NCBI RefSeq assembly: GCF_003217475.1
Contig: NZ_QJSP01000010.1
Location: 124,001 to 188,000, forward strand
From: Williamsia limnetica
GTDB taxonomy: Bacteria; Actinomycetota; Actinomycetes; Mycobacteriales; Mycobacteriaceae
Reading direction: 5' to 3'
DNA length: 64,000 nucleotides
How positions within the stretch are numbered: the first letter of the stretch is position 1; every line of letters begins with the position of its first letter. Shown here piece after piece: positions 1-64,000 of the stretch. The position numbers and the translations under genes were made by a program. Below the pieces are notes generated by a model. The model was not told the DNA's origin. It saw only the letters and a list, made by a program, of their open reading frames with translations, and did no database searches.

Positions 1-653
1 GCGACGATCAGACCGAAGATCGTCGAGACGATCAGGTAGGTCCGGGTCCCGGACGCGAAGCTCTGGAACGCGCTGACCACGTCCGGTCGCATGTCGCCGA
101 GAATTGTCATGCGTTTGTCGTAGGTGATCGCATCCACCGTCATGAACAGCAGCAGCACCAGGACGAACAGGAGATTCGAGAAGACACCCAGCGCACTGCC
201 GACGATGTCGCTCACGATGGAGATGACCTTTGACGAATCGACATTCGACAACAACTTGTGGATCTGGTCGGATCCGATCCCGTGGTCGGCCAAGGTTTGC
301 TGGAAGTCGTTGACGATGTTGTCGAACTTGTCGCTGTACTGCGGGAGGATCGTCGACAATCGCGCCACCGAGTACACCAACGAGACGACGAGGATCAGCA
401 GGATCCCCCAGACCGCCAGCAGCGTCGTCAGCAGTGCCAGCCAGCCAGGAAAACCTTTGCGACGCAGTAAGCCCGGGAGCGGATGGACCGCCACCGTGAG
501 CATCAAGGCAAGAAATGTCGGACCGACGACCCCGGAGAAGCTCTTGATCCCGGCGATCGTCACGACCAACGCGGCGATCGCCAGCAGGACGATGACCCCG
601 CGCGGCATACTCCACTGCGGAATCGGTGGCGGCGACGCTGTCTCAGACCTCAA
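1..653 (-). CDS. AI-2E family transporter (PerM-like), 3' end outside window
   Basis: The minus strand reads open from a TTG at 653 off the left edge, so the C-terminal part is missing. The TTG is preceded at a normal 7-nt spacing by GGAGGG (666-661), which decides the start. The visible 217 residues have hydrophobic stretches near residues 17-35, 38-55 and 62-90, then a soluble amphipathic segment, then another hydrophobic segment with FVLVLLLFMTVDA. This is the usual N-terminal half of AI-2E/PerM family permeases (about 350-400 aa). Members export diverse small molecules or ions; the substrate here cannot be told. No operon partner is visible because the next gene on this strand is the tRNA upstream. 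Confidence 0.82.
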   Translation of the reverse strand, partial: MRSETASPPPIPQWSMPRGVIVLLAIAALVVTIAGIKSFSGVVGPTFLALMLTVAVHPLPGLLRRKGFPGWLALLTTLLAVWGILLILVVSLVYSVARLSTILPQYSDKFDNIVNDFQQTLADHGIGSDQIHKLLSNVDSSKVISIVSDIVGSALGVFSNLLFVLVLLLFMTVDAITYDKRMTILGDMRPDVVSAFQSFASGTRTYLIVSTIFGLIV

Positions 654-834
654 CTGATTCCCCTCCGGAAGCTACGTGTTGAACCTAGAAGAGCCCGCGG
701 TCGGGTGCCTCATCCACCGCGGATGAGTTCGTGACCTCAGGAGAACCATAAGCGAGTTCGGGGTCGGCCACCCGACGTTCGGTGCACGCGCCCGGCGCAG
801 CCCGTCGGATGTGTACGCGGGGGCCAATAGCAGA

Positions 835-868
835 AACGGCACCTTCCACAGTGCTGGAAAGTGCCGTT
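835..868 (-). terminator. Hairpin downstream of tRNA-Asn
   Basis: A strong inverted repeat (AACGGCAC-TTCCA arms around a short loop) lies 17 nt past the tRNA-Asn 3' end on the same strand. Only a short T-run (TTT) follows. It is probably the tRNA transcription terminator. The rest of 654-834 shows nothing recognisable. Confidence 0.6.
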
Positions 869-884
869 ACGCTGGTGATATCTG

Positions 885-957
885 CTCCCCCAACTGGACT
901 CGAACCAGTAACCGTCCGATTAACAGTCGGAAGCTCTGCCAATTGAGCTATGGGGGA
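885..957 (-). tRNA. tRNA-Asn (anticodon GTT)
   Basis: The minus strand folds as a complete 73-nt cloverleaf. The acceptor stem TCCCCCA pairs with TGGGGGA, the D-arm contains AGCTCAATTGGCAGAGC, the anticodon loop is CTGTTAA (anticodon GTT), and the T-arm contains GGTTCGAGTCC. The discriminator base is G and no 3' CCA is encoded. As far as I recall, M. tuberculosis also has asnT beside dnaG. Nothing nearby suggests use as an integration site. Confidence 0.97.
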
Positions 958-1147
958 ATATCTGACCCTGGGGCCGGTGAATGACTTTAGCGCATAGGGG
1001 CCCTCTCATGCCAAATCGCCCTGGTGGGCAGCGCACGAGCAGGCCAGATTCCGCGGTTCCGGTTTCGATCAGGCAGGATGGGGAAACCACATTTGCGGGC
1101 GCCACGTCGGTGCCCGCTCCGCACAGCAACTGGAGGCCTGAGTCCCT

Positions 1148-1393
1148 ATGGTTCGATTCCTCGCCGCCCTCGGCGTCGGCTATGTCCTCGGGGCCAAGGC
1201 CGGGCGCAAGCGCTACGAGCAGATCAACCGCGCCTACCGGACCGTCGCCGCATCCCCCGCCACCAAGAAGGCCGTGGACGTCGGACGGCAGAAGCTGTCC
1301 GAAAAACTCAGCACCCAGCCGAAGCTGACCGAGCTCCGAGAGATCGACGACGCCACCACGGTGTTGGGTCCCGAGGAGAGCCGCAACAACTGA
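1148..1393 (+). CDS. Small conserved actinobacterial protein (Rv2342-like)
   Basis: An 81-aa protein. Its start has a GGAGG ribosome-binding site about 13 nt upstream. The N-terminus (VRFLAALGVGYVLGAKAGRK) is a short glycine-rich hydrophobic segment ending in basic residues, as in YtxH-like small membrane-associated proteins. The rest is charged and likely helical. It sits between tRNA-Asn and dnaG, convergent with dnaG, the same place as the small Rv2342 gene of mycobacteria. Function is unknown and no catalytic motif is visible. Confidence 0.8.
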   Translation: MVRFLAALGVGYVLGAKAGRKRYEQINRAYRTVAASPATKKAVDVGRQKLSEKLSTQPKLTELREIDDATTVLGPEESRNN

Positions 1394-1398
1394 TCGAG

Positions 1399-3345
1399 CT
1401 AGCCGGTGTTCTCGTCCGGGCCGACGGCCAGTTCGAGAAGGCTGCGCCGATAGGCCTCGAGTGCCACCAGATCGCCGAACAACGCGTTGTAGGCATCGGG
1501 GTCGTCCCCGGGGGACATCCGCCGCAGCTTCGATTTGAGGTCTGCGATCTGAGAGCCCACCCAGACTTCCTGCAGCCGGGCCAGGACGCTACCGATGTAT
1601 CTCGGAATCATATACTCCGACACCGACATCGGCTCGACCGCGAGTTCGGTCATCAGAGACTCGAGCACCGCGCCTTCGACCAACTGGCCGACACTGTCGA
1701 CCCACTGCGCTCCGCCGTGGGAGGCGCCGGTACCGCCTGCAGTGGCGATCGCCTCACGTATCACCTGATAGGCGGGCTCGGTGAAGCACTCCGGTGGCAG
1801 CGAATCGAACACGGTGCCGGCGATGGCCGGATACTGCAACGCGGCTTTGAGCGCCTCGCGCTGCGGCCACAGCCTCGGGTCGGAGGGACGAGGTCGCACC
1901 ACCGTCGGAGTCTTGGAATCAGGGTCGACGACAGCGGCTGCAGGCTCCACCGACTGCACCCGCCGGTCCCGTGACTTCGACGTGTCCGGACCGCCGGAGC
2001 GGGCGTTCCTCGCCTGTTTGCCTGCCTCTTCTCGTACCCGCTTGAGCACCTGAGCCACTTCATCCCAGCCGACCCAGCCCGCGAGCTGCCGGGCATATTC
2101 GTCGCGGAGCGCGACGTCACGGATGCGGGCCACGACGGGCACCGCCTCACGCAGGGCGTGCACCCGCCCTTCGGCGGTGTCGAGGTCGTAGTTGCCGATC
2201 AGGGCTTTCACCGCGAACTCGAACATCGGTATACGGCGGGCGATCAGATCACGCACCGCGGCATCGCCCTGGTTCTGCCGTAACTCGCACGGATCCATCC
2301 CGTCGGGAGCGACGGCGACGAACGTCTGACCGGCGATACTCTGCTCGCCCTCGAAAGCCTTGAGTGCGGCCGCTTTTCCCGCGTCGTCACCGTCGAAGGT
2401 GTAGATGACCTCACCGCGGAAGTAGCTGTCGTCCATCATCAACCGCCGGAGCAGCGCGAGGTGATCTTCACCGAAGGCGGTGCCGCACGATGCGATCGCG
2501 GTGGTGACACCGGCCAGATGCATCGCCATCACATCGGTGTAGCCCTCGACGACCACCGCCTGGTGGCCCTTGGCGATGTGTTTCTTCGCGTGATCGAGCC
2601 CGAACAGTACCTGAGACTTTTTGTACAGCATCGTCTCCGGGGTGTTCATGTACTTGCCCATGTTGTCGTCGTCGAAGAGTTTGCGCGCGCCGAAGCCGAT
2701 GATGTCGCCGCCCAGATTCTTGATGGGCCACAGGAGCCGGCGATGAAAGCGGTCGATGGGGCCACGCTGGCCCTGCTTCGAAAGTCCCGCCGCCTCGAGC
2801 TCGTTGAACTCGAAGCCCTGGGACAGGAGAGCCTTGGTCATCTTGTCCCAACCGGCGGGCGCGTAGCCGAGACCGAACTTCAGCGCTACCGCGCCGTCGA
2901 AAGAACGCTCGGTCAGGTAGTCGCGAGCGGTCTGCGCTTCGGGAGTCGAGAGCTGCTCCGCGTAGTACTTCTGCGCAGCGGCATTCGCGGCGACCAGGCG
3001 GGCACGGGTTCCGCGGTCGCGGGCGACGCTGGTGCCGCCGCCTTCGTAGCTGATCGAGTAGCCCACGCGGTCGGCGAGCTGTTCGACGGCCTCGACGAAA
3101 CTGACGTGCTCGACCTTCTGCAGAAACGTATAGACGTCGCCGCCTTCGCCGCACCCGAAACAGTGGAAGTGCCCGTGGTTGGGGCGCACGTGGAACGACG
3201 GCGACTTCTCGTCGTGGAACGGGCAGAGCCCCTTGAGGGAATCGGCGCCCGCTTTGCGCAGCGCCACGTACTCGCCGACGATCTCCTCGATGTGCGCGCG
3301 TTCACGAATAGCCGTGATGTCACGATCGGGAATTCGGCCTGCCAC
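1399..3345 (-). CDS. dnaG: DNA primase DnaG
   Basis: A 648-aa protein that makes RNA primers for Okazaki fragments and leading-strand initiation. The CHC2 zinc finger is at the N-terminus (C41, H44, C62, C65 in CPFHDEKSPSFHV and HCFGCGEGG). The catalytic core follows, with the Toprim glutamate at about 267 (VVVEGYTD) and the metal-binding FDGDDAG at about 317-323. A DnaB-binding C-terminal domain follows a linker near residues 440-470. Length is normal for actinobacterial DnaG. It lies just downstream of dgt on the same strand, separated by a palindromic intergenic element. Confidence 0.98.
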   Translation of the reverse strand: MAGRIPDRDITAIRERAHIEEIVGEYVALRKAGADSLKGLCPFHDEKSPSFHVRPNHGHFHCFGCGEGGDVYTFLQKVEHVSFVEAVEQLADRVGYSISYEGGGTSVARDRGTRARLVAANAAAQKYYAEQLSTPEAQTARDYLTERSFDGAVALKFGLGYAPAGWDKMTKALLSQGFEFNELEAAGLSKQGQRGPIDRFHRRLLWPIKNLGGDIIGFGARKLFDDDNMGKYMNTPETMLYKKSQVLFGLDHAKKHIAKGHQAVVVEGYTDVMAMHLAGVTTAIASCGTAFGEDHLALLRRLMMDDSYFRGEVIYTFDGDDAGKAAALKAFEGEQSIAGQTFVAVAPDGMDPCELRQNQGDAAVRDLIARRIPMFEFAVKALIGNYDLDTAEGRVHALREAVPVVARIRDVALRDEYARQLAGWVGWDEVAQVLKRVREEAGKQARNARSGGPDTSKSRDRRVQSVEPAAAVVDPDSKTPTVVRPRPSDPRLWPQREALKAALQYPAIAGTVFDSLPPECFTEPAYQVIREAIATAGGTGASHGGAQWVDSVGQLVEGAVLESLMTELAVEPMSVSEYMIPRYIGSVLARLQEVWVGSQIADLKSKLRRMSPGDDPDAYNALFGDLVALEAYRRSLLELAVGPDENTG

Positions 3346-3384
3346 TCCCCAAGTCTAGCCGCCCGTCGATCGCGGTCCCGCATC

Positions 3385-3451
3385 CCCGAAAGTGGTGGGT
3401 TCTGGCGAACGCGACCTGCGCAAACGCTCGCCACAACCCACCAAAATCGGG
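3385..3451. repeat. Palindromic intergenic element, copy A
   Basis: An imperfect 67-nt palindrome fills most of the dgt-dnaG gap. The left arm carries GTGGTGGGTTCTGGCGAACG; the right arm carries CGCTCGCCACAACCCACC; the outer arms are CCCGA and TCGGG. A second, better-paired copy lies at 55244-55308 and shares GGTGGGTTCTGGCGA plus the closing CCACCAA(A/G)ATCGG. The pair looks like a dispersed REP-type element. It could also act as a terminator between dgt and dnaG. Confidence 0.65.
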
Positions 3452-4771
3452 CTAACCCAGGTGCGCGGAGGCACCCATGCTCTGGCGATCCATACGTTCG
3501 AGGCGACCTTCGGTCATCGAGGCGATCTGATCGATGATCACCCGCATACGGGCGGCGTCATCAGCCGCACCGTGCCAGTCCGGCGCCAGCAACGGGTCGA
3601 GCCCACCAGGAGCGGCGTGCAGCAGCCAGTTGGCGACGCGGTGGATCCGATCCCGCTGGCGGGCCTGGTGAGCGCGGTGCCGAGGGTCGGAGAAGATGAA
3701 GCGCAGCGCCAGCGTCTTGAGGACGGCGACCTCGGCCGCAACCATCGGCGGGATGACCAGGTCGGCCTGATAGCGGCTGATCCCGCATTCCCCCGCTTCG
3801 CGCCGGGTCATCGTGATGGCCGCCGACGCGAACCGGCCGACCAACTCACTGGTCAGACGCTTGAGGGCAACGAGCCGATTCAGGGTGCCATCGTAATCGC
3901 CGACGTCGTGGACGATCTCCATGTCCCACAGACGAGCCGCGGCCTCGATGAGGACGTTCTCGTCGAGGCCGGGGAACTCCCGCACGCCGACCGCGGCGAG
4001 ATCCTTCTGCTCGGTGCTGTCGCCGAGACTGCGCAGATCGATACGGCCGGCCATCACGCCGTCCTCTACGTCGTGAACCGAGTAGGCGACGTCATCGGAC
4101 CAGTCCATCACCTGACATTCGAGCGATTGCCTGGTGTCGGTGCGACCGTTGCGGATCCAGGAAAGGACTTCCGAATCATCGCCGTACGCACCGAACTTGG
4201 CACCCGGCTTCGGACGGGTCCACGGGTACTTCAAGGTGGCGTCGAGCGACGCGCGGGTCAGGTTCAATCCCACGCTACGACCCTGCGCATCAAGAAGTTT
4301 CGGCTCCAAACGGGTCAGGATGCGCAGATTCTGCGCGTTTCCTTCGAAACCGCCGAAGTCGGCGGCGACCTCATCGAGTGCACGTTCGCCGTTGTGTCCG
4401 TAAGGAGGGTGGCCGATGTCGTGGGCAAGGCCGGCCAGATCGACCAGGTCGGGATCACATCCGACCCCGATCGCGATCCCGCGACCGATCTGCCCGACCT
4501 CCAGCGAGTGCGTCAGGCGGGTACGCGGCGTGTCACCCTCGTGCGGGCCGACCACCTGGGTCTTGTCCGCGAGCCTGCGCAACGCAGCACAGTGCAGCAC
4601 CCGCGCGCGGTCGCGCGCAAAGGCACTGCGGTAGTCGTTTCGGGTACCAGCCAGCCCCGCGACCTTCGCACCCTCAGGAACGAGCCGTTCGACATCGGCC
4701 TCGTCGTACTCGGCGCGGAGAACCTGCGGCGGCAATCCCGCAGACGAGTCGGTCACCGGATGGTCAGTCAA
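3452..4771 (-). CDS. dgt: Deoxyguanosinetriphosphate triphosphohydrolase-like protein
   Basis: A 439-aa HD-domain dNTP triphosphohydrolase of the Dgt/SAMHD1 type that splits dNTPs into nucleoside and triphosphate. The metal-binding histidine is at about 88 ([11 protein letters not shown]). The HD pair is at 117-118 in [15 protein letters not shown], and a [12 protein letters not shown] helix follows, all family signatures. The start overlaps the stop of the upstream cold-shock gene by 8 nt, so the two are probably co-transcribed. The dgt-dnaG order is conserved in mycobacteria. Confidence 0.95.
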
Positions 4772-5246
4772 ACACCCAACCCCGGGCGATGGCGAAGTCG
4801 GTGACGCGCTGACGGATCGCGAGGATCTGGGACGCGGTCAGGGTACCCGAGGCGTCGAGGAGCAGTTCGGTGATCTCCTCGGAGAACGTACCCGAATCGA
4901 GACTTGCCGCATCGCCGCCACGAGCGGGCTTGCGTCGATCGTCACGGGCGCCGCCGCGATCGTCATGCCGACGATCCGGACGTCCGCCGTCGCGAGCACC
5001 CTCGGTACGCCGAGGACGCTCGGGTGCGCTGGCCGGGGCCCCACCGGTCACCACGAGATTGACCGCTTTGGACCCACGATCTGTCTCTTCGATATCGAAC
5101 TCGACTGCCGCACCGGGCTTGAGCGAATGCTCATCGATGTCGATGTCGTTGATGTGCAAGAAGACATCCGAGCCACCGGCGTCGGGTGCCAAGAATCCGA
5201 AGCCCTTGTTGGCATCGAAATGAACGATTTTTCCACTCACGGACAC
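4764..5246 (-). CDS. Cold-shock-domain protein with C-terminal extension (CspB/Rv0871-like)
   Basis: A 160-aa protein starting at GTG. Residues 1-65 form a cold-shock domain with the RNP1-like KGFGFLAPD and RNP2-like DVFLHINDI motifs that bind single-stranded RNA or DNA. A basic arginine/aspartate-rich linker (about 70-110) is followed by a short acidic-helical C-terminal domain ([10 protein letters not shown]...AIARGWVFD), an architecture known from mycobacterial long Csp proteins. It overlaps dgt by 8 nt. It probably chaperones nucleic acid; specific targets cannot be inferred. No strong Shine-Dalgarno precedes the GTG. Confidence 0.88.
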
Positions 5247-5354
5247 GATCTACCCACTCTCTCGCCGCCACTGCTGGCCACACCCCATGCGCGACCCGAC
5301 GACTTACTACGCCTGCGAGTATCCCAGACTGGGCCGTATTGAGACAGTTCAACT

Positions 5355-5384
5355 GGTCAGCAGGCCAAATCAGGCCTGCTGACC
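5355..5384 (-). terminator. 12-bp perfect hairpin after the basic-protein gene
   Basis: GGTCAGCAGGCC and its exact complement flank a 6-nt loop just past the stop codon of the lysine-rich gene. There is no clear T-tract, as is usual for actinobacterial terminators. Confidence 0.7.
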
Positions 5385-5389
5385 CTCGA

Positions 5390-5890
5390 TTACCGGTTGT
5401 CCTTTTTCGCCTGCCGACGCTTGCCCGCCGCCTTCGACGATGCCTCGTACTTCTTGCGACCCGACGACTTGCGTGTGGCATCCACGCGGTCTTTTCCTGC
5501 CGAGATCACTTTGCCCTGCCCCTTGCCCGCCGAGCTCGGTTTCGCCGAATTCCCGGCGGCCGCCGCCAGCCGGGCATCTTTGAGTTCGGCAGCACTGCGT
5601 TTGGCGACCGCGCCGAGCTGCCTGCTCACCCGGGCCAGCGCCGCCTCGAACGCCTCGGCCTTGGCCGCGTTGTGCTTGTTCGCCGGCCGCGCTGCGCCCC
5701 GGCCGCCCTTCTTCGCGACCTTGGCGGCCCCGGCCTGGCGATAGTTGGTCACATGCTTGTCGCGAGCGCGGCGCACCCTGGTGTGGAGCTTGATCAGCCG
5801 CTCTTCGTCGAGTTCTGCGAGCTGCTTCTTCTTCGTCTTCCGAATCAGCACATACTCGTCCTCGGACAGGGACTTCAGAACTGCGTTCAT
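5390..5890 (-). CDS. Lysine/arginine/alanine-rich basic protein of unknown function
   Basis: A 166-aa protein from the ATG at 5890, chosen because GGGAG lies just upstream; an in-frame GTG at 5914 is the alternative. The N-terminal 60 residues (SEDEYVLIRKTKKKQLAEL then ERLIKLHTRVRRARDKHV) look like an ordered helical domain. The remainder is low-complexity, rich in Ala, Lys, Arg and Gly, with KKGGRG, SSGRKKYEASSKAAGKRR and a KKDNR end. This resembles histone-like tails of actinobacterial nucleoid proteins, so nucleic-acid binding is inferred. It is not HupB. It is flanked by two strong hairpins, so it is likely monocistronic. Confidence 0.7.
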   Translation of the reverse strand: MNAVLKSLSEDEYVLIRKTKKKQLAELDEERLIKLHTRVRRARDKHVTNYRQAGAAKVAKKGGRGAARPANKHNAAKAEAFEAALARVSRQLGAVAKRSAAELKDARLAAAAGNSAKPSSAGKGQGKVISAGKDRVDATRKSSGRKKYEASSKAAGKRRQAKKDNR

Positions 5891-5913
5891 TGCGCTCCCG
5901 ACTTCACAAGGCA

Positions 5914-5942
5914 CCGTTGCCTATGTCGAGCATAGGCAACGG
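5914..5942 (-). terminator. glyS terminator hairpin
   Basis: A perfect 12-bp stem, CCGTTGCCTATG with its complement, and a 5-nt loop. It starts 9 nt after the glyS stop and overlaps the alternative GTG start of the next gene, which supports the downstream ATG start for that gene. Confidence 0.75.
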
Positions 5943-5950
5943 CACCCGAG

Positions 5951-7339
5951 TCAGCAGCCGATCAGTCGCGGCGCGAGGTACTCGACGACCTTGTCGAGCG
6001 CCACGCGTTCCTGCGTCATGGTGTCGCGTTCACGAACGGTGACGGCCTGATCGTCGAGGGTGTCGAAGTCGACGGTGACGCAGAACGGGGTGCCGACCTC
6101 GTCCTGGCGGCGGTAGCGCTTGCCGATGCCCTGCGCGTCGTCGAAGTCGACGTTCCAGAACTTGCGCAGCTCCGCGGCCAGGTCCTTCGCCTTGGGCGAG
6201 AGCTGCTCATTACGGGAGAGCGGGAGCACCGCGGCCTTGACCGGGGACAGCCGTCGATCAAGCTTCAGTACGGTGCGGGAATCGGTGCCGCCCTTTGCAT
6301 TCGGAACCTGCTCCTCGGTGTATGCATCGCACAGGAACGCCATCAGAGACCTGGTGAGGCCCGCAGCAGGTTCGATCACATACGGCACATACTTCTCGCC
6401 AGAGGCCTGATCGAAGAACGACAGATCCTCGCCTGAATGCTTCATATGGGTGCTGAGGTCGAAGTCGGTGCGGTTGGCCACGCCCTCGAGCTCGCCCCAT
6501 TCCCCACCGGCGAAGCCGAACCGGTATTCCACGTCGACGGTGCGCTTGGAGTAGTGCGAGAGCTTCTCTTTCGGGTGATCGAAGAGGCGCAGGTTGTCTG
6601 GGTCGATGCCCAGATCGACGTACCACTGGTGGCGGTAGTCGATCCAGTACTGGTGCCAGTCCTCGTCGTCGCCGGGCTTGACGAAGAACTCCATCTCCAT
6701 CTGCTCGAACTCGCGGGTGCGGAAGATGAAGTTGCCCGGGGTGATCTCGTTCCGGAAGCTCTTGCCGATCTGACCGATGCCGAACGGCGGCTTCTTACGG
6801 GCCGTCGTCATCACGTTCTTGAAGTTGATGAAGATGCCCTGGGCGGTCTCGGGACGCAGGTAATGCAGTCCCGCTTCGTCGTCGACAGGACCGAGGAAAG
6901 TCTTCAGCAGGCCCGAGAACGCACGCGGTTCGGTCCACGAGCCGGGCTGGCCGGTGTCGGGATCGTTGATGTCGGCCAGACCGCTGGGCGGCAGATGGCC
7001 GTGCTTGTTCTCGTAAGCCTCGATCAGATGATCGGCGCGATACCGCTTGTGCGTGTGCAGTGACTCCACCAAGGGGTCACTGAAGGTTTCGACGTGACCC
7101 GAGGCCTCCCACACCTGGCGGGGAAGGATCACCGACGAGTCGAGTCCCACGACGTCGTCGCGCGAGGTGACCATGTTGCGCCACCACTGCTTCTTGATGT
7201 TGTCCTTGAGTTCGACACCGAGGGGGCCGTAGTCCCACGCCGACTTTGTACCGCCATAGATCTCGCCGCACTGGTACACCAACCCCCGGCGCTTCGAGAG
7301 GTTGACCACGGAATCCACGAGATTGGTTTTGCCTGCCAC
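5951..7339 (-). CDS. glyS: Glycyl-tRNA synthetase, homodimeric class II type
   Basis: A 462-aa single-chain (alpha2-type) glycyl-tRNA synthetase that charges tRNA-Gly. The N-terminus has the family signature [15 protein letters not shown] and [10 protein letters not shown]. Motif 2 is the FRNEITPG region, preceded by [12 protein letters not shown]. Motif 3 appears as [14 protein letters not shown]. The anticodon-binding domain is C-terminal (residues about 365-462). It is divergent from the arsR-zur pair, as in M. tuberculosis (Rv2357c). Class-II tRNA synthetase length and motifs are complete. Confidence 0.97.
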
Positions 7340-7436
7340 ACACCCAGCCTATCGGTCCCCGCGGCGCCCCTTTCGCCCGGCGACGGTTCCGTGGACGACG
7401 CCGATCACTCACACGCGTTTGACATAGCGTCGCACG

Positions 7437-7455
7437 CATATGAAAATGGTTACCA
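7437..7455 (+). promoter_or_regulatory. Candidate Zur/SmtB operator
   Basis: An A/T-rich patch containing ATATGAAAATGGTTACCA lies 41-59 nt before the ArsR start, in otherwise GC-rich DNA. It resembles the mycobacterial Zur box (TGAAAATNATTTTCA) in its left half; the right half is weaker. The position in front of an arsR-zur operon fits autoregulation by zinc. Assignment to SmtB or Zur is inference. Confidence 0.5.
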
Positions 7456-7495
7456 ACAGCCTGCCCGATCAAACAGATCTCATCCTGGAGCGCCC

Positions 7496-7846
7496 GTGAC
7501 AACACAACCAGTCCACAGCGAACCACCGACCAACGTCTCGGGGTCGGCCGCCGTCGACAAGAAAGCACTCGACGCAGCGGGCGATCTCCTGCGGGCGTTG
7601 TCCGCTCCCGTCCGGATCGCGATCGTGCTGGAATTGCTGACCGGTGGCCGGTGCGTCCACGAGCTGGTCGGGGCCCTCTCGGTACCGCAGCCCCTGATCA
7701 GCCAGCACCTACGGGTCCTGAAGTCGGCCGGGGTCGTCGAAGGCCGGCGCTCGGGTCGCGAGGTGCTCTACACACTCGTCGACGATCACCTCGCCCACAT
7801 CGTCACCGACGCGATCGCCCACGCCAATGAAGAGCCGAAGTCATGA
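7496..7846 (+). CDS. smtB: ArsR/SmtB-family zinc-responsive repressor
   Basis: A 116-aa winged-helix repressor starting at GTG 7496, with GGAG about 8 nt upstream; longer in-frame extensions reach back into glyS and are rejected. The recognition helix is PQPLISQHLRVLKSAGVV. The C-terminal helix has DDHLAHIVTDAIAHANEE, which matches the alpha-5 zinc-sensing pattern DxHx10HxxE of SmtB/CzrA. It overlaps zur by 4 nt (ATGA). In mycobacteria SmtB releases the shared promoter when zinc is high, allowing Zur to be made. Confidence 0.92.
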   Translation: MTTQPVHSEPPTNVSGSAAVDKKALDAAGDLLRALSAPVRIAIVLELLTGGRCVHELVGALSVPQPLISQHLRVLKSAGVVEGRRSGREVLYTLVDDHLAHIVTDAIAHANEEPKS

Positions 7847-8256
7847 GCTCGGAGACGCAGCAGCGGCCGGTGACCGGGGTCCGGTCCACCCGGCAGCGCA
7901 GCGCTATCGCCGAATTGCTCTCCGGCAGTGACGAATTTCGTTCGGCGCAGGATCTGCACGACAACCTCAAGGCCGCCGGCCAGTCCATCGGACTGACCAC
8001 CGTCTACCGCAATCTGCAAGCGCTCGCCGACGCCGGTCAGGTCGACGTACTACGCACCGACTCGGGCGAATCGCTGTATCGGCACTGCTCCACCGGCCAC
8101 CATCACCACCACTTGGTCTGTCGTCTCTGCGGAAACACCGTCGAAGTGCAGGCCGATGTCGTCGAGAAGTGGGCCATCGACGTCGCAGCCGAACACGGTT
8201 TCACCGAGATCAGTCACACCGTCGAGGTCTTCGGTCGTTGCAGCTCCTGCGCCTGA
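7843..8256 (+). CDS. zur: Zinc uptake regulator Zur (FurB), Fur family
   Basis: A 137-aa Fur-family protein. The N-terminal winged helix contains STRQRSAIAELL and SIGLTTVYRNLQALADAG. The dimerisation half has the HHHHHLVCRLCGNTVEV histidine/cysteine cluster and a terminal CSSC pair, together forming the two-CxxC structural zinc site. Overlap with smtB by 4 nt shows translational coupling. In mycobacteria the orthologue represses zinc uptake and zinc-free ribosomal protein genes when zinc is sufficient. Confidence 0.95.
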   Translation: MSSETQQRPVTGVRSTRQRSAIAELLSGSDEFRSAQDLHDNLKAAGQSIGLTTVYRNLQALADAGQVDVLRTDSGESLYRHCSTGHHHHHLVCRLCGNTVEVQADVVEKWAIDVAAEHGFTEISHTVEVFGRCSSCA

Positions 8257-8282
8257 CGCGTTGTTCTCGACACCGGGCACGG

Positions 8283-8687
8283 CTAGCCGCGGATGCTCAC
8301 ACCCACATCGGCACCTGCACCGAGCACCATCAGCAACATGGTGGCCAAGGCCTCGTCGCTGAGTGTGCTCGCCGGAAATGTGTAGTGCAGCAGCACATCA
8401 GCTGTCACCTCGTTCACGGCGAGTTTGATCGTCCCGAAGTTCGACGCACTCGAGGCCGCCTCGACATCCGACCGCAACTGTTCGGTGACGGGCAGATCCC
8501 AGGCCAGCACCTGGGTCAGCGACAGCACCTCGAGGCCCGGCGCCAGCGCCAGCGCTCGAATCGAGACGACGGTGCCCTGGTGGTACACGGTCAGTGAGTC
8601 GTCCTCGCCGGCCTGCACCGACATCTGCGTGGACAACACCGCCGCGGTGCGGGCGATCAGGCCTGGCCCGTTGTCGTCGTCAGGCAC
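8283..8687 (-). CDS. Conserved protein downstream of uppS (Rv2360c-like)
   Basis: A 134-aa protein from a GTG (8687) inside the last codons of uppS, an 8-nt overlap implying coupling. No cofactor or catalytic motif is seen. The predicted pattern alternates beta strands ([20 protein letters not shown]) and a helix ([11 protein letters not shown]), ending in a mostly hydrophobic helix and GVSIRG. The gene has the same place in mycobacteria, where it is also uncharacterised. Function unknown. Confidence 0.75.
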
Positions 8688-9504
8688 CGGTCGACCCCGG
8701 TACTCCGCCGAAACGCCGGTCGCGACTGGCGTACTCGATGCAGGCGTCCCACAGGTCGCGTCGATCGAAGTCGGGGAAGAGCTTGTGCTGGTAGACCATC
8801 TCGGCGTACGCGGACTGCCACAGCAGGAAGTTGGAGATGCGCTGCTCCCCCGACGGCCGCAGGAACAGGTCGACGTCGGGCATGTCGGGCTCGTCGAGGT
8901 ACCGGGCGAAGGATGCCTCGGTGATCCGCTCGGGGTCGAGGGTGCCCGCGGCAGCCCGTCGGGCGATCTCCTTGGCAGCATCGGCGATCTCTGCCCGGCC
9001 CCCGTAGTTGACGCACATCGTCAGGGTCATCACCGTGTTCTCCTTGGTGAGTTCTTCGGCGACCTCGAGCTCACGAATGACGCTGCGCCACAGTCTCGGC
9101 CGACGCCCGGCCCAGCGGACCCGAACGCCCATCTCGTTCATCTCGTCGCGGCGCCGCCGGATGACATCACGGTTGAAGCCCATCAGGAACTTCACCTCAT
9201 CCGGGCTCCGGCTCCAGTTCTCGGTGGAGAACGCGTACGCCGACAACCACCCGACGCCGAGTTCGATACATCCGCAGACGGCGTCCATCAGGACCGCCTC
9301 ACCGCGTTTGTGTCCTTCGGTGCGGGGCAGACCACGGTCGGTTGCCCAGCGGCCGTTCCCGTCCATCACCAACGCGACATGTTTCGGCACGAACTCGGCC
9401 GGGATCGCGGGCGGACGTGCGCCGGACGGGTGCGGGTCCGGCGGCCGGACCTGACGTACTACCGGTTCAGCCTGCTGCGCCGTGTTGCGCCGTCGCTGGA
9501 TCAC
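8680..9504 (-). CDS. uppS: Z-isoprenyl diphosphate synthase (decaprenyl diphosphate synthase)
   Basis: A 274-aa cis-prenyltransferase of the UppS family that extends allylic diphosphates with IPP to make the decaprenyl phosphate carrier for peptidoglycan, arabinogalactan and mannan. The catalytic Asp is in VMDGNGRWA (D48). Other signatures are [21 protein letters not shown] and the [19 protein letters not shown] substrate-binding segment. A poorly conserved basic N-terminal extension of about 40 residues is typical of the mycobacterial enzyme. Its start lies 38 nt inside the recO 3' end. Confidence 0.96.
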
Positions 9505-10294
9505 GTATGTCCTTCCTTACGGTGGCGGCGTTCACACCGGAAAAGGTGAGACCGCGATGCGGCGCCTCGCGCTCGATCAGAGGCAACGTTCGCAGTTGAC
9601 GCTCCAGGTGCCACTGCAGATGCGCCGCGGTCAGACCGCTGGCCTGTCGGCGAGCCGATTCGGTCACCTCGGTGGTGTGTTCCCACTGGCCACGGTAGAG
9701 CGCGTCCATGAGATCCAGGACTCCGGGTGACGGAGTCGCCGCGCCCGGTGGCCGGCAGTGCACACAGACCGCCCCACCCACGGCGACGTGGAAGGCCCGG
9801 TGGGGCCCGGAATCGCCGCAGCGTGCGCAAGTGTCCAGTGCAGGCATCCAGCCTGCGAAATCCATGGCTCGCAGCAGGAAGGCGTCGAGGACGAGTTCTT
9901 TGGGACGTTCGCCGCCGGCGACAGCGCGCAGCGCGCCGACCGTCAGCCGCTGGAGCCGGGCGGCCGGGGCCCGCTCTTCACCGGCGAGACGCTCCGCGGT
10001 CTCCAGGATCGCGCACGCCGTGGTGTAGCGACCGTAGTCGGACACGATGGCCGAGGCAAAGGTGTCGAGGCTGTAGACCTGGGTGACGATGTCGAGGTTG
10101 CGGCCCGGGTGCAGCAGGACATCGACGTGGGCGAACGGTTCGAGGCGCGCCCCGAACTTCGAGCGGGTACGCCGAACCCCTTTGGCGACCGCGCGAACGA
10201 GACCGTGCTCCTTGGTGAGCAGCGTGATGATGCGGTCGGCCTCCCCCAGCTTGTGCTGGCGAAGCACGACTGCCTCATCCCGATACAACCTCAC
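9467..10294 (-). CDS. recO: DNA repair protein RecO
   Basis: A 275-aa RecF-pathway mediator that anneals ssDNA and loads RecA. The OB-fold N-terminus begins [20 protein letters not shown] from GTG 10294, with GGAAG upstream; the longer open frame would add 44 unrelated residues. [18 protein letters not shown] is the family signature. The C-terminal zinc-finger region is intact (CARCGDSG, then CVHC). Overlapping uppS suggests a recO-uppS-Rv2360c-like operon. Confidence 0.94.
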
Positions 10295-10344
10295 CGGGTC
10301 ATTCTTCCACCGACCACCGACGAAGTGGTCCGCGACATGCGCCT

Positions 10345-11724
10345 TCAGGCGTCCGCGGCGTGGGCCGGCGCGCTCGTCGGCTCCGGTGGTCGCCGGATCA
10401 GACCCCTGCGGTCGTAGAAGATGCACGCGATCGGCCCGATCACCAGCCCGACCAACAGGAAGGTCGAGAACATGATCAGGGCATCACCCAGACCGGCAGC
10501 AGCGTTGGCGTCGAAGAACAAGATCGACCGTGCACCCATGAACGCCTGATGCAGCGGTTCGATCACCGCCAGTCCTCGGAAGAACCCGGCTTCGGCTTCC
10601 AGCGGCACGGTGCCACCCGAGGTCGGCAGGCCCAAGATCACGAAGAAGACGAGGTTGATGATCAATCCCGCGCTTCCGAAGATTGCGATGATCGACGTCG
10701 CCATCACGCCGACCGCGGTGATGACCAGGACTCCGAACATCCACAGCGCCATCTTGTTCGGTGTGTACATGCCGACCCAGGTGCAGATGCCCACGAAGAG
10801 CGCCGACATGATCAACGCGACCAGGAAGACGGTCCACCACTTCACCACCAACGTCCCCAGTCTGGAGATGGGTATGCGTTTTCTGAGTTGGTAGACGGGG
10901 CCCAACTCGATGGGCCCGAATCCGAGCCGACCGTCGATGATGGTCTGGATGATCATGGTGCCGGTGAAGCCGGCGAGGATGAGCAACAGGGCGTAGTAGA
11001 AGGCGGTCAGGCCGCTACCGGCATTGTCGGGTAGTGGGTTTGCCGCACTCACCTGCACGTCGATGGGGTTCGCGATGGCGGTCAGACCCGCACCGGTGAT
11101 CCTCACGCCCGCCGCGTCGGTCTGTGCGGTGAGGGCTGCGGTCAGCTGTTGTCCGAACTGTTCGTTCAACTGCGGCATCGCCTGGGTGAAGAAGGTCGCG
11201 GTGATCTCGTTCGCGATGGCCCCGACCCCGGGGTTGGTCAGTACCTGGATCGTCGGTTGATCGACCTTGTCGTTGCCGATGGCCGATCCCAGAAACGCAA
11301 AGCTCGACGCGCTGAAATCGTCGGGGATGATCATGGCGCCGTAGGCCTGCGCGTTGTCCAGTCGGGTCAGCGCGGTGTTCCGGTCGACGACCTCGAGGTC
11401 GAACTTCCCGGGATACTGCTGGTCGACGCTGCTGATGAAACCGTCGATCAGCTCTTTGCCGAGGTTCCGCTCGGCGCCGCCTCCGGGTTCGGGAGCGCCG
11501 GTGTCGTCGTTGACGATCACGATCGGATAGTCGGTGAGGTGCTCTTGGGGATTGACGACGGGCGCCATGTACATCGCGCCGAGCAATCCCATGACGCCGA
11601 CGACCACGGCCAACGGCAGTATCCACAGCTTCCAGGACCGCAGCGCTCCTTGGACTCCGAGATCCAGGGCACCTGGCGGACGTTCGTGCTTGTGCTCTGC
11701 CTCGCCCCGCTGCGGATCACCCAT
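10345..11724 (-). CDS. YhgE/Pip-like or DUF3533 membrane protein (ABC-2 permease type)
   Basis: A 459-aa membrane protein. One membrane helix near residues 33-55 (LWILPLAVVVGVMGLLGAMY) is followed by a large extracytoplasmic domain (about 55-230) starting with PIVIVNDDTGAPEPGGG. Five to six helices fill residues 235-440. This is the architecture of YhgE/Pip and SNG1-like (DUF3533) proteins related to ABC-2 permeases, implicated in export or cell-envelope roles. No ATPase gene accompanies it. It sits between era and recO on the same strand, an insertion relative to mycobacterial order as I recall it. Substrate unknown. Confidence 0.85.
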   Translation of the reverse strand: MGDPQRGEAEHKHERPPGALDLGVQGALRSWKLWILPLAVVVGVMGLLGAMYMAPVVNPQEHLTDYPIVIVNDDTGAPEPGGGAERNLGKELIDGFISSVDQQYPGKFDLEVVDRNTALTRLDNAQAYGAMIIPDDFSASSFAFLGSAIGNDKVDQPTIQVLTNPGVGAIANEITATFFTQAMPQLNEQFGQQLTAALTAQTDAAGVRITGAGLTAIANPIDVQVSAANPLPDNAGSGLTAFYYALLLILAGFTGTMIIQTIIDGRLGFGPIELGPVYQLRKRIPISRLGTLVVKWWTVFLVALIMSALFVGICTWVGMYTPNKMALWMFGVLVITAVGVMATSIIAIFGSAGLIINLVFFVILGLPTSGGTVPLEAEAGFFRGLAVIEPLHQAFMGARSILFFDANAAAGLGDALIMFSTFLLVGLVIGPIACIFYDRRGLIRRPPEPTSAPAHAADA

Positions 11725-11776
11725 ACCGGATATTGAACCCTGCCGTGGCCGAACCTGTGGTGCGGCCCGCCGGATT

Positions 11777-12691
11777 CTAGAAGCCGAGCTTTCCCATCTG
11801 CTTCGGATCGCGTTGCCAATCCTTTGCGACCTTCACATGGAGGTCGAGATAGACCTTTGCGCCGAGCACTTTCTCGATCTGCTTGCGGGCCGCAGTCCCC
11901 ACTTCTTTGAGCCTGGCCCCGTGCTTACCGATGATGATGCCCTTTTGACTGCTGCGTTCGACGTAGAGAATCGCGTGGACGTCGATCATCGGAGTCTGGT
12001 TGTCGTCGCGCTCGCGCTCGATGACCTCCTCGATGACCACCGCGAGGGAATGGGGCAGCTCGTCGTGGATGCCTTCGAGCGCCGCTTCCCGGATGAACTC
12101 CGCCATCAAGGTCTCTTCGGGCTCGTCGGTGAGTTCGCCGTCGGGATAGAACGCCGGGCCCGGTTCCATCAGGCCTCGGAGTACATCGACGACGACGTCG
12201 AGTTGCTTGCCTTTGACCGCCGACACCGGGACCACCTCCGCGTCGGGACCCAGCAGAGCAGAGATCGCCATGAGCTGTTGCGCGATACGCTCCGGCTTCA
12301 CCTTGTCGATCTTGGTGACCAGCCCGACGATCGGGGTCTTGGGCGCCATCTCTTTGAGTTGCTCGGCGATCCAGCGATCTCCGGGGCCGATCTTCTCGTC
12401 GGCCGGAATGCAGAGCCCGATCGCGTCGACCTCGGAGTACGTGTCCCGCACCAGATCGTTGAGGCGCTTGCCCAGCAGGGTCCGTGGCCGGTGCAGCCCC
12501 GGGGTGTCGACGAGGATCAGTTGGGTGTCATCACGATTGACGATGCCGCGGATCGTGTGCCGCGTCGTCTGCGGACGACTCGAGGTGATGGCGATCTTCT
12601 CGCCCACCAGCGCGTTGGTCAGGGTCGATTTGCCCGTGTTGGGCCTGCCCACGAAACAGACGAAGCCTGACCGGAACTCGTCATCGCTCAT
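11777..12691 (-). CDS. era: GTPase Era
   Basis: A 304-aa GTPase for 16S rRNA and 30S subunit maturation. G1 is GRPNTGKS (15-22), G3 is DTPGLH (about 62-67), and G4 is TKID (about 125-130). The C-terminal KH domain contains VERSSQKGIIIGKHGARLKE, which binds the 3' end of 16S rRNA. It overlaps the following cdd-like gene by 4 nt, in an era / cdd-like / corC-like / ybeY / phoH run that places several ribosome-linked functions together. Confidence 0.97.
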   Translation of the reverse strand: MSDDEFRSGFVCFVGRPNTGKSTLTNALVGEKIAITSSRPQTTRHTIRGIVNRDDTQLILVDTPGLHRPRTLLGKRLNDLVRDTYSEVDAIGLCIPADEKIGPGDRWIAEQLKEMAPKTPIVGLVTKIDKVKPERIAQQLMAISALLGPDAEVVPVSAVKGKQLDVVVDVLRGLMEPGPAFYPDGELTDEPEETLMAEFIREAALEGIHDELPHSLAVVIEEVIERERDDNQTPMIDVHAILYVERSSQKGIIIGKHGARLKEVGTAARKQIEKVLGAKVYLDLHVKVAKDWQRDPKQMGKLGF

Positions 12692-13017
12692 GCCGCGGTC
12701 ACCATGACCGCGTAGGCGTCGGCGCTGACCTCGGTCAGCGCTGCCAAACCTGGATCGCCGTCGTCTTCCGTCGTCCCCACCAACACGGCTGCCTCGAATC
12801 CCGGAGCGCCGCTCGCGATGGCCATCGCGACGGCCACCTGCAGGGCGGATAGATCGAGGGCCACCAGCGACACCGGGCCGGCCGCATAGGTCCGCCCATC
12901 GGTGTCACGCACTGCGGCGCCCGTCGTCGCCTCGGCGCGACCCATGGCACCGCGAGCCAGGGTCAGCAACTTCTGGTCTTCCTCGTCTAGTCCTGAGGCG
13001 GCTGGTTCGGCACTCAT
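12688..13017 (-). CDS. Cytidine-deaminase-fold protein lacking the catalytic residues
   Basis: A 109-aa protein whose order ([20 protein letters not shown], then [19 protein letters not shown]) follows the start of cytidine deaminases. The catalytic zinc motif is replaced: where HAE/CAE is expected the sequence reads [15 protein letters not shown], and there is no PCxxC later (the protein contains no cysteine). It is therefore probably a non-catalytic relative, as in the mycobacterial orthologue between era and the corC-like gene. It overlaps both neighbours by 4 nt. Role unknown, possibly structural or regulatory. Confidence 0.8.
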
Positions 13018-14477
13018 GACGCCTCCTCGTGTAGGTGCGTGGTTCGGTCTGCTGTCCCGGTGATCTCCTGCTGCGGACTCTCGAGCGTCTCCGGGTTGCC
13101 CTGCTCCTCGTCGTCCTCGGCGTCGACGCCTGCCTGCGCGGCCGCGGCTTCGTCAGCACGCTCCTCGCGCTTCTTCTTGCGTTTCTTCTTCTTCTCTTGT
13201 TCCTTCTCGACCAGCTTGTGCACGATCACCGATGTGATGCGCACCCGCCCTTGACGGTTGGGGCCACCTTCGGCCAGCAATTGCAAGCCGTGCAACGTCA
13301 CCGTCGCACCCGGTAGCGGCACCCGGCCCAGCACCAGTCCGAATAGGCCGCCGACCGTCTCGACCTCGTCTTCGTCGATCTCGACGTCGAACAACTCGGC
13401 CAGGTCGTCGATCGGCAGGCGCGACGACACCCGGTAACCGCCGGACTCATCGCCCAGTGGTTCGATCGGCGGCACCTCGTCGGTGTCGTATTCGTCGTTG
13501 ATCTCACCGACGATCTCTTCGAGCACATCCTCGATGGTCACCAGGCCGGCGATGCCGCCGTATTCGTCCACGAGCAGCGCCATGTGGTTGCGACTGCGCT
13601 GCATGTCGGCAAGCACCTTGTCGAGTGGTTTGGAGTCCGGGATGAACTCGGGTTCGCGCATCAGTTCGCGGACCTCGACAGCGGTCGGTTGCGCGGGCGG
13701 CAACCCACGCTGGACGAGATCTTTGAGGTAGACGACACCGAGGACGTCATCCGGATTCTCACCGATCACCGGCAGTCGCGAATGGCCTGAACGCACCGCC
13801 AACGAAGTGGCCTGTGCGGCTGTCTTGTCGGCCTCGATCCACACCATCTCCCCGCGCGGAACCATCACTTCGCGAGCGCTGGTATCTCCGAGATCAAAGA
13901 CGGACTGGATCATTCGTCGCTCGCCCGCGGCGACCACACCGGTGAGTTCGGCCATGTCGACCACCTCACGGAGCTCGACCTCGGTGGCGAACGGCCCGTT
14001 GCGGAATCCCTTACCCGGGGTGACCGCGTTACCGATCATGATGAGCAATCTGGTCAGCGGCGTCAGCAGCACACCGATCGCCTGGAGTACGGCAGCGGAG
14101 TTGACCGCGATCGAGTACGCGTGCTGGCTGCCCAGCGTCCGTGGCCCGACGCCGATGATGACGTAGCTGACCACCGCCATGGCGGCGATCGCGACGACGA
14201 TCCCCCACGGCGACCCGAGTACCCCGATCGCGTACACGGCCGCGAATACCGTTGCGGCTGTTTCACAACCGATGCGCAACAGGACCGTCAACGCCACGTA
14301 TTTCGGCCGGTCGGAGAGCACTTCGCGCAGTTTGCGCGCGCCCGGCCTGCCGTCTTTGATGAGATCGTCGACGCGAGCCGGCGACACGGTCATCAATGCG
14401 TTGTCGATGGCGGCGAACAAGCCGCCGATAGGCACGAGCGCCACTGCTGCCAGCAGTGGTAACACGTCAGACAGCAC
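13014..14477 (-). CDS. CNNM/CorC (HlyC) family transporter-like protein with CBS pair
   Basis: A 487-aa protein. The N-terminal CNNM domain (DUF21) has four hydrophobic segments in residues 1-150. Two CBS domains follow (about 210-335; [20 protein letters not shown] and [20 protein letters not shown]). A CorC_HlyC domain spans about 350-430. The C-terminal tail is a lysine-rich stretch then an acidic stretch, an unusual disordered addition. Family members handle Mg2+/Co2+ efflux; the old 'hemolysin' name is not evidence of toxicity. Coupled by 4-nt overlap to the cdd-like gene. Confidence 0.9.
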
Positions 14478-14483
14478 GGTTGA

Positions 14484-15038
14484 TCAGCTCTCCCCGGCGT
14501 CCGGGTTGTTCTCTCCGAAGCCGGTACTGTGCAGTAGTTTTGCGTCTTTTTCCGCCATCCGCGCGGCGCGAGCCCGGGCGCGCCGGTCGTCGTACCAGTC
14601 TTCTATGATCTGCCCCTGCAGGCCGAACATCGCTTTTTCCTCTTCGGGTTCGGCGTGATCGAATCCCAGCAGGTGCAGCACGCCGTGCACGGTCAGTACC
14701 GACAGCTCATGATCGGTCGAGTGCCGCGCCGTCGCGGCCTGCTCCGCCGCGAACTCAGGACACAGCACGATGTCGCCGAGCATCGACGGACCGGGTCCGG
14801 GGGTGTCCGGACGTCCACCAGGGCTGAGTTCGTCCATCGGAAAACTCATGACGTCGGTCGGTCCGGGCAAATCCATCCAACGCATGTGCAGTTCAGCCAT
14901 GGTCTCGTTGTCCACGAGCACCATCGACAGTTCCGCGGCCGGATGCACGTCCATCCGACCGAGAGCAAAGGTCGCGACGTCGATCAGCATCTCCTCCGGC
15001 ACATCGATGCCGGATTCGTTGGAAACCTCGATGCTCAT
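14484..15038 (-). CDS. ybeY: Endoribonuclease YbeY
   Basis: A 184-aa zinc-dependent endoribonuclease for 16S rRNA 3'-end maturation and ribosome quality control. The metal-binding motif [11 protein letters not shown] is at 118-128 (H118, H122, H128). The upstream DVMSFPMDE is the other family signature. A C-terminal extension of about 45 residues is longer than in enterobacteria but usual in actinobacteria. Its start overlaps the phoH stop by 4 nt. Confidence 0.96.
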
Positions 15039-16102
15039 CGGTTGCGTCCACCACCGGCGCGCCGCTGGGCGCGATTGCCGTGCAGCTCGTTGGTGGCCTC
15101 TTCCCGGCCGTACGCGTCGACGATGTCGGCGACCAGCCGGTGGCGCACCACATCGGCGCTGGTCAGTTGCGAGAACTGGATGTCCTCGATGCCCTCGAGG
15201 ATGCGTGCCGCGGCCCGCAAACCGCTCTCAGAACCACCCGACGGTAGATCGACCTGGGTGACGTCGCCGGTGACGACGATCTTCGAGCCGAACCCGAGCC
15301 TGGTCAGGAACATCTTCATCTGCTCGGCGGTCGTGTTCTGCGCCTCGTCGAGGATGATGAAGGCGTCGTTGAGGGTGCGACCACGCATATAGGCCAGCGG
15401 GGCGACCTCGATGACACCGGCCTCCATCAACTTCGGGATCGCCTCCGGATCCATCATGTCGTGCAGTGCGTCGTGGAGCGGACGCAGATACGGGTCGATC
15501 TTGTCGTGCAACGTGCCGGGGAGGAATCCGAGGCGTTCGCCTGCCTCCACGGCGGGCCGCGTCAGGATGATGCGGCTGACCTCTTTCTTCTGCAACGACT
15601 GGACTGCCTTGGCCATGGCGAGGTAGGTCTTACCCGTACCTGCCGGACCCATCCCGAACACGATCGTGTTCTTGTCGATGGCGTCGACGTAGTGCTTCTG
15701 GTTGAGAGTCTTGGGCCGAATGGTCTTGCCGCGCCTGGACAGGATGTCGAGGCTGAGCACCTCGGCCGGGGATTCCCCGGAGCCGTCGCTGAGCATACGA
15801 ACGCTGTGCCGCACGAGATCGGGGGTCAGCTCCGTACCGCGACGGACCACCGACACCAGTTCGGACACCACCCGCTCGGCGATCGCCACGTCCGCCGGTT
15901 CCCCGGTGAACTTCACCGCGTTGCCGCGCACATGGATGTCGGCCACCAGATGCGACTCGAGTTCACGCAGATTCTTGTCGCCGGCACCGAGCAGTCCGAA
16001 AATGACATCGGGCGACACTTCGAGCGTTGTGGTCACCGCGCCGCGCGTCTGAGTCCCGGCCGCGCCTTGGTCCGCCCGGGCTGCGCTGTTGTCATCTCTC
16101 AC
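15035..16102 (-). CDS. phoH: PhoH-like ATPase
   Basis: A 355-aa PhoH-family P-loop protein. An N-terminal KH-like region ([20 protein letters not shown]) precedes the ATPase with Walker [14 protein letters not shown] and Walker [19 protein letters not shown] matches sensor I of the family. PhoH-YbeY coupling is very widespread and points to RNA metabolism. The ATG at 16102 is followed by about 20 variable residues, so a later start is possible. Confidence 0.95.
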
Positions 16103-16196
16103 GAAGGTTGTTTCTCCTGCTCTGCCTGTGGTCGATCATCAGTTGGCACCGATGGTTCAGTAGTGATTCTACGTCCACGAAACGCCGCATTTCGCC

Positions 16197-17009
16197 TCAA
16201 TATTTCGACCGCCTCGGTAGCCCGAGCACCCGGACGGTCTCGAGGTGGCCGCGGCTGCGCGGATCGACGAACACATCATGGCCCTCACCAGCGACGACGA
16301 TGAGTTCGGCCGACTGGCCGGCCGCCGTTACCCGCTGCACATAGTCGCGACTGATGTCGACGGGCAGGGAGGTGTCGAGGTCGCCGTGGATGGCCACCAC
16401 GTGCGCTGGAAACGGTGGCTGATCGACTGGTGAGGCGTCGGCGTAGAGCTGGGGCGCCTGCGCGTTCGATGCACCCATGAGTGCCCGCAGCGACGGTCGG
16501 GCCGGGCGGTCGCCGAAGCACAGGTCCAGGGCCGCGGCCTGCGCGATGACGGTCGCGATCGTCGTCCGCTCCGTCTTGGCCCCCAACCGGGACGCAGCCC
16601 AGACGGCGAGTTGCCCTCCGGCGGAGTGCCCGATCACGCTGACCTCAGCCCAGGCCACCCGATCTGCGATGTCCTCGCCGACGGCATGTCGGACCGGGCC
16701 GTCGAGTGCCGAGAGGGCGGCGATCACGTCGTTTCCGGTCCGCGGCCACCCTCCGCCGTCCTCCCCCACCCTGCGGTATTCGATGTTCCACACGATGGCC
16801 CCGCGGTCGGCGAGGTCTCTGGCGACGGCCGATTCGATCGTGAGAGCGAACTCGGTACTCCAGTAGCCGCCATGCACCAGCACGATGAGTGGAACCGGGC
16901 CGGCAGCAGGTGCAGGCGGAAGGTAGAGGTGCCCGAACTGCGAGTTACGTTCTCCGTAAACAAGTTTGACGCGTTTCACAGTGCCCGCCATCCTGGTCCG
17001 ACGTCCCAT
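16197..17009 (-). CDS. Alpha/beta hydrolase, kynurenine-formamidase/esterase-like
   Basis: A 270-aa alpha/beta hydrolase. The oxyanion motif is VLVHGGYWS, the nucleophile elbow is GHSAGG, and the acid/His region is IHGDLDTSLPVD with GEGHDVF near the end. HGGYW with GHSAGG is typical of aryl formamidases and related esterases. It overlaps the end of rsmE by 34 nt; internal starts at ATG 16991 or the nearby GTG are equally plausible because no clear ribosome-binding site favours one. The substrate is not identifiable. Confidence 0.82.
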   Translation of the reverse strand: MGRRTRMAGTVKRVKLVYGERNSQFGHLYLPPAPAAGPVPLIVLVHGGYWSTEFALTIESAVARDLADRGAIVWNIEYRRVGEDGGGWPRTGNDVIAALSALDGPVRHAVGEDIADRVAWAEVSVIGHSAGGQLAVWAASRLGAKTERTTIATVIAQAAALDLCFGDRPARPSLRALMGASNAQAPQLYADASPVDQPPFPAHVVAIHGDLDTSLPVDISRDYVQRVTAAGQSAELIVVAGEGHDVFVDPRSRGHLETVRVLGLPRRSKY

Positions 17010-17749
17010 CTGGACGTGAGAGCGCCGATCGCTCCCAGTGCCACGGCGCCCGCACTCGAGGTGCGCAGCACCTCGGGACCGAGCAGGACGGAGGTCGCGC
17101 CCACCGCGGTCAGGGCTGCGATCTCCGAATCGTCCAGTCCGCCTTCAGGTCCGATCACCAGCATGATCTCGGGCGCCGACGCCATCGGGAGCGCGGACAG
17201 GCTCGTCGCCGCCCCTTCGTGGAGCACCGCGACCACACCGCCGGCCTCGATCACGGATTGCGCTCTCGCAATGACCTCTTTGGTGGTGGCGAGCGGAGAG
17301 ATTGCGGGGATGTAGGCGCGTCGGCTCTGTTTGGCCGCGGCCCTGGCGGCAGACCGCCACTTGGCAACACCTTTGTCCGCCTTCGGGCCCACCCACTTCG
17401 ACACGCAGCGCGCGCTCTGCCAGGGCACGATCGCATCGGCGCCTGCCTCGGTCGCGAGATCCACGGCCAATTCCGAACGCTCGGATTTCGGCAGGGCCTG
17501 CACGATCGTGACCGTCGGCGCAGGTGGCGGCGTCCTGAGAATGTCGAGAACCCGGGCGTCGAGCTCACTCTTCCCGATGGTGTCGACCACCTCGCAGAGC
17601 CCTGCCGTACCGGCGCCGTCGGAGACGATGATCCGTTCTCCCACAACGACTCTGGTCACGGTCACCGCGTGACGGCCTTCGTCACCGCTCAACCGCACCA
17701 AGGATTCCGCGCCGGGAACCGCATCGACCCAGAACAGCGGTGGGCTCAT
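16976..17749 (-). CDS. rsmE: 16S rRNA (uracil1498-N3)-methyltransferase RsmE
   Basis: A 257-aa SPOUT methyltransferase. The N-terminal PUA-like part contains VRLSGDEGRHAVTVTRVVVGE. The SAM-binding knot contains LVIGPEGGLDDSEIAAL and VLLGPEVLRTSSAGAVAL, the RsmE signature. It sits 9 nt downstream of dnaJ2 on the same strand. Length is normal. Confidence 0.95.
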   Translation of the reverse strand: MSPPLFWVDAVPGAESLVRLSGDEGRHAVTVTRVVVGERIIVSDGAGTAGLCEVVDTIGKSELDARVLDILRTPPPAPTVTIVQALPKSERSELAVDLATEAGADAIVPWQSARCVSKWVGPKADKGVAKWRSAARAAAKQSRRAYIPAISPLATTKEVIARAQSVIEAGGVVAVLHEGAATSLSALPMASAPEIMLVIGPEGGLDDSEIAALTAVGATSVLLGPEVLRTSSAGAVALGAIGALTSRWDVGPGWRAL

Positions 17750-17758
17750 CGGTGCAGG

Positions 17759-18913
17759 TCAGCGCCCGGCGAACGCGTTACGTAGCCGCGAGAACAGTCC
17801 ACCGGTGTTGGATGATCCGGCGGTCACCAGTTCGATCTGCTCGCCCACCGCCAGCTTCTGGTACTCCTTGAGCTTCGCGGTCTGCTGGGCGTCGAGTCGC
17901 GTGGGCACCACGACATCGAGATGTACGTGCAGCGCGCCCCGGACACCGGTGTGCAGGTGCGGCATGCCCTGCCCACGAACTTTGGCGATCTGACCAGGCT
18001 GCGTGCCCGCGTCGATCGTCACGGTGGTGGACCCGCCGAGGATGGTGTCGATGTCGAGCGATCCGCCCAGCGCGGCGTCGACCATCGGTACTCGGATGGT
18101 GCAGTGCAGATCGTCGCCGTCGCGGACGAACACCGAGTGCTGTTTTTCCGCCACCTCCACGTAGAGGTCACCGGCAGCACCGCCGCCGGGCCCGACCTCG
18201 CCCTGGCCGACAAGCCGCACCCGCATGCCTTCACCGACACCGGCCGGGATCTTCACGGTCAGCGTTCGCTCAGACCGCACGCGGCCGTCGCCCCCGCATT
18301 TGTGGCAGGGGTCGGGAATGGTCTCGCCGACACCGTTACAGGTAGGGCAAGGTCGGGAAGTCATGACCTGGCCGAGGAACGACCGCTGGACCGACTGGAT
18401 CTCGCCGGCACCCTTACAGGTGCTACAGGTGACCGGCTTGCTGTTGCCGTTGGTGCCCGATCCGGTGCACACATCGCACAGGATCGCAGTGTCCACGCGG
18501 ACCTCTTTGCTGACGCCCGCGGCACATTCGTCGAGATCGAGCTTCATGCGCAGCAACGCGTCGGAGCCGGGTTGCACTCGACCCCGGGGCCCTCTGCTGC
18601 CACCGCCGGCCCCACCGAAGAAGGCTTCGAACACGTCGCCGAGGCCGCCGGTGCGGCCGCCATTGCCGAACCCTCCGAACCCGCCCGCTCCGGCGGACTC
18701 CAGCGGATCTCCGCCGGCGTCGACGATGCGGCGCTTGTCCGGGTCTGTCAGTACCTCGTATGCAGCCGACACATCCTGGAATCTGGTCTGAGCAGACTCG
18801 TCAGGGTTGACGTCGGGATGCAGTTCGCGGGCGAGCTTGCGGTACGCGCGTTTGATCTCCTGATCACTCGCGCCCCGGTCCACCCCAAGAATCCCGTAGT
18901 AATCACGTGCCAC
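17759..18913 (-). CDS. dnaJ: Chaperone DnaJ (DnaJ2 type)
   Basis: A 384-aa Hsp40 co-chaperone of DnaK. The J domain (residues 4-70) has HPD in [12 protein letters not shown] Gly/Phe-rich region follows (about 75-110). The zinc region has four CxxCxGxG-type repeats ([32 protein letters not shown]). The C-terminal substrate-binding domain is complete. It lies downstream of hrcA as in mycobacterial dnaJ2, so HrcA control is expected, although no CIRCE element was found in the window. Confidence 0.96.
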
Positions 18914-18981
18914 GGCGGTGTGTTGTCCGTTCTCTTCTCGTAAGTGTGTTCATGTACTCGGCGTGCGTGCGGCGCTGCACG

Positions 18982-20016
18982 TCATCGGTCGGCCAGGACC
19001 TCGCCGACATATCTGGCAACGGCGGCGACCGAGGCAATCGTTCCCGGATAGTCCATGCGGGTCGGGCCGAGCACCCCGAGACCACCGAAAACTGTTCCCG
19101 AGGCACCGTACCCGGTGGAAACCACCGCGGTTCCCCGCAGGTTCTCTTCGCGGGTCTCCTCACCGATCTGGACCGTGACGGTCCCGGAGTTCTGGGTGGC
19201 GGCCAACAGCTTGAGCACCACCACCTGCTCTTCGAGTGCTTCGAGCACCGACCCCATCGCCCCGGCCATCGGCGCGAAGTCTGCCGCCGCCCTGGTGAGA
19301 TTCGAGGTTCCACCGAGAACGAGGCGGTCGGCAGAACGCTCGACCAGCGTTTCGACCAAAACGGTCGCGACCCGGATGAACGGCTGACGCAGGTCTTCGG
19401 GAGCCTGGTTCGCGAGTTCTGCCACCGCGTGGGAGGCGACCTCGAGGCGTTGACCGTTGAGTGCCGCCGAGAACATGTCCCGCAACCGCGCGATGTCGTT
19501 GTCTCCGAGGTCAGCACCCAATTCGACCATGCGCTGCTCGACGCGTCCGGTGTCGGTGATGACGACCAGCAGCAGTCGTGACGGGCTCAGCGCGACGACT
19601 TCGAGATGCCGCACCGCCGATGACGACAGCACCGGGTACTGGATGACCGCGACCTGACGGGTCAGCTGGGCGAGAAGTTGTACCGAGCGGCGCAAGACGT
19701 CGTCGAGGTCGACGCCGGAATCGAGGAAACTGAGGATCGCCCGCCGCTCGACCTGTGAGATCGGCTTGACCTCGCTGATCCGGTCGACGAACAGCCGGTA
19801 CCCCTTGTCGGTGGGCACGCGACCCGAGCTCGTATGTGGCTGTGTGATGTAGCCCTCGGCCTCGAGCACCGCCATGTCGTTGCGGACTGTGGCGCTGGAC
19901 ACACCGAGATGGTGACGTTCGACGAGAGCCTTCGAGCCGATCGGTTCCTGGGTCGCCACGTAATCGGTGACGATCGCGCGCAGGACCTCGAAGCGACGTT
20001 CATCAGTGCTCGACAT
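18982..20016 (-). CDS. hrcA: Heat-inducible transcription repressor HrcA
   Basis: A 344-aa repressor that binds CIRCE operators of chaperone genes. The start at ATG 20016 is chosen because GGAGGTGA lies 7 nt upstream; a GAF-like core follows the N-terminal winged helix ([40 protein letters not shown]). The C-terminal [19 protein letters not shown] is the usual HrcA end. Followed on the same strand by dnaJ after 68 nt, most likely as an operon. Confidence 0.95.
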
Positions 20017-20084
20017 GAGCAGTTCACCTCCAACCATCAGTGTTGATCCAGTCTACGGCGACCCGGACCGGATACGGTGAACCG

Positions 20085-20522
20085 GTGATCTTCAAAGGCG
20101 TCCGCGACGGCAAGCCGTACCCGGACCATCAGCTGTCGATCCGTGACTGGGCCAAGATCCCGCCGCGGCAATTGCGCCTCGACCAACTGATCACCGTCAC
20201 CACGGTGCTGGCGCTGGACAAGCTGCTCTCGGAGGACTCCACGTTCTACGGCGACCTCTTCGCGCACGCGGTGCGGTGGAACGGCGACATGTATCTCGAA
20301 GACGGCCTGCACCGGGCAGTCCGGTCGGCGCTACGGAACCGCCACGTCATCCACGCCCGGTTGCTCGACCTCGACAACATGTCCGCGCTCACGCAACAGA
20401 GCGCCTCGGCAGCAGCTCCGACGGACGATTTCGCTACTCCACCAACAGGTTTCGAACCACCCCATCGGCGAGCAGACGACCACGGTTGGACAGAACCAGG
20501 GAGCGTCCGACGAGTTCGGTGA
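20085..20522 (+). CDS. Conserved actinobacterial protein (Rv2375-like)
   Basis: A 145-aa protein from GTG 20085; an in-frame ATG at 20040 would add 15 poorly conserved residues. The first 110 residues (FKGVRDGKPYPDHQLSIRDW, IPPRQLRLDQLITVT, YLEDGLHRAVRSALRNR) form a compact conserved family next to hrcA. EDGLHRA resembles a ParB/Srx-like fold signature, but this is only a suggestion. The C-terminal 35 residues are low complexity and lie antisense to the hemW 3' end, an 89-nt convergent overlap. Confidence 0.72.
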   Translation: MIFKGVRDGKPYPDHQLSIRDWAKIPPRQLRLDQLITVTTVLALDKLLSEDSTFYGDLFAHAVRWNGDMYLEDGLHRAVRSALRNRHVIHARLLDLDNMSALTQQSASAAAPTDDFATPPTGFEPPHRRADDHGWTEPGSVRRVR

Positions 20523-21606
20523 GTCCATCGGAGATGGTCTGCCGGGCGCGCGCCTGCTCAGCGGCGTCGAGTTCATCCCAGGGCAATCCCGTCGAGCGGC
20601 GCAGGGTCAGCATCACACGTTCGGTGTGCTGATCGTCCGAGGTCAACTCCTCGGTCCCCGCGACCGGGAGGTCGCCCGCTGCAACCGCGGCCGCGTACTT
20701 CGCCGGGTGCTTGTGATTCCACCAGCGGACACCGCCGACGTGTGAATGCGCTCCCGGACCCGCACCCCACCAGTCCGCGCTGTCCCAGTAGCCGAGATTA
20801 TGGCGGCACTCAGCGTCAGGAACGCCGGCACTCGCCCAGTTCGACACCTCGTACCACTGCATTCCCGCCGCGGTCAGAGCTGCGTCGATCATCTCGTAAC
20901 GCCAGGCCAGGACGTCGTCGTCCGGGGCAGGCAGCTCGCCCCGGCGGACCCGCCGGGCCAGCGCCGTGCCGTCTTCGACGATCAGCGCATAGGCGGACAC
21001 ATGATCCACCCCCGCTGCCAGGACGGCGTCGAGTGAGGCGCGCAGGTCCTCGTCCCGCTCCCCCGGCGTTCCGTAGATGAGGTCGAGGTTCACGTGCTCG
21101 ATGCCTGCGGCGCGGGCCTCGAGAGCCGCGGTCACCGCCCGGCCAGGGGTGTGCGTGCGGTCGAGCACCTTGAGCACGTGACTCGCAGCCGACTGCATGC
21201 CCAGGGAGACGCGGGTGAAGCCACTCGCGGCGATGCCCGCGAAGAACTCCGGCGAGGTCGACTCCGGATTCGACTCGGTGGTGATCTCGGCGCCCGGGGC
21301 GATGTCGAAGTGTCGCCGCACCGAGGTCAAGACCTCGCCGAGACCCTCGGCGCCGAGCAGCGACGGAGTGCCGCCACCGACGAAGATCGTCGACACCGGT
21401 CTCGCAGGCGACAATCGCCGCGCCGCCATGGCCAGCTCGCCGTCCAGGGCGGTGTGCCACTGATCCGTCGACGCGGCCGTTCCGAGTTCGCCCGCCGTAT
21501 AGGTGTTGAAGTCGCAATATCCACAGCGCGTCGCACAGAACGGGACGTGGATGTAGAGACCGAGGGGCGTCTCGGTGTGCGATCGAGGGATCAGAATGTT
21601 CGACAT
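20434..21606 (-). CDS. hemW: Radical SAM heme chaperone HemW (HemN-like)
   Basis: A 390-aa radical SAM protein. The [4Fe-4S] motif CATRCGYCDF (CxxxCxxC) is near residue 24, preceded by GLYIHVPF. FVGGGTPSLL is the SAM-binding glycine motif; NLDLIYGTPGE and the C-terminal HemN domain follow. The sequence matches the HemW type rather than authentic coproporphyrinogen dehydrogenase. In mycobacteria it also precedes the sulfite-reductase region. Confidence 0.92.
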   Translation of the reverse strand: MSNILIPRSHTETPLGLYIHVPFCATRCGYCDFNTYTAGELGTAASTDQWHTALDGELAMAARRLSPARPVSTIFVGGGTPSLLGAEGLGEVLTSVRRHFDIAPGAEITTESNPESTSPEFFAGIAASGFTRVSLGMQSAASHVLKVLDRTHTPGRAVTAALEARAAGIEHVNLDLIYGTPGERDEDLRASLDAVLAAGVDHVSAYALIVEDGTALARRVRRGELPAPDDDVLAWRYEMIDAALTAAGMQWYEVSNWASAGVPDAECRHNLGYWDSADWWGAGPGAHSHVGGVRWWNHKHPAKYAAAVAAGDLPVAGTEELTSDDQHTERVMLTLRRSTGLPWDELDAAEQARARQTISDGLTELVGRSLVLSNRGRLLADGVVRNLLVE

Positions 21607-21677
21607 CGTGGTTCGATCATCCCAGCAGGGCCTGTCGCAACACCAAATGCACGCCCGCGAACGAGCGGGGGTCAGCC

Positions 21678-22235
21678 ATGACAGCGTCGAGCGAAGCCGG
21701 CACGAAGATCGAGTGGCCGAAGCGACTTCTCGTGCTGTCGACGCTGCGATCGGTTGCCACGGTCCTGCTGTACCTCGTCGCCTACTTCGCGCTGCCGTGG
21801 AAAACCTTCGACGACTGGGCCGGCCTGGCCATCGTGCTCGCGTTTCTCGCGGTCGCCCTCCTGACCGCGGTGTGGCAGATCGGTCAGATCATGCGGTCCC
21901 CGACGCCGGCCGTACAGGCCATACAGGCGCTGGCGATCATCGCGCCGATCTACCTGCTCGCCTTCTCTCTCGGGTACTTCATGCTCTCGGCCAACGACCC
22001 CTCCCAGTTCAACGAGCCGCTGTCGCGGATGAGTTCGCTGTACTTCACCATCTCGGTCTTCGCGACCGTCGGATTCGGCGACATCACCGCCTCCGTCGAT
22101 CTCTCACGCGCGGTGGTGACGGTGCAGATGGTGCTCAACCTGATCGTGGTCGGTGTGGGGATCAAGATCATCCTGGCTGCGGTGAAGTGGGGCCGCGACC
22201 TCACGAAGGCACCGACACCGCCTGCCGGGGAATGA
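21678..22235 (+). CDS. Two-TM-type potassium channel protein
   Basis: A 185-aa membrane protein with four hydrophobic segments. The last two flank a pore loop with the K+ selectivity filter TVGFGD (SSLYFTISVFATVGFGDI). It carries no regulatory RCK domain. The first half (LLYLVAYFALPWK, VLAFLAVALLTAVWQ) provides two extra helices, a layout seen in actinobacterial 'ion channel family' proteins. It is divergent from hemW and upstream of the sulfate-reduction operon without apparent functional link. Confidence 0.88.
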   Translation: MTASSEAGTKIEWPKRLLVLSTLRSVATVLLYLVAYFALPWKTFDDWAGLAIVLAFLAVALLTAVWQIGQIMRSPTPAVQAIQALAIIAPIYLLAFSLGYFMLSANDPSQFNEPLSRMSSLYFTISVFATVGFGDITASVDLSRAVVTVQMVLNLIVVGVGIKIILAAVKWGRDLTKAPTPPAGE

Positions 22236-22342
22236 CAACGAAAGCGTCATTGTTGGAACTCCAGGACAGGTAGGCATCAGACTTCGGCTCGCCGTGAGTC
22301 GAAGTAAGCTCAAGTAGACGCATCGAGGGAGGCCGTGGCACT

Positions 22343-22432
22343 ATGGGCGACGTGACTTCTCAAGGGGTGTGGCTCGCGATGCGGCGGCACATTGATCTCA
22401 AGCGTGCATGCAGCGCGCTGTGTCATAACTAG
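22343..22432 (+). CDS. Cysteine-containing leader peptide upstream of the sulfite reductase operon
   Basis: A 29-codon ORF from ATG 22343 to TAG 22432, with GAGGGAGG about 10 nt upstream; an internal in-frame ATG at 22379 is the alternative start. The peptide begins MGDVTSQGVWLA and ends RRHIDLKRACSALCHN. The ending strongly resembles the 'RRHVDLxRVSSALC' leader peptides found before sulfur-assimilation genes in actinobacteria. Cysteine codons at positions 23 and 27 would stall ribosomes when Cys-tRNA is scarce, so a cysteine-responsive attenuator is inferred. It is too short to be an enzyme and lies 148 nt before sirA. Confidence 0.82.
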   Translation: MGDVTSQGVWLAMRRHIDLKRACSALCHN

Positions 22433-22580
22433 TCAGCACGTTCCGTAGCGACCCGCAGCCCGGGTTCGCGCAGGTCTGAACACGTGCGACTACTGCCCTC
22501 CCCTTAAAACCATTTGCAGGACTCCGGATGCCATCGGCATTTGTTCGCGGCTGCCCCGGGTCCGCCAGACAGGAGCATCC
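22433..22580 (+). promoter_or_regulatory. Leader-sirA intercistronic region, probable attenuator
   Basis: Between the leader stop and sirA there are G/C-rich segments (GCAGCCCGGGTTCGCG and GCGGCTGCCCCGGGTCCGC) capable of alternative pairing, and a pyrimidine-rich CTGCCCTCCCC that could pair with the leader or sirA Shine-Dalgarno (CAGGAG). No textbook terminator with a T-run is visible. How stalling is transduced is therefore not settled from sequence. Confidence 0.4.
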
Positions 22581-24281
22581 ATGACGTCGACTGCCGACGC
22601 CCCCGGGAAACCGGCAAAGCGCGCACGACCCGCGAAACGGCGCGCAGAAGGCCAGTGGGCTCTCGGATACCGTGAGCCGCTCAACCCCAACGAGCAGGCC
22701 AAGAAAGACGACAATCCGCTCAACGTGCGGGCCCGCATCGAGAACATCTACTCCAAGCAGGGTTTCGATTCGATCGACAAGGGCGACCTGCGCGGCCGCA
22801 TGCGCTGGTGGGGGCTCTACACCCAGCGGGCCGAAGGGTACGACGGCACCTGGACCGGCGACGACAACATCGACATCCTCGAGGCCCGGCACTTCATGAT
22901 GCGGGTTCGCTGCGACGGCGGCGCTCTGAGCACCGAACAGCTTCGCACCGTCGGGCAGCTGTCGACCGAGTTCGCCCGCGACACCGCTGATCTCTCCGAC
23001 CGCGAGAACGTCCAGTACCACTGGATCAACATCGAGAACGTCCCCGAGATCTTCGAACGTCTCGAGGCTGTTGGGCTCAAGACCACCGAGGCGTGCGGCG
23101 ACTGCCCCCGCATCATCCTGGGTTCACCGCTGGCCGGAGAAGCCACCGACGAGGTCCTCGACCCCACGCCCGCGATCGACGAGATCGTCCGCCGGTACAT
23201 CGGCGATCCGAAGTACTCGAACCTCCCCCGCAAGTTCAAGACCGCCATCTCGGGGCTGCAGGACGTCGCGCACGAGATCAACGACGTCGCCTTCATCGGT
23301 GTCAACCACCCCGAACACGGTCCGGGACTGGATCTTTGGGTCGGCGGCGGACTCTCGACCAACCCGATGCTGGCCCAGCGGGTCGGCGCGTGGATCCCCC
23401 TCGACGAGGTTCCCGACGTGTGGGAGGCCGTCGTATCGGTCTTCCGCGACTACGGTTACCGCCGGCTGCGCACCAAGGCCCGGCTGAAGTTCCTGATCAA
23501 GGACTGGGGCATCGAGAAGTTCCGTCAGGTCCTCGAAGACGAGTACCTCGGCCGCAAGCTGGTCGACGGACCGGCGCCGATCCCGCTGACCGCGCCGCGT
23601 GACCACATCGGTGTCCAGAAGCTCAAGAGCGGACTGAACTCGGTCGGATTCGCGGCCATCGCCGGCCGTGTGTCGGGGACGAAGCTGACTGCGGTGGCCG
23701 ATGCCGCCGAGCGTGCAGGCTCCAACCGGATCCGCTTCACTCCGTACCAGAAGCTGGTTGTCCTCGACGTTCCCGACGACAAGGTCGAGCAGCTCATCGA
23801 GGAGATCACCCCGCACGGCCTCGAGGCCCGGCCCTCACCGTGGCGCCGGAACCTCATGGCGTGCTCGGGTATCGAGTTCTGCAAGCTCTCGTTCACAGAG
23901 ACCCGCAAGCGGTCGCAGGTGCTCGTGCCCGAACTCGAGAAGCGACTCGCGGACGTCAACGAACAGCTCGACGTGCCGATCACCGTGAACATCAACGGCT
24001 GCCCCAACTCATGCGCCCGCGCACAGATCGCCGACATCGGCTTCAAGGGCATGTTGGTCGAGGACGGCGACGGCAACACCGTCGACGGGTTCCAGGTGCA
24101 CCTCGGTGGCAGCCTCGGGCAAGACTCGGCATTCGGCCGAAAGTTGCGCCAGCACAAGGTGCTCTCGGGCGAAATAGGCGATTACATGGACCGCGTGGTC
24201 CGCAACTTCATCAAGGAACGCAACGAAGGCGAACGGTTTGCCCAGTGGGCGGTTCGCGCCGACGAGGAGGATTTGCGATGA
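22581..24281 (+). CDS. sirA: Ferredoxin-dependent assimilatory sulfite reductase
   Basis: A 566-aa siroheme/[4Fe-4S] reductase catalysing six-electron reduction of sulfite to sulfide with ferredoxin. Both halves contain ferrite-reductase-like repeats. The cofactor cysteines are in NLMACSGIEFCKLSF and INGCPNSCARAQ near residues 425-475. The substrate-binding basic residues (RxNVQYHW type: DRENVQYHWI) are present. The N-terminal 25 residues are a basic low-complexity extension. It overlaps cysH by 4 nt and heads the operon. The alternative, nitrite reductase, is disfavoured by the cysH-cysD-cysN neighbours. Confidence 0.94.
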   Translation: MTSTADAPGKPAKRARPAKRRAEGQWALGYREPLNPNEQAKKDDNPLNVRARIENIYSKQGFDSIDKGDLRGRMRWWGLYTQRAEGYDGTWTGDDNIDILEARHFMMRVRCDGGALSTEQLRTVGQLSTEFARDTADLSDRENVQYHWINIENVPEIFERLEAVGLKTTEACGDCPRIILGSPLAGEATDEVLDPTPAIDEIVRRYIGDPKYSNLPRKFKTAISGLQDVAHEINDVAFIGVNHPEHGPGLDLWVGGGLSTNPMLAQRVGAWIPLDEVPDVWEAVVSVFRDYGYRRLRTKARLKFLIKDWGIEKFRQVLEDEYLGRKLVDGPAPIPLTAPRDHIGVQKLKSGLNSVGFAAIAGRVSGTKLTAVADAAERAGSNRIRFTPYQKLVVLDVPDDKVEQLIEEITPHGLEARPSPWRRNLMACSGIEFCKLSFTETRKRSQVLVPELEKRLADVNEQLDVPITVNINGCPNSCARAQIADIGFKGMLVEDGDGNTVDGFQVHLGGSLGQDSAFGRKLRQHKVLSGEIGDYMDRVVRNFIKERNEGERFAQWAVRADEEDLR

Positions 24282-25009
24282 GTACAGCGATTCGCGATGA
24301 GGCGAAATTGCGCGACCTTGCCGAACAGGGTGCGGCCCTACTCGGGCCGGACGCCTCGGCACAGGATCTGCTGCGCTGGACCGCCGACACGTTCGGCAGC
24401 GACTTCATCGTCGCGTCGAACATGCAGGACGCCGTGCTCGTCGATGTCGCGGCCGCGGCCATCGACTCCGAGCAACTCGGTGGGAACAAGCTCAAGGTGC
24501 TGTTCCTCGACACGGGGTATCACTTCGCCGAAACCCTCGGGACGCGCGACGCAGTCGAACATGTCTACGGCGTGGAGATCGTCAACGCGAAAGCCGAACA
24601 GAGTGTCGCGCAACAGGATGCCACTGTCGGCCGAAATCTCTTCGCCACCAACCCCGGTGAATGCTGCCGCCTGCGGAAGGTGGTTCCGCTCAAGCGTGAA
24701 CTGTCCGGCTACCAGGCGTGGGTCAGCGGGATTCGCCGGGTGGAGTCGCCCACCCGTGCCAATGCACCGCTGATCTCCTTCGACGACGCGTTCGGATTGG
24801 TGAAGATCAACCCGCTCGCGGCGTGGTCCGACGAGCAGTTCCAGGAATACATCGACGCCAACGGTGTCCTGGTCAATCCCCTCGTCGATGAGGGTTACCC
24901 CTCCATCGGCTGCGCGCCGTGCACCAGCAAGCCGGTGGAAGGCGCCGATCCTCGAAGCGGCCGTTGGGCCGGACTGGCCAAAACAGAATGCGGGTTGCAC
25001 GCCTCATGA
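24278..25009 (+). CDS. cysH: Adenylyl-sulfate (APS) reductase CysH
   Basis: A 243-aa reductase that reduces APS to sulfite using thioredoxin. The two iron-sulfur cysteine pairs diagnostic of APS rather than PAPS reductases are present (C129-C130 in GECCRLRK and C212/C215 in GCAPC). The catalytic cysteine is C238 in KTECGLH near the end. The start is ATG 24278, overlapping the sirA stop; a much longer open frame upstream is an artefact. Use of APS fits the lack of an APS kinase in this operon. Confidence 0.96.
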   Translation: MSTAIRDEAKLRDLAEQGAALLGPDASAQDLLRWTADTFGSDFIVASNMQDAVLVDVAAAAIDSEQLGGNKLKVLFLDTGYHFAETLGTRDAVEHVYGVEIVNAKAEQSVAQQDATVGRNLFATNPGECCRLRKVVPLKRELSGYQAWVSGIRRVESPTRANAPLISFDDAFGLVKINPLAAWSDEQFQEYIDANGVLVNPLVDEGYPSIGCAPCTSKPVEGADPRSGRWAGLAKTECGLHAS

Positions 25010-25944
25010 CCATTGAACAGAGCACCGAACTGCTGCCGGTGGGCACAGACGACGAGTTCACCACCCTGGACGCACTCGAGTCCGAGGCAATCCACATCTT
25101 CCGCGAAGTCGCGGGCGAGTTCGAGCGCCCCGTGATCCTCTTCTCGGGCGGTAAGGACTCCACCGTGCTGCTGCATGTGGCGCTGAAGGCTTTCTGGCCC
25201 GCGCCACTGCCCTTCGCCTTGCTGCACGTCGACACCGGACACAACCTGCCCGAGGTGCTGGAGTTCCGCGACGCCGTCGTCGAGCGCCACAACCTACGCC
25301 TACATGTCGCGAAGGTCGAGGACTACCTGGCCGACGGGCGTTTGTCGGAACGTCCCGACGGCATCCGCAATCCGTTGCAGACCGTGCCTCTTCTCGACGG
25401 GATCACCGAGAACCGCTTCGACGCGGTCTTCGGTGGTGCGCGTCGCGACGAGGAACGCTCTCGCGCAAAGGAACGGATTTTCTCCTTGCGTAATGCATTC
25501 GGCCAGTGGGATCCCAAGCGCCAGCGCCCCGAACTGTGGAATCTGTACAACGGCAAGCACGCCCCCGGCGAGCATGTCCGTGTCTTCCCCCTGTCGAACT
25601 GGACCGAACTCGATGTGTGGCGGTACATCGCCCGCGAGCAGGTGCTCCTGCCGTCCATCTACTACGCCCACGAGCGGCCCGTCTACTCGCGCGACGGCAT
25701 GTGGATGACCCCCGGGCCCTGGGGCGGTCCCGCCGAAGGTGAAGAGCTGAAGACCCTGTCGGTTCGGTACCGCACCGTGGGCGACGGATCAACCACCGGA
25801 GCCGTGCTGTCCGACGCCACCGACAACGAGATGGTCCTGGCCGAGGTCGCCGCATCCCGACTGACCGAGCGCGGTGCCACCCGCGGCGACGACCGGGTGT
25901 CCGAGGCTGCCATGGAAGACCGCAAACGCGAAGGCTATTTCTGA
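25006..25944 (+). CDS. cysD: Sulfate adenylyltransferase subunit 2 CysD
   Basis: A 312-aa PP-loop ATP pyrophosphatase that, with CysN, activates sulfate to APS. The PP-motif is FSGGKDST (about 46-53). Other family markers are LHVDTGHNLPEVLEFRD, GGARRDEE and the WTELDVWRYI helix. The start is ATG 25006, overlapping cysH by 4 nt. Overlap with cysN (TGATG at 25944) indicates balanced expression of the two subunits. Confidence 0.96.
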   Translation: MTIEQSTELLPVGTDDEFTTLDALESEAIHIFREVAGEFERPVILFSGGKDSTVLLHVALKAFWPAPLPFALLHVDTGHNLPEVLEFRDAVVERHNLRLHVAKVEDYLADGRLSERPDGIRNPLQTVPLLDGITENRFDAVFGGARRDEERSRAKERIFSLRNAFGQWDPKRQRPELWNLYNGKHAPGEHVRVFPLSNWTELDVWRYIAREQVLLPSIYYAHERPVYSRDGMWMTPGPWGGPAEGEELKTLSVRYRTVGDGSTTGAVLSDATDNEMVLAEVAASRLTERGATRGDDRVSEAAMEDRKREGYF

Positions 25945-27254
25945 TGACAAACGCCTCTGAAATGCATGCTCCGGATCTGCTGCGCCTCGCTACCGCGGGC
26001 AGCGTCGACGACGGCAAGTCCACCCTGGTGGGTCGGCTGCTCTACGACACCAAATCGGTACTCGCCGACCAGATCGACGCGGTCACCCGCGCATCCGTCG
26101 ACCGCGGGCTCGACCAACCGGACCTGTCGCTGTTGGTCGACGGCCTGCGCGCAGAACGCGAACAGGGCATCACCATCGACGTCGCGTACCGGTATTTCGC
26201 AACGCCGACAAGGTCTTTCGTGCTCGCCGACACCCCGGGACACGTGCAGTACACCCGCAACACCGTCTCCGGCGCGTCCACAGCCGGCCTGGTGATCCTG
26301 CTCGTCGACGCGCGTAAGGGCGTCATCTCGCAGACCCGTCGCCATGCCGCGGTCATGGCGTTGCTCGGCGTCCCGCGGCTGGTGCTCGCGGTCAACAAGA
26401 TCGACCTCGTCGATGATCCCGAGAAGGTGTTCGGCGAGATCCGTACCGAGTTCACCGACATGACCACCTCGCTCGGATGGAGCGCAGATCGCGTCGTGTC
26501 CATCCCGGTCTCCGCGCTCCATGGGGACAACGTGGCGATCCGCTCCGAGAACACCCCGTTCTACGATGGACCCACCCTCATCGAGCACCTGGAATCTGTT
26601 CCGTCCAGCGAAGATCGCAAGCCGGTGGGCTTCCGCTTCCCCGTCCAGTACGTCATCCGTCCCCGTACCGCCGAGTATCCGGACTACCGCGGATACGCGG
26701 GCCAGGTCGCTGCCGGACGAATCACGGTGGGTGACGAGGTCGTGGTGCTCCCTTCGGGTACGCACACCACAGTCGAGCGCATCGACACCGCGGACGGCTC
26801 TCTGCAGTCGGCGCACACCGGCCGCAGCGTCACCGTGGTTCTCGCCGACGACGTCGACGTCTCCCGCGGTGACGTGATCGCCGCGGTCGCTGACGCGCCC
26901 GAACCGATCTCACAGTTCAGTGCCACCGTCTGCTGGCTCGGCGACAAGCCGCTGCGACCGGGTGCGCGTCTGCTGCTCAAGCACGGCGCCCGCACGACGC
27001 AAGCGATTGTCGGCGGACTCGAAGTGCTGTTCGACGAGCAGGAACTGGTGCTGCGCGATGCGCCGGACACGTTGGAGCTCAATCAGATCGGCCGCATCTC
27101 GGTCCAGACCGCGCAGCCGGTCAGCGCCGACGATTACAACACCAATCGCGAGACCGGTAGCTTCCTGCTGATCGATCCGCAGGGCGGCAACACGCTCGGC
27201 GCCGGCCTGGTGGGCGATGCGCTGTCGTCGTTGCACCTGAAAGAACTTGTGTGA
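25944..27254 (+). CDS. cysN: Sulfate adenylyltransferase subunit 1 CysN (GTPase), no CysC domain
   Basis: A 436-aa EF-Tu-like GTPase. G1 is GSVDDGKST, G3 is DTPGHVQYTRN and G4 is NKIDLVDD. Domains II and III follow. It ends at residue 436, so the APS kinase domain fused in M. tuberculosis CysNC is absent. This matches the APS-reducing CysH next to it. Overlapped by the following chelatase gene by 4 nt. Confidence 0.95.
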   Translation: MTNASEMHAPDLLRLATAGSVDDGKSTLVGRLLYDTKSVLADQIDAVTRASVDRGLDQPDLSLLVDGLRAEREQGITIDVAYRYFATPTRSFVLADTPGHVQYTRNTVSGASTAGLVILLVDARKGVISQTRRHAAVMALLGVPRLVLAVNKIDLVDDPEKVFGEIRTEFTDMTTSLGWSADRVVSIPVSALHGDNVAIRSENTPFYDGPTLIEHLESVPSSEDRKPVGFRFPVQYVIRPRTAEYPDYRGYAGQVAAGRITVGDEVVVLPSGTHTTVERIDTADGSLQSAHTGRSVTVVLADDVDVSRGDVIAAVADAPEPISQFSATVCWLGDKPLRPGARLLLKHGARTTQAIVGGLEVLFDEQELVLRDAPDTLELNQIGRISVQTAQPVSADDYNTNRETGSFLLIDPQGGNTLGAGLVGDALSSLHLKELV

Positions 27255-27973
27255 CAACACTCGTTCTCGCCGCTCACGGGAGCCGTGATCCACGGTTCGC
27301 TGCGACCATCGAGCGCATCGCGCACGGGGTCGGCAAGCAACTCGTCGGTGTGGACGTGCGCCTGGCTTATCTCGACCTGAACACCCCGACGGTGCAGCAG
27401 GTGCTCGCCGAGTGCGCAGGCGACGTCATGGTGGCTCCCCTGCTGCTGTCGGCTGCGTTCCACAGCAAGGTCGACCTGCCCGCGCTCGTCGAGCAGGCGT
27501 GTGCAGACAATCCTGCGATCGACGTCCGACAGCTGCCGACACTGGGGGGCGACCCACGACTGGTCACTGCTCTGGCCGACCGACTCGACGAGGTCGGGGT
27601 GCGACCCACCGACGGAGTCCTCGTGACCGCTGTGGGATCCAGTGACGACGCGGCCGACGGGGCCGTGCACCGGCGTTCAGCCGAACTCGCTGCAGCACTA
27701 GGTAACCCGCTCGTACAGACGGTGTTCGCCACCAGACTTGGCGAGGACAACAACAACCTGCGCGCAGCCATACGCCGACTGCACCGCGGAGGTGCCCGGC
27801 GCATCGTCGTCAGCCCTTACTTCCTGTCCGCCGGCCTGTTGACCGAACGTGTCGACGCCGCCGTCGACGCACTCGCCCCCGGCGCACAGATCGCCGGCCC
27901 ACTCGGTGCGCACCCGCTGCTGGTCGACGTCGTCTGCGATCGCTATCGCGCCGCTGTTCACGCGGTGGTCTGA
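27251..27973 (+). CDS. Sirohydrochlorin chelatase-like protein (CbiX/SirB)
   Basis: A 240-aa duplicated CbiX-type protein starting at GTG 27251 within the cysN stop. AAHGSRDPRF holds the metal-binding histidine of repeat 1, with PLLLSAAFHSKVD the second; repeat 2 begins near residue 115. It most likely inserts Fe2+ into sirohydrochlorin to supply siroheme for SirA, the same operon role as Rv2393 in mycobacteria. A cobalt role cannot be excluded. Confidence 0.88.
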   Translation: MTTLVLAAHGSRDPRFAATIERIAHGVGKQLVGVDVRLAYLDLNTPTVQQVLAECAGDVMVAPLLLSAAFHSKVDLPALVEQACADNPAIDVRQLPTLGGDPRLVTALADRLDEVGVRPTDGVLVTAVGSSDDAADGAVHRRSAELAAALGNPLVQTVFATRLGEDNNNLRAAIRRLHRGGARRIVVSPYFLSAGLLTERVDAAVDALAPGAQIAGPLGAHPLLVDVVCDRYRAAVHAVV

Positions 27974-27987
27974 CCCGCTTGGGTCAG
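27970..27987. terminator. Bidirectional hairpin between convergent genes
   Basis: CTGACCC-GCTT-GGGTCAG forms a 7-bp stem spanning both stop codons of the convergent chelatase and desaturase genes. Confidence 0.5.
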
Positions 27988-30014
27988 CGGTCGCGTCGGG
28001 TCTGGCTCCTGCCGTACTCGACGGCCATCGCAGGGGTGGTGGGGTATGACTGGCAGGTCAGTACGAGGCCTTGGTCGACCTCGGCCGGACTGAGTGCAAG
28101 GTTCTGCTCCATACGCACTGCGCCCGACGTGACTTTGGCCTTGCAGGTCCCGCACGCCCCGCCGAGACAGCTATAGGGCGCATCGACATTGTTCGCCAGC
28201 GCGGCTTCGAGGACGGATTCGCCTCTGCGCACAGTCAGCTGATGCTCCATTCCAGACAGTGTCACGTTTACTTCCGATTCGACGTGGTCATCGGCCCGAG
28301 AGGGACGCTCTGTGCCGCGGAACAGTTCGAGATGAACTCGCTCGACAGGCACACCGGCAGCAATGAGCGCCGAACGCACATCCACACTGAGTTCCGTGGG
28401 GCCACAGAGGTACCACTGATCTATCGATGTCACCTCCCGACGCAGAAGCCGCGTGATCAACACCGCGTCGATCCGACCGCTCAGAACAGCAGGATGTCCC
28501 GGATCTGCTGAGCGGATGTGTACAACGCGCAACCTGCCGTCATACCGAGCTTCGAGTTCATCGAGTTCTGCAGCGAACATCGTCGATTCTCGGGTTCGGT
28601 TGCCGTAAAAGAGCGTGAATCGGCTGCCGGGCTCGATGTCCAGCGTGGTTCCGATGATGGACATGATCGGTGTTATACCGCTGCCCGCGGCAACGGCAAC
28701 ATGGTCACGGATTGCGGCGGAATCCGCAGTTGCACCGAACTTTCCGGACGGGGGTGCGACCTCCAGTACATCGCCGGCTCTCAGCGTCTCAACGGCGAAA
28801 GTAGAGAACTGACCCCCTGCCACCTTCCTGATGCCGATTGCGATGTCGCCGGATCCGGCCGGAGCACAGATCGAGTAGTTGCGACGGATCCGGCGCCCTG
28901 CCACGTCGTGGAAGACGGTGAGGTGTTGGCCTGCTTCGAATCGGAACACATCGGCCAGATCCTCAGGGACGTCGAACGTGATCTTGACACTGTCGGGCGT
29001 GAGCGGAGTTACCTGCTGCACCACCAGAGCGAATGTGCCCGCACGTGGTCGACTCGTGGCGGGAACCAGGTGAACCGGAAGCAACGCGGCACGTTTACCG
29101 TTGAGACGCTTCCATTCCCGGTACTCCCCCGGGTCGAGTTGCTGGCCGAGCACAGTCCCGATCGCAACGCCGCGTTCGAGGTACGCATCCTCGTTGCGTC
29201 TCCAGGCCGCGACATATCGGTAGAAGGGAATGGAGGGATGTAGATGATGGACCAGGTGGTAGTTCTGGGACAGCAGCAGCGGTGTCAAGATCCACTCCGA
29301 ACCCACCCTGTTGCGGGTGGTGCGATAGCGGTTGTCGGCAGGCGTGTCGTCGAGGTCGTGGTGCGGTAGCCAATCAAACCACCATGCGAGAACGAACATG
29401 GCCACGCGCGAAGGAATCAGGTAAACGATTGCGAGCGTCCACAGATGACCGGCGACACCTGCTGCGGTGATCAGAAAAGTTGTGGCGATCAGGAGAATTA
29501 CGGTTTCCACGACTTCGCTGCGTGGGCGTCGTCGCCTGTTGCGGAACAAGCAGGCCAGGTACGGGATATCCATCACCGGGAAGCGAAAGGGCAACTGCCA
29601 GTAACTCGCAGCACTGACAAAATGATCAGGGTCTGATTCATGGTCGTTGGTGTTTCGATGATGCTCGATGTGGATGAACGCAAACGACGGGAACGAGATC
29701 AACGGTGACACCAGGATCATCGCGACACGGCCGAAGGCAGCGTTGACCCATCGGTGCGAACTGATCGAGTAGTGCGACGCGTCGTGCAACACGGTGAACA
29801 TCATGAAGATCGCGACAGCGCTCGCGGCGATGGTGATCACAGCGGGCAGGGCGCCGATGAGGGCAGCCCACGTCGCGGTGCCGAAGATCGCCAGAGAGAC
29901 CACGAAGATACCGACAATCGGCCACGACAGAGTCGGCACACGTTCGCCGGGATCCGGGAGCGCGAGGCCGGAATCGAAATCCGAGGATGACAATCGATCA
30001 GTCGTAGTCGACAC
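27984..30014 (-). CDS. Fatty-acid desaturase/hydroxylase fused to FAD and 2Fe-2S reductase domains
   Basis: A 676-aa fusion. Residues 1-320 are a membrane FA_desaturase domain with hydrophobic helices near 32-72, 93-112 and 170-212 and three histidine boxes: HDASH (77-81), HIEHH (115-119) and HLVHH (253-257). Residues about 330-565 are an FNR-like reductase: RRNYSICAP binds FAD, AGSGITPIMS binds NAD(P)H, and YLCGPTELS is the tail. Residues about 585-676 hold a plant-type ferredoxin with CLGGACGTC and a fourth Cys in LTCQSYP, PaaE-like. The chain could carry electrons from NAD(P)H to the diiron site. Substrate unknown; a PucR-type regulator lies upstream. Confidence 0.92.
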   Translation of the reverse strand: MSTTTDRLSSSDFDSGLALPDPGERVPTLSWPIVGIFVVSLAIFGTATWAALIGALPAVITIAASAVAIFMMFTVLHDASHYSISSHRWVNAAFGRVAMILVSPLISFPSFAFIHIEHHRNTNDHESDPDHFVSAASYWQLPFRFPVMDIPYLACLFRNRRRRPRSEVVETVILLIATTFLITAAGVAGHLWTLAIVYLIPSRVAMFVLAWWFDWLPHHDLDDTPADNRYRTTRNRVGSEWILTPLLLSQNYHLVHHLHPSIPFYRYVAAWRRNEDAYLERGVAIGTVLGQQLDPGEYREWKRLNGKRAALLPVHLVPATSRPRAGTFALVVQQVTPLTPDSVKITFDVPEDLADVFRFEAGQHLTVFHDVAGRRIRRNYSICAPAGSGDIAIGIRKVAGGQFSTFAVETLRAGDVLEVAPPSGKFGATADSAAIRDHVAVAAGSGITPIMSIIGTTLDIEPGSRFTLFYGNRTRESTMFAAELDELEARYDGRLRVVHIRSADPGHPAVLSGRIDAVLITRLLRREVTSIDQWYLCGPTELSVDVRSALIAAGVPVERVHLELFRGTERPSRADDHVESEVNVTLSGMEHQLTVRRGESVLEAALANNVDAPYSCLGGACGTCKAKVTSGAVRMEQNLALSPAEVDQGLVLTCQSYPTTPAMAVEYGRSQTRRDR

Positions 30015-30139
30015 GCTGAGGCCTCCGGTGGTCGAGAACAGGTTGTCCCGAGGCTATGAAAAGCCGGATCCCCGCAACAAGGCCGTACAGCCCTACCCGA
30101 TGTGCGGAGCGCACACAAGCTTGTTCCGGCTGGTCAGAT

Positions 30140-31411
30140 CTACTCCACGCGGTCCGACAGCACCGAGGCTCCCAGCACCTCGCACAGTCGCAGCGCGGCG
30201 TGGAGTTCAGCAACCCTCGCCGACGCGGACAGACCTCTTCGCTGCTCAGCTCGACGAACCCGCTGCAGCACGGTGTTGCGGTGGACGTCGATCGTGCGCG
30301 CTGCGGACATCAGGCTGCCCTGGGCGTCGAGGACCGCCAGCAGCGCAGTCCGTTCGTCGCGTTGCCGAGTATCGTCCCGCGCCAGTTCGCCGAGTTCGCT
30401 CTGCACGAACGCTTTCGCGGCCTCCACGTCGCGACTCAACAGATCGACCAGGGCGACATCGGGGAATCGGGTCAGCGACGGGGCCGCACGTCCGGACAGT
30501 TCGACAACCCGCCGCGCACGCAGAGCTTCGTGGTGCGAAGTCCGAAAACCCGGCACTCCGGAATGTGCAGAGCCGATAGCCACATGGGCGGACGAGCCGA
30601 TCGCGTCCGCCGGAAGCGATGGCGCTCCTGCCGCTGCCCCACTCGCAACCGCCACCCAACCTTGAACGGCGAGCGGACCATCCTGCATGACAAGCGCAGT
30701 CTCTGCGCCGAGCGCCGAGGCGACTCGCCTCGCCACCTTCTCCAGGTCCACACCGCGATCGCCGGACCAGCACACGAAACCGACCTGCACGCCGGTCAGT
30801 CGGTGCCGCAGTACCCGTTCGGCACGCCCTTGATTGATTCGTTCGCCGGCGACCAGTGCCCGGACCAGATCGGCGCGCTCCACCCGCTCCTGATGCTGCC
30901 TGCGGTCCAGCTCGGCAACATACTCGTCGGCGACAGCGCTGGATATGAGATCGATGTAGCGAAATCCGAAGGCTTCGAGTTCCACAAAGGTACGCAGCGC
31001 AATCGACGGATCCTCAATCCACAAGGGCACCGCCTCCGACAGCTTTTCTGTGAAGAATTCGTGGCCCAACCTGTAGAAACGCAACATCACATCAACGCTG
31101 TATCCCCGCGACGCCATCGCCCGGGCGTGTTCGAGTGCGGTGACCGGTGCCTCCGCCGCCGCGACGTCGATGCCGTGACGGACCATCGACAGCACCGACT
31201 CGATGTTCGACGAGCACGATCCCAGAGTCAAACCGCGCAGTTCATCATCCTCGACGGTCTCCGGAATCCGCGTGACCAGGTAGCGCAACATCTCATCGGC
31301 AAGATCAGAGACCTGCCCGAGAAGCTGGGTGGCCACAGCTTTCACATCGATGTCGTCGCGGTCCGGCTGATGTAGATCCACACCCGGACAGTAGCCACTG
31401 CCTGAGGCCAT
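30140..31411 (-). CDS. PucR/CdaR-type transcriptional regulator
   Basis: A 423-aa protein from ATG 31411, chosen because the longer frame overlaps the TetR gene; AGGGAG lies about 12 nt upstream. The N-terminal and middle parts are a helical sensor (VATQLLGQVSDLADEMLRYL; GYSVDVMLRFYRLGHEF) and a GGDEF-like region. The C-terminal helix-turn-helix is AVLDAQGSLMSAARTIDVHR with NTVLQRVRRAE, typical of the PucR_C domain. Such regulators often control adjacent catabolic genes; the desaturase-reductase fusion downstream is the likely target. Confidence 0.87.
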   Translation of the reverse strand: MASGSGYCPGVDLHQPDRDDIDVKAVATQLLGQVSDLADEMLRYLVTRIPETVEDDELRGLTLGSCSSNIESVLSMVRHGIDVAAAEAPVTALEHARAMASRGYSVDVMLRFYRLGHEFFTEKLSEAVPLWIEDPSIALRTFVELEAFGFRYIDLISSAVADEYVAELDRRQHQERVERADLVRALVAGERINQGRAERVLRHRLTGVQVGFVCWSGDRGVDLEKVARRVASALGAETALVMQDGPLAVQGWVAVASGAAAGAPSLPADAIGSSAHVAIGSAHSGVPGFRTSHHEALRARRVVELSGRAAPSLTRFPDVALVDLLSRDVEAAKAFVQSELGELARDDTRQRDERTALLAVLDAQGSLMSAARTIDVHRNTVLQRVRRAEQRRGLSASARVAELHAALRLCEVLGASVLSDRVE

Positions 31412-31427
31412 CCGTGCACGCCGCTCC

Positions 31428-32015
31428 CTAAGAGCTGGTACGTGCGTCGTCGAGCAGCTTCTCAACGGTCCTTCGCGCGAGGGCCCATGGCTGTGGGTCG
31501 TCGAGTGATGTCGAAAGCGCTGCGGCGCCTTCGTAGAGCAGCGCGATCTGCTGTCCCAGAAGCTCTGGGTCCGCGGCGCCGTAGTCGCGGCACACTTCGA
31601 TGATCGCGCCGGCGAATGCCTGCTTCTGCAGGTGGACGAAGTTCGCGACCTCGGGCATCACCGCGGCGGCTTCCACAGCCGCGTTGTGAAACGGGCAACC
31701 GCGCATGCGACCCTCCCCTGGCTGCGGAACCTCGAACAGCACCATCAAACGTTCCCGAGGCCCGTCTGCGTCGGCCTCGCGGGGGTCGGTCACCATCGCG
31801 CGGACAAAAGCCAGGTACTGCTCCACCAACTCGGTCTTACTCGGAAAGTACTTGTACAAAGTCCTTTTCGACACCTGCGCGTGGGAAGCGATCAGATCCA
31901 CGCCCGTGGCGTTGATCCCCTCCACGTAGAACAGCTCGGCCGCGCTTGCAAGAATTCTGTCCCGTGCCCCCCGCCCACCCTGGCGAGAGCTGTCGACGCG
32001 CGTTGCCTCAGCCAT
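31428..32015 (-). CDS. TetR-family repressor
   Basis: A 195-aa regulator from ATG 32015 (GGTGGA upstream); in-frame TTG 32060 or ATG 32033 are alternatives. The DNA-binding helix-turn-helix is GVDLIASHAQVSKRTLYKYF, after RDRILASAAELFYVEGINAT. The ligand domain has MRGCPFHNAAVE, a motif of TetR members that sense small electrophiles or quinones. It is divergent from the oxidoreductase at 32192, with two identical-core operators between them. Confidence 0.9.
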   Translation of the reverse strand: MAEATRVDSSRQGGRGARDRILASAAELFYVEGINATGVDLIASHAQVSKRTLYKYFPSKTELVEQYLAFVRAMVTDPREADADGPRERLMVLFEVPQPGEGRMRGCPFHNAAVEAAAVMPEVANFVHLQKQAFAGAIIEVCRDYGAADPELLGQQIALLYEGAAALSTSLDDPQPWALARRTVEKLLDDARTSS

Positions 32016-32062
32016 CGAAATCCACCGATCCATCAACTCGTCCGTCACATACTCCACCAACT

Positions 32063-32127
32063 GTACACAGATCTGTTTACATTTGGTGTCCCTTGCCCTA
32101 CGGTGGTCAGTACACAGATCTGTCTAC
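32063..32127. promoter_or_regulatory. Two near-identical palindromic operators between TetR and oxidoreductase genes
   Basis: GTACACAGATCTGTTTAC (32063-32080) and GTACACAGATCTGTCTAC (32110-32127) share 17 of 18 bases and are 47 bp apart. Each is a palindrome with core ACAGATCTGT. One copy lies next to each divergent gene, as expected for TetR control of both promoters. Confidence 0.88.
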
Positions 32128-32191
32128 CACCTGGGGCGCAAACAGCGTCTTCCGCACCATGACCGGTCGACCGGCAAGAAAGAAGACTCTG

Positions 32192-33190
32192 ATGAAAGCG
32201 TTCATCATCGATTCCTACAACGGCCCCCTGCACGCCGCCGAGGTACCCACCCCCACCCTCGGACCACGCGATGTCTACGTCAAAGTCATGGCAGCCAGCG
32301 TCAACCCACTCGACACGCTGGTCCGCGGCGGCGAGTTCAAACAACTACTGAAGTATTCGATGCCTCTGACCCTGGGACACGACGTCGCCGGTGTCGTCAC
32401 CGACATCGGCAGCGAGGTCACAGATTTCGCGATCGGCGACGAGATCTATGCCCGCCCGCGCGACCTACGGATCGGGACGTTCGCCGAGTACATCGCCATC
32501 GACCACGCCGACGTGGCCCTCAAGCCCACAACGCTGTCGTTCGAAGAAGCTGCCGCCATCCCCCTCGTCGCGCTGGCCGCCTGGCAAATGCTCGTCGACA
32601 CCGCCCACATCACACCGGGTCAGAAAGTCCTCGTTCACGCCGGCGCCGGCGGCCTGGGATCAACAGTCATCCAACTCGCCAAACACCTCGGCGCCCACGT
32701 GGCCACCACCGCCGGCACCAGCTCGCTCGCACTGGTCAAAAGTTTGGGTGCCGACCTCGTCATCGACTATCGCACCACTGACTTCGCCGACGAGCTCTCC
32801 GGCTACGACCTCGCGATCGACGCCGTCGGCGGCGACAACCTCATGAAAACTCTCACTGTCCTCGCCCCCGGCGGCCTGGCCCTCGGGGTGACCGGCCCAC
32901 CCGACGCCGGATTTGCCACCCAACTCGGCGCCCCCGCACCCTTCAAGCTCGTGCTGTCCCTGCTCAGTCGCAAAGTCCGGGCCGCCGCGAAGAAACGTGG
33001 GGTCCGGTACTCGTTCTTCTTCATGCGATCGAACGGCGAGCAACTACGTGAGCTGGCCGCGCTCTACGATACCGGCCACCTGCGACCCGTGATCGACTCG
33101 ACATTCGCGTTCGAGCAGACCGTCGAAGCACTCGCCTACGTCGAAGCCGGCAAGACAAAGGCCGGGAAAGTCGTCATCACCCACCAGTGA
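32192..33190 (+). CDS. Zinc-independent MDR oxidoreductase (quinone reductase-like)
   Basis: A 332-aa medium-chain dehydrogenase/reductase of the NADP-dependent quinone oxidoreductase type. The start is ATG 32192 (MKAFIIDSYNGP); the open frame continues 82 codons upstream over the operators and is rejected. LGHDVAGVVTDIG and VHAGAGGLGSTVIQLAKHLG are the substrate and Rossmann signatures. Structural-zinc cysteines are absent. TetR/quinone-reductase pairs often detoxify enones or quinones. The SDR follows after 40 nt on the same strand. Confidence 0.9.
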   Translation: MKAFIIDSYNGPLHAAEVPTPTLGPRDVYVKVMAASVNPLDTLVRGGEFKQLLKYSMPLTLGHDVAGVVTDIGSEVTDFAIGDEIYARPRDLRIGTFAEYIAIDHADVALKPTTLSFEEAAAIPLVALAAWQMLVDTAHITPGQKVLVHAGAGGLGSTVIQLAKHLGAHVATTAGTSSLALVKSLGADLVIDYRTTDFADELSGYDLAIDAVGGDNLMKTLTVLAPGGLALGVTGPPDAGFATQLGAPAPFKLVLSLLSRKVRAAAKKRGVRYSFFFMRSNGEQLRELAALYDTGHLRPVIDSTFAFEQTVEALAYVEAGKTKAGKVVITHQ

Positions 33191-33230
33191 GTTCTCCAGC
33201 CAACTACGATCCATCAACGAAAGAGCCATC

Positions 33231-34052
33231 ATGCCATCAGTTCTCGTCACAGGAGCCGGCCGAGGCATCGGCCTGGCCATCACCGAACGCCTGAGCGCCG
33301 CCGGGTGGACGGTCTACGCCACCGCCCGCTCCGAGTTGGCGCTCGCCCGACTCGAGCAGATACCGAACGTCATCGGAATACCTCTCGACATCACCGACAA
33401 GGCCGCCATTGCCGCACTCCCCCAGCATCTGCCGACAGAGCTGCACGGTGTGGTGAACAATGCGGGCATCATCGTCAGCGGACCGGTCGAAGGACTCTCC
33501 ATCGACCAGCTGTCCACCCAACTCGAAGTCAACGTCGTCTCCCAGATCGCCGTCACGCAAACAGTCCTGCCCGCGTTGCGGGCCGGCGGCGGGCGAATGG
33601 TGTTCATGTCCTCGGTCAGCGGACTGATCACCACCCCGGGCACCGGCGCCTACAGCGCATCAAAGTACGCCATCGAGTCACTCGCCGACGCCCTTCGGAT
33701 GGAGTTGCGGCCATGGAAGATACCGGTCTCACTCATCGAACCCGGACCCATCGCCACCGACATGTGGGGCGGCATGCTCGACGCGCACGACGCCATGGCC
33801 GCCGGGCTCACCGAGAACATCCGCGACCTCTACGCACCGCATCTGGCCGGCAGCCGAAAGCTACTCGGACGCATGCAAAAGCTCGCCGCCGACCCCCGAC
33901 GTGTCGCCACAGCGGTCGAACACGCACTCACCGCACGACGACCCAAACGACGCTACTTACTCGACACCGCCAGCCGAGCACAAAAGGCCTTGGTCGGCGT
34001 CACACCCACTGCCCTCACAGACCGGATCTTGGCGACAGCCACCACCAGCTGA
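33231..34052 (+). CDS. Short-chain dehydrogenase/reductase
   Basis: A 273-aa classical SDR. The cofactor motif is [11 protein letters not shown], then NNAG (in VVNNAGIIVSG). The catalytic Ser is in FMSSVSG, and the YxxxK is YSASKYA. PGPIATDMW is the substrate-loop motif. RSE after the second strand (TARSELALA) suggests NADP preference. Expressed with the upstream quinone reductase, probably under the same TetR repressor. Confidence 0.9.
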   Translation: MPSVLVTGAGRGIGLAITERLSAAGWTVYATARSELALARLEQIPNVIGIPLDITDKAAIAALPQHLPTELHGVVNNAGIIVSGPVEGLSIDQLSTQLEVNVVSQIAVTQTVLPALRAGGGRMVFMSSVSGLITTPGTGAYSASKYAIESLADALRMELRPWKIPVSLIEPGPIATDMWGGMLDAHDAMAAGLTENIRDLYAPHLAGSRKLLGRMQKLAADPRRVATAVEHALTARRPKRRYLLDTASRAQKALVGVTPTALTDRILATATTS

Positions 34053-34296
34053 GCACCGCTCTACCAAAGAAAGATAAATCCTGACCAGCAACAGCTTCGA
34101 CAGGAGCCATAGGCGGCTGCAGTGATGCTCGCGGTCTCCGCAGCGGCGCCAACGTGATCACAATCGTGCCCGCACTCATCGCGTGGCGACGTAAACTCGT
34201 GTCTGCGACGAAGTAGCAGCGGCAGACTACTCACTGGCGAACGTGGTGTCCCATGGATCGTCCGAGAGCCTGTGCCTCCGTTCGCCGTCCAGACCC
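34053..34296. other. Gene-free stretch with a possible coding remnant
   Basis: No intact gene. The plus frame from about 34085 to TAG 34216 is open for 43 codons and ends GANVITIVPALIAWRRKLV then SATK, reading like the C-terminus of a lost protein. It has no start with a ribosome-binding site. No hairpin terminator stands out for the SDR operon. Confidence 0.3.
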
Positions 34297-34971
34297 TCAG
34301 GTGTGGTCACCGAGAAGTGTTGTGCGCACGTGTCTCAGGTGCGTCCGCATGGCTTCGCGGGCAGCATCGGGATCTCGGTCTTCGATCGCGGTGACAATCG
34401 CTTTGTGTTCGTCGCAATAACATTGGCGCCGCTCGGCACTGAACGTGCGGCGCTTGAGTCCTCCCCATACTGGTTGGTTACGACTGTCGATCAGCAGCTG
34501 GCTGAGGTTGATGAGTACCGCATTGTGGGTGGCGAGCGCAAAACTGTGATGTAGCAGCGTATCCCAGCGCTCGAAGTCTTCCGAGGCCCTGGCCTCGTCG
34601 CCGCCTCGCAGGCAGCGGTGCATCTCGTCGATGTCTTGCTGGGTTGCCGCCGACACGGTCACCGGCAGAATCTCGGGTTCGAGAACGAGCCGGGACGTCA
34701 TGATCTCCGCCGGACTGGGGAAGCCGGTACCCGGCGAGACTTCGGAAGTGGCCTGCGGGGCCAAGAAGGTCCCGCGGCCGACATGGCGAACCACGATGCC
34801 GGCGTCGGCGAGTTCATCGAGCGCGGTGCGGATCACCGCACGGCTGACCCCGGCACTCGCAGCGAGTTCACGCTCGGTGGGCAGCTTGTCGCCGGGCGCA
34901 AACCCTCCGTCACCGATCACCGATTCAAGATGGCGCCGGGCGGTTGCCACGGGGCCAACAGTGAGCGTCAC
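34297..34971 (-). CDS. GntR-family regulator, FadR/FCD subfamily
   Basis: A 224-aa regulator from GTG 34971, with GGAGAGG upstream; the longer frame adds 51 residues from the intergenic region. The winged helix contains PGDKLPTERELAASAGVSRA and VIRTALDELADAGIV. The FCD ligand domain has metal-binding residues spread over RLVLEPEIL, DTLLHHSFALATHN and EHKAIVTAI, the DxxxH-H-H pattern. It is divergent from the FAH-hydrolase fusion and likely represses it until an organic-acid intermediate binds. Confidence 0.9.
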   Translation of the reverse strand: MTLTVGPVATARRHLESVIGDGGFAPGDKLPTERELAASAGVSRAVIRTALDELADAGIVVRHVGRGTFLAPQATSEVSPGTGFPSPAEIMTSRLVLEPEILPVTVSAATQQDIDEMHRCLRGGDEARASEDFERWDTLLHHSFALATHNAVLINLSQLLIDSRNQPVWGGLKRRTFSAERRQCYCDEHKAIVTAIEDRDPDAAREAMRTHLRHVRTTLLGDHT

Positions 34972-34992
34972 GACAAAAACCACCTCTCCGGA

Positions 34993-35104
34993 GACCAATT
35001 TGAACCAATATAGCCTGGATCGTTGCTGGCGCGACAGTAAAGCGAGGCGATTCCGCGTGTTGACGATCACACCATCGAGACCTATTCTGACCAATAAGTA
35101 CCAA
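34993..35104. promoter_or_regulatory. Direct-repeat operator pair for the GntR regulator
   Basis: GACCAATTTGAACCAA (34993-35008) and GACCAATAAGTACCAA (35089-35104) match at 13 of 16 positions. One copy is beside the GntR start and the other before the FAH fusion, 96 bp apart. A looser inverted pairing (ACCAA...TTTGGT) surrounds the second copy. They are the best candidate regulator sites in this intergenic region. Confidence 0.62.
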
Positions 35105-35146
35105 GCGAACAGTTTGGTCCACATTGGTTATCCCTGGGAGGTAGCG

Positions 35147-36808
35147 GTGCGTTTTGCACGAATTCAAGGCTCGGACGGTGCACGTCTGTGTGCGGTAGAT
35201 GAGGAGGGTGCAGCTCGCGCCATCAGTTTCGCCGACACTGGCGAACAGGTCCGGGACCTGCAGTCGGTGATCGCCGGCGGCCCGAACGCGTCCGAGCGAC
35301 TGACCGTTGCCAACACCGCTGAATGCGGCAAGCTCCTCGCCCCGATCGTTCCGCATCGCAATGTGTTCTGCGTGGGTCGCAACTATTCAGAGCATGCCGC
35401 CGAGTTCGCCAAGAGCGGTTTCGATGCCACCGGTTCGGCTGACGGCCAGCACGTCCCCGACCATCCGGTGGTGTTCACCAAGCCCGCTGCAACCGTCATC
35501 GCCTCCGGCGATGCGATCGACCCGCACACCGACATCACCTCGGCTCTGGACTACGAGGGTGAGATCGGTGTCATCATCGGCAAACGTGCGTCGAAGGTCA
35601 GCAAGGCCGACGCCCTCGACCACGTCTGGGGTTACACCCTGATCAACGACATGACCGCCCGCGATCTGCAGCGCGACCACAAACAGTGGTTCATCGGAAA
35701 GTCACTCGACACCTTCTGCCCGCTTGGCCCGTGGGCGGTCAGCGCCGACGAAGTCGACATCACCGATCTGCAGCTGCAGACTCACGTCAACGGCGAGCAG
35801 CGGCAGAACGCCAGCACCGCCCAGCTGATCTTCGACGTGCCCACGATCATCGAAACGCTTTCGGCCGGAATCACCCTTGAACCCGGAGACGTGATCGCCA
35901 CCGGAACCCCGGTCGGCGTCGGCATCGGTTTCGATCCCCCGCAGTACTTGAAGGTCGGCGACGAGGTCACCGTTTCTGCCACCGGTCTCGGCGTCCTGCG
36001 CAACGTGATCGGCGAACCCGCCGACCGCGACCACCTCACCCGAGCCGGCGCACACCGACTGTTCACCGAGCACAGCGGTGAAGGACCGGTCGCTGTCCTC
36101 ATCCACGGACTCGGCGGCGCGACCACCATCTACGAGCCTCAGGTCAAAGCCCTCGCGGAGACGCATCGGGTACTGCGTTACGACCTCTCGGGTCATGGGC
36201 GCTCGCCGTTCACCGGCCCGAACAGCATCGACGGCTGGGTCCGCGAACTGCTGGCGCTGCTCGATGCCGAAGGCATCGACCAAGCCGCACTCGTGGCGCA
36301 CTCCATGGGCACGCTGGTGGCCACCACCTTCGCTGAGCGTCATCCCGCCCGGGTCAGCAAGCTCGCACTGCTCGGAGCAGTTCGCCAGCAACCCGACCAA
36401 GCCAAAACCGCCACCCGAGCTCGGGCACGGACAGTGCGGGCCGACGGTATGTCCGCTGTCGCCGACACCATCGTCGCCGCGGCCCTGTCGGAGAAGACCA
36501 AGAGCGATCGGCCGTTGAGCGTGGCAGCAGTTCGCGAGTTACTACTGGGCCAGAACCCGGACGGCTACGCCAGTGCCTGCGAGGCACTCGCTGCTGCCGT
36601 AGAACCCGACTTCGCGTCCATCAACGCCCCGGTCCTGCTGATCACCGGCGACGAGGACAAGGTCAGCCCGGTCGCCACCAACGACAACCTGCTGTCGATC
36701 TATCCCCACGCGCAGCTGCAGGTGCTCGAGGGGGTCGGACACTGGCACAGCCTCGAAGACCCCGACGCCGTGACCCGTCTGCTGACCGAATTCCTCACCA
36801 AGCCCTGA
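35147..36808 (+). CDS. Fumarylacetoacetate-hydrolase domain fused to alpha/beta hydrolase
   Basis: A 553-aa fusion from GTG 35147 (GGGAGG 5 nt upstream). Residues 1-290 are an FAH-family domain: CVGRNYSEHAAE, metal ligands E137 and E139 in DYEGEIGV, MTARDLQRDHKQWFIGKSLD, ATGTPVGVG. Residues about 305-553 are an alpha/beta hydrolase: HGLGG oxyanion loop (320-324), nucleophile S386 in VAHSMGTLV, acid in TGDEDKVSP, histidine in GVGHWHS. FAH enzymes cut beta-diketo acids or isomerise/decarboxylate ring-cleavage products; the second domain resembles enol-lactonases or C-C hydrolases. Consecutive catabolic steps in one chain are inferred. Confidence 0.92.
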   Translation: MRFARIQGSDGARLCAVDEEGAARAISFADTGEQVRDLQSVIAGGPNASERLTVANTAECGKLLAPIVPHRNVFCVGRNYSEHAAEFAKSGFDATGSADGQHVPDHPVVFTKPAATVIASGDAIDPHTDITSALDYEGEIGVIIGKRASKVSKADALDHVWGYTLINDMTARDLQRDHKQWFIGKSLDTFCPLGPWAVSADEVDITDLQLQTHVNGEQRQNASTAQLIFDVPTIIETLSAGITLEPGDVIATGTPVGVGIGFDPPQYLKVGDEVTVSATGLGVLRNVIGEPADRDHLTRAGAHRLFTEHSGEGPVAVLIHGLGGATTIYEPQVKALAETHRVLRYDLSGHGRSPFTGPNSIDGWVRELLALLDAEGIDQAALVAHSMGTLVATTFAERHPARVSKLALLGAVRQQPDQAKTATRARARTVRADGMSAVADTIVAAALSEKTKSDRPLSVAAVRELLLGQNPDGYASACEALAAAVEPDFASINAPVLLITGDEDKVSPVATNDNLLSIYPHAQLQVLEGVGHWHSLEDPDAVTRLLTEFLTKP

Positions 36809-36833
36809 TCGCCTTCCCGAAAGGAGACGACAG

Positions 36834-38126
36834 ATGTCGTCTGAACAGTCCGTCCTCTTCACCAACGTCCGCATTTTCGATTCCTCCGGCGCTGACCCCT
36901 TCGAGGGTGAAGTTCTGGTCACCGGCAACACAATTGCCGACGTCCGCCCCAAGTCCGGCGACCTGCCCCGCGATGGCGTTCGCGTCATCGACGGCCAAGG
37001 TAAGTTCCTCATGTCGGGACTGTGCGACGCCCATACCCATTTCTCGTGGGTCAACTCTGCCGACCTTCCCGGTCTCGGAACCATGGGCGTCGAAGAACAC
37101 ACACTCCTGTGTGCCCGCTCGGCGCAGACCTACATCGACTACGGCTACACCATGTGCGTCGGCGCTGCTGCCGCCAAACCGCGCCTGGACGTCGTCATTC
37201 GCAACGCCATCAACGACGGACAGATCCCGGGGCCGCGCTACCTGGCCAATTGCCAAGAGATCGCAGTCACCGGCGGTGCACTGGTCGATGGCATCACCGC
37301 GTTCGCAGACGGGCCCGAAGAAATGCGAAAGCAGGTGCGACGCAACGTCGAGATGGGAGCGGACCTGGTCAAACTGAGCATGTCCGGCGAAGAGATCACC
37401 GGTAACCAGCACGCCGAAGACAACTACTTTTCCGACGAAGAAACCCTCGCGGCCACCACCGAAGCACACCGGCGAGGCCTGCGGGTCTGCTCGCACGCAC
37501 GCTCCGGCGAATCGGTGAAGATGTCTCTGCGCAACGGCGTCGACATCATATACCACGCCTCCTTCATCGACGACGAAGGCCTCGACATGCTCGAAGCCAA
37601 GAAGGACGAGGTCTTCGTCGCACCCGGACTGAACTGGCTCGTCGCCACCCTCAACGACGCCGCAGCGTTCGGTTATCCACCCGAAGCCGCCGAAGCCGCA
37701 GGCTACAAACACGAACTCGACTGCGCGATCGTAGGTCTGAAGAAGATGAAAGAACGTGGCATCCGCGTGCTACCCGGGGGCGACTACGGGTTCGCTTGGA
37801 CCCCGCACGGCACCTACGCCCGCGATCTGCAGCACTTCGTCGAACTCCTCGGCTACACCCCGAAGGAAGCTCTTCTGGCCGCAACAGCCCTCGGCGGCGA
37901 CATCATGCGCATGCCCGACCAACTCGGCAGGGTCAAAGCCGGATACCTCGCCGACCTCATCCTCATCGACGGCGATCCACTCGAGGACATCACCATTCTG
38001 CAGGACCGCGCCCGCATCGTCGGAATCATGAAAGACGGTAACTTCCACAAGGATCCAGGCGACGGCACCGAAGCCCGCCCCAGCGAACTGAAAGAGACCC
38101 ACCGCGGAACCCCTGTCCCTGCCTGA
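36834..38126 (+). CDS. Metal-dependent amidohydrolase (imidazolonepropionase/prolidase-like)
   Basis: A 430-aa amidohydrolase-superfamily TIM-barrel enzyme preceded by AAGGAG. Metal ligands: H67 and H69 in CDAHTHF, a probable carboxylated Lys in LVKLSMSGEEI, His in VCSHARSG and IIYHASFID, and the catalytic Asp in LPGGDYGFAW. The beta-sandwich ends (NVRIFDSSGADPFEG; GRVKAGYLADLILIDGDPLE) frame the barrel. It belongs with ochratoxinase/imidazolonepropionase-related hydrolases acting on amides, cyclic imides or lactones. It lies 25 nt after the fusion gene, likely the same pathway. Confidence 0.9.
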   Translation: MSSEQSVLFTNVRIFDSSGADPFEGEVLVTGNTIADVRPKSGDLPRDGVRVIDGQGKFLMSGLCDAHTHFSWVNSADLPGLGTMGVEEHTLLCARSAQTYIDYGYTMCVGAAAAKPRLDVVIRNAINDGQIPGPRYLANCQEIAVTGGALVDGITAFADGPEEMRKQVRRNVEMGADLVKLSMSGEEITGNQHAEDNYFSDEETLAATTEAHRRGLRVCSHARSGESVKMSLRNGVDIIYHASFIDDEGLDMLEAKKDEVFVAPGLNWLVATLNDAAAFGYPPEAAEAAGYKHELDCAIVGLKKMKERGIRVLPGGDYGFAWTPHGTYARDLQHFVELLGYTPKEALLAATALGGDIMRMPDQLGRVKAGYLADLILIDGDPLEDITILQDRARIVGIMKDGNFHKDPGDGTEARPSELKETHRGTPVPA

Positions 38127-38173
38127 GACCTCTTCGATGCCGCCGAGCACCCTGCCGTCCATCCCTGCATTGG

Positions 38174-38300
38174 CCGGTGCGATAGTGAGTTCGCATCGCT
38201 AGCACCCATGGTGGGGGAAGCCGGTCGAAATCCGGCGCTGTCCCGCAACGGTAGGCCGTCATCGGACGGCGAGCCCGATCGCCCACATGGGGGCTTGTGA
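38174..38300 (+). promoter_or_regulatory. Cobalamin riboswitch
   Basis: The B12-box core is unmistakable: GGGGGAAGCCGGTCGAAATC followed by CGGCGCTGTCCCGCAACGG (38214-38251), then a stem (GCCGTC...GACGGC) and GAGCCCGATCGCC. Upstream GGTGCGATAG and downstream CGATCGCCC probably close P1. The 311-nt gap 38127-38437 between amidohydrolase and transporter is explained by this element plus a 140-nt expression platform with no obvious terminator. Cobalamin binding would lower expression of the btuFCD-like genes. Confidence 0.95.
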
Positions 38301-38437
38301 CTCCGTTATGTCGTCGTGGTTTGCGAGTGGGAGTCCAGTGAGGCAGCTGGTGACCCCTGACGTCCGCACACGCGCCGGGGTTGCCCTGTCGTGCTGGGAT
38401 CGACTGGTGTGCCACCTGAGCTGGATCTCGAGGTTCG

Positions 38438-39460
38438 ATGTCGATCACCACCACATATCGCCGACGCACGCTCATGCTCGTCGCGCTGTCAACCGCCTCC
38501 GTTGTCGCGCTGACCGGCTGCTCCCGCGGGGACGGCACCACTCTGAGCGGCACGACGGTCGCGACGTTCACCGAGCCGGTGTCGATCACCAATTGTGATC
38601 GGCCGACATCCTTCGACGCCCCGCCCCGACGGATCGTGACGATGAACGATCACGTCACCGAAACATTGATCCAGATGGGGGTGGGCGATCGGATCGTCGG
38701 CATGGGCTATGGGGAGAAAGACAACCCGCTACCCGAGGTCGCAGAACAGTTCAACGCAATTCCGTCGTTGGCTGCGGAATACCCGTCCTTTGAACAAATC
38801 CGCGACCTCGCTCCGGACCTTGTTGTGGGCGGTATGCGCAGCGCGTTCGACGACAAGAACGGCCTGGGCCGAGATCGACTCGAAGAGAACGGTATTCAGA
38901 CCTTCCTGTTTTCCGAATATTGCACCGCAGGTTTCTCCGACATCGGCGTGCTGCGCACCGACTTCACCCAGCTCGGCGACATCCTCGGCGTACCGGATGC
39001 CGCAGACAAGCTGACGACGTCGATCACCGATCGACTCGATGCGGTCAGCGAACGCCTTGATGCCGCTGGCGTAGAACCCACGCGAACGTTCTTCTACGAC
39101 TCCGGCGAAGACCAGCCCCTCACTGTAGGTGGCGTCGGAATCGGGAACCTCATCGGTGATTACGCTCGCGCACAGAACATCACCCCCGAAGGGCCGAAGC
39201 CGTACTTCACCACCAGTTGGGAAGTGATCGGCGAACGCGCCCCGGAGGCCATCGTCGTTCTCGACTACGGCGACACCAACGCCGACGACAAGATCGCCTA
39301 CCTCAAAAACCAACCGATCATGGCCACCACTCCCGCGATCCGCAACAACCGGATAGTCGTCGTGCCACTCGACGACTTCTTCGAAAGCTCCCGCCTGGCA
39401 ACGTCAGTGGAAACCATCGCTCGCGGGCTGCACCGCGACGCGTTCAACACCGCCGGATAA
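38438..39460 (+). CDS. Cobalamin/iron-siderophore ABC transporter substrate-binding lipoprotein
   Basis: A 340-aa periplasmic-binding-type protein (PF01497 class). The signal peptide ends in the lipobox ALTGC (C28). PPRRIVTMNDHVTETLIQMG and IRDLAPDLVVGG are typical of BtuF/FhuD-like folds with a long backbone helix. The riboswitch directly upstream argues for vitamin B12 (BtuF role) rather than iron. CGAGG precedes the ATG. A one-operon set with the permease (5 nt gap) and ATPase (11 nt gap). Confidence 0.92.
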   Translation: MSITTTYRRRTLMLVALSTASVVALTGCSRGDGTTLSGTTVATFTEPVSITNCDRPTSFDAPPRRIVTMNDHVTETLIQMGVGDRIVGMGYGEKDNPLPEVAEQFNAIPSLAAEYPSFEQIRDLAPDLVVGGMRSAFDDKNGLGRDRLEENGIQTFLFSEYCTAGFSDIGVLRTDFTQLGDILGVPDAADKLTTSITDRLDAVSERLDAAGVEPTRTFFYDSGEDQPLTVGGVGIGNLIGDYARAQNITPEGPKPYFTTSWEVIGERAPEAIVVLDYGDTNADDKIAYLKNQPIMATTPAIRNNRIVVVPLDDFFESSRLATSVETIARGLHRDAFNTAG

Positions 39461-39465
39461 CGCCG

Positions 39466-40557
39466 ATGAGTGTCACAACCTCCGCCACCGGTACACGCGC
39501 AGATACCACCCCTGAGCCAGACACGACTCAGGTCAAGGCCCGAGAACGCCTGCCGCTGTGGGTCATCTTGGCGCCCTTGCTGGGCGGGTTGGCATTGGCC
39601 GTCGCTGGCGCGGTATCAGTGGGCACGGTCAACATCCCCTTCGGAGATGTATGGGCCATCATCGTCCACCACGTCACCCCCGGCTCTTTCGAACCTTGGT
39701 GGACCGAAGCCCGAGACGCCATCGTCATCGACTCACGGCTGCCCCGGGCGCTGACCGCAGCCGTGGTGGGTGCCGCACTGGCCATCGCGGGCGCAGTCGC
39801 ACAGGCGGTGACCCGAAACCCCTTGGCCGACCCGTTTCTGCTCGGGGTGTCCTCGGGTGCGGGATTCGGGGTGGTGTTGGTGACTGTACTCGGGGTCGGC
39901 GGCGGCGCTCTGGGCGTCTTCACTCTGCCAACCGCGGCGTTCCTGGGCGCCCTGCTCCCGTTGGCGGGTGCCATTGCGATCAGCGTCCGAACCCAGGCGG
40001 TGACCGCGATCGTCTTGGTGGGGGTGGCCATGTCGATGGTCTTTTCCGCACTCATCACCTTCACCCTGCTCGTCCTGGGAAACGACCACCAGATCGGGAC
40101 CGTGATGCGCTGGCTTGCAGGTGGTTTCGGTGACGCAACTTGGACGATGCTCGCCATTCCGGCAGCTGTCCTGTTCATCGTCGGCAGTGGTGTCCTGGCG
40201 TGCAGTCGCCAACTCAACCTGCTTCACGTCGGCGACGACGGTGCCGCTGCCCTCGGAATGAATGTGCAGCGATTTCGCATCCTGACCTTGCTCGCCGTGT
40301 CGTTGCTGACGGCGGCAGCTGTCGCGGTCTCGGGCACCATCGGGTTCATCGGATTGCTGATACCCCACATCGCCGGCTACTTGGTAGGCCGAAACTCCTC
40401 CCGATTGATCCCGGTGGCTGCCGTGTCCGGCGCCGTCGCGCTCGTTGTCGCCGACATCATCGCCCGTGCAGTCAGCAACTCCACCGAGCTACCTGTAGGT
40501 GTGGTCACCGGCCTGATCGGTGCCCCGCTGTTTCTGGTGATGCTGTGGCACCGGTAG
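39466..40557 (+). CDS. FecCD-family permease, cobalamin ABC transporter (BtuC-like)
   Basis: A 363-aa permease from ATG 39466; an open frame extends upstream through the binding-protein gene and is rejected. About ten transmembrane segments. Signatures: RLPRALTAAVVGAALAIAG, QAVTRNPLADPFLLGVSSGA and VSGTIGFIGLLIPHIAGYLV (the ATPase-contacting region). Length and motifs are normal for BtuC/FecCD. Confidence 0.94.
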   Translation: MSVTTSATGTRADTTPEPDTTQVKARERLPLWVILAPLLGGLALAVAGAVSVGTVNIPFGDVWAIIVHHVTPGSFEPWWTEARDAIVIDSRLPRALTAAVVGAALAIAGAVAQAVTRNPLADPFLLGVSSGAGFGVVLVTVLGVGGGALGVFTLPTAAFLGALLPLAGAIAISVRTQAVTAIVLVGVAMSMVFSALITFTLLVLGNDHQIGTVMRWLAGGFGDATWTMLAIPAAVLFIVGSGVLACSRQLNLLHVGDDGAAALGMNVQRFRILTLLAVSLLTAAAVAVSGTIGFIGLLIPHIAGYLVGRNSSRLIPVAAVSGAVALVVADIIARAVSNSTELPVGVVTGLIGAPLFLVMLWHR

Positions 40558-40568
40558 GGAAAACCCCG

Positions 40569-41351
40569 GTGAACCGGCTCCGTGCCCACGCGGTGCATGC
40601 ACGACTGGGCCCGCGGACCGTTCTGCGCGGCGTCGACCTACAGGTCGCCCCGGGGCAGGTACTCGCGCTCGTCGGTCCCAACGGCAGTGGCAAGACAACG
40701 CTGCTGCGCACCTGCTACCGAGCACTCAGCGTCCACGCCGGTGTGATCACATTGGGCGACGACGACATCAGCACCCTGCACCGGCGAGATCTCGCCCGCG
40801 CCATCGGAGTCGGCGTTCAAGAACCGGCCTCGCTCGGCGGCCTCACAGTCCGCGAATCAGTACAGCTCGGCCGCACCCCACACCGGCGGTGGCACCAAGC
40901 CTTCGACGCCCAGGACCGCGCAGTGGTCACCGAGGTCCTGAGCAAGGTGGGCCTCACCGAACTGGCGGATCGGGACCTCCTCGAACTCTCCGGCGGTGAA
41001 AGACAGAGGGTTTCCATCGCCCGGGCGCTGGCCCAACAACCGCGGGTGTTGCTCCTCGACGAACCGACCAATCACCTCGACCTTCGTCACCAACTCACCA
41101 TTCTGGGGCTCCTGCGAGAACTCGCCGAGCAAGGAACCGCAATCTTGGTCACCTTGCACGACCTGAGCATGGCGACGACCTACAGCGACCAGATGGCAGT
41201 CCTGGACGATGGTCTGCTGGTCGCGGTCGGCACCCCGGAGACCGTCTTGCAGCCCGACCTGCTCGCGGCGGTCTTCGGTGTCAACGCACACGTCATCACG
41301 GAAAAGCAGGGTCGACGAACCCTCGATATTCGCGGACTCGCCAACGCCTGA
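40569..41351 (+). CDS. ABC transporter ATPase, cobalamin uptake (BtuD-like)
   Basis: A 260-aa ATPase from GTG 40569; a longer frame from 40140 overlaps the permease and is rejected. Walker A GPNGSGKTT, Q-loop VGVQEPASLG, signature LSGGERQRVSIARAL, Walker B VLLLDEPTNHLD, H-switch VTLHDLS. It completes the riboswitch-controlled importer. The 146-nt gap to the next, convergent gene shows nothing definite. Confidence 0.94.
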   Translation: MNRLRAHAVHARLGPRTVLRGVDLQVAPGQVLALVGPNGSGKTTLLRTCYRALSVHAGVITLGDDDISTLHRRDLARAIGVGVQEPASLGGLTVRESVQLGRTPHRRWHQAFDAQDRAVVTEVLSKVGLTELADRDLLELSGGERQRVSIARALAQQPRVLLLDEPTNHLDLRHQLTILGLLRELAEQGTAILVTLHDLSMATTYSDQMAVLDDGLLVAVGTPETVLQPDLLAAVFGVNAHVITEKQGRRTLDIRGLANA

Positions 41352-41497
41352 CATTCCACCGCCGCAGAGAAAAGCATGTTCTTTGGATTTCGCCATCGGG
41401 AAGTGCCATGTGCGAACTCGAGAACTCGCAGGGCGCCCCCGCCTTCGCCCGGGTCGGCGGCGGTGGACGTTCTCTGGGACGATCGTCGTTGTCGATG

Positions 41498-43006
41498 TCA
41501 GTTGGTCCCGACCAGAACAGCACCACCCACGCCGGCGGCGGTGTTCGCGGGCGTCACCGAATAGTCCGGTAAGACAACCGTGTCGAGCTGTTTGACGTAC
41601 TGCGTCGCGAAGCCGGGGTACATGGTGGCGTTGAAGCCGTCTTCGGTGAGGTACCAGCTCGAGCAGCCCGAGTTCCACGTGGTCTTGGTCAACCGTCGCT
41701 GCAGGTCCTCGTTGTACTGCGCCTGCACGTCCGCGCGCACGTCGAGGACGAAGTTCTGGTTCACTGCGGTGGCGATGGCATCGACGATGTAATCGATCTG
41801 CGCTTCCATGTACACCAGCGCTGAGCTGTGGCCCGGGCCAGAGTTCGGACCGAAGGTGAAGTACATGTTCGGATATCCCGAGACGGCAACGGACTTGTAG
41901 GCGTAAGCGCCTTTGCTCCATTCCTGCGCGAGGACTCGGCCGCCGCGGCCGGTGATCGGAATCGGTGTGCCCGCCTTGGATACGTCGAACCCCGTCGCGA
42001 AAACGATGGCGTCGAACTGGTGCTCGATCCCCTCGACCGTGCGAATCCCCTTCGGAGACATACTGGCTATCGGCCAGGTCACCAGAGTGCAGTTGTCCTT
42101 CTGCAAGGCCGGGTAGTACTGACTGGTCATCAGCAACCGCTTGCATCCGGCCCGGAACTCGGGTGTGAGCTGACGGCGCATCCACGGATCGCGCACCTGA
42201 GCGCGCAGGTGCAGCTTGGACACCCCTTCCACCACGCGGGTCAGCGGCGACTTCCACACCACGCCCAAGGCGACGGATTCGTGGCCCCAGAACCAGGCTT
42301 TGCGGGCCAGCGACTGCGTGAACGGCAGACGCCGATACACCTCGCGGGTCAGCGGCCGTGTGCTCAGGTTGGTGCGCGGGAGAACCCACCCGGGCGTGCG
42401 TTGAAAGACCTTCACCGAATCCGCCACACGCACCAGCTCCGGCACGATTTGTACGCCGCTCGCCCCAGTGCCCACGACGGCAACCTTTTTGCCCGCGAAA
42501 TCGTAGTCATGATTCCATCGGGCGCTGTGGATCTTCTCGCCCTCGTAAGATTCGATACCACGGATCTTCGGGAGGCTCACGTTGGCAAGGGGACCCGACG
42601 CCATGACGACGGCTCGAGCGAAGACCGGGTCGCGGTCGTCGACGGTGACTTCCCACAGCGACGAGTCCTCGTCCCAGGTCACATCGGCAACGTTGTGTTC
42701 GAACCGGAAATACTGACCCAGCTCGAACTTCTCGATCATCGAATCGACGTAGGCGAGGATCTCTTCGCTGCCCGAGTAGGTGTGCGACCAGTCCGGATTT
42801 GGCGCAAAGCTGTACGAGTACAGCCGCGATGGGATGTCGCACGCTGCACCGGGATAGGTGTTGTCGCGCCACGTCCCCCCTGGGCGCGTGCCACGCTCGA
42901 GGATGGCGATGTCTGCGATGCCGCGCTGCTTCAGCCTGATTGCCGCACCAACGCCGGCGAACCCGCCGCCGATGACGGCGACGGACAACACCTCGCGGCC
43001 GCTCAT
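41498..43006 (-). CDS. FAD-dependent Baeyer-Villiger-type monooxygenase
   Basis: A 502-aa flavoprotein monooxygenase. FAD-binding Rossmann motif is AVIGGGFAGVGAA; NADPH-binding motif is VVGTGASGVQIVPELV. GTWRDNTYPGAACDIPSRLY is the BVMO-family hallmark. The fingerprint region YEGEKIHSARWNHDYDFAGK fits FxGxxxHxxxW with a substitution at the first residues. It resembles mycobacterial MymA/EthA-type enzymes acting on ketones or thioamides. It overlaps the diiron-protein gene by 4 nt in a four-gene minus-strand operon. Confidence 0.92.
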   Translation of the reverse strand: MSGREVLSVAVIGGGFAGVGAAIRLKQRGIADIAILERGTRPGGTWRDNTYPGAACDIPSRLYSYSFAPNPDWSHTYSGSEEILAYVDSMIEKFELGQYFRFEHNVADVTWDEDSSLWEVTVDDRDPVFARAVVMASGPLANVSLPKIRGIESYEGEKIHSARWNHDYDFAGKKVAVVGTGASGVQIVPELVRVADSVKVFQRTPGWVLPRTNLSTRPLTREVYRRLPFTQSLARKAWFWGHESVALGVVWKSPLTRVVEGVSKLHLRAQVRDPWMRRQLTPEFRAGCKRLLMTSQYYPALQKDNCTLVTWPIASMSPKGIRTVEGIEHQFDAIVFATGFDVSKAGTPIPITGRGGRVLAQEWSKGAYAYKSVAVSGYPNMYFTFGPNSGPGHSSALVYMEAQIDYIVDAIATAVNQNFVLDVRADVQAQYNEDLQRRLTKTTWNSGCSSWYLTEDGFNATMYPGFATQYVKQLDTVVLPDYSVTPANTAAGVGGAVLVGTN

Positions 43007-43935
43007 GCGACGGGCTCGTAGGTCAGTTCCTTCGACCAGGTGGGCTGGGCGCGGAGCAGGCGTTTGGGGTATTTGGCGGTCAGGGTGACCATCGAATCGG
43101 CTAGGTAGTGGTACGGGTGGTCGCGGTTGATCACCACTGATCCATGCCAGCTGATGAAGCGGTACATGGGAAGGCGATTGGGGAACGGGGTGCGCTCACC
43201 GACCTTCCTGAACCGCTTCATTGCGGTGTAGAGACGCTCCTCATCAACACCCATCGCAACGATGTTGTCGCGCATCTTGTTCAAGAGCGGTATGTAGCGC
43301 AGGGTGCCGATGATCAGCGACGGGTGCATCCAGGCGCCGACGGTCTCGACGATGATCTTACGCATCTTCGCATGACCGAGAAGCTCGATGACCTCGAAAT
43401 CCACTGCGAGATGCCGGGACTCATCGGCGTTGATGCGCTTGAACACCTCTTGGCAGACCGGGTCGTCGATCTCGTCGACGATGAACTTCACCAGCGCACC
43501 GTCGAGGGCCACCTCGAGCATGGGAATGACGGTGCCGAGCACGGCCAGTGGGGTTTGGTCGGAGTACTTGTCCAGCCAGTCGATGATGAGTTTGACGTTG
43601 ACGTTCGGCTGAGGGATCTCGTCGTTTTCGAGCATTCCCCACCGGCGCATCAGCGCTAGTTCGGCGTTGGCGTGCTTTTGTTCCTCGGCATGGAAGTGGC
43701 GGTAGATGTCTCGGAGGGTCTCGGTCGGGGCCTTGCGCGCCATCGCTGCGAATCCGCGGGCACCGACATTCTCGATCCACATCAGATCCGACATGAATGG
43801 CTTGAGTTTGGCGTGCAACTCGGGGCTGATCAACTCCGCCCCCGGTGCGTCCCAGTCGATGTCGGCGAGGGCCCATTGCCGGTCCTTGATCTTGTCCAGC
43901 ATGGCATCGAAATCGAAGTTCTGTGTCATCGTCAC
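43003..43935 (-). CDS. Ferritin-like diiron protein, putative oxygenase component
   Basis: A 310-aa helical protein. Six candidate diiron ligands are visible in ferritin-like spacing: E55 (MWIENVG), E85 and H88 (EEQKH), E141 (MLEVALDG), E172 and H175 (DESRH). The C-terminal 80 residues are basic and aromatic-rich (PMYRFISWHGSVV). Diiron proteins of this build activate O2 for hydroxylation or N-oxidation, but ferroxidase or oxidase roles cannot be excluded. It overlaps both flanking genes by 4 nt, so it is stoichiometrically tied to the BVMO and SDR. Confidence 0.83.
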   Translation of the reverse strand: MTMTQNFDFDAMLDKIKDRQWALADIDWDAPGAELISPELHAKLKPFMSDLMWIENVGARGFAAMARKAPTETLRDIYRHFHAEEQKHANAELALMRRWGMLENDEIPQPNVNVKLIIDWLDKYSDQTPLAVLGTVIPMLEVALDGALVKFIVDEIDDPVCQEVFKRINADESRHLAVDFEVIELLGHAKMRKIIVETVGAWMHPSLIIGTLRYIPLLNKMRDNIVAMGVDEERLYTAMKRFRKVGERTPFPNRLPMYRFISWHGSVVINRDHPYHYLADSMVTLTAKYPKRLLRAQPTWSKELTYEPVA

Positions 43936-44804
43936 TTTCCTGTCGTTGAAGCAGATTGGAGCTGACTGTGCGGCGCGGGCTCGTCCGGCATCAGTCGATT
44001 GAGCAGCCCGGCACCGCGGGCATAGAGTGCTGGGGTGAGTCGCTTGGCCAGCCAGATCGCTTTGGCATCAAGCTGCGGAACGACGTAGAGGCGGCCTTTG
44101 TCGAAGGCGTCGAGCGTGCCGACGGCGACGCGTTCGGGCGAGAACCCGGTCCACCGCATCAGGTTCTGCGCGAGCTGGGACGACTTGGCGGCGATACGAC
44201 CATCCACCGCGACGTTGGTCTTGACGAACGTCGGGCACAGTACGCTCACGCGCACACCGGTTCCCGACAACTCCGCCGCCAACGTTTCCGAGAGGGACAT
44301 GACACCGGCCTTGCCGACGTTGTAAGGGCCCATGGTCGGCGCAGCAGCGAACCCCGCGGCAGAGGCGACGTTGATGACGCCCCCGCGCCCGGCCGCGAGC
44401 AGTTGTGGAACAAACGTTTCACAACCGTGAATGACTCCCCACAAATTGATGCCCAAGGCCCAGTTCCAGTTGTCGAAACCGATGCTGCCCACCGGCTGCC
44501 CGCCTATCCCGACGCCGGCGTTGTTGATCACCACCGTTGGGGCACCACCGAATTCGAGTTCGGCGAACAAGGCGAGATCCTCCACCTGCGATCGATCGGC
44601 AACGTCGCACTGCACCGCGTAGCCACGGACCGCAAGAAGGCGAACGGTTTCCTGCGCCCGTTCAAGTGAGATGTCGGCGCACACAACGCGGCCTCCTCGC
44701 CGGGCGAGCTCGATGGCAAACGCGCGGCCGATACCGCTTCCCGCGCCCGTCACCACGGCATCGGCGCCGTACGACGGCGGCGGGGTCGATCGGAATCCGA
44801 ACAT
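43932..44804 (-). CDS. Short-chain dehydrogenase/reductase (SadH/Rv3085-like)
   Basis: A 290-aa SDR from ATG 44804 with GAGAAG upstream; the longer frame adds 66 arginine-rich artefact residues. Cofactor motif VTGAGSGIGRA, then NNAGVGIGG, Ser in NVASAAG, YxxxK in YNVGKAG. Downstream of the esterase gene by 17 nt. The BVMO / SDR / HSL-esterase combination parallels the mycobacterial mymA operon (Rv3083-Rv3085) as I recall it. Confidence 0.9.
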   Translation of the reverse strand: MFGFRSTPPPSYGADAVVTGAGSGIGRAFAIELARRGGRVVCADISLERAQETVRLLAVRGYAVQCDVADRSQVEDLALFAELEFGGAPTVVINNAGVGIGGQPVGSIGFDNWNWALGINLWGVIHGCETFVPQLLAAGRGGVINVASAAGFAAAPTMGPYNVGKAGVMSLSETLAAELSGTGVRVSVLCPTFVKTNVAVDGRIAAKSSQLAQNLMRWTGFSPERVAVGTLDAFDKGRLYVVPQLDAKAIWLAKRLTPALYARGAGLLNRLMPDEPAPHSQLQSASTTGK

Positions 44805-44820
44805 GACTTCTCGATTTCTG

Positions 44821-45825
44821 TTAGAGGACTGAATGGCCGGAAGGGATTGCGGTGAGACCGAGTTCGGTGCGGATGAACTGCGCCGCCCGCCGCAACGCGG
44901 GCGCCGCCTCCGGAGATACGCGATCAAGCGCCTGGAAGACGTGCATCTGGTCGGGCCAGATCTCGAGCGTGCATGTACCCGCGTTGGCTTCGACGAGGTC
45001 ACGCAGATACTCGGCGTCCGCGACCAGCATCTCGGCGCCGCCCGCCTGCACCAGGAAGGGCGGCAGCACCGTTCCGGCGTCCACCGCCAGTCGCAGGCGC
45101 GGGATACTCGGTTCCTGTCCGGATGTGTAAAGCGTGGTGAGGGCCCGCGCGCCGGCAGCGGAGATCATTGGATCGCGCCGCACGCGCTCGCGGCCCTCGG
45201 CCAAATCGAACGTCAAGTCGATCAAGGGAGAAAACAGCACCACGGCAGCAGGCTGAGGGACCGAGCGCCGGGCGTTGTCGATGACCAGGTCCAGCGCGAG
45301 GTGCCCGCCCGCGGAGTCCCCCGCGACGACGATATTGCCGGGGTCGTAGCCGCGCTCCAGCAGCCATCGATACGCCCGCTCGATGTCGTCTGCGGCAGAC
45401 GGAAACGGATGCTCGGGTGCGAGTCGGTACTCGACCACGAACACCGGCAGACCCGCTTCACGTGAAAGTCGCGATGCCAGGCCACGGTGCGTGCGCGCCG
45501 AACAGATCGCATATGCGCTGCCGTGCAGGTACAGCACCACTCCGGTGGCCTCGCCCGCCACATTCGGCTCCGGGAATCCGGGTTTCGTGGCGTCGACCCA
45601 CTCACCGACGACACCGTCGTCGCTGACTGCTGTGACCTTTGTTCCGCGCAACCTGCTGCCGCACAAACGCATTGCCACCTCAACGAGTACTCGTGCGACC
45701 TGCACGCCACCCTTGTCGTACGGAAGCCGGGACGCGATGGGACGCAGCGTCGACGCCGTCACCCGCGCCGCACCCCGGGAACGTAAGGATCCCCGCAGTG
45801 GCACGGAGGTGCCTCTCGATGTCAT
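44821..45825 (-). CDS. HSL-family alpha/beta hydrolase (LipR-like esterase)
   Basis: A 334-aa esterase from ATG 45825; the 529-aa open frame upstream crosses the divergent promoter and is rejected. The oxyanion motif is HGSAYAIC, where most HSL enzymes have HGGG. The nucleophile is in GDSAGGHLA and the acid/His are in the QAGGAEMLVADAEYL and DQMHVFQ regions. YRLAPEHPFP is diagnostic of the family. First gene of the operon with SDR, diiron protein and BVMO; it could hydrolyse the ester made by the BVMO. Confidence 0.9.
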   Translation of the reverse strand: MTSRGTSVPLRGSLRSRGAARVTASTLRPIASRLPYDKGGVQVARVLVEVAMRLCGSRLRGTKVTAVSDDGVVGEWVDATKPGFPEPNVAGEATGVVLYLHGSAYAICSARTHRGLASRLSREAGLPVFVVEYRLAPEHPFPSAADDIERAYRWLLERGYDPGNIVVAGDSAGGHLALDLVIDNARRSVPQPAAVVLFSPLIDLTFDLAEGRERVRRDPMISAAGARALTTLYTSGQEPSIPRLRLAVDAGTVLPPFLVQAGGAEMLVADAEYLRDLVEANAGTCTLEIWPDQMHVFQALDRVSPEAAPALRRAAQFIRTELGLTAIPSGHSVL

Positions 45826-45844
45826 ACCGACAGCATCATCGCAA

Positions 45845-45870
45845 ACCGTGCCATTTGTCAATGGTACGGT
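45845..45870. promoter_or_regulatory. 26-bp palindromic operator between divergent esterase and reductase genes
   Basis: ACCGTGCCATT and AATGGTACGGT flank a 4-nt spacer: 11-bp arms with one mismatch. It lies 20 nt before the esterase start and 94 nt before the reductase start. The size and symmetry suit a TetR- or GntR-type dimer. No regulator gene adjoins it; the TetR at 47062 is a possibility but has its own different sites. Confidence 0.75.
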
Positions 45871-45963
45871 CATGCGTGTAACAGACCCGATACGCTCGAA
45901 TCCCCCCCGGAGCAGCCCCGCCAAGAATGGGACAGTTCCGACGCGTGCACGAAAGGACGCCTC

Positions 45964-47028
45964 TTGACAATCAGTTCTCCCAGCGCCACGGCCACCAGTG
46001 CACGAACTCTTCGCCTGCGAGTCGAGAACGTCATCGAGGAAACCACCGATGCCGTGACCCTCGTCTTCTCCACTCCCGACACCGAGCGCCTGGCGGCGTT
46101 CGACTACCGTCCCGGACAATTCGTCACCCTGGAGATTCCGCATGAGAAGGACAGCTCCGTAGCGCGTTGCTACTCGCTGTCGAGCAGCCCAGACTGCGAC
46201 GATCGGCCGGCGATCTCGGTCAAACGCACGCCGGGCGGTTACGCGTCCAATTGGCTCTGCGACAACGCCGCCGTCGGCATGACCCTGTCCGCCCTGCGGC
46301 CTGCGGGCTCTTTCGTGCCGTCTCGGTGGGACAAGCCGCTCGTGCTTGTCGCGGCCGGCAGTGGCATCACGCCGGTGCTGTCCATCCTCAAAACCGCACT
46401 GGAAGTCCACCAGGAGACGGTCGTACTGATCTACGCGAACAGGTCGACGGAATCGGTGATGTTCGCGAGCACCCTGGCCGACCTACTGCAGCGCTACCCA
46501 ACCCGCCTCGAGGTGATCCACTGGCTCGAGTCCGACCACGGCCTGCCGACCGCCACCGGACTGCGCAATCTGGTGACCCCATCGCCCGATTCGGATGCCT
46601 ATCTTTGTGGCCCCGCGGTATTCATGGATCTCGCTCACAACGCCCTCGTCGCCGCGGGACTCTCCCCGGATGCCATTCATCGAGAGATCTTCACCTCCAT
46701 CCAGGCCAACCCGTTCCATACCTCGGTCGCCGATTCCCAGCCCGCAGCAGACGTGGGTACACCTGTCACCGCAGAGGTCGAAGGCGCGGACTACACCTTC
46801 CGCTGCCCGCCCGACACCGTGCTCCTCGATGCGATGCTCGATCACGGCATCGACGCTCCATTCGTCTGCCGCGAAGGTAATTGCGGCGCATGCGCTTTCA
46901 CACTCAAGGCCGGCGAAGTCGACATGCGCGTCAACGACACACTTGACGACTACGAAATTGGAAAAGGTGTGCGGTTGGCGTGCCAATCGGTCCCTGTCTC
47001 CGACAGCATCGCCATCGTCATCGAATAG
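45964..47028 (+). CDS. Ferredoxin-NAD(P) reductase with C-terminal 2Fe-2S domain (KshB/HmpA-like)
   Basis: A 354-aa reductase from TTG 45964 with AAAGGA upstream. FAD-binding motif is ARCYSLSSSP; nucleotide-binding motif is AAGSGITPVLS; YLCGPAVFM follows. The 2Fe-2S cluster is CREGNCGAC with the fourth cysteine in LACQSVPVS. This is the organisation of 3-ketosteroid 9-alpha-hydroxylase reductase and phenylacetyl-CoA oxygenase reductase. Its likely oxygenase partner is the divergent diiron protein at 43003, since no Rieske oxygenase is in the window. Confidence 0.9.
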   Translation: MTISSPSATATSARTLRLRVENVIEETTDAVTLVFSTPDTERLAAFDYRPGQFVTLEIPHEKDSSVARCYSLSSSPDCDDRPAISVKRTPGGYASNWLCDNAAVGMTLSALRPAGSFVPSRWDKPLVLVAAGSGITPVLSILKTALEVHQETVVLIYANRSTESVMFASTLADLLQRYPTRLEVIHWLESDHGLPTATGLRNLVTPSPDSDAYLCGPAVFMDLAHNALVAAGLSPDAIHREIFTSIQANPFHTSVADSQPAADVGTPVTAEVEGADYTFRCPPDTVLLDAMLDHGIDAPFVCREGNCGACAFTLKAGEVDMRVNDTLDDYEIGKGVRLACQSVPVSDSIAIVIE

Positions 47029-47061
47029 CCACCCAGCCCGAGTGTCGATGTCGCCCGGCAG

Positions 47062-47676
47062 TCAGAGCTCTGCACGGCTTGAACGTCGATCGTGGTCGAC
47101 ATGTGATAGCTCAACCCCCTCATACCGCGCAGACAACGCGTTCCCAGCCGCGATCAGCGGCTTGGTGCTGCGCAACGTCCGCGCCATCACAAACGCACCT
47201 TCCAGCGAGCAGACGATCGCGATGATCGCTTCCTCTGCCATGTCCGGCTCCAGACCGCGGCTCTCGAAGTACGCCCGCCCCAGCGTGATCCACTCGCCGA
47301 ACACTCCCGCGGCCGCAAGCCTCAGCGACTCGTCGGAGTTCGCGACTTCACCCGCGACCGTCGACACCGGACACATGTTGGCGAACCCGGTCCGCTCCGT
47401 CACTTCGGCGGCCTGTGTGAACGCAGCCCTGATCCCTGCGCCGAGATCTACCTGGTCGGCCAGCACGGCCGGAATGATCGCCGCGTAAGCGATACCGGCG
47501 TTGACCAGCGCCTCACGCGCGATCTGCGCCTTTCCTTCTGGAAAGTGGTGGTAGATCGAACCGATCGGAGAGCCTGAACCCGCCACGATCTGCTTCACAC
47601 TCAGCGCCGCATAACCGTGAATCCGCATGAGTTCGATCGCCGTGGTCAGAATCGTTTCGCGCGTACCTCTTGCCAT
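47062..47676 (-). CDS. TetR-family repressor (LmrA/YxaF-like)
   Basis: A 204-aa regulator from the second of two ATG codons (GGAGGAGG upstream gives better spacing). The helix-turn-helix is LSVKQIVAGSGSPIGSIYHH with FPEGKAQ, the LmrA/YxaF subfamily pattern. A ligand-domain GFANMCPVSTVAGEVANSDE also fits. It is divergent from the hydrolase at 47744, with overlapping palindromic operators between them. Confidence 0.9.
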   Translation of the reverse strand: MARGTRETILTTAIELMRIHGYAALSVKQIVAGSGSPIGSIYHHFPEGKAQIAREALVNAGIAYAAIIPAVLADQVDLGAGIRAAFTQAAEVTERTGFANMCPVSTVAGEVANSDESLRLAAAGVFGEWITLGRAYFESRGLEPDMAEEAIIAIVCSLEGAFVMARTLRSTKPLIAAGNALSARYEGVELSHVDHDRRSSRAEL

Positions 47677-47697
47677 CATCGCCTCCTCCGCACCATA

Positions 47698-47729
47698 CTA
47701 GAACCAACGCTCTAGAACAAACGCTCTAG
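47698..47729. promoter_or_regulatory. Two overlapping palindromic operators for the TetR regulator
   Basis: CTAGAACCAACGCTCTAG (47698-47715) and CTAGAACAAACGCTCTAG (47712-47729) share the middle CTAG and differ at one base. They recur every 14 bp, so two dimers could bind on offset faces. They resemble the TAGA-N-TCTA sites of LmrA/YxaF-type repressors. The right edge is 14 nt from the hydrolase start. Confidence 0.88.
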
Positions 47730-47743
47730 TGGTAGGAGGTCCG

Positions 47744-48583
47744 ATGGGTAGGGTCGAACTCGCGGCAGGCACCATCGAATACCGCGAACAAGGTGATCGG
47801 GACGGACCACCGGTGGTCCTCACCCACGGACTGCTGATGAACGACCATCAGTGGGATCTGGTACTTCCCCTGCTGCCCGAGGGTTTTCGATACCTGCTGC
47901 CCGTGCTACCACTGGGTGGGCATCGGATCCCGATGAAGGTCGGAACCGATCTGACGATGCGCGGGATGGTCGCCCTTCTGTCTGACTTCTTGAGTTCCCT
48001 CGAACTGCAGGATGCGACCTTGGTCGTGAGCGATTGGGGCGGGCCGCTGTTCCTGCCGGAACTGTCGAATGGTCAGCGCATCAGTCGGCTGGTGATCTGT
48101 CCCGCCGAGGCGTACGGCAACTTCCCTCCAGGCTTTCCCGGCAAGGTCGTCAAGGTGGCGACGTCGCTGCCGGGCGGAATCCTGTTCGCCCTCCACCAGT
48201 TTCGCAGCCGCGTTCTTCGCCGGACGCCCTTGGTGCTGGGCCTGATGGCCAAGAAACCGATCTCCGACGACATGATCAGGCAGTGGACCGACCCTGGCAT
48301 CGCTTCGGCAGGAGTCCGCCGCGACGTACTCGCCTACTGTCGGACGAAGTTCAGCAAGCCGGCGCTCATCGCTGCCACCGAGAAACTCCGCGACTTCACC
48401 GGCCCCGCACTGGTGATCTGGGCACCGGAAACCAACGTCATGCGCCGCGAGCACGGCGAGCAGCTGGCGAACCTGATTCCCAAAGGCGAACTTGCCGACA
48501 TCGACGACGCCTACGTACTGATCATGCTCGACCAACCCCAGCGCACCGCCGAGCTCATCGGCGAGTTCTTGCTATCCACCTGA
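47744..48583 (+). CDS. Alpha/beta hydrolase with Asp nucleophile (dehalogenase/epoxide-hydrolase-like)
   Basis: A 279-aa hydrolase from ATG 47744 (GGAGGT upstream). The nucleophile elbow reads VVSDWGGPLF, an aspartate as in haloalkane dehalogenases and epoxide hydrolases. HGLLMNDHQW supplies the oxyanion region. The expected C-terminal catalytic histidine is not obvious: where GHF is usual, the protein has DIDDAYVLIMLDQP. Enzymes with this ending exist in actinobacteria, and their activity is uncertain. It is controlled by the divergent TetR. Confidence 0.85.
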   Translation: MGRVELAAGTIEYREQGDRDGPPVVLTHGLLMNDHQWDLVLPLLPEGFRYLLPVLPLGGHRIPMKVGTDLTMRGMVALLSDFLSSLELQDATLVVSDWGGPLFLPELSNGQRISRLVICPAEAYGNFPPGFPGKVVKVATSLPGGILFALHQFRSRVLRRTPLVLGLMAKKPISDDMIRQWTDPGIASAGVRRDVLAYCRTKFSKPALIAATEKLRDFTGPALVIWAPETNVMRREHGEQLANLIPKGELADIDDAYVLIMLDQPQRTAELIGEFLLST

Positions 48584-48599
48584 CGCACAGACGCGCCGG

Positions 48600-48643
48600 A
48601 AATACGAGGACGCGCCACCTATTGGTGGCGCGTCCTCGTATTT
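48600..48643. terminator. 20-bp perfect hairpin, bidirectional terminator
   Basis: AAATACGAGGACGCGCCACC and its exact complement around a TATT loop sit between the convergent hydrolase and cysA genes. The A-tract on one side and T-tract on the other make a proper intrinsic terminator in both directions. It marks the right edge of the accessory region. Confidence 0.93.
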
Positions 48644-48667
48644 GTGGAGCGTTTGCGGCGCGAAGGG

Positions 48668-49666
48668 TCAGGCGAGTGCGGCGTCCGGAACCCGGGTCGC
48701 CCGGACGTAGACCTCGTCGCCGTCGTTCAGACCCAACGCGGACGCGTCGCCGCGGGTGATCTGCGCATGGAAGTCCTCGCCCGTGGCGCCGTTCTCCAGT
48801 TCGACCCGCACCTCGAAGCCGAGGTAGACCACGCGTTTGACGGTTGCCTTGAGGACACCGGTCTCCGCTGCATTCGGTTCCGCCGAGCCCAGAGCGAGAT
48901 CAGGTGTCCGACCCACACGAATATCGTGCGGGCGCACCAGAACTCCGTTGAGTTTGGCGACAGAGCCGAGGAAGGACATCACGAACTTGTTGTCCGGGCG
49001 ATCGTATAGGTCGGCCGGAGAACCGATCTGCTCGATCCGCCCCTTGTTCAGCACCGCGATACGGTCGGCGACGTCGAGCGCCTCCTGCTGATCGTGGGTG
49101 ACCAGGACGGTGGTCACCTGCACCTCGTCGTGCAGCCGGCGCAGCCACGCCCGCAGGTCTTCACGGACCTTCGCGTCGAGGGCGCCGAAGGGCTCGTCGA
49201 GCAGGAGCACCTTGGGATCGACAGCCAGCGCGCGGGCCAGCGCCATGCGCTGACGCTGGCCGCCGGAGAGCTGAGCCGGATACCGGGTTTGGAAACCTGC
49301 GAGTCCGACGACCTCGAGGAGCTCGTCGACCTTTGCCTTGACCTCGTCTTTCGGCCGCTTGCGGATCTTGAGACCGAAGGCGACGTTGTCGCGCACCGTC
49401 ATGTGTTTGAAGGCGGCGTAGTGCTGGAACACGAAGCCGATGTCGCGTCGTTGCGGCGACACTCTGGTCACGTCGTCGCCGTTGATCAGCACCGTGCCCG
49501 AGTCCAGCTGGTCGAGGCCGGCGATGGCCCGCAACAGCGTCGACTTCCCCGAACCCGACGGTCCGAGAAGTGCGGTCAGGGAACCGACGGGGATGTCGAT
49601 CGAGACGTTGTCGAGCGCGGCAAAGTCCCCGTATCGCTTGTTCGCATCAATCACCGAGATGGTCAT
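48668..49666 (-). CDS. cysA: Sulfate/thiosulfate ABC transporter ATPase CysA
   Basis: A 332-aa ATPase. Walker A is GPSGSGKST, signature [15 protein letters not shown], Walker [14 protein letters not shown]-switch [15 protein letters not shown]-like C-terminal domain follows ([15 protein letters not shown]). [20 protein letters not shown] matches the CysA subfamily. It overlaps cysW by 4 nt. Confidence 0.96.
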
Positions 49667-50559
49667 ACCAGTTCACTCTCCTGCGTTTTCGGGGCTGCCG
49701 CGTTCGAGGCGGTGACCGCGTCGGTCTCGTTGCTCGCCTTCCGGCGTTCGATCTGGTTGGTGCCGGTGCGCTTTTCGACCAGGGTCATGAGCAGCAACAC
49801 CACGATGGCGATCATCATGAGCAGAGTCGCGGCCGCATAGGCGCCGTACTCGTTGTAGTCGTCGGTGTACCGCGACGACACCAGCAGCGTGAGGGTTTGC
49901 GACACGCCCGGCAGGTTGGACGACACCATGATCACGGCACCGTATTCGCCCAGTGCCCGGGCCACGGTCAGGACAACGCCGTACGACAGGCCCCACCGAA
50001 TGGCCGGCAGGGTGATCCGCCAAAATGTCTGCCAGCCACTGGCTCCCAATGTCGCGGCGGCCTCTTCTTGCTCGGTTCCGATCTCACGGAGCACGGGTTC
50101 GACCTCACGCACCACGAATGGCAGCGTCACGAAGAGGGTCGCCAGCACCATGCCCGGAAGGCCGAAGATGACGGTGAATCCGACACTTTCCAGACCCCCG
50201 AACCAACCGCCGTACCCCCACAGCAGGATCAGGGCGACGCCGACCACGATCGGTGACACCGCAAACGGCAGGTCGACGATGGCCTCGACGACGCCCCGTC
50301 CACGGAATCGTCCCCGGACGATCGCCAACGCGGTGAATACACCGAACACGACGTTGAGCGGCACCACGATCGCGACGATCAACAGACTCAGTTGCAGCGC
50401 CGAGATCGCGGCTGGAGTGGTGATCCACTCCCAGAACTGCACGATGCCGTGTTCGAAAGACCTGTAGAAGATCAGCGCCACCGGCACCACGAGCAGGACG
50501 AACAGGTACACCAGCGCGATGGTGCGCAAGGTGAGCCGAGGGAATGCGGACAGTTTCAT
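49663..50559 (-). CDS. cysW: Sulfate ABC transporter permease CysW
   Basis: A 298-aa permease with six transmembrane segments. [20 protein letters not shown] is the EAA coupling loop; [18 protein letters not shown] is the CysW signature. A poly-Ala/Glu-rich C-terminal tail extends about 25 residues beyond the last helix. Overlaps cysT and cysA by 4 nt each. Confidence 0.96.
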
Positions 50560-51404
50560 CGGTTCTGCTCCTCACGCTTGGACGTGCGGCGACCGACGAC
50601 CCGCAGTACCAGCAACACCACGAATGCGATGAGCAACAGCACCACCGAGATGGCAGCTGCGTCGACGGGCGCGTCGATCTCGATCTGCTGCTGGATGTAC
50701 TGCGACGCCACCTGGGTGTCGCCGGGGATGTTGCCGCCGATCAGGACGACCGAGCCGAACTCGCCGATCGCCCGGGTGAACGCCAGGCCCGCGCCGGACA
50801 GCACAGCGGGGGCCAGCGCGGGAAAGATGATCTTCCACCAGATGACCCAGTTGGTAGCGCCGAGAGAAGCCGCGGCTTCTTCGACCTCTTTGTCGATCTC
50901 GATCAGCACGGGCTGCACCTGACGCACCACGAAGGGCAGGGTGACGAACGCGAGCGCAATGACCAGTGCCGGCCGGGTGGCGTTGAGCTCGATGTCGATC
51001 GGGCTGTTCGGCCCGTAGAGCGACAGCAGCACCAGGCTGGCGACGATCGTCGGCAACGCGAACGGCAAGTCGATGAGCGAGTTGACGAACCGCTTGCCGG
51101 GGAACTCGTCGCGGACGAGAACCCAGGCGATCAGGGTGCCCATCACCACGTTGATCAGAGCCACGATCAGCGACACGAGGACGGTCACCTTCAGCGTGTC
51201 GATCGCGTTCTCATCGGTGACCGCGGTCCAGAAACCGCTCCAGCCGTCGTCGAACGCCTCACTGGTGATCGCGGCGAGCGGCAAGAGCACGATGATGCTC
51301 AACCACAGCCCGGCGACACCCACGCCGAGCGGTCCCACGCTTCCCCACGTTCGTTTCGCCGGCCCTGAAGGCAACGGCTTGAGCGGTGTAACCGTGGTCG
51401 TCAT
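50556..51404 (-). CDS. cysT: Sulfate ABC transporter permease CysT
   Basis: A 282-aa permease with six transmembrane segments. EAA loop EEAAASLGATNWVIWWKIIF; RAIGEFGSVVLIGGNIPGDT is typical of CysT. FPGKRFVNSLIDLPFALPT matches the second family block. Coupled by 4-nt overlap to the binding-protein gene. Confidence 0.96.
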   Translation of the reverse strand: MTTTVTPLKPLPSGPAKRTWGSVGPLGVGVAGLWLSIIVLLPLAAITSEAFDDGWSGFWTAVTDENAIDTLKVTVLVSLIVALINVVMGTLIAWVLVRDEFPGKRFVNSLIDLPFALPTIVASLVLLSLYGPNSPIDIELNATRPALVIALAFVTLPFVVRQVQPVLIEIDKEVEEAAASLGATNWVIWWKIIFPALAPAVLSGAGLAFTRAIGEFGSVVLIGGNIPGDTQVASQYIQQQIEIDAPVDAAAISVVLLLIAFVVLLVLRVVGRRTSKREEQNR

Positions 51405-52549
51405 ACCTTGCCTCCGGCGTCATAGATCTCTGTGATGGCGCCCGAAGTTCCGAACAGCGCCTTGTCCACCGCGGGCCACCCCTTGAGGTCTTTGCCCTTG
51501 TTCTCCTCGGCCGTGCCCTCCCCGAGCACCGCGCCGAGTTCCTTGATCGTCCACAGCTTCGCTATCTCACCGGGGAACAGATCTTTGGTCTCCTCGATGA
51601 CGGTCTCATCGACCGGCCGAAAGCCCTGCTCAGCCCAGATCCGCTGCGCCGCAGGTGTGAACAGATAGCTGACGAACTCGTTGGCGGCTTCCTTCTCCTT
51701 GCTGAGGTTCACCACGGCGACGGGATTCTCGATCTTGAACGTCTCCGGGGGGATGACGTAGTCGACCCGCTGACCCGGCTTCGCGGTCCCATTCTGGTTC
51801 TTGAGAAAGATCGCTTCGTTCTCATAGCTGATCAGCACGTCACCCTGTCCCTGCTCGAACGCGGTGGTCGCCTCACGGCCGGACTTGGGTTGGATGCGGG
51901 TGTGGTCGCGGACCAGTTCGGCGACGTAATCCAGACCGGCCTGCTCGTCGAGACCACCCTTGCTCTTGGCCGAGAACGGCGCCAGCAGGTTCCACTTCGC
52001 TGAGCCCGAGCTACCCGGGTTGGGGGTCACCACCTGTATGCCCGGCTTGAGCAGGTCATCCCAGGTGCGGATGTTGAGCGGGTTGCCCTCGCGAACGACC
52101 AGAGCGACGACGGATCCGAACGGCGTACTGCCGTTGGGGTACTGCTCGGCCCAGTCCTTGTCCACCACACCTGCTTTCACCAGGCGGGTGACATCCGGGG
52201 CGACCGAGAAGTTGACGACGTCGGCGGGAACTCGGCGTGCGACCTTGCGCGACTGGTCACCGGACGCGCCATAGGACGCCGCGAAGCCGATGTCTCCACC
52301 TTGTTCGGTATCGCGGAACGCCGGAATGATCTCGTCATAGCCGATCTTCGGCACCGCGTAGGCATACAGGTTCAGGTGCTTGGACCCGCTGGAGATGTCC
52401 TGGCCACCCGGTTCATCGGTGGAACCGCCGCCACAACCGGACAGCACCAGCGCAGAGACAGCGAGCACGATGATCGACGCAGCAGCGGATCTCCCTGGTC
52501 GACTCCGCCCTCGCTTTCGCGGCGCAGATCGGGATGATCGAAAAAGCAC
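51401..52549 (-). CDS. subI: Sulfate-binding lipoprotein SubI (Sbp/CysP)
   Basis: A 382-aa sulfate-binding lipoprotein starting at GTG 52549. The basic N-terminus (RSSRSAPRKRGRSRPGR) precedes a hydrophobic core and the lipobox LVLSGC. The mature part has LYAYAVPKIGYDEIIPAF, YGASGDQSRKV and VTPNPGSSGSAKWN, the sulfate-contacting segments of the family. First gene of subI-cysT-cysW-cysA. The leader peptide and two direct repeats lie upstream. Confidence 0.95.
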   Translation of the reverse strand: MLFRSSRSAPRKRGRSRPGRSAAASIIVLAVSALVLSGCGGGSTDEPGGQDISSGSKHLNLYAYAVPKIGYDEIIPAFRDTEQGGDIGFAASYGASGDQSRKVARRVPADVVNFSVAPDVTRLVKAGVVDKDWAEQYPNGSTPFGSVVALVVREGNPLNIRTWDDLLKPGIQVVTPNPGSSGSAKWNLLAPFSAKSKGGLDEQAGLDYVAELVRDHTRIQPKSGREATTAFEQGQGDVLISYENEAIFLKNQNGTAKPGQRVDYVIPPETFKIENPVAVVNLSKEKEAANEFVSYLFTPAAQRIWAEQGFRPVDETVIEETKDLFPGEIAKLWTIKELGAVLGEGTAEENKGKDLKGWPAVDKALFGTSGAITEIYDAGGKV

Positions 52550-52567
52550 GGTTGTGTCCCCTATTTT

Positions 52568-52602
52568 TGTTCAGGTCAGAGTCAGTTGTGTTCAGGTCAG
52601 AG
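52568..52602 (-). promoter_or_regulatory. 14-bp direct repeats 21 bp apart upstream of subI
   Basis: On the minus strand CTCTGACCTGAACA occurs twice, at 52589-52602 and 52568-52581, exactly two helical turns apart, within 20-55 nt of the subI start and after the leader peptide stop. Being inside the transcript they may act as DNA sites for a regulator or as RNA elements of the attenuator. The remainder of the 52550-52803 gap contains the leader ORF and its promoter. Confidence 0.55.
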
Positions 52603-52647
52603 CCTTGAATGCCGATCGGCGGCAGGACGAAGCCGCAGACATGTCGA

Positions 52648-52737
52648 TCAGCGACACAGAACGTCGAACACGCAGCGATAGTCGACCGCGAACAGCGCCA
52701 GGGTGTGGCGCACGCGGTAACCGCTGGGTGCTGACAT
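52648..52737 (-). CDS. Cysteine-containing leader peptide upstream of subI-cysTWA
   Basis: A 29-codon ORF from ATG 52737 to TGA 52648 with no Shine-Dalgarno. It begins MSAPSGYRVRHTLALF and ends AVDYRCVFDVLCR, with cysteines at 22 and 28, immediately before the stop. It is 98 nt upstream of subI. The lack of a ribosome-binding site with a -10-like TACTGT 7 nt before the ATG points to a leaderless mRNA. Cys-rich leaderless ORFs acting as attenuators are described for mycobacterial sulfur operons; the same role is inferred here. Confidence 0.65.
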   Translation of the reverse strand: MSAPSGYRVRHTLALFAVDYRCVFDVLCR

Positions 52738-52744
52738 AGGCCGA

Positions 52745-52750
52745 ACAGTA
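52745..52750 (-). promoter_or_regulatory. -10 element of the leader/subI promoter
   Basis: TACTGT on the minus strand ends 7 nt before the ATG of the leader peptide, so transcription would start at or next to the A of ATG. No convincing -35 is seen, which is common in this order. Confidence 0.5.
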
Positions 52751-52803
52751 GCAGCTGAAAACGGGGTCAGAAGCGCGTGAGTGAGGTCTTGCTCACACGG
52801 CAT

Positions 52804-52881
52804 TCAGCGCAGCAACAACCAGGCCACGACGACGAGAACGATCAGGCCGATCAGGGCCATTGTCACCTTCGAGCGGGGCAT
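52804..52881 (-). CDS. 25-aa single-pass membrane peptide
   Basis: An ORF of 25 codons starting at an ATG that shares a base with the stop of the upstream small gene (TGATG). It reads MPRSKVTMALIGLIVLVVVA then WLLLR, a basic start and one transmembrane helix. Coupling to the neighbour suggests a real gene. Function unknown; it is too short for homology claims. Confidence 0.5.
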   Translation of the reverse strand: MPRSKVTMALIGLIVLVVVAWLLLR

Positions 52882-53081
52882 CACTGTTCTCCGGTTTCGA
52901 CGTCGGTCGACTCGCGGCGATCGAACAGCCGAAACGAGCCATCTACCAGGAGGTTCATCAAATAGGACAGGCCGATCGCAAGCGGTACGACGATGGCGGC
53001 GGACACCAAGATCTGGGGAACAAAGGACAGCGAGGTCAACCATTCCTCGACGCCGTCCCACCAGCGGGTCACTTCATCCAC
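52881..53081 (-). CDS. Small membrane protein (Rv2401A-like)
   Basis: A 66-aa protein. A tryptophan-rich start (DEVTRWWDGVEEWL) is followed by a single membrane segment (ILVSAAIVVPLAIGLSYLMN) and an acidic C-terminus. It lies between subI and the GH15 gene, the place of Rv2401A in M. tuberculosis. No catalytic features. The role is unknown. Confidence 0.7.
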   Translation of the reverse strand: MDEVTRWWDGVEEWLTSLSFVPQILVSAAIVVPLAIGLSYLMNLLVDGSFRLFDRRESTDVETGEQ

Positions 53082-53228
53082 TCCGTCACCCTACCGTCTC
53101 GACTTTTGTTCACCGTGATTCAAAATGCGGCACCGCGCTGACCTGGCCACCGATTCACCGAGAAGATGACTTGGACGAGAATTGTCGCATCGGTGGCAGC
53201 AGGCACCCCACGACAGCATGATAGATCC

Positions 53229-55241
53229 ATGACAACCACATCTGAGGGCAGTAGCAGCGCTGACCTCACCGCGCCTGGACCGAGAACAGCGTCCCACGGC
53301 GGCAACTCCCCACTGAACACCCCGTCGCCGGCCTCGGCTCCCCCGGTGCCCCAGAACGCGTTCCCACCCATCGGCGACTACGCATTTCTGTCCGACTGTG
53401 AGTGCAACTGCCTGATCGCGCGCAATGGTTCGGTCGAGTGGATGTGTGTTCCCCGCCCCGATTCGCCCAGTGTCTTCGGGGCAGTGCTCGACCGCAGTGC
53501 CGGTCACTTCAAGCTGGCCCCATATGGCGTCAACGTTCCAGTCGACCGCCGCTACCTGCCCGGCAGCCTGATGGTGGAGACCACGTGGCAGACCGACACC
53601 GGATGGTTGATCGTGCGGGATGCGCTGGTGATGGGTCCCTGGCACGACAACGAGGCGCGCTCACGGACCCATCGCCGCACGCCGACGGACTGGGATGCCA
53701 AACACATCCTGCTCCGGACCGTACGTTGTGTGAACGGCACCGTCGAACTGGCACTGAGTTGTGAGCCTGCATTCGACTACCACCGCGGTGGTACCAAATG
53801 GGAGTACTCGGGCCCGGCGTACGGCGAGGCGATCGCAACAGCGACCGGGGTGGACGGCGACGCCCGGTCGCTGCGGTTGACCACCAGCCTCAAGCTTGGT
53901 CTCGAGGGCCGGGAAGCGCGGGCACGCACCCGAATGGTGGAGGGCGACAACGAGTTCGTCGCGATGAGTTGGGGCAGCCCGGCGGCCCCGCAGGATTGGG
54001 CCGAAGCGGCGCAGATGATGTGGGAGACCTCCGAGTCGTGGCGTCAGTGGATCAACGTGGGCCGCTTCCCTGACCACCCGTGGCGCAACTATCTGCAGCG
54101 CAGCGCTCTCACCCTGAAAGGCCTCACCTACTCCCCGACCGGCGCACTCCTGGCCGCCGCCACCACGTCGTTGCCGGAAACACCCCAGGGCGAACGTAAT
54201 TGGGACTACCGGTATGCCTGGGTGCGCGACTCGACCTTCGCTCTATGGGGCCTGTACACCCTCGGACTGGACCGCGAGGCCAGCGACTTCTTCTCCTTCA
54301 TCGCCGACGTCTCGGGAGCGACGAACGGCGAACACCATCCACTGCAGGTCATGTACGGCGTGGGAGGCGAGCGCACCCTGGAGGAGTCGGAACTGCACCA
54401 CCTGTCCGGCTACGACGGAGCGCGACCGGTACGGATCGGCAACGGCGCGTACGACCAGAAACAACACGACATCTGGGGCACCATGCTCGACTCGGTGTAC
54501 CTCAACACCAAGGCCACCGAGACTGTGTCGGAGACCTTGTGGCCCGTCCTCAAGGCCCAGGTCGAAGAGGCGATCAAGCACTGGCGCCAGCCCGACCGCG
54601 GAATCTGGGAGGTACGGGGCGAGCCGCAGCACTTCACCTCGTCGAAGGTCATGTGCTGGATTGCGCTGGATCGGGGCGCCAAGCTCGCCGCCATCCACGG
54701 CGAGAAGTCATACGTCATGCAGTGGACCGAGATCGCTGAGGAGATCAAGGCCGACATCCTCGAGTTCGGTGTCAACGACCGGGGCGTGTTCACCCAGCGC
54801 TATGGCAGCGACGCCCTCGACGCGTCGCTGTTGCTTGTGCCTCTACTCCGGTTCCTCCCGGCCGAGGACCCGCGGGTGCGCAACACGGTGCTCGCCATCG
54901 CCGACGAACTCTCTGAGGACGGGCTCGTCCTGCGATACCGGGTCGAAGAGACCGACGACGGGCTCTCGGGCGAAGAGGGCACGTTCACGATCTGCTCGTT
55001 CTGGCTGGTCTCTGCCCTGGTCGAGATCGGCGAACTGCCGCGCGCGAAGGTGCTCTGCGAACGTCTGTTGTCGTTCGCCAGCCCCCTCAAGCTCTACGCA
55101 GAAGAGATCGAACCGCACACCGGTCGACAGCTGGGCAACTTTCCGCAGGCGTTCACGCACCTGGCTTTGATCAACGCTGTCATGCACGTCATCCGCGCCG
55201 AAGAAGCTCAGGGCCACAGCACGTTCATCCCCGCGAACTGA
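53229..55241 (+). CDS. GH15-family alpha,alpha-trehalase-like glycosidase
   Basis: A 670-aa glycoside hydrolase from ATG 53229; an earlier in-frame ATG at 53166 would add 21 residues. A proline/serine-rich N-terminus (about 50 residues) is followed by the beta domain (FPPIGDYAFLSDCECNCLIA, SVEWMCVPRPDSPSVFGAVL). The (alpha/alpha)6 barrel has ERNWDYRYAWVRDSTFAL, containing the conserved WDYRYxWxRD catalytic-cleft motif, and EEGTFTICSFWLV with the second acidic residue. The mycobacterial orthologue (Rv2402/MSMEG_4535) was reported as a trehalase. Glucoamylase activity is the alternative. Confidence 0.88.
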   Translation: MTTTSEGSSSADLTAPGPRTASHGGNSPLNTPSPASAPPVPQNAFPPIGDYAFLSDCECNCLIARNGSVEWMCVPRPDSPSVFGAVLDRSAGHFKLAPYGVNVPVDRRYLPGSLMVETTWQTDTGWLIVRDALVMGPWHDNEARSRTHRRTPTDWDAKHILLRTVRCVNGTVELALSCEPAFDYHRGGTKWEYSGPAYGEAIATATGVDGDARSLRLTTSLKLGLEGREARARTRMVEGDNEFVAMSWGSPAAPQDWAEAAQMMWETSESWRQWINVGRFPDHPWRNYLQRSALTLKGLTYSPTGALLAAATTSLPETPQGERNWDYRYAWVRDSTFALWGLYTLGLDREASDFFSFIADVSGATNGEHHPLQVMYGVGGERTLEESELHHLSGYDGARPVRIGNGAYDQKQHDIWGTMLDSVYLNTKATETVSETLWPVLKAQVEEAIKHWRQPDRGIWEVRGEPQHFTSSKVMCWIALDRGAKLAAIHGEKSYVMQWTEIAEEIKADILEFGVNDRGVFTQRYGSDALDASLLLVPLLRFLPAEDPRVRNTVLAIADELSEDGLVLRYRVEETDDGLSGEEGTFTICSFWLVSALVEIGELPRAKVLCERLLSFASPLKLYAEEIEPHTGRQLGNFPQAFTHLALINAVMHVIRAEEAQGHSTFIPAN

Positions 55242-55243
55242 CC

Positions 55244-55308
55244 CGATCTTGGTGGGTTCTGGCGACCATTTCCGCAGGTCAGCGTCGCCAAAATCCACCA
55301 AGATCGGA
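55244..55308. repeat. Palindromic intergenic element, copy B
   Basis: CCGATCTTGGTGG-GTTC-TGGCGAC and GTCGCCA-AAAT-CCACCAAGATCGG are perfectly complementary in two blocks (13 and 7 bp). It closely matches the element at 3385-3451. It sits between the convergent GH15 and aldo-keto reductase genes, where it can also terminate both. Confidence 0.75.
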
Positions 55309-55316
55309 GCATGCGG

Positions 55317-56351
55317 TCACACCAGGGGCGGATTGAGCTGGGCGAACGCTGCTTGGCGTCGGTAGGGAAAATACGGATACGGGGCGTCTGCGGCGCTCAC
55401 GACATCGAGACGGGCGATCTGCTCGGGGGCGAGTTCCCAGCCCACGGCTCCCAGATTGTCCCGCAGTTGATGCTCGTCGCGCGCCCCGATGATCACCGAC
55501 GACACCGTCGGCCTACGCAACAGCCAGTTCAGGGCGACCTGAGGGATAGTGCGGCCTGTCTCCTCGGCGATGGCCGCGAGAACGTCGACCACCGAGAACA
55601 GAACGTCGTCGTCCACCGGCGGTCCGGCAGCGGCCGTGGTGTGGAGTCGGCTACCTTCTGGAATCGGTTGTCCGCGTCGGATCTTCCCGGTCAGCCGTCC
55701 CCACCCGAGGGGACTCCAGACGAGTGCTCCCACACCTTCCTCGGCGGCGAGCGGCATCAGCTCCCACTCATAATCTCGGCCGATCAGTGAGTAATACACC
55801 TGATGCGCCACGTAACGCGAGAACCGTTGTCGTTCGGCAATTGCGAGCGATTTCATCAGTTGCCAACCCGAAAAGTTCGACACACCCGTGTATCGAATCT
55901 TGCCTTGTCGCTGCAGCAGATCCAGCGTGCCGAGCACCTCGTCGATCGGCGTCCGGGCATCGAAGGCGTGTAACTGGAACAAGTCGATACGATCGGTCCG
56001 AAGCCGACGCAGCGCGAGTTCGACAGCCCGGATCAGGCGCGATCGTGACGATCCCGCATCGAAGGGGCCGTCGCCGGTCGGCAGGCTTGCCTTCGTCGAG
56101 ATGAGCACGTCATCCCGGCGGCCTTCGAGGGCCGCGCCGAGAACTTCCTCCGACGCTCCCGCCGAGTACACATCCGCGGTGTCGAAAAGGGTGATCCCGG
56201 CATCCATACAGAGGCCGACGATAGTTTTGGCCTGTTCGACCCCGGTGTCACCCCAGGCGCCGAAGAGTTCACCCGCCCCGCCGAATGTGCCTGCGCCAAA
56301 ACTCAATTCGGACACGACAAGACCCGACTGGCCTACCCGACGATACTCCAT
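55317..56351 (-). CDS. Aldo/keto reductase
   Basis: A 344-aa AKR (YajO/Kv-beta-like) from the second ATG at 56351. The tetrad is visible: Asp in FDTADVY with its Tyr, Lys in VLISTKASL, His in LFQLHAFD. TGVSNFSGWQL and VIIGARDEHQL (NADPH phosphate-binding) complete the pattern. Divergent from the TetR gene with two operators between, so it is probably de-repressed by a carbonyl compound. Confidence 0.94.
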   Translation of the reverse strand: MEYRRVGQSGLVVSELSFGAGTFGGAGELFGAWGDTGVEQAKTIVGLCMDAGITLFDTADVYSAGASEEVLGAALEGRRDDVLISTKASLPTGDGPFDAGSSRSRLIRAVELALRRLRTDRIDLFQLHAFDARTPIDEVLGTLDLLQRQGKIRYTGVSNFSGWQLMKSLAIAERQRFSRYVAHQVYYSLIGRDYEWELMPLAAEEGVGALVWSPLGWGRLTGKIRRGQPIPEGSRLHTTAAAGPPVDDDVLFSVVDVLAAIAEETGRTIPQVALNWLLRRPTVSSVIIGARDEHQLRDNLGAVGWELAPEQIARLDVVSAADAPYPYFPYRRQAAFAQLNPPLV

Positions 56352-56362
56352 CACAACTCCTT

Positions 56363-56431
56363 TAATGGGACATGTTTCCCGTTAGATGAACGTAGCACGT
56401 CAAATGCACTAAAGGAACCATCTTCCCGTTA
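56363..56431. promoter_or_regulatory. Twin operators between AKR and TetR genes
   Basis: TAATGGGACATGTTTCCCGTTA (56363-56384) and TAAAGGAACCATCTTCCCGTTA (56410-56431) match at 17 of 22 positions, 47 bp apart. Both are roughly palindromic with GGGA/TTCCCGTTA arms. One copy adjoins each gene, matching autoregulation plus control of the AKR. Confidence 0.85.
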
Positions 56432-56441
56432 AACTGGATGA

Positions 56442-57041
56442 ATGACCGAACCCGGAACCTCTCGACCCGGCGGGCGAACCGCCGCCGTCCGAGCATCGGT
56501 TCTTCGCGCCGCCGGCGATGTGATGGCCGCATCCGGATTGTCGGGACTCGACCTCACCGACGTCGCCGTTCGGGCCGGTGTCGGGAAAACGACGGTTTAT
56601 CGGCGGTGGGGGTCAGCGGCGAACCTGGTCACAGACTTGCTGTCGGAGATGGCCGCCGAGTCCTCGCCCCGCTCGGACACCGGTTCGTTGTCAGGCGATC
56701 TGCACGCCAACGCAGCGCTGGTTTACAGAACCTTGTCAGACGAACGCCAGGGACCGCTGTTCAAGGCGATGATCGCCGCAGCAACGTGCGACCGCGTCAC
56801 CGCTTCGGCGTTGGAGCACTTCTACGACACCCGAGTGGCGGAATGGGCGCCATGTGTCACCGACGCCATCTCTCGTGGCGATGCCCCTGAGGGAACGAAC
56901 TCGGAGTCGGCCATCCGACAGGTCTCGGCACCTCTCTACTACCAGTTTCTCACCACGACAAAAAGACTCACCCCAGCCGATGCGGAACGAGCAGCGGACG
57001 CCGCTTTGGCCGCGATCGCCGCGGGCCTCTTCCGAAACTAG
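56442..57041 (+). CDS. TetR-family repressor of the aldo/keto reductase
   Basis: A 199-aa regulator. The helix-turn-helix is LDLTDVAVRAGVGKTTVYRR followed by WGSAANL, after VRASVLRAAGDVMAASG. The C-terminal ligand domain (TetR_C, DUF-type with LLSEMAAES) is of a common actinobacterial group. Start ATG 56442 lies 10 nt beyond the second operator. Confidence 0.92.
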   Translation: MTEPGTSRPGGRTAAVRASVLRAAGDVMAASGLSGLDLTDVAVRAGVGKTTVYRRWGSAANLVTDLLSEMAAESSPRSDTGSLSGDLHANAALVYRTLSDERQGPLFKAMIAAATCDRVTASALEHFYDTRVAEWAPCVTDAISRGDAPEGTNSESAIRQVSAPLYYQFLTTTKRLTPADAERAADAALAAIAAGLFRN

Positions 57042-57070
57042 TTCAAGCCGAGCTACTTTCGGCACGCTCA

Positions 57071-57122
57071 GCGGTGATATCGGCACGGTCGGCGGCGATA
57101 TCGGCACGGTCGGCGGCGATTT
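57071..57122. repeat. 21-bp tandem repeat, about 2.5 units
   Basis: GCGGTGATATCGGCACGGTCG (57071-57091), GCGGCGATATCGGCACGGTCG (57092-57112), then GCGGCGATTT. The unit differs at one base. It lies between the TetR and M3 peptidase ends. Read on the minus strand it encodes a repeating AADRADI heptad in a frame that is not that of the peptidase. Confidence 0.8.
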
Positions 57123-57143
57123 GCGGCCCGCCCCGCTGCGGGA

Positions 57144-59174
57144 TCAGGTGGGGAGCAAACCGCGGCGGCGCAGGAGAGGATCGATCTCGGCGGGACGACC
57201 CAGCAGTTCTTGGTGCGCGATGATCGGGTCGACGCTGTCGCCGCGGGACAAGGTGGTCTCGGCGAATCGCTGACCCAGTTCGGCCGACAGTCCGCCGCCG
57301 GACAAGAACCACTGCTCGGTTTCCGCGTCGAGGACCTCGGACCAGATGTACGAGTAGTACCCGGCCGAATAACCGCCCCCGAAGATGTGATTGAAGTACG
57401 CGCTCCGGTATCGCGGCGGGATCAGATCGGCCGAGGCTCCCGCCTTCGTCAGCGCGGCTTTCTCGAACGCCTCCACGTCGCTGATGTCGTCGGAGACCGT
57501 GACCCGGTGCCACGCCATGTCCAGGATCGCCGCCGCCAGGTATTCGATGGTGCCGTGCGCGGACTCCACATCGGCGTTCGCCCGGGCGGCGTCGGCCAAT
57601 TCTTGAGGGATCGGCGCACCGGTCTGGTGGTGTTTGGCATACTGCTGCAACACCTTCGGGTGCAGCGCCCACATCTCATTCACCTGCGACGGGAACTCGA
57701 CGAAGTCACGCGGCACCGAGGTTCCCGATTGCGATGGGTAGCGCACGGTGGACAAGAGCCCGTGCAGCGCATGGCCGAACTCGTGGAACAGCGTGGTCAG
57801 CTGGTCCACCGTGAGCAAACAGGGTTGCCCTGGTTCGGGTTTCGTCAGATTGAGGACGTTGACGATGACCGGTCGGGTCTTCAGAAGCAGCGATTGGTCG
57901 ATGAAATTGTTCATCCATGCCCCGCCCCGCTTACTGGGCCTGGCGAAGAAGTCGCCGAGGAACAGACCGATGGACGCATTCGACCGATCGAAGACCTCCC
58001 ACACACGAACATCCGGGTGATAGGTCGGCAAACCCGACCGCTCGATGAACCGGAGTCCGTAGAGCTGACCGGCGGCGAAGAACACCCCCTGGTTGAGCAC
58101 CGCATCGAGTTCGAGATAGTCGGAGAACCCGCCGAGCGGTACCGCAGACCGCTGCTGCTCGTCCTTGGCCAGCCAGTAGGTGAGATCAGAGGGGCCGATG
58201 TCCGTACCGACGTCCTGAGCCAGCCGGGTGAGCTCGCGGCCACCGGCTCGCATCGCCGACGACATGAGGTCGGTCAACAGATCTTCGACTGCTTCCGGGC
58301 TCGGCGCGGTCTCCTCGGCGATCACGAACTCGGCGTGATCGCGGTAGCCGAGCAGCCGGGCACGCTCGGCGCGAAGCCTGACGATCTCGAGAACCATGTC
58401 GCGGGTGTCGTTCGGTCCGCCTCGCGCGCACCGATTCACCGACGCCTCGAACACCCGCCGCCGCGTGTCCGCGTCGTCGAGGGCCGCGACGGTGGACTGG
58501 CTCGACGGCAGCTCGATGGCCAACAGATACCCGGTGTCGTGGCCGGCCTCGGACGCCGACCGGCGCGCGGCGGCGATCTGTCCGGAAGAGAGCCCGGCGA
58601 GCTTGTCCACGTCGTCGACCAGGACCGCCGACTCGTTGCTCTCGTCGAGGATCCGCTGTCCGAACGCGGTGGTGAGCGTGGCCAGCCGCTCGGAAATCTC
58701 CCGCATCCGCACCTGCTCCGCGGGATCGAGGCCCGCGCCCGCACGGATCGATCCTCGGTACCGTTTCTCCAGCAAGCGCAGGGACGGCTCGTCGAGGTCG
58801 AGCGATTCCCGGTTCTCGAACAAGGTCTGGATCCGGGCGAACAACCCCGCATGCAGCGCAATGGTGTTGCCGTGAGCCGTCAGCTTCGGCGCGAGCTCCG
58901 TGGAGATCGCGTTGCGCTTCGGGTTGGTGTCCGAGCCGCTGAGGTTGAAGAAGGTGCCTGCTGCCCGGGCGAGCAACTGCCCACTGGCCTCGAGCGCCTC
59001 GATGGTGTTCGCGAACGTGGGGTGCGCCTTGTCCCCCGCGATCTTCTCGATCTCGTTCAGGTGCGCGGCCATCGCCTCGTCGAACGCGGGGACGAAATCA
59101 TCGTCGCTGATCGACGGGAAATCGGGCAGGCCGTGCAGGTGCGGGCTCGGGGCGAGAACCGGGTTCGAAGACAT
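57144..59174 (-). CDS. M3 family oligopeptidase (Dcp/oligopeptidase A-like)
   Basis: A 676-aa zinc metallopeptidase from ATG 59174; the track frame extends 17 residues further without support. The zinc motif is LFHEFGHALHG; the third ligand lies in the downstream helix (FVEFPSQVNEMWA). YFNHIFGGGYSAGYYSYIWS is the M3A substrate-binding region. It degrades short peptides in the cytosol; whether it is dipeptidyl carboxypeptidase or endopeptidase cannot be told. It lies 19 nt beyond the lepA stop on the same strand. Confidence 0.94.
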   Translation of the reverse strand: MSSNPVLAPSPHLHGLPDFPSISDDDFVPAFDEAMAAHLNEIEKIAGDKAHPTFANTIEALEASGQLLARAAGTFFNLSGSDTNPKRNAISTELAPKLTAHGNTIALHAGLFARIQTLFENRESLDLDEPSLRLLEKRYRGSIRAGAGLDPAEQVRMREISERLATLTTAFGQRILDESNESAVLVDDVDKLAGLSSGQIAAARRSASEAGHDTGYLLAIELPSSQSTVAALDDADTRRRVFEASVNRCARGGPNDTRDMVLEIVRLRAERARLLGYRDHAEFVIAEETAPSPEAVEDLLTDLMSSAMRAGGRELTRLAQDVGTDIGPSDLTYWLAKDEQQRSAVPLGGFSDYLELDAVLNQGVFFAAGQLYGLRFIERSGLPTYHPDVRVWEVFDRSNASIGLFLGDFFARPSKRGGAWMNNFIDQSLLLKTRPVIVNVLNLTKPEPGQPCLLTVDQLTTLFHEFGHALHGLLSTVRYPSQSGTSVPRDFVEFPSQVNEMWALHPKVLQQYAKHHQTGAPIPQELADAARANADVESAHGTIEYLAAAILDMAWHRVTVSDDISDVEAFEKAALTKAGASADLIPPRYRSAYFNHIFGGGYSAGYYSYIWSEVLDAETEQWFLSGGGLSAELGQRFAETTLSRGDSVDPIIAHQELLGRPAEIDPLLRRRGLLPT

Positions 59175-59193
59175 GGCCTCGATCCTAGTTGCG

Positions 59194-61047
59194 CTACTTG
59201 CCCTTCGGCTTGTCGCTTGCAGCATCGGACGACAGCGCTGCGACGAAGGCCTCCTGCGGGACCTCGACGCGACCGATGGTCTTCATCCGCTTCTTGCCCT
59301 CCTTCTGCTTCTCGAGCAGTTTGCGCTTACGGCTGATGTCGCCGCCATAGCACTTGGCGAGAACGTCCTTGCGGATCGCGCGGATGTTCTCGCGGGCGAT
59401 GATCTTCGATCCGATGGCGGCCTGGATCGGTACCTCGAACTGCTGACGCGGAATCAGTTCTTTGAGCTTGGTCGTCATCTTGTTGGCATAGCCGGCCGCG
59501 CCGTCCTTGTGGACGATGGCGCTGAAAGCGTCCACCGCTTCGCCCTGAAGCAAGATGTCGACCTTGACCAGACTCGAGATCTGTTCGCCGGCCTCCTCGT
59601 AGTCGAGGCTGGCGTACCCGCGGGTGCGCGACTTCAGGGAGTCGAAGAAGTCGAAGATGATCTCGGCCATCGGCAGCGTGTATCGCAGTTCCACGCGCGT
59701 CTCCGAAAGGTAGTCCATACCTCCGAGCTCGCCGCGGCGGGATTGGCACAGCTCCATGATGGAGCCGACGAACTCGCTGGGCGCGATGACGGTGGTCTTC
59801 ACGATGGGCTCGTAGATGTTGCGGGCCTTGCCCTCCGGCCAGTCGGACGGGTTGGTGACGACGTGCTCGGTACCGTCTTCCATCTCCACCCGGTACACGA
59901 CGTTCGGCGCAGTCGAGATCAGGTTGAGCCCGAACTCGCGCTCGAGCCGTTCCCGGCTGATCTCCATGTGCAACAGGCCGAGGAAGCCGCAGCGGAAGCC
60001 GAATCCCAGTGCGACGGACGTCTCCGGCTCGTACGCCAGCGCGGCATCGTTGAGCTGAAGTTTGTCCAGCGCCTCACGCAGCACCGGATAGTCGGAGCCA
60101 TCCACCGGGTACAGGCCCGAGTAGACCATCGGACGCGGTTCGCGGTAGCCGGTCAACGGTTCGGTGGCGCCATTCTTGGCCAAGGTGATGGTGTCACCGA
60201 CCTTGGACTGACGGACGTCTTTCACACCGGTGATGAGGTATCCGACCTCTCCGACCCCGAGACCCTTCGAGGGCTTGGGATCGGGCGAGACGATGCCGAC
60301 CTCGAGCAGCTCGTGCGTCGTCCCGGTCGACATCATCTTGATCTTCTCGCGCGGGACGATCTTGCCGTCGACGACGCGGACGTAGGTCACGACGCCGCGG
60401 TACGTGTCGTAGACGGAGTCGAAGATCATCGCGCGGGCCGGGGCATCGGACTCGCCGACCGGTGGCGGGATGAGCCGAACCACCTCGTCGAGCAGTTCGG
60501 TGACACCCACACCGGTCTTACCCGAGACCCGCAGGACATCGTCGGCATCGCAACCGATGATGTGGGCGATCTCCGCGGCGTACCGGTCTGGATCGGCGGC
60601 AGGCAGGTCGATCTTGTTGAGCACCGGGATGATGGTGAGGTCTTTGTCGAGCGCGAGGTAGAGGTTCGCCAGGGTCTGGGCCTCGATCCCCTGAGCAGCG
60701 TCGACCAGCAGCACGGCACCCTCGCAGGCCTCGAGCGCACGCGACACCTCGTAGGTGAAGTCGACGTGACCGGGGGTGTCGATCAGGTGCATCACGTAGT
60801 CGGTTCCCGCGACATTCCACGGCAGCCGCACATTCTGGGCCTTGATCGTGATCCCGCGTTCGCGCTCGATGTCCATGCGGTCGAGGTATTGAGCGCGCAT
60901 GTCTCGACCTTCGACCACCCCGGTGACCTGGAGCATCCGATCAGCCAACGTCGATTTGCCGTGATCGATGTGGGCGATGATGCAGAAGTTCCTGATCTTG
61001 GCCGGATCAGTGAACGTGGTATCGGAAAGCCTGGGAATTGAACTCAC
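59194..61047 (-). CDS. lepA: Elongation factor 4 LepA
   Basis: A 617-aa translational GTPase that acts on stalled ribosomes. G1 is [10 protein letters not shown]3 [12 protein letters not shown]4 [13 protein letters not shown] domains follow, ending [20 protein letters not shown], the LepA C-terminal signature. The start GTG 61047 ([13 protein letters not shown]) is taken from family length; the upstream open frame of 976 aa crosses the intergenic region and the antisense hydrolase gene and is not real. Confidence 0.95.
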
Positions 61048-61137
61048 TCCTCGTGTGGAACGCGTGACCCCCAGTTTCTCATGGCCCGGGCCCGCGACTG
61101 CCATTCGGTGCGCCCCGAGAGCGGTTAGCGTGAGTTC

Positions 61138-61782
61138 ATGACCGTCACCGAATGGGACTCCGAAGGCGTGGTCGGGGCGTTGCATCGACCGTCCGGTACC
61201 GCCGCGGCGGTGGTTGTCCTGGCCCATGGGGCAGGCAGCAACCACAACGCCGCGATCCTGCGAGCGATCGCGGAGGCCCTGACCGAACGCGGCGTGGCGG
61301 TGGCGCGCATCGATCTGCCCTACCGCCAGAAACGACCCAAGGGGCCGCCCAGCCCGTCGGGTGCCGCCGGTGATCGCGCCGGGATCGTCGCCGCGTGCGC
61401 GGCCTTCCGCGGCGAGTCCTCCGGACCGCTCGTCGTCGGCGGACACTCCTACGGCGGTAGGCAGGCCTCGATGGCGGTGGCCGAGGAGCCCTCCATCGCG
61501 GATGGTCTGCTGCTGACGTCCTATCCGCTGCATCCCCCGGGCAAACCGGACCGCCTGCGTACCGAACACCTGCCGGCTATCAGCCGGCCAACGCTGGTGG
61601 TCCACGGGGCCAGTGATCCGTTCGGCTCCACCGACGAGTTGACCGCCGCACTCGGCCTGATCGAGGCGCCGACGAGGCTGATCGACCTGCCCAAGGTCGG
61701 CCATGACCTCAAGCCGGACCGTTCCGGGGCGCCCGCACTCACCGCGGACGCCGTCATCGAGTTCTTCGGGGTCGGTGCATAG
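61138..61782 (+). CDS. Small alpha/beta hydrolase (KANL3/Tex30-like, dienelactone-hydrolase fold)
   Basis: A 214-aa hydrolase with the nucleophile in [13 protein letters not shown], oxyanion region [11 protein letters not shown], acid in VHGASDPFG and His in KVGHDLKPD. The length and GGHSYGGR motif fit the Tex30/KANL3-like family of uncharacterised hydrolases. Adjacent to, and divergent from, lepA. Confidence 0.85.
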
Positions 61783-61791
61783 GCTGTTGCG

Positions 61792-62313
61792 ATGGCCGGA
61801 AAATTCACCTCGCTCGCGATGTCCCTGGTCCGCCAACACGGTCCACGTCTGCTGAGGGAACTGACGAAGTCGAGCAGTGCGCCGTCCCAGCGGTCTGCTC
61901 CATCGGGTAGACCAGCACCATCTCGCAGCGCACCCACCAAGAACCGGGCCCGCCGCATCGACTACTCCCCCGTTCTCGACGGCGCGGCCGATCCGGGCGA
62001 GATCGTCTGGACGTGGGTCGAATTCGAGGACGACGCCACCCAGGGCAAGGATCGTCCGGTCCTGGTCGTCGGCCGCGAGGGCGCCGACCTGCTCGGGTTG
62101 ATGCTCTCGAGCCAGGACCATCACCGCGGCGACACCAATTGGGTCAGCATCGGCACCGGCGACTGGGATCGGATGCGCCGCGAGAGCTTCGTGCGACTCG
62201 ACCGCGTCCTCGACATCCCGGAGAACGGCATCCGCCGGGAAGGCGCGATCCTGCCGCGCGGCCAGTTCGATAGCGTCGCCGATGTTTTACGACGCAGCTA
62301 CAACTGGCAGTGA
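61792..62313 (+). CDS. PemK/MazF-like protein (Rv2405-like)
   Basis: A 173-aa protein. Residues 1-65 are a basic, Ser/Pro-rich tail; 66-173 are a PemK/MazF-fold domain: [53 protein letters not shown] and [15 protein letters not shown]. No adjacent antitoxin gene is seen (upstream hydrolase ends 9 nt before). It occupies the place of Rv2405 in M. tuberculosis. Toxin activity is unproven; the family also includes non-toxic members. Confidence 0.78.
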
Positions 62314-62323
62314 GTTCGCGCGG

Positions 62324-62794
62324 TCAGGACAGTGGAGCCTGCGTCCACTCGTTGACGAACTCGAGTCCGCTGCGGACGAACAATTGACTGACCGGGCAAC
62401 GACGCTCGGTCTCGGAGACGAACCGGGCGAATTGCTGCTCTGTTGCATCTGATTCGACGGTGGCTCGCACGGTGACCTTGTCGAAGTTGGCGTTGCCGTC
62501 GGCCCCCTGCACCAAGACCGCGGTGTCGAGGTCGCCTTGCACCTCGAACTCGAAGGCACCGAGCGAGATCCCCAGATCTTTCGCCACCAACGACGCCGTC
62601 ACCTGATTGCAGGAGGTCAGTGCGCCCAGTGCGTAGAACAGGGGGCTCGGTGCCTCGTCTTTGCCGCCGAACGCCGGGTAGGCGTCGGTGTCGAACTCGT
62701 GGCCTTTGCCCGAGGTCACCAGATGCTGGGCGACGCCGGTACCGGTGGCCGAGACAACGAACGGAACGACGGATTGTTTTGCTGCAGTGGTCAT
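62324..62794 (-). CDS. OsmC-family peroxidase-like protein
   Basis: A 156-aa OsmC/Ohr-fold protein from ATG 62794; a GTG at 62818 is also possible. It contains LGALTSCNQVTASLVAKDLG, where the catalytic cysteine of the OsmC family sits, and ERRCPVSQLFVRSG with the second cysteine. Reduces organic hydroperoxides with thiols. The downstream end is convergent with the PemK-like gene, 10 nt apart. Confidence 0.9.
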   Translation of the reverse strand: MTTAAKQSVVPFVVSATGTGVAQHLVTSGKGHEFDTDAYPAFGGKDEAPSPLFYALGALTSCNQVTASLVAKDLGISLGAFEFEVQGDLDTAVLVQGADGNANFDKVTVRATVESDATEQQFARFVSETERRCPVSQLFVRSGLEFVNEWTQAPLS

Positions 62795-62861
62795 TACACG
62801 ACCCTGCCAGACCGGCACCCTTGGGTGCCGCCTTAAAACCAGCCGGATTCCACGCTGGCGC

Positions 62862-63710
62862 TCAGGCCAGTCGGGTGATTTCGACCTTCACTTCGAGGTC
62901 CTTGGCACCGGCGCCGGTGTAGATGCCCTTGAGCGGTGTGACGTCCGAATAGTCGCGGCCGACACCGACCGACACGTGTTGCTCTGAGATCGATACGTCA
63001 TTCGTCGGGTCATAGCCCCACCAGCCGCCGGTCCAGGCCTCGATCCAGGCATGGCTCTGGCCCTCGACGGTGCGGTTGATCGTCGCCTTGCGATTGGGAT
63101 GGAGGTAGCCGGAGACGTAGCGGGACGGAACGCCCAGGCTCCGCAACATCACCAGGGACAGGTGGGCATAGTCCTGACAGACGCCCTTCTTCTCTTTCCA
63201 GGCCTCAACAGCCGAGGTGTGCACGCCGGTGGTGCCGGGGACGTACTCCATTTCCTGATGGACCCACTGACAGACCGCAAGGACGGCGTCCTGCGGATTC
63301 ATACCCTTGGTGAGGCGCTTGGCGACCTGCGCCAACTGCCTGCTGTTCGGTACATACCCGGTGTTGCTGAGCACCTCGTCGTATCGATCGAGCACCTCAT
63401 AGGCGCCCAGGCCCTCCCAGTCGACCTGCTCTTCCTCCGTCGGCATCTCGTCGGGCTCGGTCTCGACCACCGACAACCCGGACACCTCCAGCTCCTCGTG
63501 CGGCGCGTGAAGGTCGAATGCGGTGACGGCTGTGCCCCAGTAGTCGGTGTAGCGGTACGACCTGGTCGCCGGGATGGTCTCGACCCGGTTGATGATCACG
63601 TTCTGCCGAGTGTCACTGCGCGGCGTGAGCCGGGCCTCGTTGTACGACGAGGTCACTGCCGCGTTGTAGGCGAACCCGGTGGAATGCACAACTCTCAGAC
63701 GCCAGCTCAC
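62862..63710 (-). CDS. Transglutaminase-like cysteine protease-fold protein (Rv2409c-like)
   Basis: A 282-aa protein. The N-terminal beta domain (residues 1-90, WRLRVVHSTGFAYNAAV) is the bacterial transglutaminase N domain. The catalytic Cys is in KKGVCQDYAHLSL, His in GQSHAWIEAW, Asp in GYDPTNDVSI. Such genes pair with alpha-E proteins and circularly permuted ATP-grasp proteins, possibly in peptide or glycan-peptide modification. Start overlaps the alpha-E gene by 4 nt. Confidence 0.9.
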   Translation of the reverse strand: MSWRLRVVHSTGFAYNAAVTSSYNEARLTPRSDTRQNVIINRVETIPATRSYRYTDYWGTAVTAFDLHAPHEELEVSGLSVVETEPDEMPTEEEQVDWEGLGAYEVLDRYDEVLSNTGYVPNSRQLAQVAKRLTKGMNPQDAVLAVCQWVHQEMEYVPGTTGVHTSAVEAWKEKKGVCQDYAHLSLVMLRSLGVPSRYVSGYLHPNRKATINRTVEGQSHAWIEAWTGGWWGYDPTNDVSISEQHVSVGVGRDYSDVTPLKGIYTGAGAKDLEVKVEITRLA

Positions 63711-64000
63711 AGTTCACTCTCCTCGATGAATCGGTCGACGGAATCGCTCGCCGAGGCATCGGCCCACGCGACGTACGGCGACACGTGGAAGTACTGGGCG
63801 GTCACCGCCTCACTGACCTCGCGGCACGTTTCTTGGAGGTCGATCAGCCGGGGTTGCAAGTCGTCCAACAACATTCCTGGTTGCATGAACTCCAACCCGC
63901 TACGGGCGCGGCCGAGCAGACGCTGCGCCTCGGCCTGCGCGCCGACCCTGCTCGGACGGTTGTCGAGCTCGAGGAGCTGCTGCTCGGCCAAACTGATCGC
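63707..64000 (-). CDS. Alpha-E domain protein, 5' end outside window
   Basis: The frame is open to the right edge, so the N-terminus is missing; about 97 C-terminal residues are seen. They are helical with LLELDNRPSRVGAQAEAQRL, SGLEFMQPGMLLDDLQ and a final AQYFHVSPYVAWADAS. These match the end of alpha-E (DUF403) proteins, which always adjoin the transglutaminase gene and a circularly permuted ATP-grasp gene. The partner would lie beyond the window. Confidence 0.83.
   Translation of the reverse strand, partial: AISLAEQQLLELDNRPSRVGAQAEAQRLLGRARSGLEFMQPGMLLDDLQPRLIDLQETCREVSEAVTAQYFHVSPYVAWADASASDSVDRFIEESEL

Follow-up and report, generated by a model that had tools for sequence, protein, structure and literature searches.

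A short open reading frame on the minus strand stands directly ahead of a set of sulfate importer genes in the window (the whole 64,000-nt stretch of Williamsia limnetica DNA analysed here), and it raises the question of whether this frame encodes a leader peptide that senses cysteine and, if so, how a ribosome paused on it could influence the genes that follow. Our reading, which we consider very probable, is that a local leaderless Cys leader of the Ms4533A type heads a subI-cysT-cysW-cysA operon, and that ribosome stalling at a UGU codon when tRNA-Cys charging is low raises importer expression. The features on which this reading draws are as follows, in transcript order (window positions).

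52745-52753, minus strand: extended -10 element TGC-TACTGT (TGNTANNNT), separated by 7 nt from the leader start codon
52648-52737, minus strand: leaderless-type leader ORF, Ms4533A-type (29 codons plus TGA)
52696-52710, minus strand: inverted repeat CGCCA-CACCC-TGGCG, codons 10-14 of the leader (R-H-T-L-A)
52672-52674, minus strand: first Cys codon of the leader, C22 (TGC)
52654-52671, minus strand: V-F-D-V-L-C motif (V-x-D-x-x-C), with the UGU of C28 at 52656-52654
52586-52602, minus strand: direct repeat, copy 1 (not conserved in the genus)
52565-52581, minus strand: direct repeat, copy 2 (not conserved in the genus)
52557-52562, minus strand: Shine-Dalgarno sequence of subI, AGGGGA, conserved across the same-genus genomes in the alignment
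51401-52549, minus strand: subI, sulfate ABC transporter substrate-binding protein (TIGR00971 above cut-off)
50556-51404, minus strand: cysT, sulfate permease (TIGR02139 above cut-off)
49663-50559, minus strand: cysW, sulfate permease (TIGR02140 above cut-off)
48668-49666, minus strand: cysA, sulfate transporter ATP-binding protein (TIGR00968 above cut-off)

A probable cysteine leader ahead of the sulfate importer genes

The ends of subI, cysT, cysW and cysA overlap, and 98 nt separate the leader stop from the GTG start codon of subI at 52549. The leader peptide encoded at 52737-52648 (minus strand) is MSAPSGYRVRHTLALFAVDYRCVFDVLCR, whose translated C-terminal end reads RCVFDVLCR; a 29-codon ORF with this ending before a sulfate importer had been proposed in a preliminary description of the DNA, and both the sequence and homology bear it out. 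The same description had pointed to a start without a Shine-Dalgarno sequence and to TACTGT 7 nt upstream of the ATG. Both are seen in the sequence: TACTGT occupies 52750-52745, 7 bases ahead of the leader ATG and preceded by TGC, and the 20 bases upstream of the ATG hold no Shine-Dalgarno sequence. With this arrangement, the RNA would begin at or beside the ATG, and we therefore place the putative transcription start of the leader at or adjoining that codon. Directly upstream of the promoter lie two short overlapping ORFs (52804-53081, minus strand), one of which ends in a hydrophobic segment; similar sequence precedes subI in relatives.

End to end, the peptide matches the NCBIfam model NF042937, 'Ms4533A family Cys-rich leader peptide' (E value 2.2e-7; 31.0 bits in the protein search and 28.5 bits in the genome search, cut-off 31), and so very probably belongs to a named family known in mycobacteria; on sequence grounds, the window leader is an Ms4533A-type Cys leader, a kind already named from those bacteria. 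With other members of the family it shares, besides the full-length match, the leaderless-type promoter spacing, a location ahead of the importer operon's sulfate-binding protein gene and a conserved Cys adjoining the C-terminus. The Williamsia form differs in having two separated Cys codons (RCVFDVLCR), whereas most members have V-A-D-x-x-C with one Cys or several clustered ones. Among the accessible papers searched, none named Ms4533A or Ms5788A.

Of the 251 genomes of the taxonomic family searched with the HMM, 138, spread over 20 of its 31 genera, yielded an NF042937 leader, 125 of them over the cut-off; the 14 control genomes yielded none. The comparative set comprised 156 loci, reduced to 134 distinct DNAs, with some loci representing one genome present in two collections and seven HMM places left out (second places in G062, G168 and G208, and those in G145, G162, G202 and G230). 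The spacing between TANNNT and the start codon is 7 nt for 119 of the 134 distinct leaders, 6 nt for 10 and 8 nt for 4, with no TANNNT in 1, counts that should be read knowing that part of the set was collected under a requirement for TANNNT 5-9 nt upstream and that the choice of start codon favours 7 nt when several starts fit. Tandem subI-like genes, each preceded by its own Ms4533A-type leader, occur on one contig of genome G017 (L016 and L028), and two leaders are listed in several further genomes.

Within the genus, SubI is near-identical (97-98 %) in the nearest named genomes, which are Williamsia, and the leader ORF precedes subI with TANNNT 7 nt upstream in 9/9 genomes. Whether close relatives keep the Cys codons had been singled out beforehand as a point on which the proposal could fall, and the proposal held: all nine genomes have TGT as the last Cys codon, and C22 is Cys in eight, being replaced by Ser in L009. 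A Williamsia-like subI with its leader also occurs in a record titled Kitasatospora arboriphila (L034, NZ_JNYV01000005.1), which is probably mislabelled or contaminated.

Gordonia departs from this pattern. A leader was found at 1 of 25 Gordonia-titled subI loci (L047); 23 gave none, and one (L064) came without upstream DNA. The scan required TANNNT 5-9 nt before the leader and a leader within 500 nt of subI, so that absence here means absence of that leader form. Gordonia-type loci without a leader include L037-L058 (except L047), L060 and L065. The Gordonia loci that were read by eye show a TAGCNT-type element shortly upstream of subI; in L060, L065 and L012, a related locus, TAGCTT sits within a few bases upstream of a possible subI start, which would fit a leaderless subI. 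That the leader seems to be missing from most Gordonia loci makes the genus a natural point of comparison.

For the Cys-leader explanation, we counted the TGT of the peptide motif described below (134/134 leaders), TANNNT at 7 nt (119/134), presence throughout the genus (9/9) and the importer genes downstream; set against these are an HMM score at or below the cut-off and the 24 of 25 Gordonia-titled loci that gave no leader.

Constraint on the peptide and on its RNA

Every one of the 134 distinct leaders carries V-x-D-x-x-C, and the Cys codon is TGT every time. Elsewhere, TGT accounts for 44 of the 171 Cys codons counted in 43 window ORFs and for 3 of 48 in the genes of the subI loci; a protein HMM has no means of selecting codons. 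The motif Cys adjoins the stop codon or sits a few codons away from it in most leaders. Counting after residue 8, 88 of the 134 leaders have two Cys and 33 have one, the latter weakening the notion of a plain codon counter.

These features suggest, tentatively, an elaboration in which the V-x-D-x-x-C segment and the residues preceding it contact the ribosomal tunnel, so that a single slow UGU gives a strong cysteine-dependent stall, with an inverted repeat in the R-H-x-L-A codons acting in the RNA, for example as a polymerase-pausing hairpin; we regard this as possible but unlikely. In addition to the fixed motif and its UGU, it is favoured by the V and D of the motif, which are invariant in the 128 of 134 leaders of the core alignment despite varying codons, and by pN/pS, which is 0.33 in the 13 codons between the inverted repeat and the motif Cys vs 0.78 in codons 2-9 (123 leaders, 2500 sampled pairs), a difference that the HMM-based collection of leaders may exaggerate. 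The same bias applies to the conserved residues at large, the leaders having been gathered largely by HMM.

The RNA half of the proposal concerns the inverted repeat, which in the window genome forms the core of a larger predicted stem when the mRNA is folded; the window mRNA folds better than its shuffles (z -2.7). The family form is CGCCA-N5-UGGCG within the R-H-x-L-A codons, and all five pairs could form in 125 of the 132 leaders that had an identifiable copy of the stretch. Arg is always CGC (116/116), and its partner Ala is GCG in 118 leaders and GCC in 10; in the eight leaders in which the stretch opens with Gly (GGC/GGT) and closes with Ala, the latter is GCC and the pair is kept. In L009, the arms read CACCA/UGGUG. 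The repeat begins at a distance of 9 codons from the leader start in 123/129 leaders; a hairpin at this fixed distance from a leaderless start, combined with an arrest peptide, may pause RNA polymerase and so let the first ribosome catch up.

Tests of the hairpin itself gave mixed results. Among 122 distinct 60-mers used for pair counts, 98.4 % of cells pair and 9 cells have changed on both sides (vs 0.6 in shuffles), but these compensatory changes stem from few events, 8 of the 9 cells falling at one pair in apparently one genus and the remaining one at another pair. The covariation score is higher with the partners slid by +2 (0.076) than for the repeat pairs (0.064), and the RNAalifold consensus lacks the repeat hairpin, preferring another short structure of 3 pairs. 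The hairpin is present in the MFE of 72/122 60-mers, with a pair probability above 0.5 in 96/122, and in 121 of the 126 motif-carrying leaders when the leader ORF is folded alone. Rare codons are also enriched outside the repeat (Leu TTG and Ala GCT), so the constraint on the RNA is not the hairpin alone. Taking these sequence data together, we regard the inverted repeat as constrained and hairpin formation as likely. The proposed polymerase pause is modelled on his/trp geometry. A pause signature around the repeat (G at -10, C/T at -1, G at +1) was seen in 91/128 leaders and is no proof, being largely fixed by the amino acids. A downstream partner for the repeat was also rejected: within 120 nt after the stop, CGCCA occurs in 25/134 and TGGCG in 24/134 loci, vs 27.4 and 21.6 in shuffles.

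What is new here, then, is a set of apparent family constraints, namely V-x-D-x-x-C with a fixed UGU, a 13-codon stretch constrained at the protein level and a 5-bp inverted repeat, and these may point to a stall assisted by the peptide and to a hairpin that pauses the polymerase. The general form of the idea, that Ms4533A-type leaders are cysteine-dependent arrest peptides with one obligatory UGU and an R-H-x-L-A hairpin that perhaps pauses RNA polymerase, and are not plain codon counters, we hold to be rather doubtful. The invariant UGU with V-x-D-x-x-C, together with the inverted repeat, is the part worth following up.

From a proposed ribosome stall to the importer genes

For the Cys leader that we favour, the extended -10 promoter would start the RNA at or beside the leader ATG; when charged tRNA-Cys is short, a ribosome would stall at the UGU of C28 before the stop codon, and C22 may help. 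The stalled ribosome would turn the importer genes up, and with ample cysteine the leader would be completed and importer expression would go down. We infer both the stalling and the cysteine response from the family to which the leader belongs.

A direct route would be a switch from the leader to the subI Shine-Dalgarno (SD) sequence, i.e. translational attenuation by SD sequestration. Four loci with doubtful subI starts (L013, L072, L074 and L095) were dropped before the SD-opening and base-composition analyses. In the former, 31 nt were masked at the last Cys to represent a ribosome, and 38 of 42 loci were scored. Masking eased opening of the subI SD by at least 1 kcal/mol in only 3/38 loci (L001, 1.1; L081, 2.6; L090, 6.7), the gain at the window locus equalled that in its shuffles (1.1 vs 1.1), and 26/38 loci had an SD that opened more readily than in their shuffles. 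The switch was accordingly set aside, having no general folding support across the 38 scored loci, and control of transcription, through Rho or through a pause in the leader, is therefore as likely a route.

One such route is Rho-dependent attenuation of the tnaC type, in which a ribosome stalled at the Cys near the stop codon would hide C-rich untranslated RNA from Rho. The motif Cys, which in most leaders adjoins the stop or is only a few codons from it, fits this scheme, and so does the 20-nt stretch directly behind the leader stop, where C outnumbers G in 34/42 loci (C 0.36, G 0.25; subI coding sequence for comparison, C 0.34, G 0.33). No terminator-like site was found in 52400-52900 in a search for intrinsic terminators, which also agrees with it, and the same interval gave no Rfam match up to an E value of 1. 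The argument is, however, one from base composition only, a mycobacterial rut site has no known defining motif and the C excess extends beyond the bases at the stop; it is compatible with Rho control. We think this route unlikely, though possible.

A more remote candidate is offered by the direct repeats between the leader and subI. The preliminary description was right that they exist (17 nt, 94 % identical, start-to-start distance 21), and near-identical copies two helical turns apart could suggest an operator or an RNA element controlling subI. A regulatory role is not supported, because the pair is missing from the greater part of the genus: only G000, G001 and G002, 3/9 same-genus genomes, have both copies (allowing up to 2 mismatches), G003 has one copy, G005-G008 have one weak match (4 mismatches) and G004 has none. 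The repeat GACCTGAAC is found in 2/134 family loci, and both copies lie downstream of the presumed transcription start. The repeats were thus rejected as an operator, an explanation that we consider very unlikely.

That the leader is a chance reading frame can be dismissed, since 9/9 genomes of the genus, and the family more widely, keep the reading frame, the motif, the distance to the promoter and the place ahead of subI. It is the window's sole ORF of 15-45 aa with TANNNT 6-8 nt before ATG or GTG and at least two Cys in the last ten residues, a pattern within chance for the window alone because 40 block-shuffled windows average 0.9 such ORFs; we accept the frame as real because of its NF042937 homology, its presence throughout the genus and its family promoter spacing.

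Relation to other cysteine leaders and attenuators

The window holds a second Cys leader, which resembles another family.

22343-22432, plus strand: Cys leader, Ms4527A-like (NF042936, E value 9e-9, 34.8 bits, below the cut-off of 45)

It precedes a 566-aa ORF (22581-24281), a putative sulfite/nitrite reductase. Elsewhere in the window, a cobalamin riboswitch lies at 38191-38304 (plus strand), above the Rfam gathering score. The Ms4527A family resembles the Ms4533A family in being made of Cys-rich leader peptides with several leaders per genome, but its peptide is different (RRHVDLKRVCS-type) and it uses both Cys codons, unlike the UGU of the Ms4533A motif. Looser criteria gave 30 Ms4527A-type loci (L196-L225), corresponding to 28 distinct leaders, in which Cys is encoded by 74 TGT and 35 TGC codons, richer in TGT than ordinary window genes.

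The suggestion that two different Cys leaders serve this stretch stands as far as the peptides go, which are distinct, one of them leaderless-type before the sulfate importer; the arrangement is not new. Shell 2015 describes conserved leaderless Cys-rich uORFs before cysA2, Rv0485 and nirA, and ribosome occupancy on Cys-rich leaderless uORFs of M. smegmatis (PMC4633059), and a 2026 paper, citing Canestrari 2020, places several cysteine genes of M. smegmatis under translation attenuation (PMC13236596). With mycobacterial leaderless Cys-rich uORFs in print, a pair of unlike Cys leaders heading separate sulfur operons is a known arrangement. The polycysteine leaderless short ORFs of mycobacteria treated in Canestrari 2020 are said to act by SD sequestration. 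Like them, the window leader is a leaderless-type short ORF heading a sulfur operon, with Cys codons near the stop; unlike them, it lacks a run of Cys, and SD sequestration is not generally supported at the subI loci.

The present analysis would extend to Williamsia-like bacteria a cysteine-sensing leader known from mycobacteria, leaderless promoter included, and supplies a testable pattern for cysteine sensing by what may be a single UGU codon. Should the fixed UGU, the conserved peptide and the inverted repeat prove functional, the accepted view of a polycysteine stall would not be complete for this branch. In E. coli, TnaC and the trp and his attenuators control their operons through a leader-peptide stall near the end of the leader or through a pausing hairpin, and the Ms4533A-type leaders, which have no sequence relation to them, may by analogy follow the same logic of leader stalling and pausing hairpins.
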